DNA of 64,000 nucleotides, from positions 806,001 to 870,000 of the forward strand of contig NZ_CP141615.1 of the NCBI RefSeq assembly GCF_035593305.1. The letters run 5' to 3'. The position numbers were made by a program, and so were the translations under genes. This DNA is from Limnochorda sp. L945t (GTDB lineage: Bacteria; Bacillota; Limnochordia; Limnochordales; Geochordaceae). Under the pieces are notes generated by a model. That model saw only the letters and a list, made by a program, of their open reading frames with translations, was not told the origin of the DNA and ran no database searches. Shown here one piece after another: positions 1 to 64,000 of the stretch (positions are counted from its first letter, which is position 1; each line of letters starts with the position of its first letter).

Positions 1-16
1 CGGTCCTCCTGCCGAC

Positions 17-496
17 GTGTTCGACCCGGCGACGCTGTCCCGGGTCGAAGGCCGTGCGTTCGCGGCCACGTCCGGCCCGCTGCCGGGTAACCCCAACCAG
101 GTGGCACAAATCGTCCTGGTCAACCCGCCGGGCTCGCCGGTCGTCCTGCAGCTGGTCGAGTGGTCGTTGCTGGCGAGCACGCAGTTCTTCGGCGGCGAGG
201 GGCGCTTGCGGCTGTTGACGGGGGTCGATCCTTCCGGCGTGCCGTCCATCCCGGTCGTCTCCACCAACACGGCAGTGCCGAGAGCATCGCAGACGTCGGC
301 TCATGCGGGCGTTGTCGACGCGCTTGCCACGGGGACGAAGCTACTGGACACGGACGTGCTGGGAGGAATCCTCTACCAACCCCAGGTCCCTTCCGTCTGG
401 GTGGTGGCTCCGGGCACCAACCTCGCCTTCACTTACGAGACGGACGGCACCTTCGTCGCGTACTTCGTCGCGATATGGGTCGAGGTCCCCGTCTGA
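17..496 (+). CDS. hypothetical protein, possibly 5'-partial
   Basis: I do not recognise this protein. The reading frame is open to the left edge of the window, so the GTG at 17 may be internal and the gene may start outside. The visible 159 residues are rich in Val, Ala, Thr and Pro with no Cys, no transmembrane segment and no catalytic motif. The alternating hydrophobic pattern (VVLQLVEWSLLAS, VAYFVAIWVEV) suggests a beta-sandwich fold, as in some phage or surface structural proteins, but that is only an impression. It is convergent with the Gx/NusG-II gene at the end of the rnf operon, 88 bases away, with no clear terminator hairpin in between. Confidence 0.6.
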   Translation: MFDPATLSRVEGRAFAATSGPLPGNPNQVAQIVLVNPPGSPVVLQLVEWSLLASTQFFGGEGRLRLLTGVDPSGVPSIPVVSTNTAVPRASQTSAHAGVVDALATGTKLLDTDVLGGILYQPQVPSVWVVAPGTNLAFTYETDGTFVAYFVAIWVEVPV

Positions 497-584
497 GCCG
501 GACTGCTGCGTGTGGAGGTAACCCGTCGTGGTATCCCCGGCGTTTGCCACAGCAAGCCGGCCCTGGCGACGGGGGACAGGCCCC

Positions 585-1673
585 TCACCGGGTGATGGCG
601 TCGACGCCTTGCTCTAGGTCCGGCCAGGCCGGGGAGGCGCCCGCTCGTCGCTCGATCGCCACGACGGCCCGGCCCGGTACGCAGACGATGACCTGGCCGG
701 GCCGGTCGATCCACCCGGTGTGAACGCAGACCTGATGCGGGCAGGTGGAGGACTTCACCCGGATCCGCCCGTCGCGCACTTCCAGGACCAGCTCGACGGA
801 TCCGCTTCGGAGGGCCCACTGCCCGTCGCGATCGAGGGGCACCCTCAAGGTAAGACGGCCTGCACCCTGCTTCCCATGGCCTTCGTCGCCGGCCAGCTGC
901 ACCACGGCCGCGAGGTCATGGGGGCTCGAGGCGCCCCCTGCCGGCCCGGTCACGGCTCCCGGCAGCCTTCCTGCCCCTGCCGCCACGAGGACCGTCAAAG
1001 CCGTGCACGCCAGCCCTGACAGGGCGAGTCCCACCCATCCCGCCGCAGCCGGCGTCCCGGCCGGCCGTTGGCCCGAGGCCCGCTGCCACGCGCCTGTCTG
1101 CAGGCAGCGGCGGGCCAACTCCCCGGTGACCAGTCCAGCCAGCCCTCCCAGCGGGACCAGGGGACCGGCCAGCGCGCCGACTCCGGGGTGGCTCACGAGG
1201 TAGCGGGCGGCCAGCAGTTGTCCCAGGTTGTGCGCGACCCCTCCCAGCACGCTGGTGACCACCAGCCGGGGAAGGCGTCCGCGAGCCCACGACAGCGCAA
1301 GGGTCATGACGGCGAGGCTGGCCAGCGCGCCTGCGCCGGCCAGCCAGAACCCCGGTGCCCCCAGCTTGCCGGTCAGGGCCGAGCTGAGCAGCACGCGGAC
1401 GAGTGCGAACCGGGCGGCAGCCCCTGGCCCCCACTGCCACAAGACCAGCAAGCCCACGGCGTTGGCCAGGCCGAGCCTGGCCCCGGGCACGGGAAGGACG
1501 ATCACCGCCGACTCGATCACGTGCAGGGCCAGCGCCATCCCCAACAGCATAGCCTCGGTGGTGAGCCGCCGGATCCGGGCGTCGATCCCGGCATGGACCC
1601 CCTCCAGCGCCGCGCTCGCCACGGGCGTGGGCGGAAAGGCCGGAGCCGCCGGCGCCTGGCCGTTACCCGTCAT
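585..1673 (-). CDS. Gx transporter-family membrane protein fused to a NusG domain II
   Basis: A 362-residue protein with two modules. Residues about 35-205 are a polytopic membrane domain of the Gx/heptaprenyl-diphosphate-synthase-component-I family (motif GARLGLANAVGLL, then ARFALVRVLLSSALTGKLG). After another hydrophobic helix near 220-240 comes a NusG-II domain (about 250-350) with STCPHQVCVHTGWI and GQVIVCVPGR. In many Firmicutes these are two neighbouring genes beside rnf or apbE; here they are one frame. The ATG at 1673 is chosen because it overlaps the apbE stop as ATGA. The frame stays open far upstream through apbE, but that part is not coding. The exact role is unknown; the operon suggests redox membrane chemistry. 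Confidence 0.85.
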   Translation of the reverse strand: MTGNGQAPAAPAFPPTPVASAALEGVHAGIDARIRRLTTEAMLLGMALALHVIESAVIVLPVPGARLGLANAVGLLVLWQWGPGAAARFALVRVLLSSALTGKLGAPGFWLAGAGALASLAVMTLALSWARGRLPRLVVTSVLGGVAHNLGQLLAARYLVSHPGVGALAGPLVPLGGLAGLVTGELARRCLQTGAWQRASGQRPAGTPAAAGWVGLALSGLACTALTVLVAAGAGRLPGAVTGPAGGASSPHDLAAVVQLAGDEGHGKQGAGRLTLRVPLDRDGQWALRSGSVELVLEVRDGRIRVKSSTCPHQVCVHTGWIDRPGQVIVCVPGRAVVAIERRAGASPAWPDLEQGVDAITR

Positions 1674-2812
1674 CGTGGCACCTGCCCGATCCGGCGCACG
1701 CGCATGGACGGATCGACCAGGATGGCGCTCGTCCCCGGCCATTGCCGCAACAAGCGCTCTCCCTGCTCCGGCCCGACGATGGCGAGGGCCGTCGAAAGGG
1801 CGTCGGCCACGGCGGCCGAAGTGGGGTGGAAGACCGTGACGGAGATCGCCCGGCGGGATGGCTGCCCGGTGCGGGCGTCGATCAGGTGCGTGTAGCGCAC
1901 ACCCTCGAATTCGAAGTAACGCTCGTAATCTCCGGACGTAGCCGCCGCTCCGTCCTGGAGCGTGACCGTATCCAGCAGCTTGCCGCTCTGGCGCGGGTGC
2001 TGGATACCGAGCCGCCAGGGCTTGCCGTCTCCCGGACGCCGGCCGAGCGCCCGTACCTCCCCGCCGACGTCCACCAACGCGCTCGAAAGGCCGGCTTTCT
2101 CGAGGACTTCGATGGCCCGGTCGGCCGCATACCCCTGAGCCACGGCGCCCAGGTCGAGAGCCATCCCCGGCTGCTCGAGATAGATCGACCAGCTGGTACC
2201 TTCGTGGCGTACACAGACCTGCCGGAAATCGACCAGACCCACGGCCTGGGCCAGCTCCTGCGCCTTCGGAGGGTGCCGTGGCGGATCCCGGTCGTAGCTC
2301 GCCCCGAACCCCCAGAGATCGACGACCGGAGCCACGGTCGGATCGAAGGCGCCCTCCGTCTGTTGGGCGACGGTGAGAGCCAGGCGAGTCAGCCGCCCGA
2401 CCTCTTCGGGTACCTCTACGGCATGGCGCCCCGCCCCTTTGGCCACTCGCGCCAGGGGGCCGTCCGGATCGAACCGGTCGAATAGGGCGTCCAGGCGCTC
2501 GACCTCCGCCATGGCGGCATCCACCGCCGCTCGAGCGCCAGGCCCTGCCGCCGTGACCTGCACGAAGCTTCCCATGGCGAAGCCGGCACGGCGCACCACG
2601 GAGGTGTCCGAAGGCGCCGTGGAGTCCGGGGCGCTCCCGGGCAGCGGTGAGCCGGCGCCGCCGGGGGCCCTCCCGCTCCACGGCATCCCCCTCGTCGCGA
2701 GCGCCGCGCCTGCCATTGCCAGGGCCAAAGCCGCCACGGCACCCGCCTCGAGCCACCGGCTCCCGGAGCGTGTAGCCGCCTGCCTCACGGGGTCACCCCC
2801 GCCCCCGTTCAC
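1670..2812 (-). CDS. apbE: FAD:protein FMN transferase (ApbE), membrane-anchored
   Basis: ApbE moves FMN from FAD onto a Thr or Ser of target proteins outside the cytoplasmic membrane; RnfD and RnfG are classic targets. The 380-residue protein has an N-terminal hydrophobic segment (about 20-42) with no lipobox Cys, so it is probably held by an uncleaved anchor. Family motifs are all present: GAFDPTVAPVVDLWGFG, ALDLGAVAQGYAADRA, LVDVGGEVRALG, AATSGDYERYF, HLIDARTGQPS and the metal-site stretch AVADALSTAL. It overlaps rnfB by four bases upstream and the Gx/NusG-II gene by four bases downstream, so it is made with the complex it flavinylates. Confidence 0.95.
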   Translation of the reverse strand: MNGGGGDPVRQAATRSGSRWLEAGAVAALALAMAGAALATRGMPWSGRAPGGAGSPLPGSAPDSTAPSDTSVVRRAGFAMGSFVQVTAAGPGARAAVDAAMAEVERLDALFDRFDPDGPLARVAKGAGRHAVEVPEEVGRLTRLALTVAQQTEGAFDPTVAPVVDLWGFGASYDRDPPRHPPKAQELAQAVGLVDFRQVCVRHEGTSWSIYLEQPGMALDLGAVAQGYAADRAIEVLEKAGLSSALVDVGGEVRALGRRPGDGKPWRLGIQHPRQSGKLLDTVTLQDGAAATSGDYERYFEFEGVRYTHLIDARTGQPSRRAISVTVFHPTSAAVADALSTALAIVGPEQGERLLRQWPGTSAILVDPSMRVRRIGQVPR

Positions 2813-3648
2813 GCCGGGCCGCTACCTACCCGCACCGGCTCGACCCGAGCGGGCGCCGGCGTGATCACGATGCAGTGGGTCGGGCACTTCTCGGCGCACT
2901 TGCCGCACCCGTCGCACCGGGCCGGATCGATGGAGGCCAGGTTGTCGAGGACGGTGATGGCCTCGCGGTCGCACGCCCGCTGGCAGATCAGGCACCCGAT
3001 GCACCCTGACCGGCACACCTGGCGCACCTGTTTGCCGGGGAGGGTCGAGAGACACCTCACGTAGGAGGCGCCGGCGTCCATGACCTGGATGACGCCCCGG
3101 GGGCAAACCAGTTCGCACAGCCCGCAGCCGGTGCAGCGCTGCTCGTCCACCACCGGGAGCCCGTCGGGCCCGATCGCGAGCGCTCCAAACGGGCAGGCCT
3201 CCACGCAGCTCCCGAGACCGAGGCAGCCGTCCGGGCACCCCTTCGGGCCTCCGGCCACCAAATCGGCCGCCCGGCAGTCCATGACCCCGTCGTAGCGTGC
3301 CCGCTGTACGGCGCTGTGGCAGTCACCTCCGCAGAGCACCCTGGCGATCCGCCGGGCAGTGTGGCCCACGGACCGCCCGAGGATGGCCGCCAGCTTCTGG
3401 ACCGTGGAGTCGCCACCAGCCCGGCACCCTTCCACGGGAGCCCCGCCCGCTATCAAGGCCCTGGCAAAGCCGCTGCACCCGGAGAAACCGCACGCCCCGC
3501 AATTGGCGCCGGGCAGGCTCTCCGTCACCTGGGCGATCCGGGGATCCTCCTCGACCCGCAGGAAGCGCCCCGCGATCACCAGCCCGATGCCGAAGAGCAG
3601 CCCCAGGCTCCCCAGGAGGCCCACCGCGGCCAGAATCCCCTGTACCAT
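2809..3648 (-). CDS. rnfB: Rnf complex subunit B, multi-[4Fe-4S] electron entry subunit
   Basis: RnfB takes electrons from reduced ferredoxin and passes them into the Rnf complex. The 279 residues start with one membrane helix (about 4-26). The Fe-S domain follows with the motif NCGACGFSGCSGFARAL and a fourth Cys in VEGC. Then come several CxxCxxCxxxCP clusters (CTGCGLCELVCP, CIGCLICQRACD, CDGCGKCAEKCP) and extra Cys in the middle. Length and order match clostridial-type RnfB. It lies 58 bases after rnfA, the largest gap in the operon, and overlaps apbE by four bases. Confidence 0.96.
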   Translation of the reverse strand: MVQGILAAVGLLGSLGLLFGIGLVIAGRFLRVEEDPRIAQVTESLPGANCGACGFSGCSGFARALIAGGAPVEGCRAGGDSTVQKLAAILGRSVGHTARRIARVLCGGDCHSAVQRARYDGVMDCRAADLVAGGPKGCPDGCLGLGSCVEACPFGALAIGPDGLPVVDEQRCTGCGLCELVCPRGVIQVMDAGASYVRCLSTLPGKQVRQVCRSGCIGCLICQRACDREAITVLDNLASIDPARCDGCGKCAEKCPTHCIVITPAPARVEPVRVGSGPA

Positions 3649-3706
3649 GTGCCAAGCCCCTGCCTTTCCAGGCTCGCGCTTGCGGCTCGGAGCGCCGCTC
3701 GTGCCG

Positions 3707-4285
3707 TCAAATGGGCACCATCCCGGAGAACCCCATGAACGCCAACGACAGCAGCCCCGCGATGGTGAGCGCCAGAGCCGTGCCCTCGAACGCCTTGGGC
3801 ACCCGGGTGTAGGCGAGCTCTTCCCGGATGCCCGCCATCAGCACCAGCGCCAGCGTAAAGCCAAGCCCCGTCCCCACTCCGAAGACGGCGGTCTCGGCCA
3901 GGTCGTACGCCTTGTTGGAGGCCATGAGCGCCAGCCCCAGCACGGCGCAGTTGGTGGTGATGAGCGCCAGGTAGATGCCGAACGCCTCGTACAGGGCCTG
4001 GTTGGCCTTGCGGATCACCATCTCGACGAACTGCACGAAGACGGCGATCACCAGGATGAAGGCGAGGGTCCTCAGGTAGCTCAGTTGCATCGGCACCAGC
4101 ACCGCGCGATCGACGATCCACGTCACCACCCCGGCTCCTACCAGGACGAAGGTGGTAGCCAGTCCCATGCTCACGGCCGTCTTCATCTGGCGGCTCGTAC
4201 CGAGGAACGGGCAGGTGCCGAGGAAGCGCACCAGCACGATGTTGTTGACCAGCGCCGAACTGATCAGCAGCAACAGCAGCTTCAC
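3707..4285 (-). CDS. rnfA: Rnf complex subunit A, integral membrane
   Basis: RnfA is one of the two homologous six-helix membrane subunits (with RnfE) that bind a buried Fe-S centre at the middle of the membrane. The 192-residue protein has six hydrophobic segments and the family sequences NNIVLVRFLGTCPFLGTS near the N terminus and ALITTNCAVLG near residue 110, each supplying a conserved cluster Cys. The ATG at 4285 overlaps the rnfE stop by four bases. The length is normal for the family. Confidence 0.96.
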   Translation of the reverse strand: MKLLLLLISSALVNNIVLVRFLGTCPFLGTSRQMKTAVSMGLATTFVLVGAGVVTWIVDRAVLVPMQLSYLRTLAFILVIAVFVQFVEMVIRKANQALYEAFGIYLALITTNCAVLGLALMASNKAYDLAETAVFGVGTGLGFTLALVLMAGIREELAYTRVPKAFEGTALALTIAGLLSLAFMGFSGMVPI

Positions 4286-4986
4286 CGGACCCCTCCTCCC
4301 ATCCCGGCCGCCTCGGCGACTCTGGCTCCCGCCATCCCGGCGGCCTTACGGGCTTGCGCTCGCTCCTGTGCGACCCGCACGGCGGCGTTGAGGCCCGCCA
4401 CGACGGCTCCCAGCGTCAGGAAAGCTCCCGGAGGCAGCGAGAAGAGCCCGAGCGGCGTAAACCAGTCGCCCAGCAACTGCCAGCCGAAGATGGTGCCTCT
4501 CGCCAGCAGCTCCCGCAGGGCGGCGATGAGCGTCAAGCCCCATATCTCACCCAGGCCCATGCCCAGCGCGTCCGCCGCGGAGCGCATCACGCCGTGCTTG
4601 GAGGCGAAGGCCTCGGCGCGGGCGAGGATGATGCAGTTGACCACGATGAGCGGGACGAAGATGCCCAGCGCGTCGTGGACCGCCGGGAGCAACCCGGCCA
4701 GGGTCATGTCGGTGACGGTCACGGCCGTGGCGATGATCACCACGAAGACCGGGATGCGGACGTTGTCGGGGATCACCCGGTGCATGGCCGAGACGATCAC
4801 GCCGGTGATCAGCAGCACCGCGGTCACGGCCAGGCCCATGATCAGGCCGTTGATGGCCGCCGTCGTAATGGCGAGCACGGGGCACATGCCGATGAGCATG
4901 CGAAGCGGCGGGTTTTCGGCCCAGATGCCCCGGGCCACGTCGCCGGCCAGGGTCTTGATCAGCCCGCCCCGGCTGTCGTCGGCCAC
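4282..4986 (-). CDS. rnfE: Rnf complex subunit E, integral membrane
   Basis: RnfE is the partner of RnfA in the membrane core of the ion-translocating ferredoxin:NAD+ oxidoreductase. The 234-residue protein shows GIWAENPPLRMLIGMCPVLAITTA with the first cluster Cys, and FVPLIVVNCIILARAEAFA with the second. There are about six transmembrane helices and an Ala/Gly/Arg-rich C-terminal tail. It starts six bases after the rnfDG stop and overlaps rnfA by four bases, so it is translationally coupled on both sides. Confidence 0.96.
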   Translation of the reverse strand: MADDSRGGLIKTLAGDVARGIWAENPPLRMLIGMCPVLAITTAAINGLIMGLAVTAVLLITGVIVSAMHRVIPDNVRIPVFVVIIATAVTVTDMTLAGLLPAVHDALGIFVPLIVVNCIILARAEAFASKHGVMRSAADALGMGLGEIWGLTLIAALRELLARGTIFGWQLLGDWFTPLGLFSLPPGAFLTLGAVVAGLNAAVRVAQERAQARKAAGMAGARVAEAAGMGGGVR

Positions 4987-4992
4987 CTCCGC

Positions 4993-6501
4993 TCACCGCC
5001 CCTCCGTGGCGGCCCGTACCGCCTCGATGGCTTGCACCACGATGTCGCACACGGCTACCGACGAGACCGTGGCCCCGGAGATCCCGTCCACGTCCTCACC
5101 CGGCATGAAAGCGTCGTCCAGGGGCTTCCCGGCGAACTGCCCCAAGAAGCCCTCTTCCTCGATGCGCGAGCCCAGTCCCGGCGTCTCGCTCTGCTGCAAG
5201 ACCCGCACACCGAGCAACTCCTTGACCTCGGGGTCGATGCCGACGGCCAGCCGGATCACGTCGTGGTACCCCTGCCCCTCGGTGAACACCCCGTAGCCCA
5301 CCCGGTTGCCCTGCGCATCCAGAGCCTCGAAAACCCGGGCGCCGTCGGTCTGCGACAGCCGGTTGAAGGTGACCGCCTCGGGAATCAGCGTCTTGAGGCC
5401 GAGCTCGATCTCCCGCCTTTGTTGCTGGCTGGCGATCAGAGGAGCCGTAGCGTGGTAGAAGCTCGCCAGCAAGACCCCCGCTGCCGACGTGACCAGCACC
5501 AGCACCAGGACGGCCTGGAGCTCGCCGCGCCATCTCGTGCCGTGGACCGCCTGCAATGACTTCGCCTCCCGGACGACACGCCAGTGGCGCCGGCGCAACG
5601 CGACCGACGCCCGGTTGAGCAGTGGCGTCAAAGCGTTCATCACCAGTACGGCAAAGGCTGCTCCCTCGAGGAACGACCCCTGCAGCCGCAGCAACACCGT
5701 CAGCGCCCCGGCGCCCAGTCCGAACACGAACCGCCCTTCGGCGGCGACCGGCGTCGTGGGCGGGTCGTGGACGAAGAAAGCCACCGTCAGGGGCGCCAGG
5801 CCCACGAGCCAGTGGTAAGCCGGGTGCCACCCCATGCTCACGGCCAGAAGCCCGCTGCCCACGAAAAAACCGGCCGGTGCCTGCCAGCGCCCCGCGCCCC
5901 AGCCCATCACCAGAACGCCGGCCACCAGCACCGCCAGGGGAGAGGCCGCTGCAAGGGGGCCGGGACCGGCGTGCCAGAGCAGGGGCAGGTAATCGGGAAT
6001 CACCTTGCCTGCCTTGGCGACGGCCATGAGCGCCGGCCTGGACGCGGTGCCGCCGGACAGCGCGGCCGCGAAGCTCCCCAGCAAGAAGACGTGCCCGACC
6101 AGGGCCGGGTTGAACAGGTTGTGTCCCAGGCCGCCGAACACGTACTTGCCCAGCGCGATGGCAGCGGCCGCACCGAGGAGCGCCATCCAGGTCGGTGCGG
6201 TCGGGGGAAGGGTGAGCGCGAGCAAGAGCCCCGTGACCAGGGCGCTGCCGTCGGCGAGGGTAGCGAGCGCCTTGCGGCGCAGCAACCACTCGCACGCTGC
6301 CTCGACCGCGGCGGCGCCGGCCATGCCGGCCGCCATCAGCCGTACGGCATCCAGCCCGTAGACGGCGACGGCGGCGGCGCCCGGTATGGCGGCCGCCAGC
6401 AGCGTCAGGCGCACCAGGGTCGTGACCGGCTCCGCCACGTGAACGTGGGGTGCCGGCTGGACCCACAGCATGGGATGCGTGACCGTCTCCTGCCCTTTCA
6501 C
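4993..6501 (-). CDS. rnfDG: RnfD-RnfG fusion, flavin-bearing Rnf subunits in one frame
   Basis: One 502-residue frame carries both flavin subunits. Residues 1-315 are RnfD: many membrane helices, with GKYVFGGLGHNLFNPALVGH as the family signature. Residues about 325-502 are RnfG: one helix (LQAVLVLVLVTSAAGVLLASF), then an extracytoplasmic domain ending in DGISGATVSS, the FMN-attachment motif with Thr about 478. No stop separates them. A TTG codon at 5556 preceded by GGGAGG at eight bases could also start a free RnfG. The RnfD flavinylation site is degenerate: AALSGGT where Dxx(S/T)GAT is expected. The GTG at 6501 overlaps the rnfC stop as GTGA; an ATG at 6471 is an alternative. Confidence 0.93.
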   Translation of the reverse strand: MKGQETVTHPMLWVQPAPHVHVAEPVTTLVRLTLLAAAIPGAAAVAVYGLDAVRLMAAGMAGAAAVEAACEWLLRRKALATLADGSALVTGLLLALTLPPTAPTWMALLGAAAAIALGKYVFGGLGHNLFNPALVGHVFLLGSFAAALSGGTASRPALMAVAKAGKVIPDYLPLLWHAGPGPLAAASPLAVLVAGVLVMGWGAGRWQAPAGFFVGSGLLAVSMGWHPAYHWLVGLAPLTVAFFVHDPPTTPVAAEGRFVFGLGAGALTVLLRLQGSFLEGAAFAVLVMNALTPLLNRASVALRRRHWRVVREAKSLQAVHGTRWRGELQAVLVLVLVTSAAGVLLASFYHATAPLIASQQQRREIELGLKTLIPEAVTFNRLSQTDGARVFEALDAQGNRVGYGVFTEGQGYHDVIRLAVGIDPEVKELLGVRVLQQSETPGLGSRIEEEGFLGQFAGKPLDDAFMPGEDVDGISGATVSSVAVCDIVVQAIEAVRAATEGR

Positions 6502-7985
6502 GATCGGGTCGCCACCTTTTCGGCCGCCCGCTCGGCCGGACGCCTCCGGGGAGCGGAGGGGCGGCCCTTGGCCAGCGTGATCCACTGCAGGAGCGGCCGG
6601 CGGGCCGGGCAAACGGCAGCGCACGCAGCGCACTCGACACAGGCACGAGCGCCCAGGTCCCGGGCCTCGGCCATCTGGCCGGCGCCCGCCGCCCGGGCGA
6701 TGTACAATGGGAGCAGGCCCACCGGGCAGACCTCCACGCACCGGCCGCATCGGATACAGGCCGCTTCCGGGTGGAGGCGCTCGAGATGGCGCTCCTGCAG
6801 GAGGGCCAGGGCGGGAAGCGACGCGGTGACCGGAAGGCTGAGGTCGGGGATGGCCTCGCCTCGCAGGGGCCCACCCGCCAGCGCCATGGCGACGGCGGGC
6901 GCGGGCGGCACCTGGCCGTCGGCCCCCGGTGCAGCCGGCGTGCGAGTGTCCGGCTTCGGGGCCATCGCCCATGCGGCGACGACCTCCAAAGCGAGCCCGA
7001 TGGGCACGTAGAAAGCCCGTACGGGCCCTCTCGGACCCGTGGCCACGGCCAGAAGCCTGTGGGTCACGGGAAAGCCATCCTGCAACGCGTGCCCGGCGGC
7101 CACCGCGGTACCCGCCGACTCCACGACGAAGGGGGCCGCCCCTAGCCCGGAAAGCCGCATGGCCCGGGCGGCCAGCAGGACCGGTACCTCCCGCCAGTCG
7201 AGCTCTCTAAGGGTGACCAGCCGGATGGCGGCCGGTCGGGAGGTATCACCGGCGCCCCTGGCGGATGCCTGGCGGCGCAGCGCCTCTTCCACCGCGGGCC
7301 GGGCAGGGGAGGAGGAGAGGACGGCGACGACGGCGCCGGCGGCGCCCAGGGCTCTCACCAGCGCCCTCGTCCCCAATACGAGGGCGTCCGGCTCCGCAGC
7401 GGCCTCCAGGGCCTCGCTCGGGATCGCCGGCTCCGGCCCTACGGCGTTGATCACCAGCGTGGCGCCGCCGGCTCCCCGGCGCAGCAGCGCCGGGAGGCTT
7501 GCAGCGAGTTGGAGTGAGCCGTCACCCGGGTGCGCCGCGGTCAACCTGCCGGTCAGCCCGGCCTGGAGCAAGTAACGCGCCAGCTCCTGGCGCGGCCACG
7601 ACTCCGGGTGAGCACAATCCCACGGCCGCTCCAGGGGGGCTGCCCACTCGTCGAGCCCGTCCGACTCTACGGTCACCGCATGCAGGACGCCTGCCGGCGT
7701 GCAAAGCGGGCCGACGTCCACGACCTTGCCCGATACCGGGCTGTGCACCGGGACGCCTGCCCGGGCCGCCTGGGCACCCTCCTCCGGCGCGGTTGGCCCA
7801 TCGTCCGGGGCATCGGGCTCCAGGAGGACCTGGCCTGCCGCGACCCGATCCCCCTTGCGTACGACCGGGTAGGCTCCAGGGTGGGGGCCGCGGCCGGGAC
7901 CCCAGGGAGCGGTCAGGGTGAACCGTATGCCCGGGGTCGTCGCCAGGGGACGGCTCCCGGCCGGTCGCAGGGCCTCATCGTTCAT
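6498..7985 (-). CDS. rnfC: Rnf complex subunit C, NADH/FMN and Fe-S subunit
   Basis: RnfC is the peripheral cytoplasmic subunit that exchanges electrons with NAD. The 495-residue protein has the N-terminal barrel/hybrid region (VRKGDRVAAGQVLLEP, VHSPVSGKVVDVGP), a central flavin/NADH-binding Rossmann-like part, an SLBB-like region and two C-terminal [4Fe-4S] motifs: CIRCGRCVEVCPVGLLP and CVECAACAAVCPARRP. The nucleotide-binding glycine pattern is less obvious than in textbook RnfC. The ATG at 7985 is chosen because AAGGAG sits ten bases upstream; the frame is open further upstream but without family similarity. It is the first gene of the operon. Confidence 0.93.
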   Translation of the reverse strand: MNDEALRPAGSRPLATTPGIRFTLTAPWGPGRGPHPGAYPVVRKGDRVAAGQVLLEPDAPDDGPTAPEEGAQAARAGVPVHSPVSGKVVDVGPLCTPAGVLHAVTVESDGLDEWAAPLERPWDCAHPESWPRQELARYLLQAGLTGRLTAAHPGDGSLQLAASLPALLRRGAGGATLVINAVGPEPAIPSEALEAAAEPDALVLGTRALVRALGAAGAVVAVLSSSPARPAVEEALRRQASARGAGDTSRPAAIRLVTLRELDWREVPVLLAARAMRLSGLGAAPFVVESAGTAVAAGHALQDGFPVTHRLLAVATGPRGPVRAFYVPIGLALEVVAAWAMAPKPDTRTPAAPGADGQVPPAPAVAMALAGGPLRGEAIPDLSLPVTASLPALALLQERHLERLHPEAACIRCGRCVEVCPVGLLPLYIARAAGAGQMAEARDLGARACVECAACAAVCPARRPLLQWITLAKGRPSAPRRRPAERAAEKVATRS

Positions 7986-8038
7986 GCTCGCCCGACTCCT
8001 TCGTGGCGGGAGGATCGAGAAGGGAAAGGGTAGTCTTA

Positions 8039-8052
8039 GTGAAGACATTCAC
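8039..8052. promoter_or_regulatory. candidate Rex-type operator in front of the rnf operon
   Basis: A perfect 5-4-5 inverted repeat, GTGAA-GACA-TTCAC, lies 54-67 bases upstream of rnfC. GTGAA-N4-TTCAC is the core of the Rex redox repressor site (TTGTGAA-N4-TTCACAA); the outer bases here differ from the consensus. An NADH/NAD+ sensor controlling an NAD-reducing complex would make sense. The site is seen; Rex binding is inferred, and no rex gene is in the window. Confidence 0.4.
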
Positions 8053-8117
8053 GAGCTTTCGCAAAAAACGAGGCACGCACCCCTGCCCTTCCCGGCCAGC
8101 GCCTCCCGGTGCCGGCC

Positions 8118-8134
8118 GCCGGTTCATGACCGGC
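8118..8134. repeat. perfect inverted repeat between rnfC and the MBL gene
   Basis: GCCGGT-TCATG-ACCGGC is a perfect 6-5-6 palindrome in the divergent intergenic region. A second, shorter palindrome, CGACCGGTCG, is at 8230-8239 and shares the ACCGG half-site. Either could be an operator for the MBL gene; neither has a T-run, so they are not terminators. No regulator can be named. Confidence 0.3.
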
Positions 8135-8272
8135 AAGCCCCGTGCCCGTTTCAGTCTGGCATAGGGGTGGGTCACAATCAAGAGGACTTGGCAGGACCGA
8201 ATGTCCCATCTCGGAATAGTGGGACCAAACGACCGGTCGAAACCGCACAAGAGGGGGGCGCGATTTTCCGCC

Positions 8273-9250
8273 ATGCAACAGGGGGGCTTGCGGCGCGTCT
8301 TCGCCGTGGCCGACGGCGTCGACGGCATCGATCTGGAGTTCCAGGGGCGGCAACGGGCCATCGCCAGCTTCGTGCTGCGGGGCGAGGGCGGCCGGTTCGC
8401 CTTGATCGAGGTGGGCCCGGAGAGCACGCTTGGCGGGCTCGAGCGCGGTCTACAGGAGGCAGGGCTGCACCTGGACGGCCTCGAGGGGGTTTTCGTCACT
8501 CACATTCATCTGGATCACGCCGGAGCGGCCGGTGCGCTCGCGCAGAAGGCGCGCTGCCCGGTGTGGGTGCACGAGATCGGGGCGCCCCACCTGGCCGACC
8601 CGGCCCGGCTGTGGGAGAGCGCGGGGAGGGTGTTCGGCCACGACCACATGCAGGCGCTTTGGGGCGGCATCACGCCGATCGACCGGGAGTTGCTGCGCCC
8701 CATCGGGGAGTACGCCCGCATCGACATCCTCGGGCACCGGCTGGAGGCGTACCACACCCCGGGGCACGCCTCGCACCACGTCGTCTACTTGCTGGATGGG
8801 GAGACGCTGTTCACGGGAGACGCGGCGGGGGTGCGGGTTCCCGAGGTGCCGCTCGTGCGGGCGCCGGCGATGCCCCCGGAGCTCCACGTGGAGCAGTGGA
8901 GCCGGACCATCGACCGGATGGAGGGGCTGCGACCCCGCAGGCTGGTGCTGACGCACTTCGGCCCTTACGAGCAGGACGTCGCGTGGCACCTGGGACAGGT
9001 CCGCGAAAGCCTGCGCACCGGCGCCGACCGCGTCCTGGAGCAGTCGCGGCGAGGGGCGGCGGTAGAGGCGATGACCGAAGGGCTGCTGGAGCTCGAAAGA
9101 GAGCGCCTGGCCACCCGAGGAGTGAAAAGCGCGGCTCATGCGGCCATCCTCGAGCACTACGACGTGATCGTTCCGACGCCCCTCATGGTCAACGGGTACC
9201 TGCGCTACTGGCGCAAGTTCCATCCCGAGCTCGCCGCCACTCCTTCGTGA
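8273..9250 (+). CDS. metallo-beta-lactamase-fold hydrolase
   Basis: A 325-residue MBL-fold protein with the zinc motif [12 protein letters not shown] (HxHxDH), a further metal His in [11 protein letters not shown], Asp in FTGDAAGV and a late His in LTHFGPYE. The fold and metal site are clear but the substrate is not; relatives include glyoxalase-II-like and flavin-free MBL hydrolases. The last 100 residues are helical, as in several MBL enzymes with a C-terminal dimerisation region. The ATG at 8273 is preferred because the domain begins just after it ([13 protein letters not shown]); a further ATG at 8201 is possible. It is divergent from rnfC and followed by the glycolate operon after 124 bases. 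Confidence 0.85.
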
Positions 9251-9374
9251 CCTGAAGGAGCGCATAGCGCAGTGCAGGGGTCGGGCCGTCGCCTCGCGAC
9301 CCGGTGGAGGTAGGCGCCGGCCGAGAGCGAACCTTCGGGCCACACCCGCCTGGGTGACGGGGGAGGGAGCGCCC

Positions 9375-10802
9375 GTGGGCATCGTCGAACGGCTGCGGCG
9401 TATCTACGGCCCGGAACGGATGGTCAGTGACCCGGCGGCCCTGCGGGTCTACGAGACCGACGGCCTCGCCTCGGAGCGCCAGATGCCGCTCACCGTGGTC
9501 TTTCCTCGCGAGGCCGACGAGGTGGTGGCCACCGTGCGGGCCTGCTTCGAGGATGAGGTTGCGTTCGTCGCGCGTGGGAGCGGTACCAGCTTGAGCGGAG
9601 GGTCGGTGCCGCCTCCCGGTGGTGTGGTGATCGCCCTCAACCGCATGAACCGCATTCTCCGGCTCGACCCCGACGAGCAGCGGGCCGTGGTGGAGCCGGG
9701 GGTCGTCAACGCCCATCTGAGCCAGGCGGCCGCCCCCTACGGCCTCTACTACGCCCCCGACCCCTCGAGCCAGGTCATCTGCACCCTGGGGGGCAACGTG
9801 GCCTTCAACTCCGGGGGCGCCCACTGCCTGAAGTACGGCATGACCTCCAACCACGTGCTGGGCCTCCGGGTGGTGCTCCCCGACGGCACGGTCGAGCGCC
9901 TCGGCGGGAGCAGCCTGGAGGTGCCCGGGCCGGACCTGGTGGGGCTTTTCGTGGGGTCGGAAGGGCTGATGGGGGTCGCCGTCGAGATCACGGTGCGCCT
10001 GTTGCCCAAACCCGAGGCAGTGCGGACCCTGCTTGCCGCTTACGGGAGCCTGCAGCAGGCGGGCGAGGCCGTGGCGGCCGTGGTGGAGAGCGGGCTTCTG
10101 CCGGCCGCGATGGAGATCATGGACCGCCTCGCCATCGAAGCGGCGGAAGCGGCCGTGCACGCCAACTACCCGAAAGGCGCCGGAGCGCTGCTCATCGTCG
10201 AGCTGGACGGCCCCCGGGACGAGGTCGAGTCGGACTTCGTGCGGCTTCACGAGCTCATCCGGCGCTCGGGGGCGACCGAGGTGCGCGTGGCTTCCGACGA
10301 CGCCGAGCGCCTGAAGATCTGGAAGGGCAGGAAAGGCGCCTTTTCCGCGGTCGGCAGGCTCAGCCCGGCCTACCTGGTGCAAGACGGGGTGGTGCCCCGC
10401 ACCCGCCTCGGGGAGGCCCTGTGCGAGATCGAGCAGCTGGCCGCCGCGGCGGGGTTGCGCGTGGCCAACGTCTTTCACGCCGGCGACGGCAACCTGCACC
10501 CCCTGATCCTGTACGACGGGCGCAGGCACGGCGAGCGGGAGCGGGCCGAGGAGCTGGCGGCGGCCATCCTGCGGGTCTGCATCCGCCAGGGAGGCTCCAT
10601 CACCGGCGAGCACGGGGTCGGCCTGGAGAAGCGGCAGTTCCTCGGCGAGATGTTCGCCGAGGACGACCTGCGCGCCATGGCCCGCCTGCGCAGGGAGATG
10701 GATCCTCTGGGGATCGCCAACCGCGGCAAGATGTTTCCGCCCGGCTTCGAGGAGGCCGGCGAGGCGGGACGGGCGCTGCTGCCATCCGCGGCCGCAGGCT
10801 GA
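9375..10802 (+). CDS. glcD: glycolate oxidase FAD subunit GlcD
   Basis: GlcD oxidises glycolate to glyoxylate (or a related 2-hydroxyacid) with FAD and passes electrons to GlcE/GlcF. The 475-residue protein is a full-length FAD_binding_4 oxidase: [17 protein letters not shown] (pyrophosphate-binding), [33 protein letters not shown], and the C-terminal FAD-oxidase_C region with [17 protein letters not shown] and [14 protein letters not shown]. The GTG at 9375 is preferred because GGGAGGGAG ends five bases upstream; another in-frame GTG lies at 9354. It starts a tightly packed operon glcD-glcE-glcF-hyi-glxR. Confidence 0.95.
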
Positions 10803-10817
10803 GGGGTGGGACGGGCA

Positions 10818-11996
10818 ATGGCGGTCGAAGAGGTGCAAGGTGCGGACGTCCTGGCGCCGGCCGATCCCGGCGAGGCAGCAGAGGCGGTCAAGGCCAGCCG
10901 GGTGGTGGTGCCCCGTGGAGGCGGCACGAAGTGGGGGCTCGTCGCGGCCAGGATGGCCAGCGTCGCCGGTACCCAGGGCGGGGTGCGGATCGTCGACACG
11001 ACTCGCCTGGCCGGCATCCTCCAATACGACCCGGCGGAGTACACGGTGACGGTGCTCGCGGGCACCCGGTTGGACGATCTCGGGCAAGTGCTCCGGCGTG
11101 CCGGGCAATACCTGCCCTTCGACCCGCCGTTGGCCGGCAGGGGCGCAACTGCCGGAGGGGCCGTCGCCTCGGGTCTGAGTGGCCCGGGGCGACTGCTCCG
11201 CGGGGGTGTTCGCGACTTCGTACTGGGCATCCGGTTCGTCGACGGCGAGGGGCGGCTGGTACGAGCCGGCGGCAAGGTCGTCAAGAACGCGGCCGGCTTC
11301 GACTTGCCGAAGCTCTTCTGCGGCAGCCTGGGAGAGCTGGGCGTGCTCGTCGAGGTGACGTTCAAGGTGCTGCCGGCCCCGCCATCCTCCGGCACCGCCC
11401 GGTTCGGATTCGACCGGCTGCCCGACGCGGCGGCGGCCTTGCGGAGGCTGTTGCGCACCCCGCTCGAGCCGGATGCGGTCGACCTGGTCGAGCGCCGGGC
11501 GCTGCAGGCCGCAAGCGGGCCGGAGGTTGCCGGAGACGACCCGTGGTCGCTGTGGGTGCGGGTGAGCGGCGAGGAAGCGCACGTCGCCGCCCGGCTCGAT
11601 CGGGTGGAGGACGTGGTGGGGGCACCGGGCGCGCGGCTGCACGGCCCGCCCGAGCAGGCCCTGTGGGACGGCTTGCGGGACCTGGACTGGGCCTCCCGCG
11701 CTCCGGCCGTGCTCCGGCTGCACACGACCCCGGGGCGGATCGAACGGCTCGACGAAGCCTTGCAGCGTCTCGGCGCCCTCCGCCACTACAGCGTCGCGGG
11801 CCACGTGGCGTGGGCGGCCGTGGAGTCCGTGCCGGCGCGCTCCCTGGTGGTCTCCGAGCTCGCCGGGCTGGCGGACGCGGCTCTGGCCCTGCGGGGCGCA
11901 CAGGGCTCTCCGCACGTGCTGATGCCGGGGGAGGGCTTCGCCCGCAGGGTCAAGCGGGCGCTGGATCCGGCGGGGCGCTTCGGCGGGAACGGGTAA
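10818..11996 (+). CDS. glcE: glycolate oxidase FAD-binding subunit GlcE
   Basis: GlcE is the smaller FAD-binding partner of GlcD. The 392-residue protein has the flavin-fold motifs VVVPRGGGTKWG, ATAGGAVASGLSGPGRLLRGGVRDFVLG, and GGKVVKNAAGFDLPKLFCGSLGELGVL, which is very characteristic of GlcE. The C-terminal half is less conserved and ends in DPAGRFGGNG, the usual DP-x-G-x-F ending of this family. The ATG at 10818 follows a GAGGGGTGGG ribosome-binding stretch; it lies 15 bases after glcD. Confidence 0.94.
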   Translation: MAVEEVQGADVLAPADPGEAAEAVKASRVVVPRGGGTKWGLVAARMASVAGTQGGVRIVDTTRLAGILQYDPAEYTVTVLAGTRLDDLGQVLRRAGQYLPFDPPLAGRGATAGGAVASGLSGPGRLLRGGVRDFVLGIRFVDGEGRLVRAGGKVVKNAAGFDLPKLFCGSLGELGVLVEVTFKVLPAPPSSGTARFGFDRLPDAAAALRRLLRTPLEPDAVDLVERRALQAASGPEVAGDDPWSLWVRVSGEEAHVAARLDRVEDVVGAPGARLHGPPEQALWDGLRDLDWASRAPAVLRLHTTPGRIERLDEALQRLGALRHYSVAGHVAWAAVESVPARSLVVSELAGLADAALALRGAQGSPHVLMPGEGFARRVKRALDPAGRFGGNG

Positions 11997-12011
11997 GGGG
12001 GAGGAGTGCCG

Positions 12012-13298
12012 GTGCAGCATCGAATCGATGGGGCTCGCCTGGGGCCGTACGGCCCGGCCATGGCCGCGGCGATCGAGGCGTGCGTGCACTGCGGCTTTTG
12101 CCTGCCGGCCTGCCCCACCTATCAGGAACTGGGCGAGGAGATGGACTCTCCCCGAGGCCGTATCTACCTCATCAAAGAGGCGCTGGAAGGGCGCCTGAGC
12201 GTCGACGGAGCGGCCGGCCAGCACGTGGATCGATGCCTGGGCTGCCTGGCCTGCGTGGAGGCTTGCCCGTCGGGCGTGCGCTACGACCTGCTCCTGGTGG
12301 GCTTCCGGGAGTGGCAAGAGACGCGGCGCAAGCGTTCCGCCCTGTCGAGGTGGTGGCGGCGGGGCCTGCTGTCGGTCCTGCCCTACCCGCGCCGCTTGCG
12401 GGCCGCGGTGGCGCTGGGACGGGCGGCCGGGGGGATGAGGCGGTGGCTCCCCCGGCGGCTGCGGGCGATGATCGATCGCATCCCGCCGGAGCCGGTGCGG
12501 GCTGCCGGGGTACCCCCGGCCATCCCGACCCGAGGTCCGCGGCGCGCCCGGGTGGCGTTGTTGCGGGGCTGCGTGGAATCGGTGCTGGCTCCCGGGATCC
12601 TGGAAGCGGCCGTGCGGGTGCTGACCGCCAACGGGGTCGAGGCAGTCGTCCCCGAGGGGCAGGGGTGCTGCGGCGCCCTCGCCCTGCACGCCGGGGCCGC
12701 CGCTCAGGCCCGGGCGCTGGCGAGGCGCAACCTCCGGGCGTTGCGCCCTGAAGAGGTGGACGCCATCGTCACGACCGCGGCCGGGTGTGGTTCGGCGATG
12801 AAGGAGTACCCGGCGCTCTTTGCCGGGCGACCCGAGCAGGACAGGGCTCGAGCCTTCTCGGCGAAGGTGCGGGACATTTCGGAGTTTCTCGACGCGATGG
12901 GCATCACGCCGCCGAGCGCTGCCGGGCGCCCGGGGCGCGTCGCGTATCACGATGCCTGCCACCTCGGCCACGGGCAGGGAGTACGGGATGCGCCGAGAAG
13001 GCTCCTTTCACGGATGCCCGGGGTGGAGCTCGTGGAGATCCCCGACGGCGATACGTGCTGCGGATCTGCGGGCATCTATCACCTGGAGCACCCGGAGCTG
13101 GCGCGCCGGTTGCAGGAGCGCAAGGTGGAGGCCATCTTGCGGACGGGGGCCGGCACCGTCGTGGCGGGCAACATCGGGTGTATCGTGCAGATTCGGGAGG
13201 GGCTGGCCCGCCGGGGGGCCGGGCGCGTGAGAGTGCAGCACACGGTGGAGTTGCTCGATCGGGCCTATGCCCGGCCTGAAGGAGGAGGCGGCGGATGA
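12012..13298 (+). CDS. glcF: glycolate oxidase iron-sulfur subunit GlcF
   Basis: GlcF carries electrons from the flavin subunits to the quinone pool. The 428-residue protein has two N-terminal [4Fe-4S] motifs (CVHCGFCLPACPTY and CLGCLACVEACPSG), then two cysteine-rich CCG domains (GQGCCGALALHAG, AYHDACHLGHGQGV, DTCCGSAGIYHLE). These are the features of GlcF and its LldE/HdrD relatives. Two GTG codons, at 12006 and 12012, compete; 12012 has the better spacing from GGGGGAGGA. The stop overlaps the start of hyi by four bases. Confidence 0.94.
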   Translation: MQHRIDGARLGPYGPAMAAAIEACVHCGFCLPACPTYQELGEEMDSPRGRIYLIKEALEGRLSVDGAAGQHVDRCLGCLACVEACPSGVRYDLLLVGFREWQETRRKRSALSRWWRRGLLSVLPYPRRLRAAVALGRAAGGMRRWLPRRLRAMIDRIPPEPVRAAGVPPAIPTRGPRRARVALLRGCVESVLAPGILEAAVRVLTANGVEAVVPEGQGCCGALALHAGAAAQARALARRNLRALRPEEVDAIVTTAAGCGSAMKEYPALFAGRPEQDRARAFSAKVRDISEFLDAMGITPPSAAGRPGRVAYHDACHLGHGQGVRDAPRRLLSRMPGVELVEIPDGDTCCGSAGIYHLEHPELARRLQERKVEAILRTGAGTVVAGNIGCIVQIREGLARRGAGRVRVQHTVELLDRAYARPEGGGGG

Positions 13299-14101
13299 TC
13301 CGCTGGGTGTGCAACGTGACCATGCTGTTCACGGAGGTGCCGTTCCTCGAGCGGTTCGAGCGGGCGGCCAGGGCAGGGTTTCGCTACGTGGAGTTCCTGT
13401 TCCCCTACGGACAGGATGTCGATGCCATCGCAAGGGAGCTCGAGAAACACCATCTGGAGCAGGTGCTGTTCAACCTGCCGGCAGGGCGGTGGGAGAGCGG
13501 AGAACGGGGGATTGCGGCGGACCCGAGCCGCCGGGAGGAGTTCGCCGAGGGGGTGCGCCAGGCGGTGGCCATCGCCCAGAGGCTCGGGGTGCGCCGCCTC
13601 AACTGCCTGGCCGGCCGGTTGTTGCCGGGGGTGCCTTACGCCGACCAGCACGCCTGCCTGGTGGACAACCTGCGCCGGGCGGCCGACCATCTCGCCCGGC
13701 ACGGGATCACGCTCTTGGTCGAGCCGCTCAACGACCGGGACGTGCCGGGCTTCTTGTTGACCTCGACCCGCCAGGCCGTGGCCCTGCTCGACGAGGTCGG
13801 GCGATCCAACGTCAAGGTGCAGTACGATGCCTACCACATGCAGATCATGGAGGGCAACCTCACGCAGACGCTCAAGGCTTACCTGCCCCGCATCGGCCAC
13901 GTGCAGATCGCCGACGTGCCGGGGCGTCACCAGCCGGGCACCGGGGAGATTCGCTACCCGTTCGTGCTGCAGGCGCTCGACGAGGCCGGGTACGACGGGT
14001 GGGTCAGCCTCGAGTACGTGCCGCAGGGGAGCACGGAGGAGTCGCTGCGGCAGGCGGCCGAGGCCGGCCTTGCCGCGCTGGGCTTACCGCACGAGGGTTA
14101 G
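13295..14101 (+). CDS. hyi: hydroxypyruvate isomerase
   Basis: Hyi interconverts hydroxypyruvate and tartronate semialdehyde in the glycerate branch of glyoxylate use. The 268-residue TIM-barrel protein opens with WVCNVTMLFTEVPFLERFERAARAGF, and has the metal/substrate residues in LLVEPLNDRDVPGFLL, VKVQYDAYHMQIMEGNL, IGHVQIADVPGRHQPGTGEI and VSLEYVPQG, all typical of Hyi/OtnI. The ATG at 13295 overlaps the glcF stop (ATGA). OtnI (2-oxo-tetronate isomerase) is a close relative, but the neighbours favour Hyi. Confidence 0.9.
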   Translation: MIRWVCNVTMLFTEVPFLERFERAARAGFRYVEFLFPYGQDVDAIARELEKHHLEQVLFNLPAGRWESGERGIAADPSRREEFAEGVRQAVAIAQRLGVRRLNCLAGRLLPGVPYADQHACLVDNLRRAADHLARHGITLLVEPLNDRDVPGFLLTSTRQAVALLDEVGRSNVKVQYDAYHMQIMEGNLTQTLKAYLPRIGHVQIADVPGRHQPGTGEIRYPFVLQALDEAGYDGWVSLEYVPQGSTEESLRQAAEAGLAALGLPHEG

Positions 14102-14119
14102 CGAGGAGGCGCTGCCGTC

Positions 14120-15064
14120 ATGCCGTCTACGTCGTCCCTACCGCCCGTCGCTCCGGGTCGCACGACCGTAGGGTTCATCGGGCTGGGCATCATGGGCCGG
14201 CCCATGGCCCGCCACGTGCTCCAGGCCGGCTACCGGCTGCGGGTGCACAACCGTAGCCGCACCACCGTCGAGAGCCTGGTGGCCGAGGGCGCCGTGGAGG
14301 CCCGCTCGCCCGAGGAGGTGGCCCGGGAGGCCGACGTGGTCATCACCATGCTGCCGGACTCGCCGGACGTGCAGCAGGTCGTGCTCGGCCCCCACGGGGT
14401 CGTCGAAGGCCTGCGGCCGGGGCGCATCCTCATCGACATGAGCACGATCTCGCCCATGGTGACCCGGGAGATCGCCTCCCGGCTCGAGGAGCGGGGTTGC
14501 TTCATGCTGGACGCGCCCGTGAGCGGCGGGGAGAAGGGGGCCATCGAGGCGACGCTCTCCATCATGGTCGGCGGCCCCGCCGAGGTCTTCGAAGCATGCC
14601 GGCCGCTGCTCGAGGTCATGGGCAAGTCGATCGTCTACATGGGCCCGGCGGGAGCCGGGCAGGTCACCAAGGCGTGCAACCAGATCGTCGTGGCGGTCAC
14701 CATCCAGGCGGTGAGCGAGGCGCTCACCCTGGCCCGCAAAGCGGGCGTCGACCCGGCGAAGGTGCGGCAGGCCCTCCTGGGCGGGTTTGCTCAGAGCCGG
14801 ATCCTGGAGATCCACGGCCAGAGGATCCTGGAGCGCAACTTCCGGCCGGGCTTCAAGGTGAGGCTCCACCACAAGGACCTCGGGATTGCCCTCGCCACGG
14901 GCCGGGCCGCAGGGGTGTCGCTGCCCGCCACGGCCATGGTCAACGAGCTGCTGGGCGCCCTGGAGGCAAAGGGCCAGGGCGAGGCGGATCACTCGGCCCT
15001 GGCCACGCTGGTGGAAAGCCTCGCGGGCGTCACGGAAGCGGGCGCTGTGCAAGGCCAGGACTGA
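14120..15064 (+). CDS. tartronate semialdehyde reductase-like 3-hydroxyacid dehydrogenase
   Basis: A beta-hydroxyacid dehydrogenase of the GarR/GlxR/HIBADH family, expected to reduce tartronate semialdehyde to glycerate with NAD(P)H. The 314-residue protein has a Rossmann motif GFIGLGIMGRPMARHVLQAGY, the substrate motif DAPVSGGEKGAIEATLSIMVGG and the catalytic Lys region AGAGQVTKACNQIVVA. The HxKDLGIA stretch near residue 252 also matches. It lies 18 bases after hyi, ends the operon, and is convergent with the sulfur operon 33 bases on. Family assignment is firm; the tartronate semialdehyde substrate is inferred from context. Confidence 0.9.
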   Translation: MPSTSSLPPVAPGRTTVGFIGLGIMGRPMARHVLQAGYRLRVHNRSRTTVESLVAEGAVEARSPEEVAREADVVITMLPDSPDVQQVVLGPHGVVEGLRPGRILIDMSTISPMVTREIASRLEERGCFMLDAPVSGGEKGAIEATLSIMVGGPAEVFEACRPLLEVMGKSIVYMGPAGAGQVTKACNQIVVAVTIQAVSEALTLARKAGVDPAKVRQALLGGFAQSRILEIHGQRILERNFRPGFKVRLHHKDLGIALATGRAAGVSLPATAMVNELLGALEAKGQGEADHSALATLVESLAGVTEAGAVQGQD

Positions 15065-15097
15065 CGGCCGGCCGAGAGCTCCGGCGCCCGGCCGGGG

Positions 15098-16315
15098 TCA
15101 GGACGAAGGGCCTTCCACCGGCAGCTGGTGGTTGAGCCAGGCGATGATGCCACCCTGCAGGTTGAAGGCACGCTCCCATCCCGATCGGCGCAAGAGGGCG
15201 ACTGCTCTGGCGCTTCGTTCGCCGACCGCGCAGTAGGCGACCAGGTCACGGCCCTTCGGCAGCTCGTGGAGCCGCTGGGGCAACTCTCCCAGGGGAATCC
15301 AGAGCGAGCCCTCGATGCGCATGATGTCCCGTTCGGCTTTCTCTCGCACGTCGAGGAGCACCACCCCGCCCTCCTGCACCCTCTTCCACACGTCGGGAGG
15401 GCTCAGCTGCGCGACCCCGCCGTCGACGGCCGGCGTGGCCTCGCCGGCCGGGCCGTCGCCCGAGCCAGCCGCTTGCTGGGCCTGCGCCTGCGGCGCCGGG
15501 TGGCGGTGGGGCACGCCGCAAAATTCCTCGTAGTCGATGAGGCGGGTTACGGTCGGGTGGTCGCCGCAGACCGGGCAGGCAGGGTCGCGCTGGTAGCGCA
15601 CCACCCGGATGTCGGCGGCCAGCGCGTCGAACAGCAGCAGCCGGTTGACCAGGGTCTCCCCGATCCCGAGCAGCACCTTGACGGCCTCGAGCGCCTGCAG
15701 CGTGCCGAAGAAGCCGGCGAGAGCCCCGATGATCCCGGCGTCCGCGCAGCTGGGCACGCTGCCGGGGGGCGGCGGGGTGGGAAAGAGGCAGCGGTAGCAC
15801 CCGTGACCCGGCAGATACGTCGTCGCCTGGCCCTCCCAGCGCAGGATGCTGGCGTCGACGAGGGGCTTTCCCAGCAAGACGCAGGCGTCGTTGACCAGGT
15901 ACCGGGTCGGGAAGTTGTCGCACCCGTTGACGACCACGTCGTAGTCCCGCAGGATCTCCATGGCGTTGTCCGAGGTGAGCACTGTCTGGTAAGGGCGCAC
16001 CTCGACCTCGGGATTGACGTCCTCCAGGGTGCGCCGGGCCGATTGGGTCTTGGGGCGGCCCACGTCGTGGGTGAAGTGGAGGATCTGGCGCTGCAGGTTG
16101 GTGAGGTCGACCCGGTCGCCGTCGACGATGCCCAGGGTGCCGACCCCGGCCGCCGCCAGGTAGAGGGCGGTGGGCGAGCCGAGCCCGCCCGCCCCCACGA
16201 TCAGCACCCGCGACTCGAGGAGCTTGCGCTGGCCTTCCACCCCGACCTCCTGCAGGAGGATCTGGCGGCTGTACCGCTGCATCTGCTCGCCGGTGAGCAA
16301 GGGGACACCTCTCAT
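15098..16315 (-). CDS. E1-like adenylyltransferase/sulfurtransferase (MoeB/ThiF) with C-terminal rhodanese
   Basis: This enzyme adenylates the C terminus of a ubiquitin-like sulfur carrier and then loads it with sulfur as a thiocarboxylate. The 405-residue protein has an E1 domain (about 10-260): VLIVGAGGLGSPTALYLAAAG, DGDRVDLTNLQRQILH, NGCDNFPTRYLVND, a CxxC pair in HGCYRC and another in ACPVCG for zinc, and SCADAGIIGALAG. After a Gln/Ala/Pro linker comes a rhodanese domain (about 300-400) with active loop CAVGERS. The same MoeB-rhodanese architecture occurs in MOCS3 and MoeZ. The ATG at 16315 overlaps tusA by four bases. The likely substrate is the MoaD-like protein of the same operon. Confidence 0.92.
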   Translation of the reverse strand: MRGVPLLTGEQMQRYSRQILLQEVGVEGQRKLLESRVLIVGAGGLGSPTALYLAAAGVGTLGIVDGDRVDLTNLQRQILHFTHDVGRPKTQSARRTLEDVNPEVEVRPYQTVLTSDNAMEILRDYDVVVNGCDNFPTRYLVNDACVLLGKPLVDASILRWEGQATTYLPGHGCYRCLFPTPPPPGSVPSCADAGIIGALAGFFGTLQALEAVKVLLGIGETLVNRLLLFDALAADIRVVRYQRDPACPVCGDHPTVTRLIDYEEFCGVPHRHPAPQAQAQQAAGSGDGPAGEATPAVDGGVAQLSPPDVWKRVQEGGVVLLDVREKAERDIMRIEGSLWIPLGELPQRLHELPKGRDLVAYCAVGERSARAVALLRRSGWERAFNLQGGIIAWLNHQLPVEGPSS

Positions 16316-16590
16316 GGCCGCGATGCAGCTCCCTTCACGGAAGGCGCTCCGGCCACTTGCGGGCGAGGCGGCGCCTCCGTCTTGGATACGACGACCTTCC
16401 ACACGCCCGGCCCCGCCGGTTCGATCCGGCTCGAGTAGCCCAGGCGGGAGGTGTATGCCGGGATGGTCTGGAGCGCGGGTGGGTGATCGGTGATCACCTC
16501 GAGGGATTCGCCCGGAGCAAGCCGCGCGAGTGCCTCCACGGCCTTCAGCATCGGGTAGGGGCAGATCTCGCCCCGAACGTCCAGCACCAC
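16312..16590 (-). CDS. tusA: TusA-like sulfur-carrier protein
   Basis: TusA proteins carry a persulfide on a single Cys and hand it to other sulfurtransferases. The 92-residue protein starts VLDVRGEICPYPMLKAVEAL, with the CPxP motif that holds the active Cys. The C-terminal 15 residues, past the usual 75-80, are Pro/Ala/Arg rich. The start codon is GTG; the upstream AAGGGGG is somewhat far (12 bases). It sits between a thiosulfate transporter and an E1-rhodanese, so it probably relays sulfane sulfur from the rhodanese to the E1 enzyme or the MoaD-like carrier. Confidence 0.9.
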   Translation of the reverse strand: MVLDVRGEICPYPMLKAVEALARLAPGESLEVITDHPPALQTIPAYTSRLGYSSRIEPAGPGVWKVVVSKTEAPPRPQVAGAPSVKGAASRP

Positions 16591-16662
16591 GGGTCATCGA
16601 AACCCCCTTCGCCGCTCCGCGTGGAGCATTGTACCGTTTTTCGCGAGCCACCGGGTCACGTC

Positions 16663-17982
16663 TCACGCGAACCGCCGCACCAGCCGGCTCCCGAGGCCGG
16701 CGCCGGCCAGCAGGGCGGCCCCGAAGACCCACCCGTTGAGGCCGAGGGACGGGATGGCCGAGAAGAAGGCGCCGATGGTGCACCCTCCGGCCAGCGCCGC
16801 CCCGTAGCCCATGAGGATGCCACCGGCAGCGGACTGGACGAAGCGCCGGGGCCGGCGTGGCATACGCCACCGCCATTCTCCAGACGCCAGGGCCGCCGTG
16901 AAGCTCCCGGCGACCATCCCGAGATCGAGCATGAGGGAGTGGCTCACCAGGCGGCTGCCGCCCAGGGTCAGGGTGCACCCGGGCAGCTGGTCGGCTCCGG
17001 GCAGGGGCCCCGGCGGCCAGCCGAGCAGGGTCGAGAGCTCTACCGCCCAACGGGAGATCTCCCCGGTCACCCCCCACGGCATGTGGGCTACGTAAAGGTA
17101 CACGTTGAGCAGGCCCAGCAGGACGCCCCCGGTAAGCGCCGGCCAGCCATCTCGCAGAATCGGGCGGGCAAGGGCTGCAAGGCGCCGGCGCACCGCTGAC
17201 GGACCGGGCGTCGCGATCCCCCCGGCACCCGGCCCGGCGGCCGGTACGGAGGCCGGATCGGCGGGCGACCAAGTCGCTCCTCCGGCCGGCCCGGTCGTCA
17301 CGAAGGCGGCCACCGGCAAACGGGCCTCCCGGACTTCGAGCAGCAGCCACACTGCCCCGATCCCCGCCAGCGTCAGTGCCAGCGCTCCGGCGTACCCCAG
17401 GTAACGGGGGAGCCAGACGACGGGCCCCGGCCCGATGAAGTGCTCCCACCAGAAGCCCCAGCTATGAGCGGCAAGGCCCAGGCCCACCACGATCCCGGCG
17501 AAGGCGGCGTAGGAGGCGGCGTAGCCTTCGCCCATCCGATACAGCGTGCCCGAGACGCACCCGCCGGCCACGGTCATCCCGATGCCGAACAGCACCCCGC
17601 CCACCACCAGGTGCCACCCCAGCGGGAACAGGTGCGCCTCCGGCGGGAGCACCCCCGGCAGGCCCGGCATGCTCACCATTTTGGACTCGAGCAGGGCGAA
17701 CCCCGTCGAGGCCACTGCCATGCCGGCCAGAATCCCCTTCAGCGTGGACGAGCCGCCGAACAAGAACAGGTCCCGAAACGCCGACGCAAAGCAGAAGCGG
17801 CTGCGCTGCAACACCACGCCGAGGGCCACCCCGAAGGCCCAGAAGAGCACGTAGTCCCGGCCGAGCTGCGACACATACCAGCCGGCTGCGGCGACTCCGA
17901 GCGCCCCGAGGGCGGCGACCAGGGCGGTGCTGGCGGGAAGGTGCCAGGCCGTTGCGGCGGCGGGTTGACCCAGGGAGTTCAC
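16663..17982 (-). CDS. tsuA: YeeE/YedE-family thiosulfate transporter (TsuA-like)
   Basis: YeeE/TsuA proteins bring thiosulfate into the cell through a chain of conserved membrane cysteines. The 439-residue protein has about ten or more hydrophobic helices in two halves, with the hallmark Cys motifs RSRFCFASAFRDLF, TVAGGCVSGTLYRMGEG and ALAGGCTIGAFFSA. A soluble Pro/Gly/Ala-rich loop (about 220-270) joins the halves. It is encoded 30 bases after an exported rhodanese and 72 bases before tusA, exactly the partners expected for thiosulfate assimilation. The substrate is inferred from family and neighbours. Confidence 0.9.
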   Translation of the reverse strand: MNSLGQPAAATAWHLPASTALVAALGALGVAAAGWYVSQLGRDYVLFWAFGVALGVVLQRSRFCFASAFRDLFLFGGSSTLKGILAGMAVASTGFALLESKMVSMPGLPGVLPPEAHLFPLGWHLVVGGVLFGIGMTVAGGCVSGTLYRMGEGYAASYAAFAGIVVGLGLAAHSWGFWWEHFIGPGPVVWLPRYLGYAGALALTLAGIGAVWLLLEVREARLPVAAFVTTGPAGGATWSPADPASVPAAGPGAGGIATPGPSAVRRRLAALARPILRDGWPALTGGVLLGLLNVYLYVAHMPWGVTGEISRWAVELSTLLGWPPGPLPGADQLPGCTLTLGGSRLVSHSLMLDLGMVAGSFTAALASGEWRWRMPRRPRRFVQSAAGGILMGYGAALAGGCTIGAFFSAIPSLGLNGWVFGAALLAGAGLGSRLVRRFA

Positions 17983-18012
17983 GGGCGCTCCTCCTTTCGC
18001 TCAGCGTTTCGC

Positions 18013-19014
18013 TCAGCGTTCCACGGGGAGATCGGGCCGGTTGCCCCACTCGGCCCAGGAGCCGTCGTAGACGCGCACCGACGGGTAGCCCAGCAGTTCG
18101 TGCAGGACGAACCAGGTATGGGCCGCCCGGACGCCCGTCTGGCAATAGACCACGATTTCGCCGGCGGCACCGGGGCCGAGCCCCGCGCTCTCGAAGAGCT
18201 TCCGGAGCTCCGGTACGGGTTTGAAGGTGCCGTCGGGACGAGTCACGAGCGACCACTCGAGATTGACCGAGCCCGGGATGTGCCCGCCCCGGGCCGCCCT
18301 CACGTCGAGGCCGGCGTACTCCTGGGGGGAGCGCACGTCACAGACCCGAGCCTGGCCGAGCACCCGCTGCACGTCTTGCCAGGTCGCCACCAGCTGCCTG
18401 TCGGGCGTGGGGACGGGGTACGGCGAGAGGTCGCGGGAGGAGAGGGCCGGCGAGGGCGGGGAGCCGGCCTCGACCTCGCGCCCCTCCCGCGTCCAGCGCG
18501 TGATGCCGCCGTCCAGGATGGCCACGTGCGGATGCCCGTACAGCTTGAAGACCCAGTAGGCCCGGGCGGCCCACAGGCCCCGCTGGTCGTCGTAGAGCAC
18601 CACCGGCTCCTCCCGCCCGATCCCCAGCCGCTGCATCAGCCGCTGGAACTGCTGGGGCGTAGCGGCCATCCCTTCGACGGGGTTGGAGGGATCCACCAGA
18701 TCGGCCCTGGGGTCGACCGGCAGGGCGCCGGGGATGTGCCCTCGAGCGAACGCGGAGGGATCCGTGCGGACGTCGAGCAGACGGGGAGCGAAAGGCCCGT
18801 CGAGATGAGCGGCCAGCCAGGCGGGGTCGACCAGCGGGCCGGGGAGCGGTGCGGTGGTGCCGGCCGCCAGCACCGCAGGGCCGCGGCCCAGCGGAACCAC
18901 GGACAACAGCAGGGCCAGGAGTGCGGCAACGAGCATCCAGCTCCCGGACGAACGCCGCAGGCACCTCGAGGACCCGGCAGAGCAACGAGAAACGGGACGG
19001 TCTGAAAGGTACAC
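18013..19014 (-). CDS. exported two-domain rhodanese (thiosulfate sulfurtransferase)
   Basis: A 333-residue tandem rhodanese of the SseA/TST family. The N terminus is basic and then strongly hydrophobic (WMLVAALLALLLSVVPLG, ending near AVLAAG), so it is probably exported or membrane-anchored. The first rhodanese domain (about 60-175) is inactive; the second (about 205-325) has active-site Cys in VVYCQTGVRAAHT. A CQTGVR loop with an Arg fits a thiosulfate sulfurtransferase better than a mercaptopyruvate one (CG[ST]GVT). It lies between the MoaD-like gene and the thiosulfate transporter. Confidence 0.88.
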   Translation of the reverse strand: MYLSDRPVSRCSAGSSRCLRRSSGSWMLVAALLALLLSVVPLGRGPAVLAAGTTAPLPGPLVDPAWLAAHLDGPFAPRLLDVRTDPSAFARGHIPGALPVDPRADLVDPSNPVEGMAATPQQFQRLMQRLGIGREEPVVLYDDQRGLWAARAYWVFKLYGHPHVAILDGGITRWTREGREVEAGSPPSPALSSRDLSPYPVPTPDRQLVATWQDVQRVLGQARVCDVRSPQEYAGLDVRAARGGHIPGSVNLEWSLVTRPDGTFKPVPELRKLFESAGLGPGAAGEIVVYCQTGVRAAHTWFVLHELLGYPSVRVYDGSWAEWGNRPDLPVER

Positions 19015-19143
19015 GGGTACCCTCTCCTCCTTCGTCCAGGCGGTCTTTGCAGCCGCCGGGTAAGATCAGAGCCGGTGTGCGCGGGTTACGGGCGGGATGG
19101 CGGCGCCCGCGCCGTCAGAGCGGGGCGCCGCCGTGGGTGAAGG

Positions 19144-19422
19144 TCAACACCCGCCGGCCATGGCGGGCACGATGGCGATTTCGGATCCTTCGGGCAGCGG
19201 CGTGTCGAGGCCCGAGAGCAGCCGGACGTCCTGGTCGTTGACGAACAGGTTGACGTAGCGGTGCAGGTCTCCTCCCCCGTCGACCAGGCGCTGGCGGATG
19301 CCCGGATAACGCAGCTCGAGGGCCTGGATGGCCTCGGCCACGGTGGACGCCTCGACCTGGACCTCCTTCTCCCCGTTGGTCAGGCCACGCAAGAGCTGGG
19401 GTACTCTCACCGTCACTGCCAT
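19144..19422 (-). CDS. MoaD/ThiS-like ubiquitin-fold sulfur carrier with GGC tail
   Basis: Small sulfur-carrier proteins of this family end in Gly-Gly, whose carboxylate is adenylated by an E1 enzyme and turned into a thiocarboxylate. This 92-residue protein has the MoaD fold pattern (VTVRVPQLLRGLTNGEKEV, VNLFVNDQDVRLLSGLDTPL, SEIAIVPAMAGGC). It ends one residue past the Gly-Gly, in Cys. Carriers with residues after GG (HcyS, QbsE) need a JAMM-type peptidase to expose the glycine; no such gene is visible here. The ATG at 19422 begins the conserved domain. Its position, directly after a threonine-synthase-like PLP enzyme under a SAM riboswitch, suggests amino-acid sulfur transfer rather than molybdopterin or thiamine synthesis. 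Confidence 0.9.
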   Translation of the reverse strand: MAVTVRVPQLLRGLTNGEKEVQVEASTVAEAIQALELRYPGIRQRLVDGGGDLHRYVNLFVNDQDVRLLSGLDTPLPEGSEIAIVPAMAGGC

Positions 19423-19478
19423 GGTGCGACACGTCTCCCCCCGAGTGGTGCGCCTGGGGCGCACGCACGCCATCCATG

Positions 19479-20822
19479 CTACCGATCCGACGCCGGTACG
19501 CCGGCCGGCTGGAGCCGGCCGCCATGCAGGTGTCCGTTGCCGGCAAGCCCGTGGCCGGCCCTGCCTCCGGCCGCCACCGCCTCGTGCAAGGCCTGCTCGA
19601 AGCTGCGCAGGGTGGGAGCGATGGTCACGGCCCGGCCCGCGACACCCTCGGCGGCGTCCAGCGTCTTCAAACCCATCCCTGTAATATAGGCCACTACCGT
19701 CTCGTCGCGCCCGAAGGCCCCGCGCTCGGCGAGGCGCTGAAGCACGGCGACGGTGGTCCCGCCGGCCGTCTCGGTGAAGATGCCCTCGGTACGGGCCAGG
19801 AGCGCGATCCCCTCGACGATCTCCTGATCGCTGACCGCCTCGACCACGCCCCCGCTCGAGCGGGCGATCTGCAGGACGTAACGGCCGTCGGCCGGGTTAC
19901 CGATGGCCAGGCTGCGGGCGATGGTGTCGGGGACGACCGGGTCCACGTACTCGCGGCCCTCGCGAAAAGCCCTGGCCACCGGAGAGCATCCGGCCGCCTG
20001 GGCTCCGTGCACCCGCGGTGCCGGGCTCGCTTCCACCAGGCGCAGGCGCTGGAGCTCGCGGAAGCCCTTGGTGATCTTGACGAGCAGGTTGCCCGAAGCG
20101 ACCGGGACCACGATGTGATCGGGGACGTGCCAGCCGAGCTGCTCGGCGACCTCGTAGGCGAGGGTCTTGGCACCCTCGGCGTAGAACGGCCGTAGATTGA
20201 CATTGACGAAAGCCCAGGGCCGCTCGTCGGCGATCTGGGCGCAGAGTCGGTTGACGTCGTCGTAGGTCCCCTCCACCTCCACGATGGTGGGGTGGTAGAT
20301 GGCCGAGGTGACGACCTTGGGGCGCTCGAGGCCCGCCGGGATGAAGACGTAGGCGGGCATGCCGGCCCGGGCGGCGTGGGCGGCCACCGAGTTGGCCAGA
20401 TTGCCGGTAGAGGCACACGCCAGCACCTCGAAGCCGAAGCGGCGCGCCGCGGCAGCGGCCACCGAGACCACTCGATCCTTGAACGACCACGTGGGGTTGA
20501 CGGCGTCGTTCTTGAGGAAGAGCCGCTCCAGCCCCAGCAAGCGGCCCAACCGCCGGGCGTGCAGCAGGGGAGTGAAGCCGGCCTGAAGGTCGGTCTCCGG
20601 GTCGTGAGCCACCGGGAGCAGGTCGGCGTAGCGCCACATGCTGGCGGGGCCCGAGGCGATGCGCGCCCGGAGTTGGGCCGGCCCCGGGAGCGCGCCGTAG
20701 TCGTAGATCGGTTCGAGCGGCCCGAAACAGGCGTCGCACGCGTACTGAGGGCCCATCAGGAAGGTCTTGCCACACTCCCGGCACTGAAGGCCCGCGGCTG
20801 CCAATACCGAGGCACCCCCCAT
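19479..20822 (-). CDS. threonine synthase-like PLP enzyme, possible thiocarboxylate-dependent homocysteine synthase
   Basis: A 447-residue fold-type II PLP enzyme closest to threonine synthase. It begins with a zinc ribbon (LQCRECGKTFLMG, ACDACFGPLEP), then the PLP Lys in NPTWSFKDRVVSVA, a phosphate/substrate loop ASTGNLANSVAAHAA and a glycine-rich PLP phosphate site VPVASGNLL. By sequence it could be ordinary ThrC acting on O-phosphohomoserine. But it is the first gene behind a SAM-I riboswitch and is followed by a sulfur carrier and thiosulfate genes. I therefore infer that it may instead replace the phosphate of O-phosphohomoserine with carrier-bound sulfur to make homocysteine. The ATG at 20822 starts just before the zinc ribbon; its ribosome-binding site is weak. 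Confidence 0.85.
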   Translation of the reverse strand: MGGASVLAAAGLQCRECGKTFLMGPQYACDACFGPLEPIYDYGALPGPAQLRARIASGPASMWRYADLLPVAHDPETDLQAGFTPLLHARRLGRLLGLERLFLKNDAVNPTWSFKDRVVSVAAAAARRFGFEVLACASTGNLANSVAAHAARAGMPAYVFIPAGLERPKVVTSAIYHPTIVEVEGTYDDVNRLCAQIADERPWAFVNVNLRPFYAEGAKTLAYEVAEQLGWHVPDHIVVPVASGNLLVKITKGFRELQRLRLVEASPAPRVHGAQAAGCSPVARAFREGREYVDPVVPDTIARSLAIGNPADGRYVLQIARSSGGVVEAVSDQEIVEGIALLARTEGIFTETAGGTTVAVLQRLAERGAFGRDETVVAYITGMGLKTLDAAEGVAGRAVTIAPTLRSFEQALHEAVAAGGRAGHGLAGNGHLHGGRLQPAGVPASDR

Positions 20823-20995
20823 GAGCCAGCGTCCCAGGAGCGGGGTCGACACCCCGTGCCACGTGCATTCCCACCGGCGACCGCAGGCGGCCTGCATGCC
20901 GCCGACAGGGCACAGAAGGTCCACCGTTGCACCCGCACCGGCCGGAGGGGCGTCCGCGAATGGGCAGAACGCAAACCGAAGAAGGACGGTCCACG

Positions 20996-21037
20996 AAAAT
21001 CCTCTCCTGCGGCTGATGCGCCGCGCGGGAGAGGACG
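20996..21037 (-). terminator. riboswitch-controlled intrinsic terminator
   Basis: On the minus strand, CCTCTCC-CGC-GCGGC pairs with GCCGC-A-GGAGAGG around the loop GCATCA, followed by ATTTT. The 5' arm overlaps CGTCCTCT, which can alternatively pair with AGAGGACG just after the riboswitch P1 stem. This gives the two exclusive structures expected of an expression platform: antiterminator without SAM, terminator with SAM. Confidence 0.8.
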
Positions 21038-21049
21038 ATGTACCTCGTC

Positions 21050-21141
21050 CTCTTATCCTCCGGGATTGGCACCTTACCGCCGTCAGGCTCGCAGGTTGCC
21101 GGGGGTCATCGAGCCGGTCTCTCGCCCGCTCTTGATAAGGG
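21050..21141 (-). promoter_or_regulatory. SAM-I (S-box) riboswitch aptamer
   Basis: The minus-strand RNA carries the S-box signature: CTTATC-AAGAG opening the P1 stem, a GAGAGACCGGCTCGATGA stretch, CCCCGGCAACCTGCGAGC, GGTAAGGTGCCAATCCCGGA and the closing GATAAG. These bases match the conserved SAM-binding core (GATGA, GCAACC, AAGGTGCCAA). It is followed directly by the antiterminator/terminator pair and then, after about 170 bases, by the threonine-synthase-like gene. SAM binding should therefore switch off the whole sulfur operon. The fit to SAM-I is seen; the sign of control is known for the family. Confidence 0.95.
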
Positions 21142-21305
21142 ACCGCTGTTTGGTTTGGTCGGATGGTAGCACAGGCAACGAGCGGGTGTCAATACCATTT
21201 TCAGCACATGCCGCCGGAACTCGTGCCGTGCGCCGTGGCGGCCCGCCGGGCGGTACCGCGCGGCGCCCGCCCCATCCCCTGTGCTATACTCCGAGGTGAG
21301 ACGGT

Positions 21306-21392
21306 GCGGGCGTGGCGGAACCGGCAGACGCGGCAGGCTTAGGACCTGCTGGGCGAGAGCCCTTGGGGGTTCGACTCCCTTCGCCCGCACCA
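21306..21392 (+). tRNA. tRNA-Leu (anticodon TAG)
   Basis: An 87-nt tRNA with acceptor stem GCGGGCG/CGCCCGC, discriminator A and an encoded CCA. The anticodon stem GCAGG/CCTGC holds the loop CTTAGGA, giving anticodon TAG. The long variable arm (TGGGCGAGAGCCCTT) is typical of class II leucine tRNAs, and the T arm GGGGGTTCGACTCCCT is normal. Confidence 0.97.
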
Positions 21393-21414
21393 CCTGCTCC
21401 GGGATGGTGTGCTG

Positions 21415-22392
21415 TCAACGGGACGCCTGCCCGCCGGGCGATTCGCTCACGAGCGAGGCGGCTCCCACCAGGGCGGAGTCCTGTCCCAGCGCCGCCGGTA
21501 CGATGTCGAAGCTACCCCGCAGCGCATCCCCCACGTGCCGGTCGACGGAGGCCCGGCAGGGCGCGAGGAGCTTCTCCCCGGCAAGGCTGATGCCGCCGCC
21601 CACCACCACCCGGTCGGGAAGGAAAATCTGGGCGAGGCTTGCGACCCCGACGCCCAGCCACTCCCCAACCTCCTGCCAGACGGCCCGCGCTCCCGGGTCA
21701 CCCGTATCGGCCAGGCGGGAGATGGCCTCCGGGGTGAGCCCTTCCCCGCCGTCCAGCAGGGCTCGGAGAGCCGGAAATTCGCCGCCGGCGGCGATTTCGC
21801 GGGCGATGCGCAAGACGGCCCGCGACGAGACCATCTCCTCCCAACAGCCACGCCCGCCACAGGTGCATACCGGGCCGTCCCGGGCCACCACCATGTGCCC
21901 CATCTCGCCCGGAGTCTGGTCGTAGACCCAGCGAAGGAGCTGGCCTCGTACGCTGATGGCCGCGGCGACGCCGGTGCCGATGCTGACCATGACGACGCGC
22001 CGGCGGCCGCTGGCCGCTCCCGCCCAGAGCTCGCCCAGGAGCGCGGCGTTGATGTCCCACTCCAGCACGACCGGCGCTTCGAGCCGCCGGCGCAGGTAGG
22101 AGCGCAGGGCGAAGCCCTCCAGCGCGGGGAGGTTGTTGTTGAGGTGGATGACGTCGCCGTGCTCGAAGGGGGAGTTGACCGATACCCCGTACCCCTCCGG
22201 AGAGCGGCCCATACGGGCCTCGACCCAGTCGGCCGCCCGGCGGATGGCCGTCAAGAGGCCCTCCACGCATGCCTCTGGGGCCCGAGCACGAGGCGTGGGC
22301 TCCGAGAAACGCGCTACCACGCGGCCTTCTTGGTCTACCACGGCGGCTTTGGAGTACGTGCCCCCGAGATCCGCGCCCACCCGATAAGTCAT
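21415..22392 (-). CDS. ROK-family sugar kinase
   Basis: A 325-residue ROK protein without a DNA-binding domain, so probably a kinase (glucokinase-type) for a sugar released by the neighbouring transport system. It begins with the ATP-binding VGADLGGTYSKAAVVDQEGR. It has the catalytic Asp in LEWDINAALLGE, IGTGVAAAISV, and the ROK zinc motif CTCGGRGCWEEMVSSRA preceded by GEMGHMVV. GGGAGAG lies seven bases before the ATG at 22392. It is divergent from the lacI-type regulator and the ABC operon across a 327-base intergenic region. The specific sugar is unknown. Confidence 0.9.
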   Translation of the reverse strand: MTYRVGADLGGTYSKAAVVDQEGRVVARFSEPTPRARAPEACVEGLLTAIRRAADWVEARMGRSPEGYGVSVNSPFEHGDVIHLNNNLPALEGFALRSYLRRRLEAPVVLEWDINAALLGELWAGAASGRRRVVMVSIGTGVAAAISVRGQLLRWVYDQTPGEMGHMVVARDGPVCTCGGRGCWEEMVSSRAVLRIAREIAAGGEFPALRALLDGGEGLTPEAISRLADTGDPGARAVWQEVGEWLGVGVASLAQIFLPDRVVVGGGISLAGEKLLAPCRASVDRHVGDALRGSFDIVPAALGQDSALVGAASLVSESPGGQASR

Positions 22393-22719
22393 CGACGCTC
22401 TCTCCCGGCCTGGCCCTGCATCGGTGTGCCTCCGTCCGTATCGGTATCGGCCACGAGGACCCATTTCCGCGGGCGGCCGGGGTTTGCCTCTTGGAGCGGG
22501 CAGCGGATCGGGAGGGAAAGCCGCCGGGGTGACCGCAACGGCGGGCGGGATGGGTTACCCGTGGATCATTTAGAAATCGATTCCGAATACGTCGTGGCAA
22601 CATATAGATGGTCCACGACCGCGGTCTTGGAGAAGGAACCTACGCTGCGCGTTACGAAACAGTCTCGCGTGAACGCGAGCGCCGGTCGGGGGATCGGCGC
22701 CTCGGAGGCGGACGGATCG
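22393..22719. other. divergent intergenic region between ROK kinase and LacI regulator
   Basis: These 327 bases separate two divergent genes. A near-perfect 12-bp palindrome lies at 22573-22584 in a locally AT-rich stretch, the likely promoter area. Frames in the region that are open into the LacI gene (TTG 22627, GTG 22669) have no ribosome-binding site and no family similarity before the helix-turn-helix. No RNA gene or hairpin terminator is seen. Confidence 0.4.
22573..22584. promoter_or_regulatory. candidate LacI-family operator
   Basis: GAAATCGATTCC is a 12-bp palindrome with a single mismatched pair and a central CG, the usual symmetry of LacI-family operators. It lies about 140 bases upstream of the lacI-type gene start and 180 bases from the ROK kinase start, in the only AT-rich part of the region. 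Assignment to the adjacent regulator is inferred. Confidence 0.35.
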
Positions 22720-23709
22720 GTGCCGACGATTCGGGACGTAGCCAGGGCGGCAGGGGTTTCGGAGGCAACCGTTTCCCGGGCGATCAACCAGGCTCCGGGC
22801 GTAAGCGCTCGCACCCGAGAGCGAGTGCTGGCGGTGGCCAGGGACCTCCACTTCACCCCGGCGCCCGTCGCCCGCCGGCTCCGGGGGGCACGCACGGGGC
22901 TCGCCGGCGTGGTGGTGCCGGATCTGTCGGCCTCCTTCTTCGTCGAGATCATCCAGGGGATCGAGCACACGCTGAGCCTCAACGACTACCGGGTCCTGGT
23001 TTGCGACGCCCGCAACGACAGGAGCCGGGAAGAGGCGCACATCCGTTGGCTCGCCGACGGTACCGTGGATGCCATCCTGCTGCTCGCCCCGACGACCACC
23101 GATGCCTTCATCGCAGAAGTGGCCTCGCAGGGACCACCGGTGGCCGTGTTCGGCAGGGTAGTCTCCGGTGGACCGGTCACATCGGTCACCGTTGCCAACC
23201 GGCAGGCTGCCGAGCAGGCGACCGAGCACCTGATCAGCCACGGGCGTGAGCGGATCGCCTTCATCGCCGGGACCCCGGGCATACCCGACGGCGAGGCGCG
23301 CCTGGAAGGATACCGGGACGCCATGCAGCGTCACGGGCGGGAGAGCGCAATCGCGGTGGAGGTGGGGCACTTCTCCGAAGAAGGAGGCCGAGCCGCGCTG
23401 CGAGCCCTTCTGGAGCGGCGTCCTCCGCCCGACGCGATACTGGCCGCCAACGACGAGATGGCCATGGGAGTGCTGGTGGGGGCACGGGAGTTGGGGGTGC
23501 GGGTGCCGGAGGATATCGCGCTGGTCGGGTTCGACAACATCCGCTGCGCGAGGCTGGTGACCCCGGCGCTCACTACCGTACACCAGCCCAAGCTGGACAT
23601 CGGCTTCCGGTTGGCGCAGAGCGCGCTCGACCGTCTCAAGGGAGTCGCGGGGCACGAACAGTGGGTGCTGCCGGCAGATCTCGTGGTGCGGCGTTCGTGT
23701 GGGTGCTGA
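22720..23709 (+). CDS. LacI-family transcriptional regulator
   Basis: A 329-residue LacI/GalR regulator. The N terminus is the standard helix-turn-helix, PTIRDVARAAGVSEATVSRAINQAPGVSARTRERV, followed by the hinge PAPVARRLRGARTGLAGVVVPDL. The periplasmic-binding-like effector domain shows AILAANDEMAMGVLVGARELGVRVPEDIALVGFDN and ends LVVRRSCGC. The GTG at 22720 is chosen because it starts right at the HTH and has CGGAGG 11 bases upstream. It precedes the ABC transporter operon by 106 bases and probably controls it and the divergent kinase. Confidence 0.93.
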   Translation: MPTIRDVARAAGVSEATVSRAINQAPGVSARTRERVLAVARDLHFTPAPVARRLRGARTGLAGVVVPDLSASFFVEIIQGIEHTLSLNDYRVLVCDARNDRSREEAHIRWLADGTVDAILLLAPTTTDAFIAEVASQGPPVAVFGRVVSGGPVTSVTVANRQAAEQATEHLISHGRERIAFIAGTPGIPDGEARLEGYRDAMQRHGRESAIAVEVGHFSEEGGRAALRALLERRPPPDAILAANDEMAMGVLVGARELGVRVPEDIALVGFDNIRCARLVTPALTTVHQPKLDIGFRLAQSALDRLKGVAGHEQWVLPADLVVRRSCGC

Positions 23710-23815
23710 GGGGTCGTGTGGGCGGCAGGAAATACCCGTCGTGGTGGTGGCGTGGCTCGCAGTGCTCGGGCGGAGTCATGAAAACGCTCCGAGAATCGAG
23801 AGGAGGCGGCTTGCG

Positions 23816-25468
23816 ATGCGTCGATGGATCACGCTGGCCGTGGCCCTTACCCTCGTCGGGGTGGTGGCGACCGGAGGGCTCGCCCAGGAGGCCAAGCGCG
23901 GCGGCACGCTGCAGGTGGTCATGCCATGGGGGACCATGGTGTACAACGGTAACCCCTTCCTCCCCGGCGGGCAAAACATGCCGGCCACTATGGCGACCAT
24001 CTACGAGGGCCTGTACTACATCAACGAGACCAACGGCCAGGAACGGCCGCGCCTGGGCGTCTCGTACCAGTGGAGCGCGGATAACCTGCGGCTCACGGTC
24101 AAGACCCGGCAGGGCGTGCTCTGGAGCGACGGTAAGCCGTTCAGCGCGAAAGACGTGGCCTTCACCTTCAACTACATCAAGCAGCATCCCGCCGCCGACC
24201 TGGCGGCCGTTTGGAAGGGAGGCCTCGAGAGGGTCGAGACGACCGACGACCATACGGTGGTCTTCACCTTCTCCTCGCCCAACACTCCCCTCTGGTACTA
24301 CCTGGCCATGGTCCCGATCGTGCCCGAGCACGTCTGGTCCAAGGTCGACGACCCCATGAGCTTCACCAACCGAGAGCCGGTCGGCACCGGGCCCTTCGTG
24401 CTGAAGAGCTTCACACCCCAGTCCATGACGGTGGTACGCAACCCCCGCTACTGGATGGAGGGACGGCCCTACATCGACGCGATCACGTACCGGGCGGTCG
24501 ACTCCAACACCACCGTGCTCCTGATGATGCTGCGCAACGAGGCGGACGTCACCTACACCTTCTTCCCGGATCCGGCCAAGTCGTTCGCCGCCCGAGACCC
24601 AGCGGTGCACAAGTTCTGGTGGCCCGTCAACAACACCAACATCCTCTACCTCAACACCGCCAAGGAGCCTTTCAACGATAGCCGGTTCCGTAAGGCGGTG
24701 GCGATGGCCCTCGACCGCCAGGCCATGGCGGAGCGGGCTTACTACGGCGTGGTCAAGCCTGCCCACCCGACGGGGATCGTCCCGGGACAGGTCGGGCAGT
24801 GGATCGACCCGTCCCTCGAGAAGCAGGCCTTCCAGTACGACCCGGCCGGGGCCCGGCAGCTCTTGCAGCAGGCGGGATTCCGGTGGAACTCGGCGGGCGA
24901 CCTGCTCGGCCCGGACGGCAAGAAGCTCCCGGCGTTGCGCATCCTGGTGGGCTCGGGCTGGACGGACTTCATCACCATGGCCCAGATCATTTCGCAGAAC
25001 CTGGCCGCCATCGGCATCGAGACCGTCATCGACCAGCAGCCCTGGAATAGCTACATCACCTCTCTCATGAGCGGTACCTACGACATGGCGATCTCGTGGG
25101 GTTCCGGGACCGGGCCGACGCCTTACTACCTGTACTACATGGAGTTCAGCCCGGAGTTCTCGGGGGCCAAGATCGGCGACACGGCGACCTCCAACTGGGC
25201 AAGGTTCACCGATCCGGCCATCACCGAGGCCCTTGCCCGGTACCGGCGCACGAGCGACCGGTCGCAACAGAAGCAGGCCATCGAAACCATCGCCGGGATC
25301 GTGTTGGACAAGGTGCCGTTCATCCCGCTGACGGAACGCACCAACTTCCTGGACTACAACGAGTCACGCTTCACAGGTTGGCCGTCGGCGGACGACCCGT
25401 ACAACGGGGGTGACCCGCCGGACGGCATCGGGGCGGTCTGGATGTTCCTCAACGTGCACTTGAAGTAG
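23816..25468 (+). CDS. ABC transporter substrate-binding protein, family 5
   Basis: A 550-residue extracellular solute-binding protein of the oligopeptide/oligosaccharide class. It has a signal peptide (MRRWITLAVALTLVGVVATGGLAQEA), no lipobox Cys, the family-5 segments LWSDGKPFSAKDVAFTFNYI, GTGPFVLKSF and SRFRKAVAMALDRQAMA, and a C-terminal region rich in aromatic residues. Family-5 binders take peptides, nickel or beta-linked oligosaccharides; the LacI regulator and ROK kinase next door favour a sugar. AGGAGG lies nine bases before the ATG at 23816. Confidence 0.92.
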   Translation: MRRWITLAVALTLVGVVATGGLAQEAKRGGTLQVVMPWGTMVYNGNPFLPGGQNMPATMATIYEGLYYINETNGQERPRLGVSYQWSADNLRLTVKTRQGVLWSDGKPFSAKDVAFTFNYIKQHPAADLAAVWKGGLERVETTDDHTVVFTFSSPNTPLWYYLAMVPIVPEHVWSKVDDPMSFTNREPVGTGPFVLKSFTPQSMTVVRNPRYWMEGRPYIDAITYRAVDSNTTVLLMMLRNEADVTYTFFPDPAKSFAARDPAVHKFWWPVNNTNILYLNTAKEPFNDSRFRKAVAMALDRQAMAERAYYGVVKPAHPTGIVPGQVGQWIDPSLEKQAFQYDPAGARQLLQQAGFRWNSAGDLLGPDGKKLPALRILVGSGWTDFITMAQIISQNLAAIGIETVIDQQPWNSYITSLMSGTYDMAISWGSGTGPTPYYLYYMEFSPEFSGAKIGDTATSNWARFTDPAITEALARYRRTSDRSQQKQAIETIAGIVLDKVPFIPLTERTNFLDYNESRFTGWPSADDPYNGGDPPDGIGAVWMFLNVHLK

Positions 25469-25480
25469 GCGGGATCGAGC

Positions 25481-26461
25481 GTGCGATACCTGCTGCGGCG
25501 GCTGGGGTTCCTGGCGTTCACGGCGTGGGCGGCGCTCACCATCAACTTCGTGCTGCCCAGGATGATGCCGGGCAACCCGGCCCAGGTGATGATCGCCAAG
25601 TTCCAGGGGCGCCTCAGCCCCAGGGCGCTGGAGGCGCTCGAGCTGGCGTTCGGGCTCAACGTGCGGCAGAGCCTGGTCGCCCAGTACGTGGAGTACTGGA
25701 AGCAGATCTTCCGGGGGGACCTGGGCGTCTCGCTCACGTACTATCCCACCCCGGTCGCCGAGGTGCTGGCCCAGGCACTGCCGTGGACGCTGGGGCTGGT
25801 CGGGGTATCCACGCTCCTCGCCTTCGGGGCAGGTACGCTCATCGGCATCCACTCGGCGTGGCGCCACGGGTCACGGCTGGCCGACGCCGTGGTACCCGTG
25901 GCGCTTTTCCTCAACAGCATGCCGTACTTCTGGTTTGCCCTGGTCGTGCTCTACGTCTTCGCCTTCCTGCTCGGATGGTTTCCCCTCGGGGGCGGGTCCT
26001 CGCCGGGGGGAGGCGAGGGGTGGGCGTACTGGGCAGGCGTGGTGCGCCACGCGGTGCTCCCGGCGTTGACGATCACCGTGACGGCCATGGGCGGGTGGCT
26101 GCTGACCATGCGCAACAACATGATGAGCGTGCTGGGGGAGGAGTACATCGCCTTCGCGCGGGCGAAGGGGCTGCGAGACCGTGCGATCAAGTACCGCTAC
26201 GCGGCCCGTAATGCCATCCTGCCGAGCTTCACAGGGCTTTCGATGGCGCTCGGCTTCGTGGTGGGCGGGGCGCTGCTGACCGAGATGGTGTTCGCCTATC
26301 CAGGGGTGGGCTTCATCTTGTACCAGGCGGTGACGAGCCTCGACTATCCTCTGATGCAGGCCATCTTCCTCTTCATCTCGCTGGCGGTGCTGCTGGCCAA
26401 CTTCCTGGCCGACATGACCCTGGCGCTGCTCGATCCCCGGGTGCGAGCAGGGGGCGGGTAA
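25481..26461 (+). CDS. ABC transporter permease, DppB/OppB type
   Basis: A 326-residue inner-membrane permease. It starts RYLLRRLGFLAFTAWAALTINFVLPRMMPGNP, the conserved N-terminal helix of DppB-type proteins, and has the EAA loop region EEYIAFARAKGLRDRAIKYRYAARNAILP that contacts the ATPase. About six helices are present. The start is GTG, 12 bases after the binding-protein gene. It pairs with the DppC-type permease downstream. Confidence 0.93.
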   Translation: MRYLLRRLGFLAFTAWAALTINFVLPRMMPGNPAQVMIAKFQGRLSPRALEALELAFGLNVRQSLVAQYVEYWKQIFRGDLGVSLTYYPTPVAEVLAQALPWTLGLVGVSTLLAFGAGTLIGIHSAWRHGSRLADAVVPVALFLNSMPYFWFALVVLYVFAFLLGWFPLGGGSSPGGGEGWAYWAGVVRHAVLPALTITVTAMGGWLLTMRNNMMSVLGEEYIAFARAKGLRDRAIKYRYAARNAILPSFTGLSMALGFVVGGALLTEMVFAYPGVGFILYQAVTSLDYPLMQAIFLFISLAVLLANFLADMTLALLDPRVRAGGG

Positions 26462-26467
26462 GTCTCG

Positions 26468-27304
26468 ATGGGCACGTTCAGAGCCGTGCTGCGCAATCGC
26501 AAGGCGGCGTGGGGCCTCGGCATCCTGGGCTTCTTCGTGGCGGTCGCGCTGCTCGCGCCGGTCATTGCCCCCACGTCGCCGTCTGCCATGGCCTTTGCTC
26601 CGTCGGAGCCGCCGAGCTGGCGCCATCCCCTGGGTACGACGGCCACCGGACAGGACATCTTCGCCCAGGTCGTCTGGGGTAGCCGCCTTTCCCTGGTGGT
26701 CGGGCTCGTGACGGGAGCGGCGGCGACGCTGTTGTCGGTGGTGGTCGGGCTCACGGCGGGTTACGCCGGCGGGGTGTTGGACGACGTGCTCACCACCCTC
26801 ACCAACATCTTCCTGGTGCTGCCGGGGTTGCCGCTGATGATCATCGTGGCCGCCTACGTCAAGGTGAAGGGCGTCGTTCCCATCATCCTGGTCATCTCGG
26901 TCACGGGTTGGGCGTGGGGGGCCAGGCTGCTGCGAGCCCAGGCCATGAGCTTGAAATCGCGCGACTTCGTGCAGGCATCGGTCGTGGTGGGTGAGCGGCC
27001 GGCACGGATCGTCTTCGGCGAGCTCTTGCCCAACCTCTCCGGTCTCATCGCCGCCAACTTCTTCGGCGCTGCGGTGTATGCGGTGCTGAGCGAGGCGAGC
27101 CTGGAGTTTCTGGGGCTCGGCAACGTCAATGTGGTGACGTGGGGGACCATGCTGTACTGGGCGCAAAACAACCAGGCCATCCTGCTCGGCCAATGGCAGT
27201 GGATGGCCGTGCCCGGGCTGTGCATCGCCCTGCTCGGCACGGCGTTCGCGCTCATCAACTTCGCGGTGGACGAGGTCGCCAATCCGAGGCTGAGAGTACG
27301 GTGA
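26468..27304 (+). CDS. ABC transporter permease, DppC/OppC type
   Basis: A 278-residue permease, the second membrane subunit. It shows the DppC-type start (FRAVLRNRKAAWGLGILGFFVAVALLAPVIAP), the external loop HPLGTTATGQDIFAQVVWGSRLSLVVG, and the EAA loop KSRDFVQASVVVGERPARIVFGELLPN. The end has GTMLYWAQNN near residue 230, a family signature. It overlaps the following ATPase gene by four bases (GTGA). Confidence 0.93.
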   Translation: MGTFRAVLRNRKAAWGLGILGFFVAVALLAPVIAPTSPSAMAFAPSEPPSWRHPLGTTATGQDIFAQVVWGSRLSLVVGLVTGAAATLLSVVVGLTAGYAGGVLDDVLTTLTNIFLVLPGLPLMIIVAAYVKVKGVVPIILVISVTGWAWGARLLRAQAMSLKSRDFVQASVVVGERPARIVFGELLPNLSGLIAANFFGAAVYAVLSEASLEFLGLGNVNVVTWGTMLYWAQNNQAILLGQWQWMAVPGLCIALLGTAFALINFAVDEVANPRLRVR

Positions 27305-28323
27305 GAGCGGTGGGGACGTTGTTGGAGGTCCGAGGCCTGCGGGCCGGCTACGTCTACCGGGACGGCGCCGTGGAAGCGGTGCGGGGCGTCGACCTCGATC
27401 TCGCGGCCGGGGAATTCCTCGGACTGGCAGGCGAGTCAGGGTGCGGCAAGACGACCCTCGCTTTCGCAGTGGCGGGGCTGTTGCCGGCACCGGGGCAGGT
27501 CCTCGGGGGCGAGGTGCGCTTCGACGGCCGCGACCTCACGAAGGCCGGGGAAGAGGCCCTTCGGCGGCTGCGTGGGAAGGAGATGGCCATCGTCTTCCAG
27601 GCATCCATGAACGTCCTCAACCCCGTGCTGCGCATCGGCGACCAGATGGCCGACGCGCTACGGGCGCATGGGGTGACGGAGCGCAAGGCCATCGACGAGC
27701 GCATCGAGCGGATGCTGCAGCTCGTGGGGCTGGCGTCGCAGTACCGCTACGCCTACCCGCATCAGCTGAGCGGCGGCATGCGCCAGCGGGTGGTCATCGC
27801 CACCGCGCTCGCGCTCGATCCGCGCCTCGTGATCATGGACGAGCCGACGACGGGGCTCGACGTGGTGGTCCAGCGCACCATCCTGCAGGAGATCGACGAG
27901 CTGAGACGGCGCCTCGGCTTTGCCGTGCTTTTCATCACCCACGACCTGTCGCTCCTGGTGGAAATCAGTGACACCATCGCCATCATGTACGCCGGGGCGC
28001 TGGTGGAAAGAGCCCCGTCGAGGGAGCTCTACGAGCGGCCACTCCATCCGTACACGGAACGCCTCATGGCCGCCTTCCCACCCATCAGCGGCCCCCGCGA
28101 GCGCCTGCGAGGGATTGCCGGCCAGCCGCCGGATCTGCGCGGGCCGGCACGAGGCTGCCCGTTTGCGCCACGCTGCGAGCGGCGCCTTGGCACCGTGTGC
28201 GAAGCTGTCACGGCACCCTTGCAGGAAGTAGCGCCCGGCCACTGGGTGGCCTGCCACCTCTACGGGGAGAACGCCGCGGCGGCCGGTGCCCTCGCCCGCT
28301 CGGAGGGGGCCATGCGCGCATGA
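27301..28323 (+). CDS. ABC transporter ATPase, DppD/OppD type
   Basis: A 340-residue ATPase: Walker A GESGCGKTTLAFA, Q-loop VFQASMNVLNP, signature LSGGMRQRVVIATALALDPRLVIMDEPTTGLDV with Walker B, and the H-loop ITHDLSLL. The C-terminal oligopeptide-transporter extension (RGCPFAPRCERRLGTVC) is present, with the conserved Cys that bind an Fe-S cluster in some DppD proteins. The GTG at 27301 overlaps the permease stop; another GTG at 27310 is possible. The stop overlaps the next gene's ATG. Confidence 0.94.
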   Translation: MRAVGTLLEVRGLRAGYVYRDGAVEAVRGVDLDLAAGEFLGLAGESGCGKTTLAFAVAGLLPAPGQVLGGEVRFDGRDLTKAGEEALRRLRGKEMAIVFQASMNVLNPVLRIGDQMADALRAHGVTERKAIDERIERMLQLVGLASQYRYAYPHQLSGGMRQRVVIATALALDPRLVIMDEPTTGLDVVVQRTILQEIDELRRRLGFAVLFITHDLSLLVEISDTIAIMYAGALVERAPSRELYERPLHPYTERLMAAFPPISGPRERLRGIAGQPPDLRGPARGCPFAPRCERRLGTVCEAVTAPLQEVAPGHWVACHLYGENAAAAGALARSEGAMRA

Positions 28324-29429
28324 GCCGGCAGGCACCGGCCATGGCCACCTCCGGCCTGGCCGGGGACGCGGCACCGCTGTTGCGCCTCGAGGGGCTGAGC
28401 AAGACCTTTCGCATCGGGCGCTGGCCCCGGGTCCGCTTGGTGAAGGCCCTGGTGGACGTCGACCTCGACGTGGGGCACCGGGAGATCCTGGGCCTCGTGG
28501 GCGAATCGGGCTCCGGGAAATCGACGCTGGCGCGTATCGTCGCCCGTCTCGAAGCCCCCAGCGCCGGGCGGGTGATCCTCGACGGCCAGCCGGTACCGGC
28601 ACGCCTCTCCCGCCACGCGCTCCTCGCGTACCGCAAGAAGGTCCAGATGGTGTTCCAGGATCCTTTCGCCTCGCTCAATCCCTTGCGGACGGTGGGAGAG
28701 ACGCTGGCCCGGCCGTTCGTCGTGCACGGCCTCGCACGCCGGGGGGAGGTCCGGCGGCAGGTGGGCAGGCTTCTGGAGCAGTGCGGGCTGACGCCGGCCG
28801 AACGGTTCGTCGACCGCTACCCGCATGAACTGAGTGGCGGGCAGCGCCAGCGGGTGGGGATCGCCCGGGCGCTTGCCGTCGAGCCGCGCCTGTTGCTCGC
28901 GGACGAGCCGACCTCCATGCTCGACGTATCGGTGCGCCTCGACATCATGAACCTCCTGTGGGACCTGAAAGAAAGCCGTGACCTCTCCTTGCTCTTCATC
29001 ACCCACGACCTGGCCGCGGCCCACTACCTGTGCGACCGGGTGGCCGTGCTGTACGCCGGGCACGTGGTCGAAGTAGGCCCGTCGGAAGAGGTCATCGGGG
29101 CTCCCCGCCATCCGTACACCCAGCTCCTGCGCAAGGCGGCGCCCAAGCCGGAGCTCGGACTACGGCCGGAGCGGCTGGAGGCCCCCGGGGAGGTACCCGA
29201 CCTCGCCGCCCCTCCGCCCGGCTGCCCGTTCGAGCCGCGCTGCCCGCTGGCGCGACCGGAGTGCCGGCAGGGCCTGCCCCGGATGGTGACGGTCGGGCCG
29301 GGTCACCTGGCGCGCTGCGTCCTGCTGGACCCGGGTCAGGAAGGCAGGGCCTCTCGTGGGGGCGGCCCCTCTTACGAGGGCAGCGCCTCGACGCGGGCAC
29401 CCTCGCCGGCCTCCAGGACGAAGAGCTGA
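28320..29429 (+). CDS. ABC transporter ATPase, DppF/OppF type
   Basis: A 369-residue ATPase, the partner of the DppD-type subunit: Walker [15 protein letters not shown]-loop [17 protein letters not shown], signature [35 protein letters not shown]-loop [10 protein letters not shown] and the C-terminal motif [15 protein letters not shown]. The final 19 or so residues overlap galK on the other strand (58 bases), so the two operons are convergent with no room for a separate terminator. Confidence 0.94.
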
Positions 29430-30610
29430 GGCGTCTTGCCGGCGCGCAGGGGGTACTCCCGCTCGATGGCCTGCAGCAGCGCGCCCGTCGCCTCGGCTCT
29501 CACCAGGGCCACGGCCGATCCGCCGAATCCGGCGCCGGTCATCCGGGCTCCCAAGACGCCCGGTACGCCGCGGGCGATCTCCACGACCGCATCGAGTTCG
29601 GGGCAGCTCACCTCGAAGAGATCCCGCAGGCTTTCGTGCGAGGCGTTCATCAGGGCTCCGAAGGCCGCCAGGTCCGAGCGGCGCAGGGCGGCCACGGCCT
29701 CGACGACCCGGGCGTTTTCTTCCACCAGGTGGCGGAGGCGCCGGTGCTGGGCCGGCGGCATATGGGAGGCGAGCCCGGGCAGTGACGGGGACGGGAGCTC
29801 CCGCACGAGCCGCCAGCCGGGGACGTGACGGCGGGCGGCGGCGATGGCGTCCTCGGCCTCCTGGCGGCGGAGGTTGTAGGCGGACGAGGCGAGGCTGCGC
29901 CGCACGCGGGTGTCGATCACGACCATGGCAGCCCCGGGCGGCAACGGCACGTGCTCGTAGCGGAGGCTGTCCGTGTCGAGGAACAGGGCGTGCCCCCGCC
30001 GGGCCATCCTCGAGACGAACTGGTCCATGATGCCGCAGGCGACCCCGACCCACTCGTTTTCGGCACGCCGGGCCAGGCGTATGGCCTCCATCGGCGGCAG
30101 CTCGAACGCACCGGCGGCCGCCGCGAAGAGGGCGGTCGCCACCTCGAGGGCGGCCGAAGAGGAGAGCCCGGCCCCCTGGGGAACGTCGCCGGCGATGACC
30201 ATGTCGGCCCCCCGAAGAGCGTAGCCCTCCGCCTGTAGCGCAGCGAACACTCCCCGCACGTAGTTGCTCCAGGGGTGCTCGGAGTCACGCCGCGGCGCGT
30301 CCAACCGGGCGTCGTCCAGCGAAAAATCTACCGAGGCGCCATAGTCCACCGAATAGAGCCGCACGGTGCGATCCGGGCGAGGGATGCCGGCCACGTAGAT
30401 CCGCCGGTCGATGGCCACGGGGAGCACGTAGCCGCCGGTGTAGTCCGTGTGTTCACCGATGAGGTTGACCCGGCCAGGAGCGCTGGCCACAAGAGCGGGC
30501 CGGCGTCCAAATCGTTCGGTGAAGGCTGTGCTCGCGCGTGCGCCAGCCGGGTGGTCGCGTAAGCGGGCTGCGGGCCCGCCGGTCGCCGAGGCCGGATCCG
30601 TGGTCGCCAT
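29372..30610 (-). CDS. galK: galactokinase
   Basis: GalK phosphorylates alpha-D-galactose at C1, the first step of the Leloir pathway. The 412-residue GHMP kinase has the galactokinase signature [19 protein letters not shown], the ATP-binding loop [29 protein letters not shown] around the catalytic Asp, and the third motif [18 protein letters not shown] 25-residue N-terminal extension precedes the usual start. It follows galT by three bases in one operon, opposite the beta-galactosidase cluster. Its 3' end overlaps the dppF-type gene. Confidence 0.95.
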
Positions 30611-30613
30611 GGG

Positions 30614-31672
30614 TCATCCTCCCGCCTGTCGCAGGTGATGGGCCATCTCTTCCGGGCTCATGTCGGTGATGAACGTGCCGGCGCCCGATTCGCTGCCGGC
30701 CAGGTACTTGAGCTTGTCGGCGGTACGCTGGATCGGCAGGAACTCGACGTGGAAGTGACACTCGGGGTACTCCTCGGGCGGGCGATCCGTAGGCGCTTGG
30801 TGCATGACCATCATGTAGGGGAGCCTGACCCCAAACAATGCGTCGTAGCGCATGAGGAGCTGCTTGAGCACAGAGGCGAGATCCCATCGCTGGGCATTAC
30901 CCAGCTGCAGGATGGACGGAACGTGCCGGCGCGGCACGACCCAGGCCTCGAAAGGGAAACGGGCGAAAAAGGGCACGAACGCGACGAAGCTGCCGCTCGA
31001 TACCACGACCCTCGTGGCGCTGTTGGCGCCTGCGATGCCGGCGTTGCCCGGGCGTTTGGCGGCCGATGGCCCGGAGGATGAGCCGCCGGGGACCGTCGCG
31101 GGCCGCTCCTCATGAGAGAGGACGTCGCACAACAGGCAGCGGCCTGTCTTCTCGAGGTGCGCGCGGGAGGATGCGATCTCCCGCTCCGGGATGGGTGGGA
31201 TGAAGGGAAAGGCGTAAATCTGCCCATGGGGATGGTGCAGGGTCACGCCGACCGCTTCGCCGCGGTTTTCGAAGATCATGACGTACTTCACGAACGCCCG
31301 GCGGCCGAGTTCCTCGTACCGGTGGGCCCAGACCTCGACCAGCTTGCGGATGTGCTCGACCGGCTGCTCGGCCAGCGTGCGGTCGTGGTCGGGAGAGTAG
31401 ACGACCACCTCCGCGACTCCCTGCGCCGGGGCGACGGGGCTGAGCGACGTACCCACGACCTCGGGTGGCGGCGGGCTCTCGACGAAAGACGGGAACCGGT
31501 TTTCGAAGACCGCGATGTCGAAGTCCGCGTCGGGGATCTCGGTAGGATGGGCCGGATCCCGGGTCGGGCAAAGCGGGCAGACCGAGGCCGGCGGCTTGTA
31601 GGTGCGCTCCTGGCGGTGGCCGGCTACCACCACCCATTGCTGCAACAAAGGGTGCCAGCGAAGCTCAGCCAT
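30614..31672 (-). CDS. galT: galactose-1-phosphate uridylyltransferase
   Basis: GalT exchanges galactose-1-phosphate with UDP-glucose. The 352-residue HIT-superfamily protein has zinc-ligand cysteines CPLCPTRDP near the N terminus, FENRFPSF, and the active-site motif TLHHPHGQIYAFPFIP with the nucleophilic His of HPH. The second HIT half carries ECHFHVEFLP. A Ser/Gly/Ala-rich insertion (about 195-220) sits between the halves. The ATG at 31672 starts MAELRWHPLLQQWVVVAG. It is divergent from the galactoside transporter across a 773-base intergenic region. Confidence 0.95.
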   Translation of the reverse strand: MAELRWHPLLQQWVVVAGHRQERTYKPPASVCPLCPTRDPAHPTEIPDADFDIAVFENRFPSFVESPPPPEVVGTSLSPVAPAQGVAEVVVYSPDHDRTLAEQPVEHIRKLVEVWAHRYEELGRRAFVKYVMIFENRGEAVGVTLHHPHGQIYAFPFIPPIPEREIASSRAHLEKTGRCLLCDVLSHEERPATVPGGSSSGPSAAKRPGNAGIAGANSATRVVVSSGSFVAFVPFFARFPFEAWVVPRRHVPSILQLGNAQRWDLASVLKQLLMRYDALFGVRLPYMMVMHQAPTDRPPEEYPECHFHVEFLPIQRTADKLKYLAGSESGAGTFITDMSPEEMAHHLRQAGG

Positions 31673-32445
31673 GACGGGGAGACCTTTCGGCGCGGATCCG
31701 AGAGCTGGTAAGCTCGGTGGGCCGCGAAAGGATGGCGATACGGTACAGGTACAACGCCCTACCATCGCCCTCTGCGCTCCGGCGTACCCGGACCGCTAGC
31801 TGGGCATAAACCCTACGGCTAACGCCGCTAGGAAGCCGTTCGGACTCCCGTTCCGTATCGTTTCTCATATTTGCGTCTCTGCCACGCCTAAGGTACCACG
31901 AAGTCCAGCCTACGATCAACAGCCGCAATGGGGCATAGGGACACCAGCGGGAGCACTCTCCCCCTTTGACGTCCCTGCTTGTTGCCTTACGCCAAGTTGT
32001 GATATGCTACGGCGTGCTCCCTAAGTGCACGATCATGCGTAATCTCCCGTAATTTTGTGCAAGCCGGTGCCTTTGCTAGAAGCCCGGACGCCTCGGGTAA
32101 GAACGGAGAAAGGCTCGGGGCCCACGACATTGAGAGCGTTATCGAAACGTGGGCATAATGGCATTAGCAGCAGCCCTTCACAGCAGGGAGGACAAGTGTG
32201 GAGGCTGGTCAACCGGCTACTTGTTAAGTGGTCATAACGCTTTTCGAAGGTAGCCGCTCCTCTAGCGAGTGGCTGCGGAAGGCAATGGGCGCGATAGGAG
32301 AGCATCGAGGAGATTATCGGGATGAAAGAAGAAAGGAGGGCGCAGGAGTAGGACACGAGTTGAGATGGTTCTCGTTGGGAAGGACGTCAGGGTAGTCTCG
32401 TTTGGGCAGTGTCGATACACGCTCGGCCGTGAGGAGGGCTCATGC
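31673..32445. other. long intergenic region with promoter signals between galT and the sugar ABC operon
   Basis: No credible protein gene is seen in these 773 bases; all frames are short. The stretch is visibly AT-richer than flanking DNA. Two plus-strand promoter candidates are present: TTGTTG-18-TATGCT (31979-32008, with an extended TG) and TTGAGA-18-CATAAT (32130-32159). GCGTTAT occurs in inverted copies near 32136 and 32240. If the first promoter is used, the leader would be over 400 nt, so a structured RNA cannot be excluded. Confidence 0.4.
32130..32159 (+). promoter_or_regulatory. promoter with embedded candidate operator for galactoside operon
   Basis: TTGAGA and CATAAT are 18 bases apart. 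The spacer holds CGTT-ATCGA-AACG, an inverted repeat that a bound repressor could use to block polymerase. A similar sequence in the opposite direction, CATAACGCTTTTCGAA, is at 32233-32248. CGAAA-containing sites are common for DeoR-family repressors, and a deoR-type gene ends this operon; the link is inferred. Confidence 0.45.
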
Positions 32446-33768
32446 ATGAGGAGCAACCGGCTGCATATGTTTTGGTTTGTGGCAATGATCGTCACGGCAA
32501 CTGCTCTCGTTGCTGCTCCTACGTCCCGGGCCGCAAGTTCAGAACCGACCTACCCGGAGGTCAAGGGAGAGCACACTATCGTTTTTTGGTCATGGGTCCC
32601 CGGTATTGACAAGGTCGTGTCGCTTTTCGAAAAAGAGTTTCCGAATATCCATGTCAAGTACCAGAACGTGGGAGTCGGACCGGACCATTACAACAAGCTG
32701 TTGACGGCCATCAGTGCAGGGTCGGGGGCTCCGGACGTGGCACAGGTGGAATTCCAGTTCCTTCCTCAGTTCATCGATACCGGCGGTCTCCTTGACCTGA
32801 GCAAGCACGGCGCGGACCGGTATGCTCGGTATTTCGTTCCCTGGACCTGGGAACAGGTAAAGCGAGGAGATGGGGTCTTCGCGATTCCGCAAGACACCGG
32901 CCCTGTCGCCTTCTTGTACCGCAAGGATCTTTTCGATGCCGCAGGAATTGGCTCTTTCCCGGTCACGTGGGAAGACTACCTTGTGGCCGCGCGCAAGTTG
33001 CACTCGTACAAGCAAGGGGTGTACATCGCGAACTTCGACGCTACTGATCGAAACCGGTTCATGACATATGCCTGGGCGGCAGGCGCACAATGGTTCGGGG
33101 TCAGCGGGGACCAGTGGACGGTTAGTATCGATGACTCAGCAACCAGGCGAGTCCTAAATTACTGGTACGATATGATCCGCAATGGTCTTGTATCCACAGT
33201 CTCGGGTCAAGTCGAGTGGTGGAACGCCATCAACACAGGTAAAATCGCGTCCGACATCGCTGCTGCTTGGTCTCCCTTGCTCTTTATGCAAGGATCTGAA
33301 CAGACATCGGGGAAGTGGCGAGTAGCACGCATTCCCCAGTGGAAGCCCGGCGAGTTCGCGACGGCCAACTGGGGCGGATCGACATCCGTTGTAACGACTC
33401 AAACCAAGTCCCCACAGGCAGCTTTGCTCTTTGCCGCCTGGATCAACACGAACCTAGGTGCTATCCGCCAGAACTGGATTGGCGGCGGGCTGTGGCCGGC
33501 AGCGTCAGCGGGCCTGAGGCTCCCCGAGCTCCATCAACCACAGAAGTACTTTGGTGGACAGGACATTGGCGCGTTCTTCGAGGAGGCATCCCAACACGTT
33601 CTCCCATGGACGTTCAGTCCTTGGGAGACCGCCGTTTCCAATGCTTTTCAGGTCCAGATGTCCGGCCTGATAGCGGGAAAGCAGACTCCGGACGCGGCTT
33701 TGGCGAATATGCAGAAAGCGGTCGTAGACGAGGCAAACTTCCAGGGGTACCAGGTGAGAAGCAGATAG
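32446..33768 (+). CDS. sugar ABC transporter substrate-binding protein, family 1
   Basis: A 440-residue CUT1-type sugar-binding protein with a signal peptide (hydrophobic [22 protein letters not shown]). Family features are [67 protein letters not shown] and a Trp-rich binding region. GGAGG lies eight bases before the ATG at 32446. Third codon positions are far more often A or T than in most of the window. The position before a GH42 beta-galactosidase suggests that it binds lactose or other galactosides. Confidence 0.92.
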
Positions 33769-33856
33769 ACTGTTGATGACGAGACAGGCCTGCGGTACTC
33801 CAGACTTTGACGCCGCAGGCCTGTCCGCAAGAGATACGAGGGAGGGTCCGCAGCAT

Positions 33857-34726
33857 ATGAACCGGTCCGTTGGGACACGATTGACCCCGTACGTTATGAT
33901 GGCTCCCTTCCTCGTGCTCTTTTCTACCTTTTTCGTCTTCCCGATTGGGTACGCATTCTACATGAGCCTGTTTAGCCAACGAGGGGCTCGCCGGGTTTTC
34001 GTTGGCTTCTCCAACTACGAGCGTGCGCTCCAGGATGGACTGTTCTTCGGGTCCTTGAAGACCGTTCTGCTATTCGGTGTAATCCAAATTACCATTATGA
34101 TCTCGCTGGCCCTCATGTTCGCCTTGGTTCTGGACACGGGGCTCTTGTCGGCCCGTGCAAAGAAGATGGTGCGTATCACTTACTTCCTCCCGTACGCCAT
34201 TCCGGGTGTCGTGAGTAGCCTCATGTGGGGGTACATCTATGCTCCAACTATTGGCCCTCTGCGACAACTCTTCGAATTCCTGGGGATCGCTCCGGTCAAC
34301 TTTCTTGCGAGTGATAGGTTACTCAGTGCAATCATCAACATGGTAACGTGGCAGTGGACCGGGTACAACATGGTGATCTTAACCGCGGCGCTCACCACAA
34401 TATCGCCAGAACTATACGATGCCGCTCGCATTGACGGTGCCAGCGACCTCAGGATTGCATGGACTATCAAGATACCTCTCATACGCCCCATGATCGTCTT
34501 CGTTACCGTCCTCTCGATTATCGGAAGCTTTCAGTTGTTCAACGAGCCGTTCGTCCTCGCTGCAATGACGAGTGTACCTTTCAACTATACCCCTAACCTG
34601 TACATTTACGCTACGGCTTTCAGCAGAGGGGCGTTCACGTACGCCGCTACGCTGGCCTTCATCCTTGCGTCGATCATTGCGCTATTCTCGGCTATCTTTA
34701 TGCGTATCACCCGGGAGGGACAGTAG
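33857..34726 (+). CDS. sugar ABC transporter permease, MalF/UgpA type
   Basis: A 289-residue CUT1 permease with six helices. It begins RLTPYVMMAPFLVLFSTFFVFPIGYAFYMSLF and has the EAA loop ISPELYDAARIDGASDLRIAWTIKIPLIRPM. GGAGGG lies ten bases before the ATG at 33857. Codon use is AT-rich like that of the preceding gene. No ATPase gene is in the operon, so it must use a shared MsiK/UgpC-type ATPase. Confidence 0.93.
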   Translation: MNRSVGTRLTPYVMMAPFLVLFSTFFVFPIGYAFYMSLFSQRGARRVFVGFSNYERALQDGLFFGSLKTVLLFGVIQITIMISLALMFALVLDTGLLSARAKKMVRITYFLPYAIPGVVSSLMWGYIYAPTIGPLRQLFEFLGIAPVNFLASDRLLSAIINMVTWQWTGYNMVILTAALTTISPELYDAARIDGASDLRIAWTIKIPLIRPMIVFVTVLSIIGSFQLFNEPFVLAAMTSVPFNYTPNLYIYATAFSRGAFTYAATLAFILASIIALFSAIFMRITREGQ

Positions 34727-34730
34727 CGTC

Positions 34731-35669
34731 ATGGGGGGACAACGACCCGAGGTGGCTAACAATTCGATAACGAAGCCGCTGCTCGTACGTGAGAGCCTTC
34801 CGGATCGGACACGCTTGAGATCGGAGGTGCGCCATGCAAGCCAAGGGTTATGGGCCGTAGTGCTGGGAACTGCAGCCCTTTACTTCGTGTTCCCCTTTTA
34901 TTGGCTTGTCATCGCGATGACGAAGACGAATTCCAGCCTGTTCGGGTCGTTTGGCCTGTGGTTCAGCGACCCCTTTGCATTGTTCGACAACGTTAGGACG
35001 GTTCTATCGTATCAAGATGGTATCTACGCCGTGTGGACGGCGAACTCGTTCTTGTACTCGGGCGTTACCGCAGCACTGGCTAGCCTGGTGGCTTCCCTGG
35101 CTGGCTATGCTCTGGCGAAGTACAGGTTCCGGGGAAGGGAAGCCGTCTTCGGAGCTGTCCTAGTGTCCCTGATGATTCCTTCAACCGCGCTCGTTCTTCC
35201 TCTTTTCTTGATTTTGCGGCAATTGGGATGGATTAACTCGTACTGGGCCATTATAGTCCCGTCTGTCGCTAACCCGTTTGGGACGTTTCTTATGAGAATG
35301 TATATCAGGGACAGCATTCCCGACGATCTGCTCGACGCGGCTCGCGTTGATGGCGCATCAGAACTGCGTATCTTTTCTGGCATCGTGCTGAGGCTAATCG
35401 GTCCTGGCATTGCCACCCTTTTCCTTCTGACGTTTGTCGGGACGTGGAACAACTTTTTCCTTCCCCTGGTTGCCTTGAACGATCCGAAGTATTTCCCGTT
35501 AACCGTTGGGCTGGCCACATGGAACGCAGCATCCACCTTCGGGAGAGAGTTGCTGTATAACGTTGTCATCACAGGTACGGTGCTTTCGGTCGTGCCGCTA
35601 GTGGTCCTGTTCTTCTTCCTACAGCGATACTGGCAAAGCGGGCTCACTATAGGGAGCTTGCGGGGCTAG
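34731..35669 (+). CDS. sugar ABC transporter permease, MalG/UgpE type
   Basis: A 312-residue CUT1 permease, partner of the MalF-type subunit. After a hydrophilic N-terminal 35 residues come six helices; the MalG-type features are YWLVIAMTKTNSS, LASLVASLAGYALAKYRFRG, and the EAA loop [31 protein letters not shown], with LTFVGTWNNFFLPLV. The ATG at 34731 follows the previous stop by four bases. Codon use matches the two upstream AT-richer genes; the next gene returns to high GC. Confidence 0.93.
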   Translation: MGGQRPEVANNSITKPLLVRESLPDRTRLRSEVRHASQGLWAVVLGTAALYFVFPFYWLVIAMTKTNSSLFGSFGLWFSDPFALFDNVRTVLSYQDGIYAVWTANSFLYSGVTAALASLVASLAGYALAKYRFRGREAVFGAVLVSLMIPSTALVLPLFLILRQLGWINSYWAIIVPSVANPFGTFLMRMYIRDSIPDDLLDAARVDGASELRIFSGIVLRLIGPGIATLFLLTFVGTWNNFFLPLVALNDPKYFPLTVGLATWNAASTFGRELLYNVVITGTVLSVVPLVVLFFFLQRYWQSGLTIGSLRG

Positions 35670-35682
35670 GGAGGGGTCGTTG

Positions 35683-37734
35683 GTGGCTTCCGGTAGCGCG
35701 AACCGCATCTGGTACGGTGGCGATTGGAACCCGGACCAGTGGCCTCGGGAGGTCTGGGAGCGCGACATCGAGCTGTTCAAGCAGGCGCACATCAACATCG
35801 TGACGCTGCCGGTGTTCAGTTGGGCGCTGCTGCAGCCCGAAGAGGAGCGGTACGAGTTTGGATGGCTCGACGAGGTCCTGGAGGAACTCGATAAGCATGG
35901 CATCGGCGTGTGCCTAGCTACCTCCACCGCGGCCGTTCCTGCCTGGATGGCACGGCGCCATCCGGATGTGCTGCGGGTAGACTTTCAAGGACGCGAGCGG
36001 CGCTTCGGCGCACGGCACAACTTCTGCCCCAACAGCCCCACCTATCGCCAGTACTCGGTGCGGCTCGCCGAGCAGCTTGCCAGGCGCTACAAAGATTACC
36101 CTGGTCTCGTGGCCTGGCACGTCAACAACGAGTACGGAGGCCGTTGCTACTGTGATCGGTGTGCAAGGGAGTTCCGGGTCTGGCTGCAGCGCAGGTACGG
36201 GGCGCTCGACGAGCTCAACCGGCGTTGGAATACCCGCTTCTGGGGGCACACGCTGTACGACTGGGAGGAGATCGTGCCTCCCAACATCTTGAGTGAGCAC
36301 CTCGACGACCACGACCCGACCCGGACCGCCTTCCAGCCCATCTCCCTCGACTACGACCGGTTCATGTCCGACAGCCTGCTGGAGTGCTTCAAGGCCGAAC
36401 GCGACACTATCAAGCGGTGGACGCCGGACGTACCCGTCACCACCAACCTGATGGGAGCGTACAAACCGCTCGACTACTTCAAGTGGGCACGGGAGATGGA
36501 CGTGGTCTCCTGGGACAGCTATCCCCCGATGGACGTGGATGTTGCCACCGTGGCCTTTCGCCACGACCTGATGCGCGGGCTCAAGGACGGTCAGCCATTT
36601 ATGCTGATGGAGCAAACGCCCAGCCAGCAAAACTGGCAGCCGTACAACTCGCTGAAGCGGCCCGGGGTCATGCGCCTGTGGAGCTACCAGGCACTGGCTC
36701 ATGGCGCTGAGACCGTGATGTTCTTTCAGCTCCGCCAGTCGCAAGGAGCGTGTGAGAAGTTCCATGGGGCCGTCATCTCTCACGCCGGAACCCCCGACAC
36801 GCGCGTCTTCCGCGAGGTACAGGCCCTCGGGCGGGAGCTGGAAGCCCTGGGGGATACATTCCTCGGTAGCCGGATCGACGCCCAAGTGGCCCTCGTGTTC
36901 GACTGGGAGAACTGGTGGGCTATCGAATACTCGAGCGGGCCCAGCGTCGCCCTAAAGTATCTGCCTCAGGTCGAGGCCTACTACCGGGCGTTGTGGCGGG
37001 CCAACGTGGCGGTCGATGTCGTCAGTCCCGGGGCTCCTCTCGGTCGCTACCGGCTGGTGATCGCCCCGGTAGCTTACATGATGCATCCCGGCTTCGCCGA
37101 GAAGGTCGAGACGTTCGTCGCCGGGGGTGGCACCTTCCTCACCACGTTTTTCAGCGGGATCGTGGATGAGAACGACAGGATCATCCTCGGGGGGTACCCG
37201 GGCCCGCTGCGGCGCCTGCTAGGGGTGTGGGTAGAAGAGACCGACGCGCTACCTCCCGAGATGACCAACCGGATTGTCGTGCAGGGCTACCCTGGGTTGG
37301 ACGGCCAGTATGCTTGCTCACTGCTGTTCGACCTTCTCCACACGGAGGGGGCCGAGGTGGTCGGGCGGTACGGGGCCGACTTCTACGCTGGCCGGCCCGT
37401 TCTCACCCGCCATCGTGTAGGAGCGGGCGAGGCGTGGTACGTGGGCTCGGCTCCCGAGCAACGGTTCGTTGACAGGCTGGTGCGTTTCTTGTGCGACAAG
37501 CACGGGATCGGCGCGCCGCTCCAGGTACCTGACGGGGTGGAGGTTGTGGAGCGGCGCGGTGGCGGCCAGAGCTTCCTTTTCATCTTGAACCACCGTGACC
37601 GGCCCACCGTGATTTCACTGGGTAATAGGCGCCTGCGAAACCTGCTGGCCGATCAAGAGATTGAGAGGGAGGTGGAGCTCGCTCCGAGGGACGTTCTTAT
37701 CCTGACGGACACCCACGGAGCCGGCACTCGATGA
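35683..37734 (+). CDS. beta-galactosidase, GH42
   Basis: A 683-residue GH42 beta-galactosidase, predicted to split lactose or beta-galactosides. The TIM barrel opens with IWYGGDWNPDQWPREVWERDIELFKQAHINIVTLPVFSWALLQPEE. The acid/base Glu is in WHVNNEYGGRCYCDRC and the nucleophile Glu in FMLMEQTPSQQNW; a Cys cluster (CYCDRC plus Cys in HNFCPNS) can bind zinc as in thermophilic GH42. A trimerisation domain and a small C-terminal beta domain follow. There is no signal peptide, so it acts on imported sugar. GTG at 35683 has GGGAGGGG in front; a TTG precedes it at 35680. Confidence 0.95.
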   Translation: MASGSANRIWYGGDWNPDQWPREVWERDIELFKQAHINIVTLPVFSWALLQPEEERYEFGWLDEVLEELDKHGIGVCLATSTAAVPAWMARRHPDVLRVDFQGRERRFGARHNFCPNSPTYRQYSVRLAEQLARRYKDYPGLVAWHVNNEYGGRCYCDRCAREFRVWLQRRYGALDELNRRWNTRFWGHTLYDWEEIVPPNILSEHLDDHDPTRTAFQPISLDYDRFMSDSLLECFKAERDTIKRWTPDVPVTTNLMGAYKPLDYFKWAREMDVVSWDSYPPMDVDVATVAFRHDLMRGLKDGQPFMLMEQTPSQQNWQPYNSLKRPGVMRLWSYQALAHGAETVMFFQLRQSQGACEKFHGAVISHAGTPDTRVFREVQALGRELEALGDTFLGSRIDAQVALVFDWENWWAIEYSSGPSVALKYLPQVEAYYRALWRANVAVDVVSPGAPLGRYRLVIAPVAYMMHPGFAEKVETFVAGGGTFLTTFFSGIVDENDRIILGGYPGPLRRLLGVWVEETDALPPEMTNRIVVQGYPGLDGQYACSLLFDLLHTEGAEVVGRYGADFYAGRPVLTRHRVGAGEAWYVGSAPEQRFVDRLVRFLCDKHGIGAPLQVPDGVEVVERRGGGQSFLFILNHRDRPTVISLGNRRLRNLLADQEIEREVELAPRDVLILTDTHGAGTR

Positions 37735-38540
37735 CCGAGCGGGGAGATGGCACGCCGCGTGGGGACCATGTCCAGCTGCTTCCGGCCGAGCGGCTCCAGC
37801 GCATCAGGGAGCTCCTCGGCCGGCAGGGGTCCGTACGGGTGGCGACGCTGAGCCGGGAATTGGGCGTCTCCGAGGTCACCATCCGGTCGGACCTCTCGCA
37901 GCTCGAGCAGGAGGGGTTCGCCCGGAGGACGCACGGGGGAGCCGTGCTGGCGAGGGGCACGCGCTACGAGCGGCCGTTCGCCGAGCAGGAGGCGCGCTTT
38001 CGGGAAGAGAAGCGGCGCATCGGCCAGGCGGCAGCGCGCTTGGTCGAGGACGGCGACACCATCATCCTGGATGTGGGGACGACCACGACCGAGGTGGCCC
38101 GCCACCTGCCGGCGGGGCTGACGGATGTCGTGGTCATCACGAGCAGCCTCAACATTGCCCTGGAGCTGGAGAAGTACCCGTACGTGACGGTGCTGGTGAC
38201 GGGCGGGACCCTACGCTCGCTGCAGCACTCCCTGGTCAACCCCTACGGGACGCTGCTTCTCTCCCAGGTCAACGCCGACAAGCTCTTCCTCGGGTGCAAC
38301 GGGGTGTCGGCGGCCAAGGGGATCACCAACGCCAACCTGCAGGAGGCGGAGATCAAGCGGGCCATGATCGCGGCGGCCAAACAGGTGATCGTGGTGGCCG
38401 ACCACAGCAAGATCGGCAGCGTGGCGGTCGCCCACGTCGCACCGCTCTCGGCCGTCGACCGGGTCGTTACCGACCAGGCCGCCGACCCCCGGGAGGTCGA
38501 GCACATCCGGCAGGCGGGCGTGGAGGTCGACCTGGTCTGA
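37731..38540 (+). CDS. DeoR-family transcriptional regulator
   Basis: A 269-residue DeoR/GlpR-type repressor. The winged-helix domain (about 17-72) reads ERLQRIRELLGRQGSVRVATLSRELGVSEVTIRSDLSQLEQEGFARRTHGGAV. The sugar-phosphate-sensing domain has DTIILDVGTTTTEVARHL, TGGTLRSLQHSLVNP and VVVADHSKIG. Its ATG overlaps the beta-galactosidase stop, so it is co-expressed with the galactoside operon that it probably represses, sensing a phosphorylated sugar. Confidence 0.94.
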   Translation: MTERGDGTPRGDHVQLLPAERLQRIRELLGRQGSVRVATLSRELGVSEVTIRSDLSQLEQEGFARRTHGGAVLARGTRYERPFAEQEARFREEKRRIGQAAARLVEDGDTIILDVGTTTTEVARHLPAGLTDVVVITSSLNIALELEKYPYVTVLVTGGTLRSLQHSLVNPYGTLLLSQVNADKLFLGCNGVSAAKGITNANLQEAEIKRAMIAAAKQVIVVADHSKIGSVAVAHVAPLSAVDRVVTDQAADPREVEHIRQAGVEVDLV

Positions 38541-38621
38541 GCTCCGCCGGGCACTCCGCGGGAGGGAGAGGACCGGCCGGCTGTCCTCGGGTTGCAGGTC
38601 TCGACCCAGGCCGAAGGCCGG

Positions 38622-39185
38622 TTACTCCACCTTGAAGGCGCCCACCGCCGCCAGCAGCTCCTGCGCCATGCGGGCCAGGCGCTGCGCCGAGCCGGCGATC
38701 TGCTCGACGGCTGACGACTGCTCCTCGGTGCTCGAGGCCACCTCTTCGGCAGCGGCAGCGTTCGACCGGGTGATGGTCGCAATCTCGTCCACCGCCCGGA
38801 CGGCGGCTTCGCTCGCCGCGGCCATGGCCTGCGCCGCAGCATGGACCTCGTTGATCTGCGCGACGGACACCTCTACCGCCCGGGCGATGGCCGTGAACGT
38901 CTGCCCTGAGGCGCTGACCGCCTCGACGCCCTCCGCCACCGCAGCCCGCACCGCCTCCGTGTCGCGAACGGCCCGTTGGACTTCCTGGCGGATCTCGGCG
39001 ATGAGCCCGGCGATCTCGGATGCGGCCTGGCGGGATTGTTCGGCGAGCTTTCTCACCTCTTCGGCCACCACCGCGAAGCCTCGGCCCTGTTGGCCGGCAC
39101 GAGCCGCCTCTATGGCGGCGTTGAGCGCCAGGAGGTTGGTCTGATCGGCGATTCCGGTGATGACGTCCACGATCTGGCCGATGCG
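38622..39185 (-). pseudogene. methyl-accepting chemotaxis protein, C-terminal fragment cut by IS21
   Basis: This is the 3' part of a chemoreceptor. It begins in the middle of the signalling domain ([51 protein letters not shown], the highly conserved hairpin tip) and runs to GAFKVE. The 5' part lies beyond the insertion element at 41737. Removing the element and one ATGCG copy restores the reading frame exactly (SQRI-GQIV). As it stands the fragment lacks a sensor, membrane helices and its own start, so it should be non-functional. Confidence 0.93.
39181..39185 (+). repeat. left copy of IS21 target-site duplication (ATGCG)
   Basis: ATGCG directly precedes the element's terminal TG; the same five bases follow the element at 41737-41741. 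The length fits IS21-family duplications (4-8 bp). Confidence 0.9.
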
Positions 39186-41736
39186 TGTCCGTGGCCACGT
39201 TAAAATCGGCATAAGTGGCCACGAAAAACCGGCATGAATGGCCACGAAAAAGCCGCACATCCGGCCAGGTAGGGGAAATGCCCGCTCCCCCGTATCGGCT
39301 CCGCTGGGGCACCACCCAGACGGATCCGGCGAAGGAGCGAGCAAACCTGGTTGGACAGGAGTTGGTGATCCAGTTGCGGCACTTGCGTGACGAAGGGTTG
39401 AAGAAGGTTCAGGTGGCCGAACGCCTCGGCATCCACCGGGACAGCGTGGCCAAGTACTGGGAAGGTCCCACGCTCCCCGCGGAGCCTCCCCGCTACCGCC
39501 AGCGGGCCCGCAAGATCGACCGCTACGCCGAGTATATCACGGCCCGGCTGGCCCGTTGGCCCGAGCTGACGGCAGAACGGCTCTACCAAGAGATCCGCCA
39601 GCAGGGCTACACGGGTTCCCGCCGCAGCGTGCGCCGGTTCGTCGCTGCGATCCGGCCGCACCCAGTCCGGGAGTACAAGCCCATCGAGACGCTGCCCGGG
39701 GAGCAGGCCCAGGTGGACTGGGGCCACTTCGGAACCCTCGTGGTCGAGGGGGCTCGGGTGCGGCTGTACGCCTTCATCCTGACGCTGGCGTGGTCGCGGG
39801 TGATCTACGTGGAGTTCATCACGTCGCTCTCCATGGCCACGCTGGCGGGGTGTTTGCACCGGGCCTTCCAGTACATCGGCGGGGTGCCTCGCACCCTGCT
39901 CTTCGATAACGCGAAGACCGTGGTGGCGGAACGGGTCGGCGGGGTCGTCCGCTACCAGCGGGAACTCTTGCACCTGGCGGCCCTGTACGGCTTTGCGCCG
40001 AGGGCCTGCTGGGCTCACGACCCCGAGTCGAAGGGCAAGGTCGAGTCCATGGTCAAGTACGTGCGCCGGGGCTTCTTCTACGGCCGGGAGTTCACGGATC
40101 TGGCCGACCTCAACCGCCAGGTCCGGTCCTGGATGGACCAGGTGGCCAACGCCCGCACGCATGCCACGACCGGAGCGGTGCCGTGGGATCGGCTGGCACA
40201 GGAGGCGCCCCACCTCAAGCCGCTGGAGGTGAGCGCCCCGCAGGGCATCCTGGAGCAGCGGAAGGCCACCCGCACCAACCTCATCTCCATCGAGGGAAAC
40301 CGGTACTCGGTGCCGGCCCGCTTTGCCCGGCGGCCCGTGAGCTACCGGCGATTCGAGGACCGCATCGAGATCCTGGAGGACGGCCAGGTGGTCGACCGGA
40401 TCGAGCTCGTCCCCGGACGGGGTCGCGTCATGATTCGGGACGACCATGACCCGCAGCACCAAGCGCGCCGCCAACCGGCCCATCCCCTTCAGGCCCGCTT
40501 TGAGGCCTTGGCCCCCAGTGCCCGCACGTACCTGGAGGGTCTCAGCCGCTCCCGGAGTGGGCATCTGCGGGAGCAGATGGAGCGCATCGTGACGCTGGCC
40601 GAAAGCTGCCCGTCCGACGTGCTGGAGCAGGCCATGCAGCGGGCCATTCACTTCGAGGCGTACGGCTACGGCATCCTCAAGCGCCTGGTGGAGCGGCTGC
40701 AGAAGGCGCCCTCAAGCCTTCCCCAGCCGGCCAAGCCCGCGGCCCAGGGCCACGTCGTCCTGCCTTATCGGGTCGAGGTGGAGCGCCGGGACTTGACCTA
40801 CTATCAGGAGGTGGCCCGATGATTCGCACCATTGCGCCGGCCGACCGGGCCCGCCTCGAGCAGGGCCTCAAGCGCTTGAAGCTGCGCCGTATCCGGGAGA
40901 TGCTGGACGCGGTCAGCGAGCTGGCGCTGCAGGAAGAGCCCTCGTACCTCGACTTCCTGGGCTACCTGGTCGACGCCGAGGTCGAGGCCCGAGAGGCCAC
41001 CCAGCGGGACAAGCGCCTGAAGGCGGCCCGCTTTCCCATGCTGCGCACGCTGGACAGTTTCGACTTCTCCTTCCAGACGTCGGTGAGCGCCCAGACCATC
41101 CGGGACCTGGCCACGCTGCAGTTCGTGGAGGCGCACGAGTCGCTCGTCCTTCTCGGACCCCCGGGGGTCGGCAAGAGCCACCTGGCGATCGGCCTGGGCA
41201 TCGAGGCGGTCAACCGCGGCTACCGGGTGCTCTTCCTGACCGTGCAGGACCTGGTCCAGGAGCTTTATGCGACCCTGGCCGATGGCAGCATGGCCCAGAA
41301 GCTGAAGGCCATCCTGGCGCACGACCTCATCATCCTGGACGAGTTGGGCTATCTGAAGATGGACGCCACCGCCTCGGACTACCTGTTTCAACTGGTGGCC
41401 AAGGCGTACGAGCGGCGCTCGCTCATCGTGACCAGCAACCTGGAGTTCCAGGAGTGGGGGGCGCTGTTCGACAGCCCGGCCACCGCGGCGGCGGTGCTCG
41501 ACCGGCTGTTGCATCATGCCCACGTCATCACCCTCAAGGGCGAGAGCTACCGGATGCGCAGCCGGCTGGTGCCGCCCCAACCCAGCAACACACGGGAAGA
41601 GGCGCCGGCGGCCCCCCGCCCTACGGGCGGGGGGCCGAGGGGAGGGAGGGACCCCCGCGTAGATCCCGCCACCTACCTGGCCACGATTGCGGAATTTTCG
41701 TGGCCAAAAGTGCGGTTTTTCAAGTGGCCATTGACA
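39186..41736 (+). mobile_element. IS21-family insertion sequence, complete
   Basis: A 2,551-bp element with istA and istB overlapping by four bases. It begins TGTCCGTGGCCAC and ends GTGGCCATTGACA, so the ends are TG...CA with imperfect inverted repeats of about 25 bp. Three spaced copies of TGGCCACG (39192, 39216, 39239) at the left end, and inverted copies of the core near 41699 and 41723, are the multiple transposase-binding repeats typical of IS21. It is flanked by ATGCG duplications and splits a chemoreceptor gene. Everything looks intact, so insertion may be recent. Confidence 0.95.
39278..40822 (+). CDS. istA: IS21 transposase IstA
   Basis: IstA is the DDE transposase. The 514-residue protein has an N-terminal helix-turn-helix ([24 protein letters not shown]) and a second DNA-binding region. 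The rve/DDE core follows: Asp in [12 protein letters not shown], Asp in [11 protein letters not shown] and Glu in [14 protein letters not shown]-terminal beta domain ([17 protein letters not shown]) is also typical. The ATG at 39278 is next to AGGGGAA and gives a normal length; the frame is open back to a GTG at 39215 inside the terminal repeats. Confidence 0.95.
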
Positions 41737-41892
41737 ATGCGCTGGGAGCGTTGCCCCAGGTCCTCGACTGCCCTGCCGGATTGGCCTGCCGTCTGCTCGA
41801 TCTGCGCCATCCGCTCCGTGATGCCGGCAAGCGCTGCCCGGCCCTCCTGGGAAAGGCGAGCAACTTCGTGGCTGCCCTCCGCGATGCGCTGA
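40819..41892 (+). CDS. istB: IS21 helper ATPase IstB, reading out of the element
   Basis: IstB is the AAA+ helper that activates IstA and chooses targets. The conserved protein (about 1-255) shows Walker A LLGPPGVGKSHLAIGLG, Walker B LIILDELGYLKMD and LIVTSNLEFQEWG, ending near GESYRMRSRLVP. The frame has no stop before the right end of the element at 41736. It continues for about 51 codons into the disrupted chemoreceptor gene in antisense, ending at 41892. The extra tail here is therefore insertion-site specific; whether the Pro/Gly-rich linker (about 255-290) is natural or due to a frameshift in a G-run is unclear. Confidence 0.9.
   Translation: MIRTIAPADRARLEQGLKRLKLRRIREMLDAVSELALQEEPSYLDFLGYLVDAEVEAREATQRDKRLKAARFPMLRTLDSFDFSFQTSVSAQTIRDLATLQFVEAHESLVLLGPPGVGKSHLAIGLGIEAVNRGYRVLFLTVQDLVQELYATLADGSMAQKLKAILAHDLIILDELGYLKMDATASDYLFQLVAKAYERRSLIVTSNLEFQEWGALFDSPATAAAVLDRLLHHAHVITLKGESYRMRSRLVPPQPSNTREEAPAAPRPTGGGPRGGRDPRVDPATYLATIAEFSWPKVRFFKWPLTMRWERCPRSSTALPDWPAVCSICAIRSVMPASAARPSWERRATSWLPSAMR
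41737..41741 (+). repeat. right copy of IS21 target-site duplication (ATGCG)
   Basis: ATGCG directly follows the terminal CA of the element and matches 39181-39185. It encodes part of Arg-Ile of the interrupted chemoreceptor on the minus strand. Confidence 0.9.
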
Positions 41893-42707
41893 ATCCGCGA
41901 GGTGACGCCCCGCACGGTCTCCCCCACCTGCCGGACGCTGCCGGAGGCGTTGGCTGCCGCAGCAGACTGGCGCTCGCTGCCCCTGGCCATCTGGTCGACG
42001 GTCGCGGCTACCTCCCGTACGGACTGGCCCACCTGCTCGGAGGAGGAAGCCAGCTCCTGGCTCGCAGCGGCCACCTGCTGCGCCTCGCCTCGCACCTGGG
42101 AGACCAGGTGCCGCAGCCTTTCCAGGGTCGTGTTGAACGCTTCGGCGAGGCGCCCTACCTCCGTGCGGCTCCGCACCGGCACCCTCCGGGTCAGGTCGCC
42201 CTGGGCCAGGGCCGCCATGGCCTCCGCTACTTCCACGACGCCGCGGGACTGCACGCGCCCGATCCCGTAGGCCGCTAACAGGGACACCAGCACCATGCCG
42301 GCCCCGATGAAAAGCGCCTGACGGAACAAGGTGCCGAGGGGCCGGGTGAGTTCGTCCCGCGGCACGCTGACGACCAGCCGCCACGAGGAGCCTTCGATGG
42401 GCCGTACCCCCACCATGCGCTGTTGACCGGCGATCCGGACGAAACTGACGGTGGGACGGTCGGCGCTCAGGAGTTGTTTGTAGACGGTGCGCGTCGCATC
42501 GTCCACCGGCCCCTGCAGCAGGTTGGCCTCGAGCACCTGACCGGAGTCCGGGTGGGCCAGGACCAGACCGGCCTGGTCGACGAGGATCCCAAAGCCCGTC
42601 TCGCCGATCCTGAGCCCGGCCACCCGCTGCTCGAGGTAGGCGGCGGGTACGGCGCCGATGAGGAGCCGCTCCGGGCTCGCGCCCCCCTCCCGGACCGCTC
42701 TCTCATC
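41737..42707 (-). pseudogene. methyl-accepting chemotaxis protein, truncated N-terminal fragment
   Basis: The other part of the chemoreceptor cut by the IS21 element. It holds the second half of a double-Cache sensor (LLIGAVPAAYLEQRVAGLRIGETGFGILVDQAGLVLAHP), a transmembrane helix (ALFIGAGMVLVSLLAAYGI), a HAMP domain, and signalling-domain coiled coil up to LGQRSQRI, where the element begins. The first transmembrane helix and first half of the Cache domain are missing. Upstream the frame is open but runs into the 3' end of the ROK repressor gene without receptor similarity. So the gene appears to be truncated by a deletion as well as interrupted; the upper boundary given is approximate. Confidence 0.85.
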
Positions 42708-43962
42708 TGGATCCTGTCCCGGATGAACGGCTCCGACGATGGCGGGACCCTCGGGTGCCCAACAACGGGGCGCCGGCCGCGTCGTCGTAACTGCGGAACG
42801 GGCGCGCCGGCGCCCTCGTCCCCGGGATCCGGAAGAACTCCTGCAGGATCATCGCCCCGGCACCGATGGCCGGGGCATCTTCTCCCAGCGTCGAAACGAC
42901 GATGCGAACGTGGCTCCGGATGGAAGGCATGGCCCGCTGCTCGACCACCCGCCGCACCGCGTTGAGGATCGAGGGGCCGCCGCGGGCCATGGGGCCGCCG
43001 ATGACGACGACGTCCGGATCGAACGTGTGGAGCGCGTTGGCGATCCCGATGCCCAGGTACTCTCCCACCCGGGCCAGTGCGGCGATGGCGGCCGGGTCGC
43101 CTCGCTCCGCGGCCTGGAAGACGGCTTCGGCGCTCAGCGTGGTGGGCCCGGTGTCGGCACCCCTCCGCACCAGCCCGGTGAGCGCGCGCTGCGATACGAA
43201 GGTCTCCAGACAGCCGCGGTTACCACAGTTGCACAACGGCCCGGCCGGGTCCACAGTGGTATGGCCGAACTCCCCGGCCATGCCGCGAGCGCCGCGGTAG
43301 ATCTCACCGTCGATGATGATGCCGGCGCCGACGCCCACGCCGACATTGAGGAAAAACAGATGGCCGGCGCCTTCCAGTGCCCCTGCCCATACCTCGGCCA
43401 GGGCTCCGGTGTTGCCGTCGTTTTCCACCCGTACGGGAACGTCGAACCGCCGCCGCAGCAAATCGCCCACGGGTACGTCCTGCCAGCCGAGGTTAGGGGC
43501 GAACAACAACCGGCCCGTCTCGTCCTCGACCAGACCGGGTACCGCCACTCCGATACCGAGCAACCCCAGGGGGGCCGGCGGAACGGACGCCACCGCCTCC
43601 TCGATCAGGTGAGCCAGCCGCTCGACCTCCTCCCCCGGGTTGGCGGAGCCCGGCTCGAGGATGCGCTTTCGCCAGACGACCTGTCCGTGCAGGTTGAGCA
43701 TCACGACGAGCAGGTAGTCGACGCCGAGGTCCGCACCGATCACGGTGCCGGCCGAAGCGTTGAGGGTGACCAGTTTGGGACGCCGGCCGCCGGTGGACGG
43801 ACCCGTGCCGATCTCCTTGACGAGCTGGCGCGCCAGCAGGGCTTCCAGGAGACCGGAGGCCGTAGCTTTGTGAAGACCCGTGATGCGGGCGATGTCCGCG
43901 CGGGACATCGGCCCCCTCAGGCGCAGGAGGTTGAGGACCACGGCCTCATTGCGCGCCCTCAT
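42703..43962 (-). CDS. ROK-family repressor (NagC/XylR type)
   Basis: A 419-residue transcriptional regulator. The N-terminal winged helix reads VVLNLLRLRGPMSRADIARITGLHKATASGLLEALLARQLV. The ROK domain has VIGADLGVDYLLVVMLN, ENDGNTGALAEVWAG, GEFGHTTVDPAGPLCNCGNRGCLETFVS with the zinc ligands, and VVIGGPMARGG. The usual domain ends near AGAMILQEFFRIPG; the last 45 residues are Arg/Gly/Ser-rich and may be new coding sequence created by the deletion that removed the start of the chemoreceptor. It is divergent from a sugar ABC operon, which it probably controls. Confidence 0.92.
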   Translation of the reverse strand: MRARNEAVVLNLLRLRGPMSRADIARITGLHKATASGLLEALLARQLVKEIGTGPSTGGRRPKLVTLNASAGTVIGADLGVDYLLVVMLNLHGQVVWRKRILEPGSANPGEEVERLAHLIEEAVASVPPAPLGLLGIGVAVPGLVEDETGRLLFAPNLGWQDVPVGDLLRRRFDVPVRVENDGNTGALAEVWAGALEGAGHLFFLNVGVGVGAGIIIDGEIYRGARGMAGEFGHTTVDPAGPLCNCGNRGCLETFVSQRALTGLVRRGADTGPTTLSAEAVFQAAERGDPAAIAALARVGEYLGIGIANALHTFDPDVVVIGGPMARGGPSILNAVRRVVEQRAMPSIRSHVRIVVSTLGEDAPAIGAGAMILQEFFRIPGTRAPARPFRSYDDAAGAPLLGTRGSRHRRSRSSGTGSR

Positions 43963-44009
43963 GAGGGAGTGGTGGGCAGTGGGGCCGGAGAAGTCCAGGA
44001 GATGTCACC

Positions 44010-44026
44010 TCATTCATCGAGAATGA
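44010..44026. promoter_or_regulatory. candidate ROK-repressor operator, site 1
   Basis: A perfect 6-5-6 inverted repeat, TCATTC-ATCGA-GAATGA, lies 48 bases upstream of the ROK repressor start. AT-rich palindromes of this size near the regulator's own promoter are typical of NagC/XylR-type sites. Binding is inferred. Confidence 0.45.
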
Positions 44027-44142
44027 CAACCAAGCCGTGCGACTTCCTCTTCGGGCCTGCGACAATCTTATCCGGCGAGGAGGGCCGGATCAAGGGAAAC
44101 ACGGTTTCAGAAGCTCCCCGGTTGCCCCGGCGCTTCCTGTAG

Positions 44143-44157
44143 GAATGATGCACATTC
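44143..44157. promoter_or_regulatory. candidate ROK-repressor operator, site 2
   Basis: A perfect 5-5-5 inverted repeat, GAATG-ATGCA-CATTC, uses the same pentamers as site 1 in reversed order. It lies 210 bases before the binding-protein gene. Whether both are contacted by one regulator is not known. Confidence 0.35.
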
Positions 44158-44366
44158 GCACCGGATGCGCGAGTCTCATATCGGTTTCCGGCACACGGAC
44201 CGGAGGGAAGGATTTTCGCTTCCCCGTGCCGTACTCATGGGGCGAAATGGTTGTCGTCGGCAACTAAGTCTACCTGGACGGGGGTGGTCGCGCGCCCGGT
44301 GTACCGGCCAGCGGGAAGCGTGTGCGCCAAAGGAGACGAAGGAAGCGAAGGAGAGGGTGACCGGAG

Positions 44367-45632
44367 ATGCGATGGCGCGGCATCCGAGCGCTCCTGGTAG
44401 CGCTCGCAGTCGTTGCGGTCTCTTTGGCCGGGCCCGTTTCGGCCCTGGCAGCGCCTGCTCAAGAGCTCGAAATCTTCTCCTGGTGGTCGGGCGACGAGGG
44501 GCCGGCCCTTGAGGCGCTCATCGCCCGTTACCAGCAGCTCTACCCGAACGTAAAGGTCATCAACGCGACGGTGGCCGGTGGGGCGGGCGTGGCCGCCAAG
44601 GCCGTGCTGAAGACCCGCATGCTCGGGGGCTATCCGCCCGACACGTTCCAGGTGCACGCCGGCCAGGAGCTCATCGGCACGTGGGTCGTCGCCAACCGCA
44701 TGGAGGACCTCACCTGGCTGTACAAGCAGGAAGGCTGGCGTTCGGTCCTGCCCGAGGGGCTCATCAAGCTTCTCAGCACGGACAAAGGTATCTGGTCGGT
44801 CCCCGTCAACATCCACCGCTCCAACGTGCTGTGGTACATCCCTCGCAACCTGCAGAAGTGGGGTGTCAAGGCTCCCGCCACGTGGGATGACTTCCTCAAG
44901 ATCGCCCCGTCGCTGAAGGAGAAGGGCGTGACCCCGCTCGCTCTTGGCGAGAACTGGACGGCCTCGCACCTCTGGGAGAGCGTGGCCCTGTCCAAGCTGG
45001 GGCCGGAGAAGTGGCAGGCCCTGTGGGAAGGAAAGCTCTCCTGGACGAGCCCCGAGGTCCTCGACGTGTGGAAGCTGTTCGGCCAGATCCTGCAATACAC
45101 CAACGCGGACGCGCCTTCGCTGAGCTGGCAGCAGGCCATTGACATGGTGGTCAACGGCCAGGCCGCGTTCAACGTCATGGGCGACTGGGCCGCGGGCTAC
45201 ATGACCACCACGCTCAAGCTGAAGCCGGGCACCGACTTCGCATGGGCGCCCTCCCCGGGTACCCGCGGGATCTTCATGATGCTGTCCGACACCTTCGGGT
45301 TGCCGGTGGGCGCGCCGCACCGGGACCACACGGTAGCGTGGCTGCGCATGCTGGGTAGCCGCGAAGCCCAGGACATCTTCAACCCGCTGAAGGGATCGAT
45401 CAGCCCGCGCACCGACAGCGATCTGTCCAAGTACAACGACTACCTGAAGAGCGCCGCTCAGGACTGGCGCACCAACAAGATCGTGGGCAGCCTGGTTCAC
45501 GGGGTCGTGGCCAACGAGCGCTTCATGAACGACTTTGCCACGGTCATGGAGATCTTCCTCAACACCCGCGATGCGCAGGCTGCGAGCAACGCCGCTCAGG
45601 CCATCGCCATCCAGGCAGGCATTGCGAAGTGA
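44367..45632 (+). CDS. sugar ABC transporter substrate-binding protein, glucose/mannose type
   Basis: A 421-residue CUT1 binding protein with a signal peptide ([30 protein letters not shown]). It resembles the glucose/mannose binders of Thermus and Pseudomonas (GtsA): [84 protein letters not shown]. The Trp-rich ligand site supports a monosaccharide ligand. It is the first gene of a three-gene operon divergent from a ROK repressor. Confidence 0.92.
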
Positions 45633-45748
45633 TGCCGAAAGCGTCCTAGAGCGTGGGCCACGAAGACAACCTGCACGGCCGGGGCGGGACCTGAGGCTCC
45701 CGCTCCGGTCATCCGGCAGGTGCGCTGGGGTAGAGGGGAAGGCGCCCG

Positions 45749-46870
45749 GTGGGTTCCCGAAGAGACCGCATCCTCGCGATCTTGATGCTGTCGCCGTCGC
45801 TGGTGCTGCTGGCCATCTTCGTGTACGGCTTCATCGGCCGGACGGTGTACCTCTCCTTGACCGACTGGGGCCGACAAATGGCGCTGGCTCTCCATCCGAC
45901 GATCCACTTCGTGGGGCTCGACAACTACCGGGAACTCTTCACCGGGTTCCTCGACGTCCGGTTCCGCCAGGACCTGGTCAACATGCTCTACTTCACGTTG
46001 CTCTTCGTGGGAGCGAGCCTCTCGTTGGGACTGGCGCTGGCCATCCTGATCGATCAGCAGGTGCGCGGCGAGGCCATCTTCCGCACCATCTTCTTGTTTC
46101 CCATGTCGCTTTCACTTGTCGTGACGGGCACCATGTGGCGCTGGGTGCTCCAGCCCCGGGGCGGTGTCAACGTACTGCCGGCGATGATCGGACGTGAGCC
46201 GTGGACGTTTCTGTGGTTGAGCAGCCGATCCCAGTACCTGCGCTTCGATTGGCAGCATCTCCCCCGGTACCTGGGCGTCGGGATCGCCATCGCGCTGGCC
46301 CTGGTCGCATCCGTCGGGCTTCGGAGGAGGCGGCGGCTCGGGCCTGCGCTGGCCGGGGTGGCGGCGGGGGCCACCCTGGGGTGGGCGCTTTTCGGGCCCG
46401 GCTCGCACGTCAAGCTGCTGCCCTTCCCCGAACTGCACGGGTTCAACGACGCCCTGATCGGAGTCGTGCTCGCTGCCACCTGGCAGATGGCGGGGTATAC
46501 CATGGCGCTTTACCTGGCGGGGCTCCGGGGGGTACCCTCCGAGCTCCGGGAGGCGGCGCGCGTGGATGGGGCGAGCGAGCTGCAAGTCTACCGGTATGTC
46601 GACCTCCCGCTCCTCAAGCCCATCACGCTCAGCGCGCTCATCATCCTCGGGCACATCGCCCTCAAGATCTTCGACCTGGTCTTTGCCATGGCGGGACCCG
46701 ACAACGCTCCGACCAGCGTCCCGGCCATCTCGATGTACCTGACCACCTTCCGGGGCAACCAGTTGGCCAAAGGAGCCTCCATCGCCGTGATTCTGCTCAT
46801 CATGGTGTCGGTGCTCATCATCCCGTACCTGGTCAACGCTTTCCGGTCGCGGCGGGCTGAGCTGGGATGA
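45749..46870 (+). CDS. sugar ABC transporter permease with internal insertion, MalF/GtsB type
   Basis: A 373-residue CUT1 permease, about 75 residues longer than usual. The core is normal: [34 protein letters not shown] at the start and EAA loop [31 protein letters not shown] near residue 275. Between helices 3 and 4 (about 150-225) there is an extra stretch with two hydrophobic segments ([18 protein letters not shown] and [16 protein letters not shown]) joined by an Arg-rich turn. The start is GTG. The stop overlaps the next permease gene by four bases. Confidence 0.9.
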
Positions 46871-47688
46871 AGAAGGTACGCCCGGGGCGGCTCTTGATCT
46901 ACGCGGCGCTGGTGATGCTGGCCGCCGTCTATCTCGTGCCGGTCTACATGACGGTCATCACGAGCCTCAAGGCGCCCGAAGCCATCCAGCTGGCCAGTGC
47001 GTGGCTTCCTCCCGACCGGCCTCACTGGCAAAGCTACGCGACGGCCTGGGACCAGTTCGCTCCGAAGCTGAAGAACAGCCTCCTCCTGGCGGTGACGGCG
47101 ACCTTGCTGTCAGCGGCGCTCGGGAGTTTGAACGGGTACGTGCTTTCCAAATGGACCTTCCGCGGTGCCGGCGTCATTTTTCCCTTGATGGTCTTCGGGA
47201 TGTTCATACCTTATCAGAGCATTCTGATTCCTCTGTTTCAGTTCCTGCGTAACATCAATCTTTACGGCGGGCTGCCCGGGCTGATCCTGGTGCACGTCGT
47301 GTACGGGCTGCCCATCACGACCCTGCTCTTTCGCAACTTCTACGCCGAAATCCCCGACGAACTGGTGAGCTCGGCGTCGATCGACGGCGGCGACTTTTTC
47401 CGCATCTACCGCTGGATCATGCTGCCGCTGTCGGGCCCGGCGTTCGTGGTGGTGGCCATCTGGCAGTTCACCCAGATATGGAACGAGTTCCTGTTCGCCG
47501 TGACCCTGACCCGGCCGGATGCGCAGCCCGTGACCGTTGCCCTGGCCAACCTGGCCGGGGGCCAGGCGGTCTACTGGAACCTCCCCACGGCGGGCTCCAT
47601 CCTGGCCGCCCTGCCGACGGTGCTCGTCTACATCCTGCTGGGGCGATTCTTCATGCGGGGACTCCTGGCCGGCGCGTTGAAGGGCTGA
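46867..47688 (+). CDS. sugar ABC transporter permease, MalG/GtsC type
   Basis: A 273-residue CUT1 permease, second membrane subunit of the glucose/mannose-type system. It has [49 protein letters not shown], and the EAA loop [32 protein letters not shown], with [15 protein letters not shown]. It overlaps the MalF-type gene by ATGA. No ATPase gene follows, so a shared one must be used. Confidence 0.93.
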
Positions 47689-47788
47689 GCAACGCAGGAG
47701 TACCCGAGGAGGCGGCCGCCCACGGGCGGGCCCAACTGCGGGCACGAACCGAGGGGCCGCCGGTCCGGCGACGCCGTCCAGGCCAGCC

Positions 47789-47817
47789 TTGACAAGGCGC
47801 GCGGCGTCCGGTAGACT
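47789..47817 (+). promoter_or_regulatory. sigma-A-type promoter for tRNA-Gly
   Basis: TTGACA and TAGACT are separated by exactly 17 bases, a near-consensus housekeeping promoter. It lies 49 bases before the mature tRNA-Gly. Confidence 0.85.
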
Positions 47818-47865
47818 CCCGCTTGGGGCGGCGAGGCAGCGGGTGCCGCCGGGGTTCTAGGGCGA

Positions 47866-47940
47866 GCGGATGTAGCTCAGCGGTAGAGCATCGCCTTGCC
47901 ATGGCGAGGGCCGCGGGTTCGAATCCCGTCATCCGCTCCA
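47866..47940 (+). tRNA. tRNA-Gly (anticodon GCC)
   Basis: A 75-nt tRNA with acceptor stem GCGGATG/CATCCGC, discriminator T and an encoded CCA. The anticodon stem TCGCC/GGCGA holds the loop TTGCCAT, giving anticodon GCC. D and T arms (GCTCAGCGGTAGAGC, CGGGTTCGAATCCCG) are normal. Confidence 0.97.
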
Positions 47941-47960
47941 TCCTTTGCGAAGTTCGGAAA

Positions 47961-47994
47961 CAGCCTGGTCGACCGAGTCGATCAGGCTGCTTTT
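47961..47994 (+). terminator. intrinsic terminator after tRNA-Gly
   Basis: CAGCCTG-G-TCGAC pairs with GTCGA-T-CAGGCTG around the short loop CGA, followed by CTTTT. It ends the tRNA transcript 21 bases after its CCA, before the tig gene. Confidence 0.9.
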
Positions 47995-48052
47995 GCGTTG
48001 CGGGGCCTCCATCGCCACGTCCTGCAGCGCCTCGGTGGAAGGAGCCACGTCG

Positions 48053-49480
48053 GTGAGCGTCAAGGCAACGGTCCAGGTCCTGGAAGGCAGCAAGGTCTCC
48101 CTGCAGGTCGAGGTGCCGGCCGACGAGGTGCAGCGCAGCCTCGACCAAGCTTACCAGCGCCTCGCCCGGCGGGTCCGGGTCCCCGGCTTTCGCCCCGGGC
48201 GGGTCCCGCCCCAGGTGCTGCGGGCCCGGTTGGGGCGCCAGCCCATCTACGACGAGGCGCTCGAGTACCTGCTTCCCCGGGCTTACCGGGAGGCGGTCGA
48301 GGACGCCCGCATCGAGCCGGTCGACGAGCCCCGGTTCGACGTGGTGCAGATGGAGGAGGACAAGCCGCTCGTCTTCAAGGCCGAGGTGACGGTCAAGCCC
48401 GAGGTCAAGCTGGGTGACACCAAGGGGATGCGGGTCGAGCGGCGGGTGGTGCGGGTCGGCGACGGCGACGTGGACCGCGTGCTGCGGCGGATCCAGGAGC
48501 GCTTCGCCGTGCTGGAGCCGGTGGACGAGGCGGTCCAGCGGGGCTACTACGCCGAGGTCGACTATGACGCCCTGCTGGATGGCAAGCCGTTCCGGGGAGG
48601 CGCTGCACGGGGCCGCACCATCGAGATCGGCCGGGACCAGGTGGCGCCCGGGTTCGACGAGGCCATTACGGGGGCCCGGGCCGGAGAAAGCCGGCAGTTC
48701 GAATTGACGCTGCCGGCGGACCATCCCACGAAGGATCTGGCCGGCAAGACCCTTTCCTTTCAGGTCACCGTGCAGGCCGTCAAGAAGAAGCGCCTGCCGG
48801 CCCTCGACGACGACCTGGCCAAGGACGTGGGCCCGTACGAGACGCTGGACGCCCTCAAGCAGGCGATCCGCGCGGAGCTCCAGGAGGTGGTCGAGCGCCG
48901 CGCCCGGGCCGGCGTGCGCCGCCAGGTGGTCGAGAAGGTCACCCAGGCCGCATCGGTCGAGGTGCCCGAGACCATGGTGCAGCGTCGCGCGGACCGGCTC
49001 TTGCGCAACTTCGCGGAGCGCCTCGCCATGCAGGGCCTCACGCTCGAGCGTTACCTCGAGCTTTCGGGCCGCTCGGCGAGCGAGCTCGTCAGCAGCATCG
49101 AGCCCGATGCCCGTCGGCAGATCCTGGAGGAACTCGTGCTGGACGCCGTGGCCCGCCAGGAGCAGCTGGAGCCCGACCCGGACGCGGTCGAAAAGCGCGT
49201 CGAGCAACTCATGGCCTCCTACCGGCAGGGGCAGGATGTGGGAGTGGCCTCCGAGAGGCCGCGCGGTGACCGGCGGCAGCGGGAGCAGCAGGCAAGGCTG
49301 GAAGCGCTCGAGGAAGAGGTCCGGGAGTCGGTCCGCACCTCCATGCGGCGTGACAAAGCGGTAGACTGGTTGGTGGAGCACGCCGAGGTCACCGAGCAGG
49401 AGGCCGAGGGCGGCATCGACGACGAGGCGGAGCTGGAGGCCATCCTGCGGGTGGAGCAGTCCCAGCAGCAACCGGCTTGA
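48053..49480 (+). CDS. tig: trigger factor, ribosome-bound chaperone and peptidyl-prolyl isomerase
   Basis: Trigger factor meets nascent chains at the ribosome exit. The 475-residue protein has the N-terminal ribosome-binding domain with the signature [15 protein letters not shown], a FKBP-type PPIase domain (about 150-245: [56 protein letters not shown]), and the helical C-terminal chaperone domain, here rich in Glu, Gln and Arg. The GTG at 48053 follows AAGGAG by eight bases; the frame is open further upstream through the tRNA terminator, which is non-coding. It begins the tig-clpP-clpX block. Confidence 0.95.
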
Positions 49481-49499
49481 AGGAGGGGTGCAGTCTCCC

Positions 49500-50108
49500 A
49501 TGAGCACGTTGGTTCCCATCGTGGTGGAGCAGACGGCCCGGGGCGAGCGCGCCTACGACATCTACTCCCGCCTGCTCAAGGAACGCATCATCTTCGTCGG
49601 CGGCCCCATCGACGACTACGTGGCCAACCTGGTCATCGCCCAGATGCTCTTTCTCGCCGCCGAGGACCCGGAGAAGGAGATCTCGCTGTACATCAACAGC
49701 CCCGGTGGGCTGGTCTACGCCGGGCTCGCCATCTATGACACGATGCAGTACGTGAGCCCGCCGGTCTCCACCATCTGCATGGGCATGGCGGCGAGCATGG
49801 CCGCGCTGTTGCTCGCTGCCGGCGCCAAAGGGAAGCGCTACGCCCTGCCGTACTCACGTATCATGATCCACCAGCCGATGGGTGGCGTGAGGGGGCAGGC
49901 GACGGAGATCGAGATCGAGGCGAGGGAGATCCTGCGCCTCAAGCAGATCGGCAACGAGATCTTGAGCCGCCACACGGGCCAGCCCATGGACCGGATCGAG
50001 AAGGACACCGACCGCAACTTCTACATGTCGGCCGAGGAAGCCAAGGAGTACGGCATCATCGACGAGATCCTGCGGGAGGCCACGGGCCGACCGGGCGTGC
50101 GGCGGTAG
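49500..50108 (+). CDS. clpP: ATP-dependent Clp protease proteolytic subunit
   Basis: ClpP forms the double-heptamer serine protease that works with ClpX. The 202-residue protein has the catalytic Ser in [14 protein letters not shown], His in [14 protein letters not shown] and Asp in [15 protein letters not shown], with [19 protein letters not shown]. The ATG at 49500 gives the classic N terminus ([23 protein letters not shown]). An in-frame GTG at 49488 is too close to its AAGGAGGG. It lies 19 bases after tig. Confidence 0.97.
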
Positions 50109-50161
50109 GCGCTGGTATCATGGGCAAGCGCAGGCAGGGGAGCGGAGGAGACACGCCGGGC

Positions 50162-51436
50162 ATGTTCAAGTTCGGAGACGAAAAAGGACAGCTGAAGTGC
50201 TCCTTTTGCGGCAAGTCCCAGGAGCAGGTGAAGAAGCTCATTGCGGGGCCCGGCGTCTACATCTGCGACGAGTGCGTCGAGCTGTGCAACGAGATCATCG
50301 AGGACCAGACGGTCGAGGAGACCGACACCCAGCTCGGTACGCTCCCCAAACCCAAGGAGATCAAGGCGATCCTGGACCAGTACGTCATCGGTCAGGAGCA
50401 CGCCAAGAAAGTCCTCTCCGTGGCGGTGTACAACCACTACAAGCGCATCAACGCCGGCGTCGGGGCGGACGACGTGGAGCTGCAGAAGAGCAACGTGCTC
50501 CTGCTCGGGCCGACCGGCTCCGGTAAGACGCTGCTCGCCCAGACCCTCGCCCGCATCCTCAACGTCCCCTTCGCCATCGCCGACGCCACTTCCCTGACGG
50601 AGGCGGGCTACGTCGGCGAGGACGTCGAAAACATCCTGCTGCGCCTCATCCAAAACGCAGACTACGACGTGGAGCGGGCGGAGCGGGGCATCGTCTACAT
50701 CGACGAGATCGACAAGATCGCCCGCAAGTCGGAAAACCCCTCCATCACCCGGGACGTCTCCGGCGAGGGCGTGCAGCAAGCCCTCCTCAAGATCCTGGAG
50801 GGGACGGTCGCCAGCGTGCCGCCCCAGGGCGGGCGCAAGCACCCTCACCAGGAGTTCATCCAGATCGACACGACCAACATCCTGTTCATTTGCGGCGGGG
50901 CCTTCGAGAGCCTGGACAAGATCATCGAGCACCGCATCCAGCAAAAGAGCATGGGCTTCGGCGCCCCCATCGTGCGCAAGCAAGAACGCCAGATCGGCGA
51001 GGTCCTGCGCCAGGTCATGCCGGAGGACCTCCTCAAGTTCGGCATGATCCCCGAGTTCATTGGGCGGCTGCCCGTGGTGGTGGCCCTCGATGCGCTGACG
51101 CTGGACGACATGGTGCGCATCCTGGTCGAGCCGAAAAACGCCCTGATCAAGCAGTTCAAGAAGTTCCTGGAAATGGACGGCGTCGAGCTGGAGTTCACCG
51201 ATGACGCGGTGCGGGCCATCGCCCGCAAGGCGATGGAGCGCAAGAGCGGCGCCCGGGGTCTGCGGTCGGTATTGGAGGAGATCATGCTCGACGTGATGTA
51301 CGATGTGCCTTCGGCCGGAGACGTGAAGAAGTGCACGGTGACCGTCGAGGTGGTCGAGCGCAGGGAGCCGCCCCGGTTGATCCGGGTGGATCGGGCGACC
51401 AGGGCGGGGGCCAAGCGCCGGGAGGAGACGGCCTAG
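50162..51436 (+). CDS. clpX: ATP-dependent Clp protease ATP-binding subunit ClpX
   Basis: ClpX unfolds substrates and feeds them to ClpP. The 424-residue AAA+ protein begins with the zinc-binding domain (CSFCGKS and ICDECVELC), then Walker [18 protein letters not shown], pore loop GYVGEDVEN, Walker [15 protein letters not shown] and the C-terminal [16 protein letters not shown]. The ATG at 50162 starts exactly as other ClpX proteins do ([13 protein letters not shown]) and has AGGAG 11 bases upstream. The frame is also open to an ATG at 50120. It shows the family's [10 protein letters not shown] stretch. Confidence 0.96.
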
Positions 51437-51445
51437 CTCGCAAGC

Positions 51446-51480
51446 AAAGGCCGGCGGCCAGGGGCCGCCGGCCTTTTCGC
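51446..51480 (+). terminator. intrinsic terminator after clpX
   Basis: AAAGGCCGGCGGCC pairs perfectly with GGCCGCCGGCC around a three-base loop and is followed by TTTT. It closes the tig-clpP-clpX unit. Confidence 0.92.
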
Positions 51481-51569
51481 GCCCGATCGCACCGTTTGGA
51501 GGCGGGCGCCGCGCGGCATACTAGCCACTGCCTGGAAACCGGCCAGGACGGTCTCCACGGGGGTGGCCC

Positions 51570-53225
51570 ATGGATCTGGTCGCTTTGTTCGCGCTGGTCA
51601 ACCTGTTCTTTGCCGCGGTCACGGGCCTTTACTTCTTCAACCTCCTGCGGGCGCAGCAGGTCAATCGCTCGGCCATCGACCGGGAAGCCCGCAAAGAGCT
51701 CGAACGGCTGCGCAAGCTGCGCTCCAACTCCTTGACCCAACCCCTGGCGGAGCGCACGCGCCCCACCAGCTTCGAGGAAGTGGTCGGCCAGGAGGAGGGC
51801 GTGCGGGCGCTGCGCGCCGCGCTGTGCGGGCCCAACCCCCAACACGTCATCATCTACGGCCCGCCGGGCGTGGGCAAGACGGCCGCGGCCCGGCTCGTGC
51901 TCGAAGAGGCCAAGCGCAACCCCCTTTCGCCGTTCAAGCCCGATGCCCGCTTCGTGGAGGTGGACGCCACCGCGTCCCGCTTCGACGACCGGGGGATCGC
52001 CGATCCCCTGCTCGGTTCCGTGCACGACCCCATCTACCAGGGGGCCGGGCCCATGGGGATCGCGGGCATCCCCCAGCCCAAGCCGGGTGCGGTGACCAAG
52101 GCCCACGGGGGGGTGCTCTTCATCGACGAGCTCGGGGAGCTGCATCCCATCCAGCTCAACCGCCTGCTGAAGGTCCTCGAGGATCGCAAGGTCTTCTTCG
52201 AGAGCGCCTACTACTCGAGCGAGGACTCCAACATCCCGCCCCACATCCACGACATCTTCCAGAACGGGCTGCCGGCCGACTTCCGCCTCATCGGGGCCAC
52301 GACCCGGCTCCCGGAGGAGATATCCCCGGCCATCCGGTCCCGGTGCATCGAGATCTTCTTCAAGCCGCTCACCCCTGACGACGTGGCCCGCATCGCCACC
52401 AACGCCGCGCAGAAGATTGGGCTTCCCCTGGAGCCGGGGGCCGTCGAAGTGGTCCGCCGGTACGCCTCCAACGGGCGGGAAGCGGTCAACATGGTGCAGG
52501 TGGCAGCAGGTCTGGTGGTCTCCGAGGGGCGCGACCGGATCGCCCGGGCCGACCTCGAGTGGGTGGTCAACCACAGCCAGCTCACGCCCCGGCCCGACGT
52601 ACAGGTCCGGCACGAGCCCCAGGTCGGGTGCGTCTACGGGCTGGCGGTCTGGGGCCCCAACGCCGGTATGGTGGTCGAAATCGAGGCCACCGCCGCGCCG
52701 GCGGCCGGCCCGGGCACAGGCAGGCTCACCGTCACGGGCGTGACCGAGGAGGAGGAGATGACCGGCGTCGGGCGCACCGTGCGGCGCAAGAGCCTGGCCA
52801 TGAGCTCGGTGCAGGTGCTGGCAACGGTGCTCGAGGCGCACTTCGGGGTGCACGTGCGCGACTACGACGTTCACCTCAACTTCCCGGGCGGCGCACCGGT
52901 GGACGGCCCGTCGGCCGGGGCAGCCATGGCGCTTGCCGCGTACTCGGCCATCACGGGCCGGGCGGTGCAGCCGGCCGTGGCCATCACCGGCGAGCTGTCG
53001 GTGCGGGGGCTGCTCAAGCCGGTGGGGGGCATCGTCCCGAAGGTAGAAGCGGCCCGCCGTGCCGGCATCCGGAGCGTGATCATTCCCCGGGAAAACCACC
53101 TGGAGATCTTTGGGTACGCCGAGGGAATCGAAGTCGTGCCGGCGGTCACGATGCAGGACGTGCTCGACCGGGCCCTGGAACCGGCGCCCCGGGAAGCTTT
53201 GACGGCCTGTTCCGGGGCAGGGTAA
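51570..53225 (+). CDS. lonB: ATP-dependent protease LonB, membrane-anchored
   Basis: LonB is the Lon-type protease of spore-forming Firmicutes. The 551-residue protein starts with a membrane helix ([24 protein letters not shown]), then an AAA+ domain with Walker [16 protein letters not shown] and sensor/Walker [17 protein letters not shown]. The Lon protease domain follows, with the Ser of [15 protein letters not shown] and the Lys of [14 protein letters not shown] as catalytic dyad. In Bacillus it is made in the forespore under sigma-F; no such promoter was identified here. It precedes lonA, as in many Bacillota. Confidence 0.95.
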
Positions 53226-53240
53226 GATCGAAGGGCGGCC

Positions 53241-53273
53241 CGGCGCAACGGCTCGGGCGCCGTGGCGTTTTTT
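53241..53273 (+). terminator. possible terminator between lonB and lonA
   Basis: CGGCGC and GCGCCG form a six-pair stem with a ten-base loop. A run of six T follows five bases after the stem. The offset makes it weaker than the other terminators here. Confidence 0.4.
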
Positions 53274-53301
53274 CGAGCTTTGTCGGGTGGGGGGCGGTCG
53301 C

Positions 53302-55764
53302 GTGGGGACGGGGGCCGACCAGGAGCTTGAGCTTCCGTTGTTGGCCCTGCGCGGGCTGGTGGTCTTTCCGCACATGGTGTCGCCCCTGGAGGTGGGCCGG
53401 CCCCGATCCGTGGCCGCCGTGGACGAGGCCATGATGCACAACCGCCTCATCGTGCTGGCGGCGCAGCGCGACCCCAAGATCGCCGAGCCGGCCCCCGCTG
53501 ACGTCCACGACGTCGGAGTGGTGGCCGAGGTCAAGCAGCTCCTGCGAATGCCGGAGGGCAAGACTCGCGTCCTGGTAGAGGGCCTCTTCCGGGCACGCCT
53601 CGTCATGACCACCGAGCCCGGGCCGTCGCAGGGCGCCATGCATGCCCGGGTGGCGCCCGTGCAGGAGACCGACGACGGGCCCGGGAGCCCCGAGGATCCC
53701 GGCGGGATGCGTCGCCAGGCGCTGATCCGCAGCGTGCTCACGGCCCTCGACGAGTACGTGCGGCTGAGCGGCTATCTCCCCGCCGACTTCGTCAGCGCGA
53801 TGAGCGGGGTGGCCGACCCGGGGCGCCTGGCCGACGCCATCGCGGGCCAGATTCCCTTGCCTTTCGAGGAGAAGCAGATGCTCCTGGAGGTGGCCGGCCG
53901 CCTCGAGCGCCTCGAGAAGCTGCTCGCCCTGCTGCACCGCGAGACCGAGGTGCTCGACGTGCAGCGCCGCATCCAAAGCCGCGTGCGCCGCCAGATGGAG
54001 AAGACACAGAAGGAATTCCTGCTGCGCGAGCAGATGCGGGCCATCCAGCGGGAACTCGGCGAGGCGGAAGAACGCGACTCCGAGGCGGGCGAGCTTCGCC
54101 GGCGGATCCAGGAGCTGAAGCTGCCCGAGGCCGTGCGGGAGAAGGCCGAGCACGAAGTGGCGCGCCTGGAGAAGATGGCGCCCATGTCGGCCGAGGCGGC
54201 GGTCATCCGCACGTACCTCGACTGGCTGCTGGCGCTTCCGTGGAACCGCACGACCCCCGACCGGCTCGATCTCGAGACCGCAGAACGCATCCTGGACGAG
54301 GACCACTACGGCCTGGCCCACGTCAAGGAGCGCGTCCTGGAGTTCCTGGCCGTTCGCCAGCTGGTGCGAAGCCGCCTCAAGGGGCCCATCCTGTGCCTGG
54401 TGGGGCCACCGGGGGTCGGCAAGACCTCCCTGGCGCGCTCCGTGGCGCGGGCGCTCGAGCGCAAGTTCGTGCGGTTCAGCCTGGGAGGGGTACGCGACGA
54501 GGCGGAGATCCGGGGACACCGGCGGACCTACGTAGGGGCGATGCCGGGCAAGATCGTGCAGGCCCTTCGCCAGGCCGGGACCCGTAATCCGGTCATGCTG
54601 CTCGACGAGGTCGACAAGATGAGCTACGACTTCCGGGGAGACCCGGCGGCCGCGCTGCTCGAGGTGCTCGACCCGGAGCAAAACCACGCGTTCTCCGACC
54701 ACTACCTGGAGCTGCCCATCGACCTGTCCGACGTGCTGTTCATCACCACGGGCAACCTGCTGCAGGCCATCCCCCGGGCTTTGCGGGACCGTATGGAGGT
54801 CATCGCGATTCCGGGATACACCGAGTTCGAGAAGGTCCAGATCGCCCGCCGCCACCTCATTCCCCGGCAGCTCCGGGACCACGGGTTGTCCCCCAAGCAC
54901 CTGAGCGTGGCTCCAGGCGCCGTGACTGCCATTGTGCGTGCCTATACCCGGGAGGCGGGGGTGCGCGAGCTCGAACGGCAGCTGGCCGCCATATGCCGCA
55001 AGACGGCCCGGAGGGTCGTCGAGGATCCGGCTTGCCGCCTCAAGGTGACGGCGGCCAACCTCCACCGGTGGTTGGGCCCGCCGCGCTACCACGACAGCCC
55101 GACGGAGGCGGAGGACCGGGTCGGGCTGGCGCTGGGGCTGGCCTACACGGATGCCGGCGGGGATCTCCTCTCCATCGAGGTGGCGGTGGTGCCGGGGCGG
55201 GGCAAGCTGTGGTTGACGGGCAAGCTGGGCGAGGTCATGCGGGAGTCGGCCCAGGCGTCCTACAGCTATGTCCGGTCCCGGGCAGAGCAGCTGGGCATCC
55301 CGCCGGGCTTCTACGAACGGCTGGACATCCACGTGCACGTGCCGGAGGGAGCCATCCCCAAGGATGGGCCATCGGCGGGCGTCTCGATGGCGGTGGCCCT
55401 GATCTCGGCCCTGACCGGCCGGCCCGTACGGCGCGACGTGGCGCTGACCGGGGAAATTACCTTGCGCGGCCGGGTGCTCCCCGTAGGCGGGGTGAAGGAG
55501 AAGCTCCTGGCGGCTCACCGGTACGGCATCGAGCAGGTGGTGCTGCCGGTGGACAACCTGCGGGACGCCGAAGAGATCCCTGCGAACGTGCGGCGCCAGC
55601 TGACCCTGCATCCTGTCTCCCACATGGACGAGGTGCTGCGGATGGCCCTCGCCGAGCGCCCCGTGCTGGCCACGCGCGTACCGGTCGACGAAAAGACGGG
55701 CGTGCCGGTGGCACCGCCGGCGGCCGACGTGGGCGGTGACGCCATGTGGCCGGAGACCGCGTGA
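53302..55764 (+). CDS. lon: ATP-dependent protease La (LonA)
   Basis: LonA is the soluble housekeeping Lon protease. The 820-residue protein has the substrate-binding N domain ([23 protein letters not shown]), a coiled-coil helical region with [18 protein letters not shown]+ Walker [18 protein letters not shown], Walker [17 protein letters not shown], and the protease domain with Ser in [14 protein letters not shown] and Lys in [15 protein letters not shown]. The GTG at 53302 has a G-rich ribosome-binding stretch about eight bases upstream; another GTG is at 53287. Its stop overlaps lgt. Confidence 0.96.
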
Positions 55765-56645
55765 AACCGGGGCGCGGGGCCGCCACCGTCTTGGTAGCCC
55801 TGGCGACGGCGGCCGTAGCGTGGAAGGCCGTAGCCTGGGTCCTGCCCATCTGGACGGGCGCGGTGCCGGCGGATCCGGTGGCCATCCGGATCGGGCCGGT
55901 CCAGGTGCGATGGTACGGGTTGTTGATGGCGCTTGCCTTCGTGCCCGGATGGGCGCTTGCGCAGCCCGAGCGCCGGCGCCTCGGCTTGAGCGTGGACGAC
56001 CTGATCGACGTGGTCCTCCTGGGAATCCCCCTCAGCCTGCTGGGGGCGCGTCTTGCCTTCGTGGTCCAAAACGCCGTCTATTTCTGGCAGCATCCGGTGG
56101 ACATGCTGCGCACCTGGATGGGGGGGCTGTCCATCCACGGCGCCCTGGCCGGCGCGATGCTGACCATCTGGGTCATGTCCCGGCGGCGGGGCGTGGCTCC
56201 CCTGGGGCTCGCCGACCTGGCCATGCCCTCGATCCTGCTGGGACAGGCGATCGGCCGGTGGGGCAACTTCTTCAACAACGAGGTGTTCGGTTACCCGACT
56301 TCGGTGCCGTGGCGTGTCTACATCCGCCCCGAGATGCGCCCGCTCGAGTGGGCGTCCGACGCTTACTTCCACCCGGCGTTTTTCTACGAGTCCCTCTGCG
56401 ACGCCGCCGGCGTCCTGTTCCTGGTCTGGTACCGGCGCCGGCCCGATAGGGAGCCTGGGGAGATCACGGCCTTGTATCTGGCGACCTACTCGGCCGGCCG
56501 CTTCCTCATGGAGTTTTTCCGCCTCGGAGAGCCGCTGGCTCTGGGCCTGACCCTGGCGCAGTGGGTGAGCGTCGCGCTGGCCCTCGGCGGGACGCTCTGG
56601 TGGGCGCAGTTGCGGCGCCGGGCCCCCCGGGCGGTGGTAGAATGA
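55761..56645 (+). CDS. lgt: prolipoprotein diacylglyceryl transferase
   Basis: Lgt adds diacylglycerol to the lipobox Cys of prelipoproteins in the cytoplasmic membrane. The 294-residue protein has about seven helices and the family signature [20 protein letters not shown], plus [11 protein letters not shown] and [13 protein letters not shown] with the essential His. The GTG at 55761 overlaps the lonA stop as GTGA; a GTG at 55746 is also possible. The [12 protein letters not shown] C-terminal stretch is normal for Lgt. Confidence 0.95.
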
Positions 56646-56709
56646 GGGCGGGTTGGCGCGAGCAGGCGTATGCACTGCTGCATATGACACGGAGGGGAAG
56701 GCGGCGGGC

Positions 56710-57702
56710 ATGGAGGTACAGGTCCAACACCTGCGTGAGTGGGAGCGGCTCACCCGGGACCCGGTAGCGACGGCACTGAGCGGCCGGGACTTCCTCTGCT
56801 TGCGGGACTTCTCCCGCACCGAGCTGGAGCGCATGCTCGAGCTGGCACGTTTGCTGAAGACGTGGCACAAGGCCGGGCTGCACGTGCGGCCGCTGGCCGG
56901 GCGGACGCTGGCCATGATCTTCCAGAAGCCTTCCACCCGCACCCGGGTCTCCTTCGAAGTGGCCATGTACCAGCTCGGGGGCCACGCGCTCTTCCTGAGC
57001 GCGCAGGAGCTGCAGTTGCGCCGGGGCGAGACCATCGAGGATACAGGGCGCGTGCTCTCCCGCTACGTCGACGCCATCATGATCCGTACCTACTCGCACG
57101 ACGACGTGGTGCAGCTGGCCGCGGCCTCCACCGTGCCGGTCATCAACGGCCTCACGGACTACCTGCACCCGGCTCAAGCCCTGGCCGACTTCCTCACCAT
57201 CCAGGAACGCTTCGGGCGGCTCAGCGGGGTGCAGCTCACGTACGTCGGAGACTCCAACAACGTGGCGCGCTCTCTGGCGCTCGGCGGGGCTCGCCTGGGC
57301 ATGCGCGTGGTACTCTCCAGCCCCGTAGGGTATCAGCTCGACGAGCAGGCCCTGGCCATGGCCCGGGAGGATGCGCGTGCGTCGGGGGGGAGCGTCGAGG
57401 TGGAGGCGGATCCCCGCCGGGCGGTCGTGGGTGCCGACGTCGTTTACACCGACGTGTGGGCGAGCATGGGCCAGGAGGCCGACCACGACCGCAGGGTGCA
57501 GGACCTGGCCGCCTATCAGGTCAACCGGGCGCTGCTGGAGCAAGCGGCGTCCCACGTGGTGGTCATGCACTGCTTGCCGGCGCATCGCGGCGAGGAGATC
57601 ACCGACGAGGTGATCGACGGGCCTCGCTCCATCGTGTGGGATCAAGCCGAAAACCGGCTCCATGCCCAGAAGGCCATTCTCACGTTGTTGTTGGGAGCCT
57701 GA
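56710..57702 (+). CDS. argF: ornithine carbamoyltransferase
   Basis: OTC makes citrulline from ornithine and carbamoyl phosphate, or runs the reverse in arginine breakdown. The 330-residue protein has the carbamoyl-phosphate loop QKPSTRTRVSFEVA, the HPxQ motif in YLHPAQALADFLTI, and the catalytic Cys in MHCLPAHRGEEI. The ornithine-binding SMG loop is DVWASMGQEAD. The start ATG at 56710 is the one that matches family length. No other arginine gene is nearby; it is followed after seven bases by a cyclic-diphosphoglycerate-synthetase-like gene, so its role may not be ordinary arginine synthesis. Confidence 0.92.
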   Translation: MEVQVQHLREWERLTRDPVATALSGRDFLCLRDFSRTELERMLELARLLKTWHKAGLHVRPLAGRTLAMIFQKPSTRTRVSFEVAMYQLGGHALFLSAQELQLRRGETIEDTGRVLSRYVDAIMIRTYSHDDVVQLAAASTVPVINGLTDYLHPAQALADFLTIQERFGRLSGVQLTYVGDSNNVARSLALGGARLGMRVVLSSPVGYQLDEQALAMAREDARASGGSVEVEADPRRAVVGADVVYTDVWASMGQEADHDRRVQDLAAYQVNRALLEQAASHVVVMHCLPAHRGEEITDEVIDGPRSIVWDQAENRLHAQKAILTLLLGA

Positions 57703-57709
57703 AGATGGG

Positions 57710-59089
57710 ATGGGTGAGAGGATAGATCCGCGCGGAAAGGGGAGCGGAGTCTTGGGGACGAGGCCGACGCGGGTGGTCATCATGGGGGCGGCGGGACGCG
57801 ACTTCCATAACTTCAACGTCTTTTTCCGGCACCATCCGGGGTACGAGGTGGTGGCCTTCACCGCCACCCAGATCCCCCACATCGAGGGGCGGACCTATCC
57901 CCCTGCCCTCGCGGGGCCACGATACCCGCAGGGGATTCCCATCTATCCCGAGGAGGAGCTACCCCGCATCATCCGGGAGCAGCATGTCGACGAGGTGGTC
58001 TTCGCGTACAGCGACGTGCCCCACACCCACGTGATGGATCGGGCGTCGGTGGCGCTGGCGGCCGGCGCCGACTTCCGCTTGATGGGGCCCTCGACGACGA
58101 TGCTCGAAGCGCGCGTGCCGGTGGTGGCCATCACGGCGGTACGCACGGGAGCGGGCAAGAGCCAGACGACCCGCCGGGTCGTGGCGATCTTGCGCGAGGC
58201 GGGGATGCGGGTCGCGGTGGTCCGCCACCCGATGCCGTACGGGCGCCTGGAAGAGCAGGTGGTGCAGCGCTTCGCCACCTACGAAGACCTCGATCGTCAC
58301 CACTGCACCATCGAGGAACGGGAGGAGTACGAGCCGCACCTGGACAGGGGGAGCGTGGTGTACGCGGGCGTCGACTACGGGGCCATCCTGGACCGGGCGC
58401 AGGCGGAAGCGGACGTCATCGTGTGGGACGGGGGCAACAACGATCTGCCGTTTTACCGACCCACGCTCCACGTCGTGGTGGTCGACCCCCACCGGGCGGG
58501 CCACGAGCGCAGCTATCACCCGGGCGAGACCAACGCGCGCATGGCCCACGTGGCGGTCATCAACAAGGTCGACACGGCGTCGCCGGAGTCGGTGCAGGCG
58601 GTGCGGGAGAGCCTGGCCCGGCTCAACCCGGGCGCCGTGGTCGTCGAGGCGGAATCCCCGATCACCGTGGACCACCCCGAGTGGCTGGACGGCAAGCGGG
58701 CCCTGGTGGTCGAGGACGGGCCCACGCTGACCCACGGAGAGATGCGCTACGGGGCGGGGGCCATCGCCGCTCGCCAGCACGGCGCCGTCCTGGTGGATCC
58801 GAGGCCGTATGCGGTCGGATCCATTCGGGAGACGTACGCCCGGTATCCTCACCTGGAGACCATCCTGCCGGCCATGGGGTACGGCGCCGAGCAGGTGCGG
58901 GAACTGGAGGCGACCATCAACGCGACGCCCGCCGACGTGGTCGTGGTCGGTACGCCCATCGACTTGCGCCGCGTCGTGGCGATCCAGAGGCCCGCGGTGC
59001 GCGTGCGCTACGAGCTTCGGGAAGTGAGCAAGCCCGGGCTGGCCGAGATCGTCCACCGGCGGGTGCTGCCTGCCGTGGCCCGTCGCTAG
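57710..59089 (+). CDS. cyclic 2,3-diphosphoglycerate synthetase-like P-loop protein
   Basis: A 459-residue protein of the family named after archaeal cyclic 2,3-diphosphoglycerate synthetase. The N-terminal Rossmann-like part reads RVVIMGAAGRDFHNFNVFFRHHPGYEVVAFTATQIP. The middle has a Walker A loop (ITAVRTGAGKSQTTRRV) and DVIVWDGGNNDLPFYRP; NKVD in HVAVINKVDTASPESV is a guanine-specificity-like motif. Bacterial members are often labelled GTPases of unknown function. A TTG at 57752 with GGGGAG seven bases upstream is an alternative start. It is linked to ornithine carbamoyltransferase by seven bases; the real reaction in bacteria is unknown to me. Confidence 0.85.
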   Translation: MGERIDPRGKGSGVLGTRPTRVVIMGAAGRDFHNFNVFFRHHPGYEVVAFTATQIPHIEGRTYPPALAGPRYPQGIPIYPEEELPRIIREQHVDEVVFAYSDVPHTHVMDRASVALAAGADFRLMGPSTTMLEARVPVVAITAVRTGAGKSQTTRRVVAILREAGMRVAVVRHPMPYGRLEEQVVQRFATYEDLDRHHCTIEEREEYEPHLDRGSVVYAGVDYGAILDRAQAEADVIVWDGGNNDLPFYRPTLHVVVVDPHRAGHERSYHPGETNARMAHVAVINKVDTASPESVQAVRESLARLNPGAVVVEAESPITVDHPEWLDGKRALVVEDGPTLTHGEMRYGAGAIAARQHGAVLVDPRPYAVGSIRETYARYPHLETILPAMGYGAEQVRELEATINATPADVVVVGTPIDLRRVVAIQRPAVRVRYELREVSKPGLAEIVHRRVLPAVARR

Positions 59090-59101
59090 GGCGTCCGTTG
59101 C

Positions 59102-60424
59102 ATGGGGCTACGGGGGGCGGGCCGGTGGGGCGCCGTCCGGGCGGGCGCCCTCTCCTTCCCGGCGTTTCGGTCGTACCTGGCGGCGCAAGGCATCTCGCTG
59201 ATCGGCACCTGGATGCAAGGGGCCGCCCAGGCGTGGCTCGTGCTGCAGCTCACCGGTTCGGCGGTGAAGCTCGGCACGGTCTCCGCCGTACAGAGCCTTC
59301 CGGTGCTCTTCTTCTCCCTTCCTGCCGGCACCATCGCCGACCATGCCAATCGGCGCAAGATGCTCATACTGACCCAGTCGGCCCTCGCCGCCTGCGCCGC
59401 GGTGCTGGGCGTCCTCACGGTCCTGGGATGGGTGCGGTACTGGCACGTCGTGGTCATCGCAGGGATCTACGGGGTCTTCAATACGCTGGACATGCCGGGG
59501 CGCAACGCTTTCCTGGGCGACATGGTGCCACGCGAGGCCCTGGCCAGCGCGATCGGGCTGCACTCCACGATCTTCAACCTGGCCCGCATCGTGGGCCCGG
59601 GGGTCGCCGGGTTGGTCGTGGCGGCAGTCGGCTCGGGCCCTGCGTTCTTGCTCAACGCGCTCTCCTTCGTGCCCGTGATCGGGGTGCTGGCCGGCATCCG
59701 TATCGCCGCCGACAGGACCCGTCCCCCGGGCGGCGCGCTCGGTGACTTGTTGACCCCGTCGGGCATGTGGCGCCCCGTCATGGACGGATTGCGGTACGCC
59801 CGCGCCACTCGGCCCATCCGCCAGGGGCTGTTGTTGCTGGGGATCGTCAGCCTCTTCTCGATGAACTTCCAGGTCCTCACCCCCGTCTACGCGAGCCGTG
59901 CCCTCGGCCAGGGCGCCTCGGGGTACGGCCTGCTGATGTCGAGCCTCGGGGTGGGAGCCCTGGTGGCGGCCGCCGGCCTTGCGTCGGAGCGATCGGCGGA
60001 GCCCCCGGCGTGGCGCCGGTCGGCCGGGGTGGTGCTGCTCGGCCTGGGCCTCGCCGGCCTGGCCGTCTGCCGGTGGTATCTGCCCGCGCTGGCGCTCATG
60101 GCGCTCACCGGTTGGGGGATGGTCAGCCTCTCGGTGGGCACCAACGCGATGGTCCAGCTCAACAGCGAGGAGCGCATGCGCGGCAGGGTCATGAGCCTGT
60201 ACACGCTGGTGCTCGTCGGGGTGGCGCCCATCGGCAGCATGCTGGCAGGCGCCGTGGCCGACCACGCCGGGGTGGGGACCGCCTGGGCGATGGGGGGCGG
60301 GGTGGCGCTCGCCGCGTTCGCCTGGCTGAGACCGTGGGAGATCCGGGCGGTGACGAGGCGGACCGAGCTGCCCGCCGCCGGCGTCGCCGCAGGCGGTCGC
60401 GGGCAAGAGAGCCTGCCGGGGTGA
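59102..60424 (+). CDS. MFS transporter, EntS/MFS_3 type
   Basis: A 440-residue major facilitator with 10-12 helices. The first loop after helix 2, AGTIADHANRRKMLILTQ, is the MFS motif A region. ISLIGTWMQGAAQAWLVLQLTGS, MPGRNAFLGDMVPREALASAIGL and NAMVQLNSEERMRGRVMSLYTLV are typical of the EntS/MFS_3 exporter group. The substrate is unknown. It lies 12 bases after the diphosphoglycerate-synthetase-like gene, in the same operon with argF; the C terminus is a charged Arg/Gly-rich tail. Confidence 0.9.
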   Translation: MGLRGAGRWGAVRAGALSFPAFRSYLAAQGISLIGTWMQGAAQAWLVLQLTGSAVKLGTVSAVQSLPVLFFSLPAGTIADHANRRKMLILTQSALAACAAVLGVLTVLGWVRYWHVVVIAGIYGVFNTLDMPGRNAFLGDMVPREALASAIGLHSTIFNLARIVGPGVAGLVVAAVGSGPAFLLNALSFVPVIGVLAGIRIAADRTRPPGGALGDLLTPSGMWRPVMDGLRYARATRPIRQGLLLLGIVSLFSMNFQVLTPVYASRALGQGASGYGLLMSSLGVGALVAAAGLASERSAEPPAWRRSAGVVLLGLGLAGLAVCRWYLPALALMALTGWGMVSLSVGTNAMVQLNSEERMRGRVMSLYTLVLVGVAPIGSMLAGAVADHAGVGTAWAMGGGVALAAFAWLRPWEIRAVTRRTELPAAGVAAGGRGQESLPG

Positions 60425-60444
60425 GGAGCGCCTGTACCGGCCCA

Positions 60445-60473
60445 TTGACAGGCAGGGCGGCACCGGTTATTCT
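60445..60473 (+). promoter_or_regulatory. sigma-A-type promoter of the redox operon
   Basis: A consensus TTGACA is followed after 17 bases by TATTCT. Transcription would start near 60480, placing the palindrome at 60486-60501 directly downstream, where a bound repressor would block initiation or clearance. Confidence 0.8.
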
Positions 60474-60485
60474 CACCTCGGATAT

Positions 60486-60501
60486 ATACCCTACAGGGTA
60501 T
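60486..60501. promoter_or_regulatory. CsoR/CstR-type operator
   Basis: ATACCC-TACA-GGGTAT is a perfect 6-4-6 palindrome. It closely matches operators of the CsoR family (the copper sensor CsoR and the persulfide sensor CstR use ATACCC...GGGTAT sites). The downstream genes, a thiol-disulfide oxidoreductase and a CoA-disulfide-reductase-like flavoprotein, fit a persulfide (CstR) regulon better than copper export. No csoR/cstR gene is in the window. Confidence 0.65.
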
Positions 60502-60578
60502 GGTAAGCACCTCCCCGGGCCACGGGGAATGGTTCGCACGGAGTAAACTAAGTCAAAGCGCACGAAGGAGGAGTGGTT

Positions 60579-61343
60579 GTGCCGCTTCTATCCGCCAGGG
60601 ACCGGTCCTACTTGCAGGACCTCTTCCAGAAGGTACCCAACAAGGCGAAGGTGCTGGTCTTCACCGACGGTTCCGAGAGCGGTCAGAACAACTGCCAGTA
60701 CTGCGGGCAGACGGTGGAGCTCATCCAGGAGCTGGCCAGCCTCAGCGATCGGGTCGAGTACGAGGTGGTGGACATCCGGGCCGAGCCGGCCAAGGCCCAG
60801 CTGTACGAGGTGGACAAGGTGCCGGCGCTGGTGCTGCTGCGGCAGGACGGCACCGACACGCGCGCCCGCTACTTCGGCATCCCGGCGGGATACGAGTTCG
60901 GGAGCCTCATTGAGGACCTCGTCGACATCTCCAACGAGAAGACCCGGCTCTCCGAGGCCACGCGCCAGAAGCTGAGCCAGATCACCCAGCCGGTGCACAT
61001 CCAGGTGTTCGTTACGCCGACGTGTCCGTACTGTCCGAAGGCCGTGCGGCTCGCCCACCAGTTCGCCATGGAAAGCCCCTTCGTCCGGGCGGACATGGTG
61101 GAGGCGCTGGAGTTCCCGGAGCTGGCGGACCGATACGGCGTCTATGGGGTGCCCAAGACCGTCATCAACGAGCGGGAAGAGGTCGAGGGGGCCGTACCGG
61201 AAGCCGTGATGCTGCAGCACGTGCTGGCCGCGGTGGGCATGGCCGCGTCGCCCGAGGATCCCTGGGGCGTCGAAGAGGACGGCGAGGAGCACCACCACGG
61301 CCATGACCACGAGCACGGCCATGACCACGACCATCATCACTGA
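60579..61343 (+). CDS. protein disulfide oxidoreductase (PDO), double-thioredoxin type, His-rich tail
   Basis: A 254-residue glutaredoxin/thioredoxin-like protein with two thioredoxin folds. Each has a redox pair: NNCQYCGQTVELI (about 30-45) and TPTCPYCPKAVRLA (about 145-160), followed by cis-Pro loops (VDKVPALVLL, YGVPKTVIN). This double-fold layout is that of the PDO family of thermophiles, which form or shuffle cytoplasmic disulfides. The C terminus is a run of His, Asp and Glu (HHHGHDHEHGHDHDHHH), a likely metal-binding tail. GTG at 60579 has AAGGAGG seven bases upstream; GTG at 60573 is too close to it. Confidence 0.92.
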   Translation: MPLLSARDRSYLQDLFQKVPNKAKVLVFTDGSESGQNNCQYCGQTVELIQELASLSDRVEYEVVDIRAEPAKAQLYEVDKVPALVLLRQDGTDTRARYFGIPAGYEFGSLIEDLVDISNEKTRLSEATRQKLSQITQPVHIQVFVTPTCPYCPKAVRLAHQFAMESPFVRADMVEALEFPELADRYGVYGVPKTVINEREEVEGAVPEAVMLQHVLAAVGMAASPEDPWGVEEDGEEHHHGHDHEHGHDHDHHH

Positions 61344-61381
61344 GGCGCCCGGGGCGAGAGGGGTGCGGTAGGGAGGGGGCC

Positions 61382-62806
61382 GTGGCGGTGGCGTCGCGGC
61401 GGCTGGTGGTCGTGGGGGGCGTGGCGGCCGGGATGAGCGCGGCCTCCCGGGCGCGCCGCGTAGACCCGCAGCTGGAGATCGTGGTCTTCGAGCGCAGCGG
61501 TTACGTGTCGTACGGATCGTGTGGCATCCCTTACTTCGTGGGAGGGCTCGTGGAGCGGCTCGAGGACCTGGTCGTCTACACGCCCCAGTTTTTCCGAGAG
61601 AAGCGGCGGATCGACGTGCACGTGAGCCACGAGGTGACGGCCATCGACCCCAGGTCCCACCGGGTGCAGGTGCGCCGGCTCTCCGACGGCGAGACGTGGG
61701 AGGCCGGCTACGACGTGCTGGTGCTGGCTACCGGAGCTTACGCCGTGAGGCCGCCGGTGCCGGGGGTGGAGCGCCCCGGCGTCTTCGTCATGCGGTTGCT
61801 TGAAGACGGGATGGCCATGCGCCGGCGCGTGGAAGAGCTGAAGGCGCCCGCGGCTGACGCGGGAAGGCCCCCTCGCGCCGTGGTGGTGGGAGCCGGGCCC
61901 ATCGGCCTGGAGGCAGCGGAGAACCTGCGGCGCCTCGGTTGCGAGGTCGCCATCGTGGAGGTCATGCCCCAGGTGTTGCCGGGTTACCACCCGGAGCTCG
62001 CCCGGATCGTGGAGCAGGAGCTGCGGCGAAACGGGGTCGAGGTGTACACCGGGGAACCGGTCGCCGGGATCGAAGGGCAGGGCGAGGCTGGTCCGGCGAC
62101 GGCGGTCAGCACGCCATCCCGCACCCTTCCGGCCGACCTGGTGCTGGTGGCCACCGGCGTGCGTCCTCAGGTGGCCCTGGCCAGGGCGGCAGGCATCGCT
62201 CTCGGTGCCACCGGCGCCGTGGCGGTGGATGACCACCTCAGGACCTCGGTGCCGGACATCTTCGCGGCCGGGGACGGGGTGGAAGCGTGGCATCGCGTGC
62301 TGGAGCGCCCCGTCTGGATCCCGCTGGGCACCACCTCCAACAAGCAAGGGCGGATAGCCGGCGAGAACGCCGCCGGAGGCGACGCGCGCTTTCGGGGCAT
62401 CGTGGGCACGGCAGCGCTGCGGGTGTTCGACCTGGAAGTGGCCCGGACGGGCCTGACCCGGGAGGAGGCGGAGCGGGAGCCCCGCTGGGAGGCGGTGGAG
62501 GTTCACGTGCGCCACGGCAGCCGCGCCCACTACTACCCGGGGCGCGGTCCCATCGACGCCTGGCTCGTGGGCGACCGGAAGAGCGGGCGCCTGCTCGGGG
62601 CGCAAATGGTCGGCCCGGCGGGTTCGGTCGCCAAGCGCATCGATGTCCTGGCCGTCGCTCTGAGCGCGGGGCTGCCGGTGGAGGAAGTGGCGGAACTCGA
62701 CCTCTCCTATGCCCCACCGTTCGCGCCCGTGTGGGACGTCGCCTTGATCGCGGCGCGGGAGTGGCTCAAGGATGCAGCGCTCGGAAGCGTACCCCACGCG
62801 GGGTGA
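61382..62806 (+). CDS. CoA-disulfide reductase-like FAD/NAD(P)-dependent oxidoreductase
   Basis: A 474-residue flavoprotein of the CoADR/Npsr/NADH-oxidase family. The N-terminal FAD motif is VVVGGVAAGMSAASRARRVDP; the single active-site Cys is in YVSYGSCGIPYFVGG, as in CoA-disulfide reductase. A second dinucleotide site, VVVGAGPIGLEAAENLRRLG, binds NAD(P)H, and VPDIFAAGDGV is the late FAD motif. Members reduce CoA disulfide or CoA persulfide/polysulfide. The CstR-type operator and the PDO gene upstream support a thiol/sulfane-sulfur role. The start codon is GTG, 38 bases after pdo. Confidence 0.9.
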   Translation: MAVASRRLVVVGGVAAGMSAASRARRVDPQLEIVVFERSGYVSYGSCGIPYFVGGLVERLEDLVVYTPQFFREKRRIDVHVSHEVTAIDPRSHRVQVRRLSDGETWEAGYDVLVLATGAYAVRPPVPGVERPGVFVMRLLEDGMAMRRRVEELKAPAADAGRPPRAVVVGAGPIGLEAAENLRRLGCEVAIVEVMPQVLPGYHPELARIVEQELRRNGVEVYTGEPVAGIEGQGEAGPATAVSTPSRTLPADLVLVATGVRPQVALARAAGIALGATGAVAVDDHLRTSVPDIFAAGDGVEAWHRVLERPVWIPLGTTSNKQGRIAGENAAGGDARFRGIVGTAALRVFDLEVARTGLTREEAEREPRWEAVEVHVRHGSRAHYYPGRGPIDAWLVGDRKSGRLLGAQMVGPAGSVAKRIDVLAVALSAGLPVEEVAELDLSYAPPFAPVWDVALIAAREWLKDAALGSVPHAG

Positions 62807-62839
62807 AGGGCAGGGCCGGAAGAAAGCGGGTGGTCACCC

Positions 62840-63646
62840 GTGGAACCCATCAGGCCGGCGACGTGGGGTAGCGTGGAAGCCACGGTGGGGGAGGTCCTGC
62901 GCGCCCTGATGGAGCGGGCCCGGGAGCAGGGCGGGGCTGCGGGCACGACGGCCTCGCGGGCTGCGACCACGCCCGGCGCCGGTCCCCCGCGGCGGCGGAG
63001 GAGGCGCTCGCTTCCCGCGGCCGCCCGCTACGCGGCGTGGCGGGCGAGGTGGGAGCAGGCAGTCACGCTCCGCAAGCCGCTGGGGCGAGGACGGCCCATC
63101 CTCGACGTGGGGTGCTACGAGGGCGCGCTGGTGACCAGGCTGGCCGAGGTCACGGGTAGGCCCGTGATCGGCGTGGACATCAGCGACGCCGGGTTCGGCA
63201 GGGCCTTCCAACAGGCGGAGAAGGCCGGGGTCGAGGCGTTCGTCGGCTGCATGCGTTACGACGCCCATCACCTCTCGGCGCTGGGGTCGCAGCTGTTCGA
63301 CGCGGCGACGCTGACTTACAGCCTGCACTGCATGCGGGCACCGGACCGGGTCCTGGCGGAGGTGGCCCGGGTGTTGACGTGGGGCGGCGTGGTGCTGGTC
63401 GTCGACTGGGTCGTGGCGACGGGGGAGCCCAAGCACGGCTGCTCCCGGCTCACGCTGGCGGAGATCGAGGAGATGATGCGGTCGGCGGGGCTCACCCCCA
63501 TCCGCTCGGTCGCCCGGGACGGCGTCGCGCTGGTGGCGGGCGAGAAGCGGGAGGGCTCGATCCCGGCGGCCCGGCTGGGCGTGCTCAACGGCCGGCGCGC
63601 CGTACTCGCCGCTCGAGAGGCGCCAGCGCCAGCGAGCGCACCGTGA
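62840..63646 (+). CDS. class I SAM-dependent methyltransferase
   Basis: A 268-residue methyltransferase. After an Arg/Ala-rich, poorly ordered N-terminal 60 residues comes the SAM-binding motif I PILDVGCYEGALVTRLAE, then VIGVDISDAGF with the acidic ribose ligand, and ATLTYSLHCMRAPDRVLAEVARVLTWGGVVLVVDWV, the usual motifs IV-VI of the UbiE/Methyltransf_11 group. The substrate is unknown. It follows the flavoprotein by 33 bases and its 3' end overlaps the gene on the opposite strand. Confidence 0.85.
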   Translation: MEPIRPATWGSVEATVGEVLRALMERAREQGGAAGTTASRAATTPGAGPPRRRRRRSLPAAARYAAWRARWEQAVTLRKPLGRGRPILDVGCYEGALVTRLAEVTGRPVIGVDISDAGFGRAFQQAEKAGVEAFVGCMRYDAHHLSALGSQLFDAATLTYSLHCMRAPDRVLAEVARVLTWGGVVLVVDWVVATGEPKHGCSRLTLAEIEEMMRSAGLTPIRSVARDGVALVAGEKREGSIPAARLGVLNGRRAVLAAREAPAPASAP

Positions 63647-64000
63647 CCCATCCCCGGCGGAGCGTCTCAGGGAGGGGGCTGTTCCCGTCGGCGGACGCTT
63701 CGACGGCAGCCTGTCCGGGAGAGGGAGGGGCACCCGCGAAGGCGGGGCCGGCCGCGCCGTCGGGCGGTGCGCCGTTGGGCGGCGCGCCGTGCTCACCGGC
63801 GCGGGAGGGGCCCCCGGCATGCGCCACCCGGTGCGAGGTGGGCCGGGTGCCGGCCCGTACCACCATGGCGTCTTCCCCCATGACCAGCAAAGAGGCGGCG
63901 GCGATGGAGAGCCGCCCCCGGAGTCGATCCGACAGCCCCTTGGGGGCGAGCAGGACCTCCAGGACGGCCCCGGAGCGCTCGTCCAGCATCAGTTCGTCGG
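63585..64000 (-). CDS. PRC-barrel-like protein (YlmC/YmxH type), 5'-partial
   Basis: The frame is open to the right edge, so the gene's start is outside the window; an ATG at 63989 is probably internal. The first visible part, ELMLDERSGAVLEVLLAPKG followed by GRLSIAAASLLVMGEDAMVVR, resembles the second half of a PRC-barrel domain as in sporulation protein YlmC/YmxH (where an IGED-V pattern closes the domain). The remaining 80 residues are Pro/Ala/Gly-rich and of low complexity. The 3' end overlaps the methyltransferase gene by about 60 bases. The assignment is tentative. Confidence 0.45.
   Translation of the reverse strand, partial: DELMLDERSGAVLEVLLAPKGLSDRLRGRLSIAAASLLVMGEDAMVVRAGTRPTSHRVAHAGGPSRAGEHGAPPNGAPPDGAAGPAFAGAPPSPGQAAVEASADGNSPLPETLRRGWVTVRSLALAPLERRVRRAGR

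Follow-up and report, generated by a model that had tools for sequence, protein, structure and literature searches.

We found that RnfD and RnfG were encoded as a single chain in a 64,000-nucleotide stretch of a Limnochordia genome (hereafter, the window; the host genome is a single contig of 3.31 Mb). We propose, with a probability of roughly 60%, that the fusion is genuine and conserved and belongs to a re-wired Rnf complex, in which electrons would end at a one-electron acceptor other than NAD+. The host is presumably a heat-loving subsurface bacterium. On the minus strand, which the first-pass annotation had not specified, an uninterrupted 502-aa frame ran from GTG at 6501 to a stop at 4993, and the plus-strand reading of 4993–6501 contained a stop. 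This GTG, which overlaps the rnfC stop and is preceded by AAGGTGG, is the likely start; a 659-aa ORF beginning at an ATG was rejected as the true gene because it is merely an upward extension into rnfC. When a 506-aa translation starting four codons upstream was searched, PF03116 (RnfD) matched residues 18–302 with 215 bits (cut-off 27.7) and PF04205 (FMN_bind) matched residues 415–497 with 56.5 bits. In the predicted structure, for which, as for RnfC below, the underlying alignments are dominated by ordinary RnfD, RnfG and RnfC, residues 1–315 matched 9eri_D (Z 32.6, rmsd 6.2, 297 aligned) and residues 325–501 matched 8rb8_G (Z 15.6, rmsd 4.3, 173 aligned). The chain comprises RnfD at about 1–302, a linker at about 312–323 and RnfG at about 324–502, and the model agreed, showing the RnfD helices, a flexible stretch at 314–322 and then the RnfG anchor helix. 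In known structures, the RnfD termini are cytoplasmic and an N-terminal helix anchors RnfG (PMC9588780; PMC11889175), so a cytoplasmic linker fits. Thus, the first half belonged to RnfD by family profile and fold, and the second to RnfG by its anchor helix and an FMN_bind domain with [ST]GAT. The first-pass annotation had read both subunits in one frame, and this was confirmed by the open translation, by both Pfam domains and by all four genomes of the family that were examined.

The fused gene was part of a minus-strand operon in the order rnfC, rnfD-rnfG, rnfE, rnfA, rnfB and apbE, followed by a Gx/NusG-like gene named from sequence alone. All six subunits (C, D and G fused, E, A and B) were therefore present in one operon together with ApbE. 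RnfC (6498–8048; 516 aa) combined a degenerate FMN/NADH domain with two intact 4Fe-4S motifs. RnfE (4282–4986) and RnfA (3707–4285) each kept both cluster Cys residues, RnfB (2809–3648; 279 aa) kept its FeS motifs, and the RnfG part kept its flavinylation motif, SGAT, at residues 475–478 (5068–5079), so that RnfB, RnfA and RnfE appear intact, as does the flavin site of RnfG. ApbE (1670–2812), a flavin transferase, matched PF02424 with 273 bits. No second RnfC or free RnfG was found elsewhere in the genome, four other 51K-domain proteins being set aside. Divergent from rnf, positions 9354–12751 of the window held glycolate or lactate oxidase-like genes (GlcD/GlcE/GlcF; names from sequence only); coupling of rnf to them was rejected, as G001, another genome of the family, lacks this synteny.

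The junction was then compared among the four family genomes (the window's own, G061, G001 and G002), which represent three species, G061 being a second genome of the window's species. Each carried a single PF03116 domain and a single PF04205 domain, both in the fused frame, indicating that the fusion is the sole source of RnfD and RnfG there. As the first-pass annotation described, codon 316 is a TTG (5554–5556) lying 8 nt after GGGAGG (5565–5570; AGGAGG in the two sister species). Its suggestion that a free RnfG, here 187 aa, could also be made remained plausible, since the TTG and an AGGAGG-like site recurred at the same spacing in all three species. Among 37 shared Leu columns, this was the sole column with TTG in all three species. 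It was also the sole start-like codon with a good Shine-Dalgarno sequence in all three, and both elements sit within the poorly conserved linker. Conservation across three species suggests, but does not prove, that an internal start is used. In order-mates of family f4, rnfD ended ...AAGGAGGTTTCTGTTC-GTG-CGTAG, where the GTG, 9 nt after AGGAGG, is the rnfG start and overlaps the rnfD TAG; at the same junction in the window's family, AGGAGG (GGGAGG in the window) is followed at 8 nt by a TTG in frame with rnfD. The fusion probably originated in a small frame change at this rnfD/rnfG junction, which overlaps in the order-mates (GTGCGTAG). A one-base difference in the spacer would join the two frames, and divergence of the linker hides the exact event. 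The old rnfG ribosome site would have been left in place after the frame change, and some free RnfG may persist. Alternatively, the internal TTG could be the main rnfG start, with RnfG largely a free chain and the fused form minor or processed, which we regard as rather unlikely. The conserved junction elements in a variable linker, and the same kind of ribosome site at the rnfG start of order-mates, speak for such a scheme. However, no family genome has a stop after RnfD, so RnfD can arise only in fused form, barring cleavage or a frameshift, neither of which is known.

Next, we analyzed the flavin sites of the RnfD half. In Acetobacterium woodii RnfD, FMN is bound on T156, and riboflavin is bound via N123 and D249 (PMC11889175). 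In an alignment to that protein, the T156 equivalent fell in ALSGGTASRPAL of the window, and D-x-x-[ST]-x-A-T-P-L was absent there; residues 147–160 (6022–6063), the remnant of the covalent FMN-D loop, read about ALSGGTASRPALMA instead. The GxxGET loop was altered too, and the pLDDT of the model fell below 50 at residues 152–154. A loose motif pattern matched further on by chance (AAASP), and the loss is therefore based on the alignment. The motif was absent in all three family species, the sisters showing AVSAGWAGRQP (L031), with no Thr whatsoever in the former site, and AVSAGATDAPP. The covalent-FMN site was retained, with minor variants such as STVTPL and TIASPL, in every other RnfD examined (about 110); L034 and L048, considered as further losses, were rejected because they retain ATATPL. 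In contrast to the lost FMN-D site, both predicted riboflavin ligands were kept, namely Asn131 (6109–6111; N123 in A. woodii) and Asp246 (5764–5766; D249). Since the RnfD half has no covalent-FMN acceptor motif, the fused chain most likely has a single covalent FMN, attached to RnfG Thr478, together with at most a non-covalent riboflavin in RnfD. The proposal in the first-pass annotation that the fusion fixes two flavin carriers at 1:1 and shortens their distance was thus not supported. Even so, flavinylation of the window's SGGT, a sequence shared by Bu05, is conceivable in principle.

RnfC showed a similar pattern. It had lost GxGGAGFPT, the EC of ECEP, DHR, ENK and YPQGxE, and residues 163–178 (7515–7562) read AGLTGRLTAAHPGDGS in place of AGIVGMGGAxFPTHVK. 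In its NuoF-type FMN/NADH domain, 12 of 33 conserved positions were kept versus 15 of 16 in the Fe-S domain, where both 4Fe-4S motifs were intact. Its match to PF01512 (Complex1_51K) was 24.5 bits, below the cut-off of 31.2, whereas the intact RnfC of order-mates scored about 160 bits. The RnfC model retained the Rnf fold (8ahx_C; Z 32.3, rmsd 3.1, 394 aligned), with pLDDT below 50 at residues 170–181, the former FMN loop. Given this fold and the retained E206-P207 (the EP of ECEP), RnfC may still bind FMN or NAD weakly. GxGG[AGS]x[FY]P was kept in 110 other RnfC and missing in seven, all from the same order. G004 and G007 had a degenerate RnfC only. In three order-mates (G005, G008 and G010), a degenerate RnfC heads the operon and an intact RnfC follows the Gx gene; there, the operon adds an upstream two-FMN_bind protein (L036, L037 and L038 with L131–L133). 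Family f2 of the same order (G003, G006, G009, G011 and G012) had no match to RnfC, RnfD or FMN_bind.

Together, the motifs make it very likely that FMN-D and FMN-C are gone while the other cofactor sites are kept, and NAD+ reduction by the complex is improbable. It is an Rnf member by descent and composition, and the claim of a ferredoxin:NAD+ oxidoreductase should be lowered. In the known Rnf path, electrons pass from ferredoxin through RnfB, the RnfA/E cluster, FMN-G, FMN-D, riboflavin, the RnfC 4Fe-4S clusters and FMN-C to NAD+ (PMC12174285, PMC11889175, PMC9588780). In the window's complex, reduced ferredoxin would likewise be the electron source, with RnfB and then the RnfA/E iron-sulfur cluster as relays; outside the membrane, the covalent FMN carried by RnfG would receive the electrons. 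In the absence of FMN-D, FMN-G would pass them directly to the RnfD riboflavin and then to the two RnfC 4Fe-4S clusters, and the RnfG tether to RnfD would aid docking of FMN-G over the vacated FMN-D pocket. Because RnfC lost the FMN that converts single electrons to hydride, electrons probably go to a one-electron acceptor rather than to NAD+; an iron-sulfur protein, a flavodoxin or a quinone-linked partner are candidates. The fullest version of this scheme we advance only tentatively. It is a ferredoxin-driven Rnf pump that abandoned NAD+, where one covalent flavin on a tethered RnfG would dock onto the RnfD riboflavin, one-electron acceptors would be served via RnfC Fe-S, and dual translation would supply tethered and free RnfG.

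Alternatively, FMN-G could hand its electrons off at the outer face, either to the quinone pool or to some external acceptor, which would leave the RnfD-RnfC limb as a structural remnant. The joint loss of the FMN-D and FMN-C sites agrees with such an exit, as does the occurrence, next to rnf in relatives, of additional FMN_bind proteins and multi-flavin RnfG. External transfer has been proposed for multi-flavin RnfG (PMC8238504), and methanogen Rnf is expected to pass electrons via a cytochrome to methanophenazine (PMC12174285). However, the window's rnf operon holds no extra flavin or cytochrome gene, and the riboflavin ligands and both RnfC Fe-S sites, needless in a dead limb, were kept. 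Amino-acid identity between species was 48–82%, although codons were identical in only 30% of the columns with a shared residue, indicating that the Rnf proteins are still under constraint. Since this constraint extends to the ligands of riboflavin and of the RnfC Fe-S clusters, the return limb probably remains in use, and we consider an outer-face exit unlikely.

The published text on Carboxydochorda subterranea, the cultured species to which the window probably belongs, takes ferredoxin:NAD+ activity by analogy and lists Rnf as 'rnfCDEAB' (PMC11456536). An ordinary ferredoxin:NAD+ pump would demand that the altered sites are tolerated, that the flavins in RnfD and RnfC could bind without covalent attachment and that the fusion is neutral. 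The six constrained subunits with apbE, the kept fold and E206-P207 of RnfC are consistent with it. Nevertheless, the glycine loop, E-C, DHR, ENK and YPQGxE were lost together while the Fe-S domain was kept, and in the order's other Rnf-bearing families the RnfC site is degenerate too or a second intact RnfC complements it. We therefore find an ordinary pump quite unlikely. The reading of a re-wired complex also amends the published list, in that RnfG exists as part of the RnfD chain and the NAD site seems to be lost.

Finally, that sequencing or assembly error joined two genes can practically be dismissed, as the fused frame occurred in four genomes of three species from independent assemblies and nothing was found in favor of an error; a missed base or stop near 5555–5600, which the first-pass annotation named as a risk, was likewise rejected by the three further genomes. 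Limnochordaceae bacterium Bu05 is assigned to the same species as C. subterranea L945T (PMC11456536), and its MAG (L047, a separate assembly) showed the same open frame with 98% identity over the whole fused protein. Identity to the window's protein was 58% in G001 and 62–63% in G002, two further species of the family.

Single-chain RnfD-RnfG, which the annotation had proposed to seek in Limnochordia and relatives, proved recurrent: about 25 of the 61 class genomes searched carry at least one single frame with both domains. The fusion recurs in about three fused clades of Limnochordia and nearby Bacillota, and it is not unique to the window's family. Tblastn matches spanning both domains in Halanaerobium and others were separate genes, not fusions. 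In a quick-method tree of the RnfD part, fused proteins fell into three groups. One is the window's family (support 100), another the L034/L035 pair of family f12, and the third a multi-flavin clade (L042–L045, L067, L069, L071 and L093). The four changes printed on this tree are an overcount, as L067 and L043 were entered as separate genes though single-frame. The stem of 1.7 changes per column indicates that the window's family is fast-evolving, and with such long branches its placement is unsure. Among the sequences compared, fusion combined with loss of the FMN-D and RnfC sites appeared only in the window's family.

Compared with canonical Rnf (A. woodii 9eri, Clostridium tetanomorphum 7zc6 and Azotobacter vinelandii 8ahx), the window shares the six functions, the gene order C-D-G-E-A-B, the RnfA/E/B and RnfG cofactor motifs and the folds of RnfD, RnfG and RnfC. 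It differs in having RnfD and RnfG as one chain and in the loss of the FMN-D acceptor site and the RnfC FMN/NADH site. Na+-NQR (NqrA-F) offers parallels, since NqrA is related to RnfC but carries no redox cofactors and NqrB moves electrons from riboflavin to quinone (PMC12174285). However, NqrB retains its covalent FMN, and the window's RnfC keeps two 4Fe-4S sites; its operon has RnfB for ferredoxin input and no NqrF (NADH, FAD, 2Fe-2S). In Desulfobacula toluolica-type Rnf2, RnfC lacks the NADH-binding domain, and another acceptor was therefore proposed (PMC5109826); by description, its RnfB of about 700 aa with NAD sites sets it apart from the window's ordinary RnfB and fused RnfD-RnfG. Rnf reviews, structures and the flavinylation survey (PMC8238504, PMC12174285, PMC9588780) do not mention a fused RnfD-RnfG. 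No literature on it or on an NqrB-T236Y variant was found in a search that left most subscription papers outside. Thus, single parts have precedents or parallels, and no description of their combination in one complex was found. Models of the Rnf mechanism invoke four flavins (FMN-G, FMN-D, riboflavin and FMN-C) and an RnfG swinging about 35 Å (PMC12174285); a complex seemingly without FMN-D and FMN-C and with RnfG tethered offers a natural way to learn which flavins and which motions are required for ion pumping.

The multi-flavin fusions of other Limnochordia and Peptococcaceae bacterium 1109 are likewise single chains, but they form another clade, keep the FMN-D motif and RnfC site, and mostly add FMN_bind repeats. 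Their RnfD part is followed by at most about five flavinylation motifs, and they stand beside an ordinary rnf in the same genomes. Multi-flavin RnfG as such was already known (PMC8238504), and RnfG with two FMN_bind-like stretches was observed in order-mates and other class members (L033, L036–L041 and L046). The fused protein L035 (G032) carried a repetitive Ala/Thr-rich insert (TEATTAATA-like) at residues about 185–250, just before its FMN-D motif.
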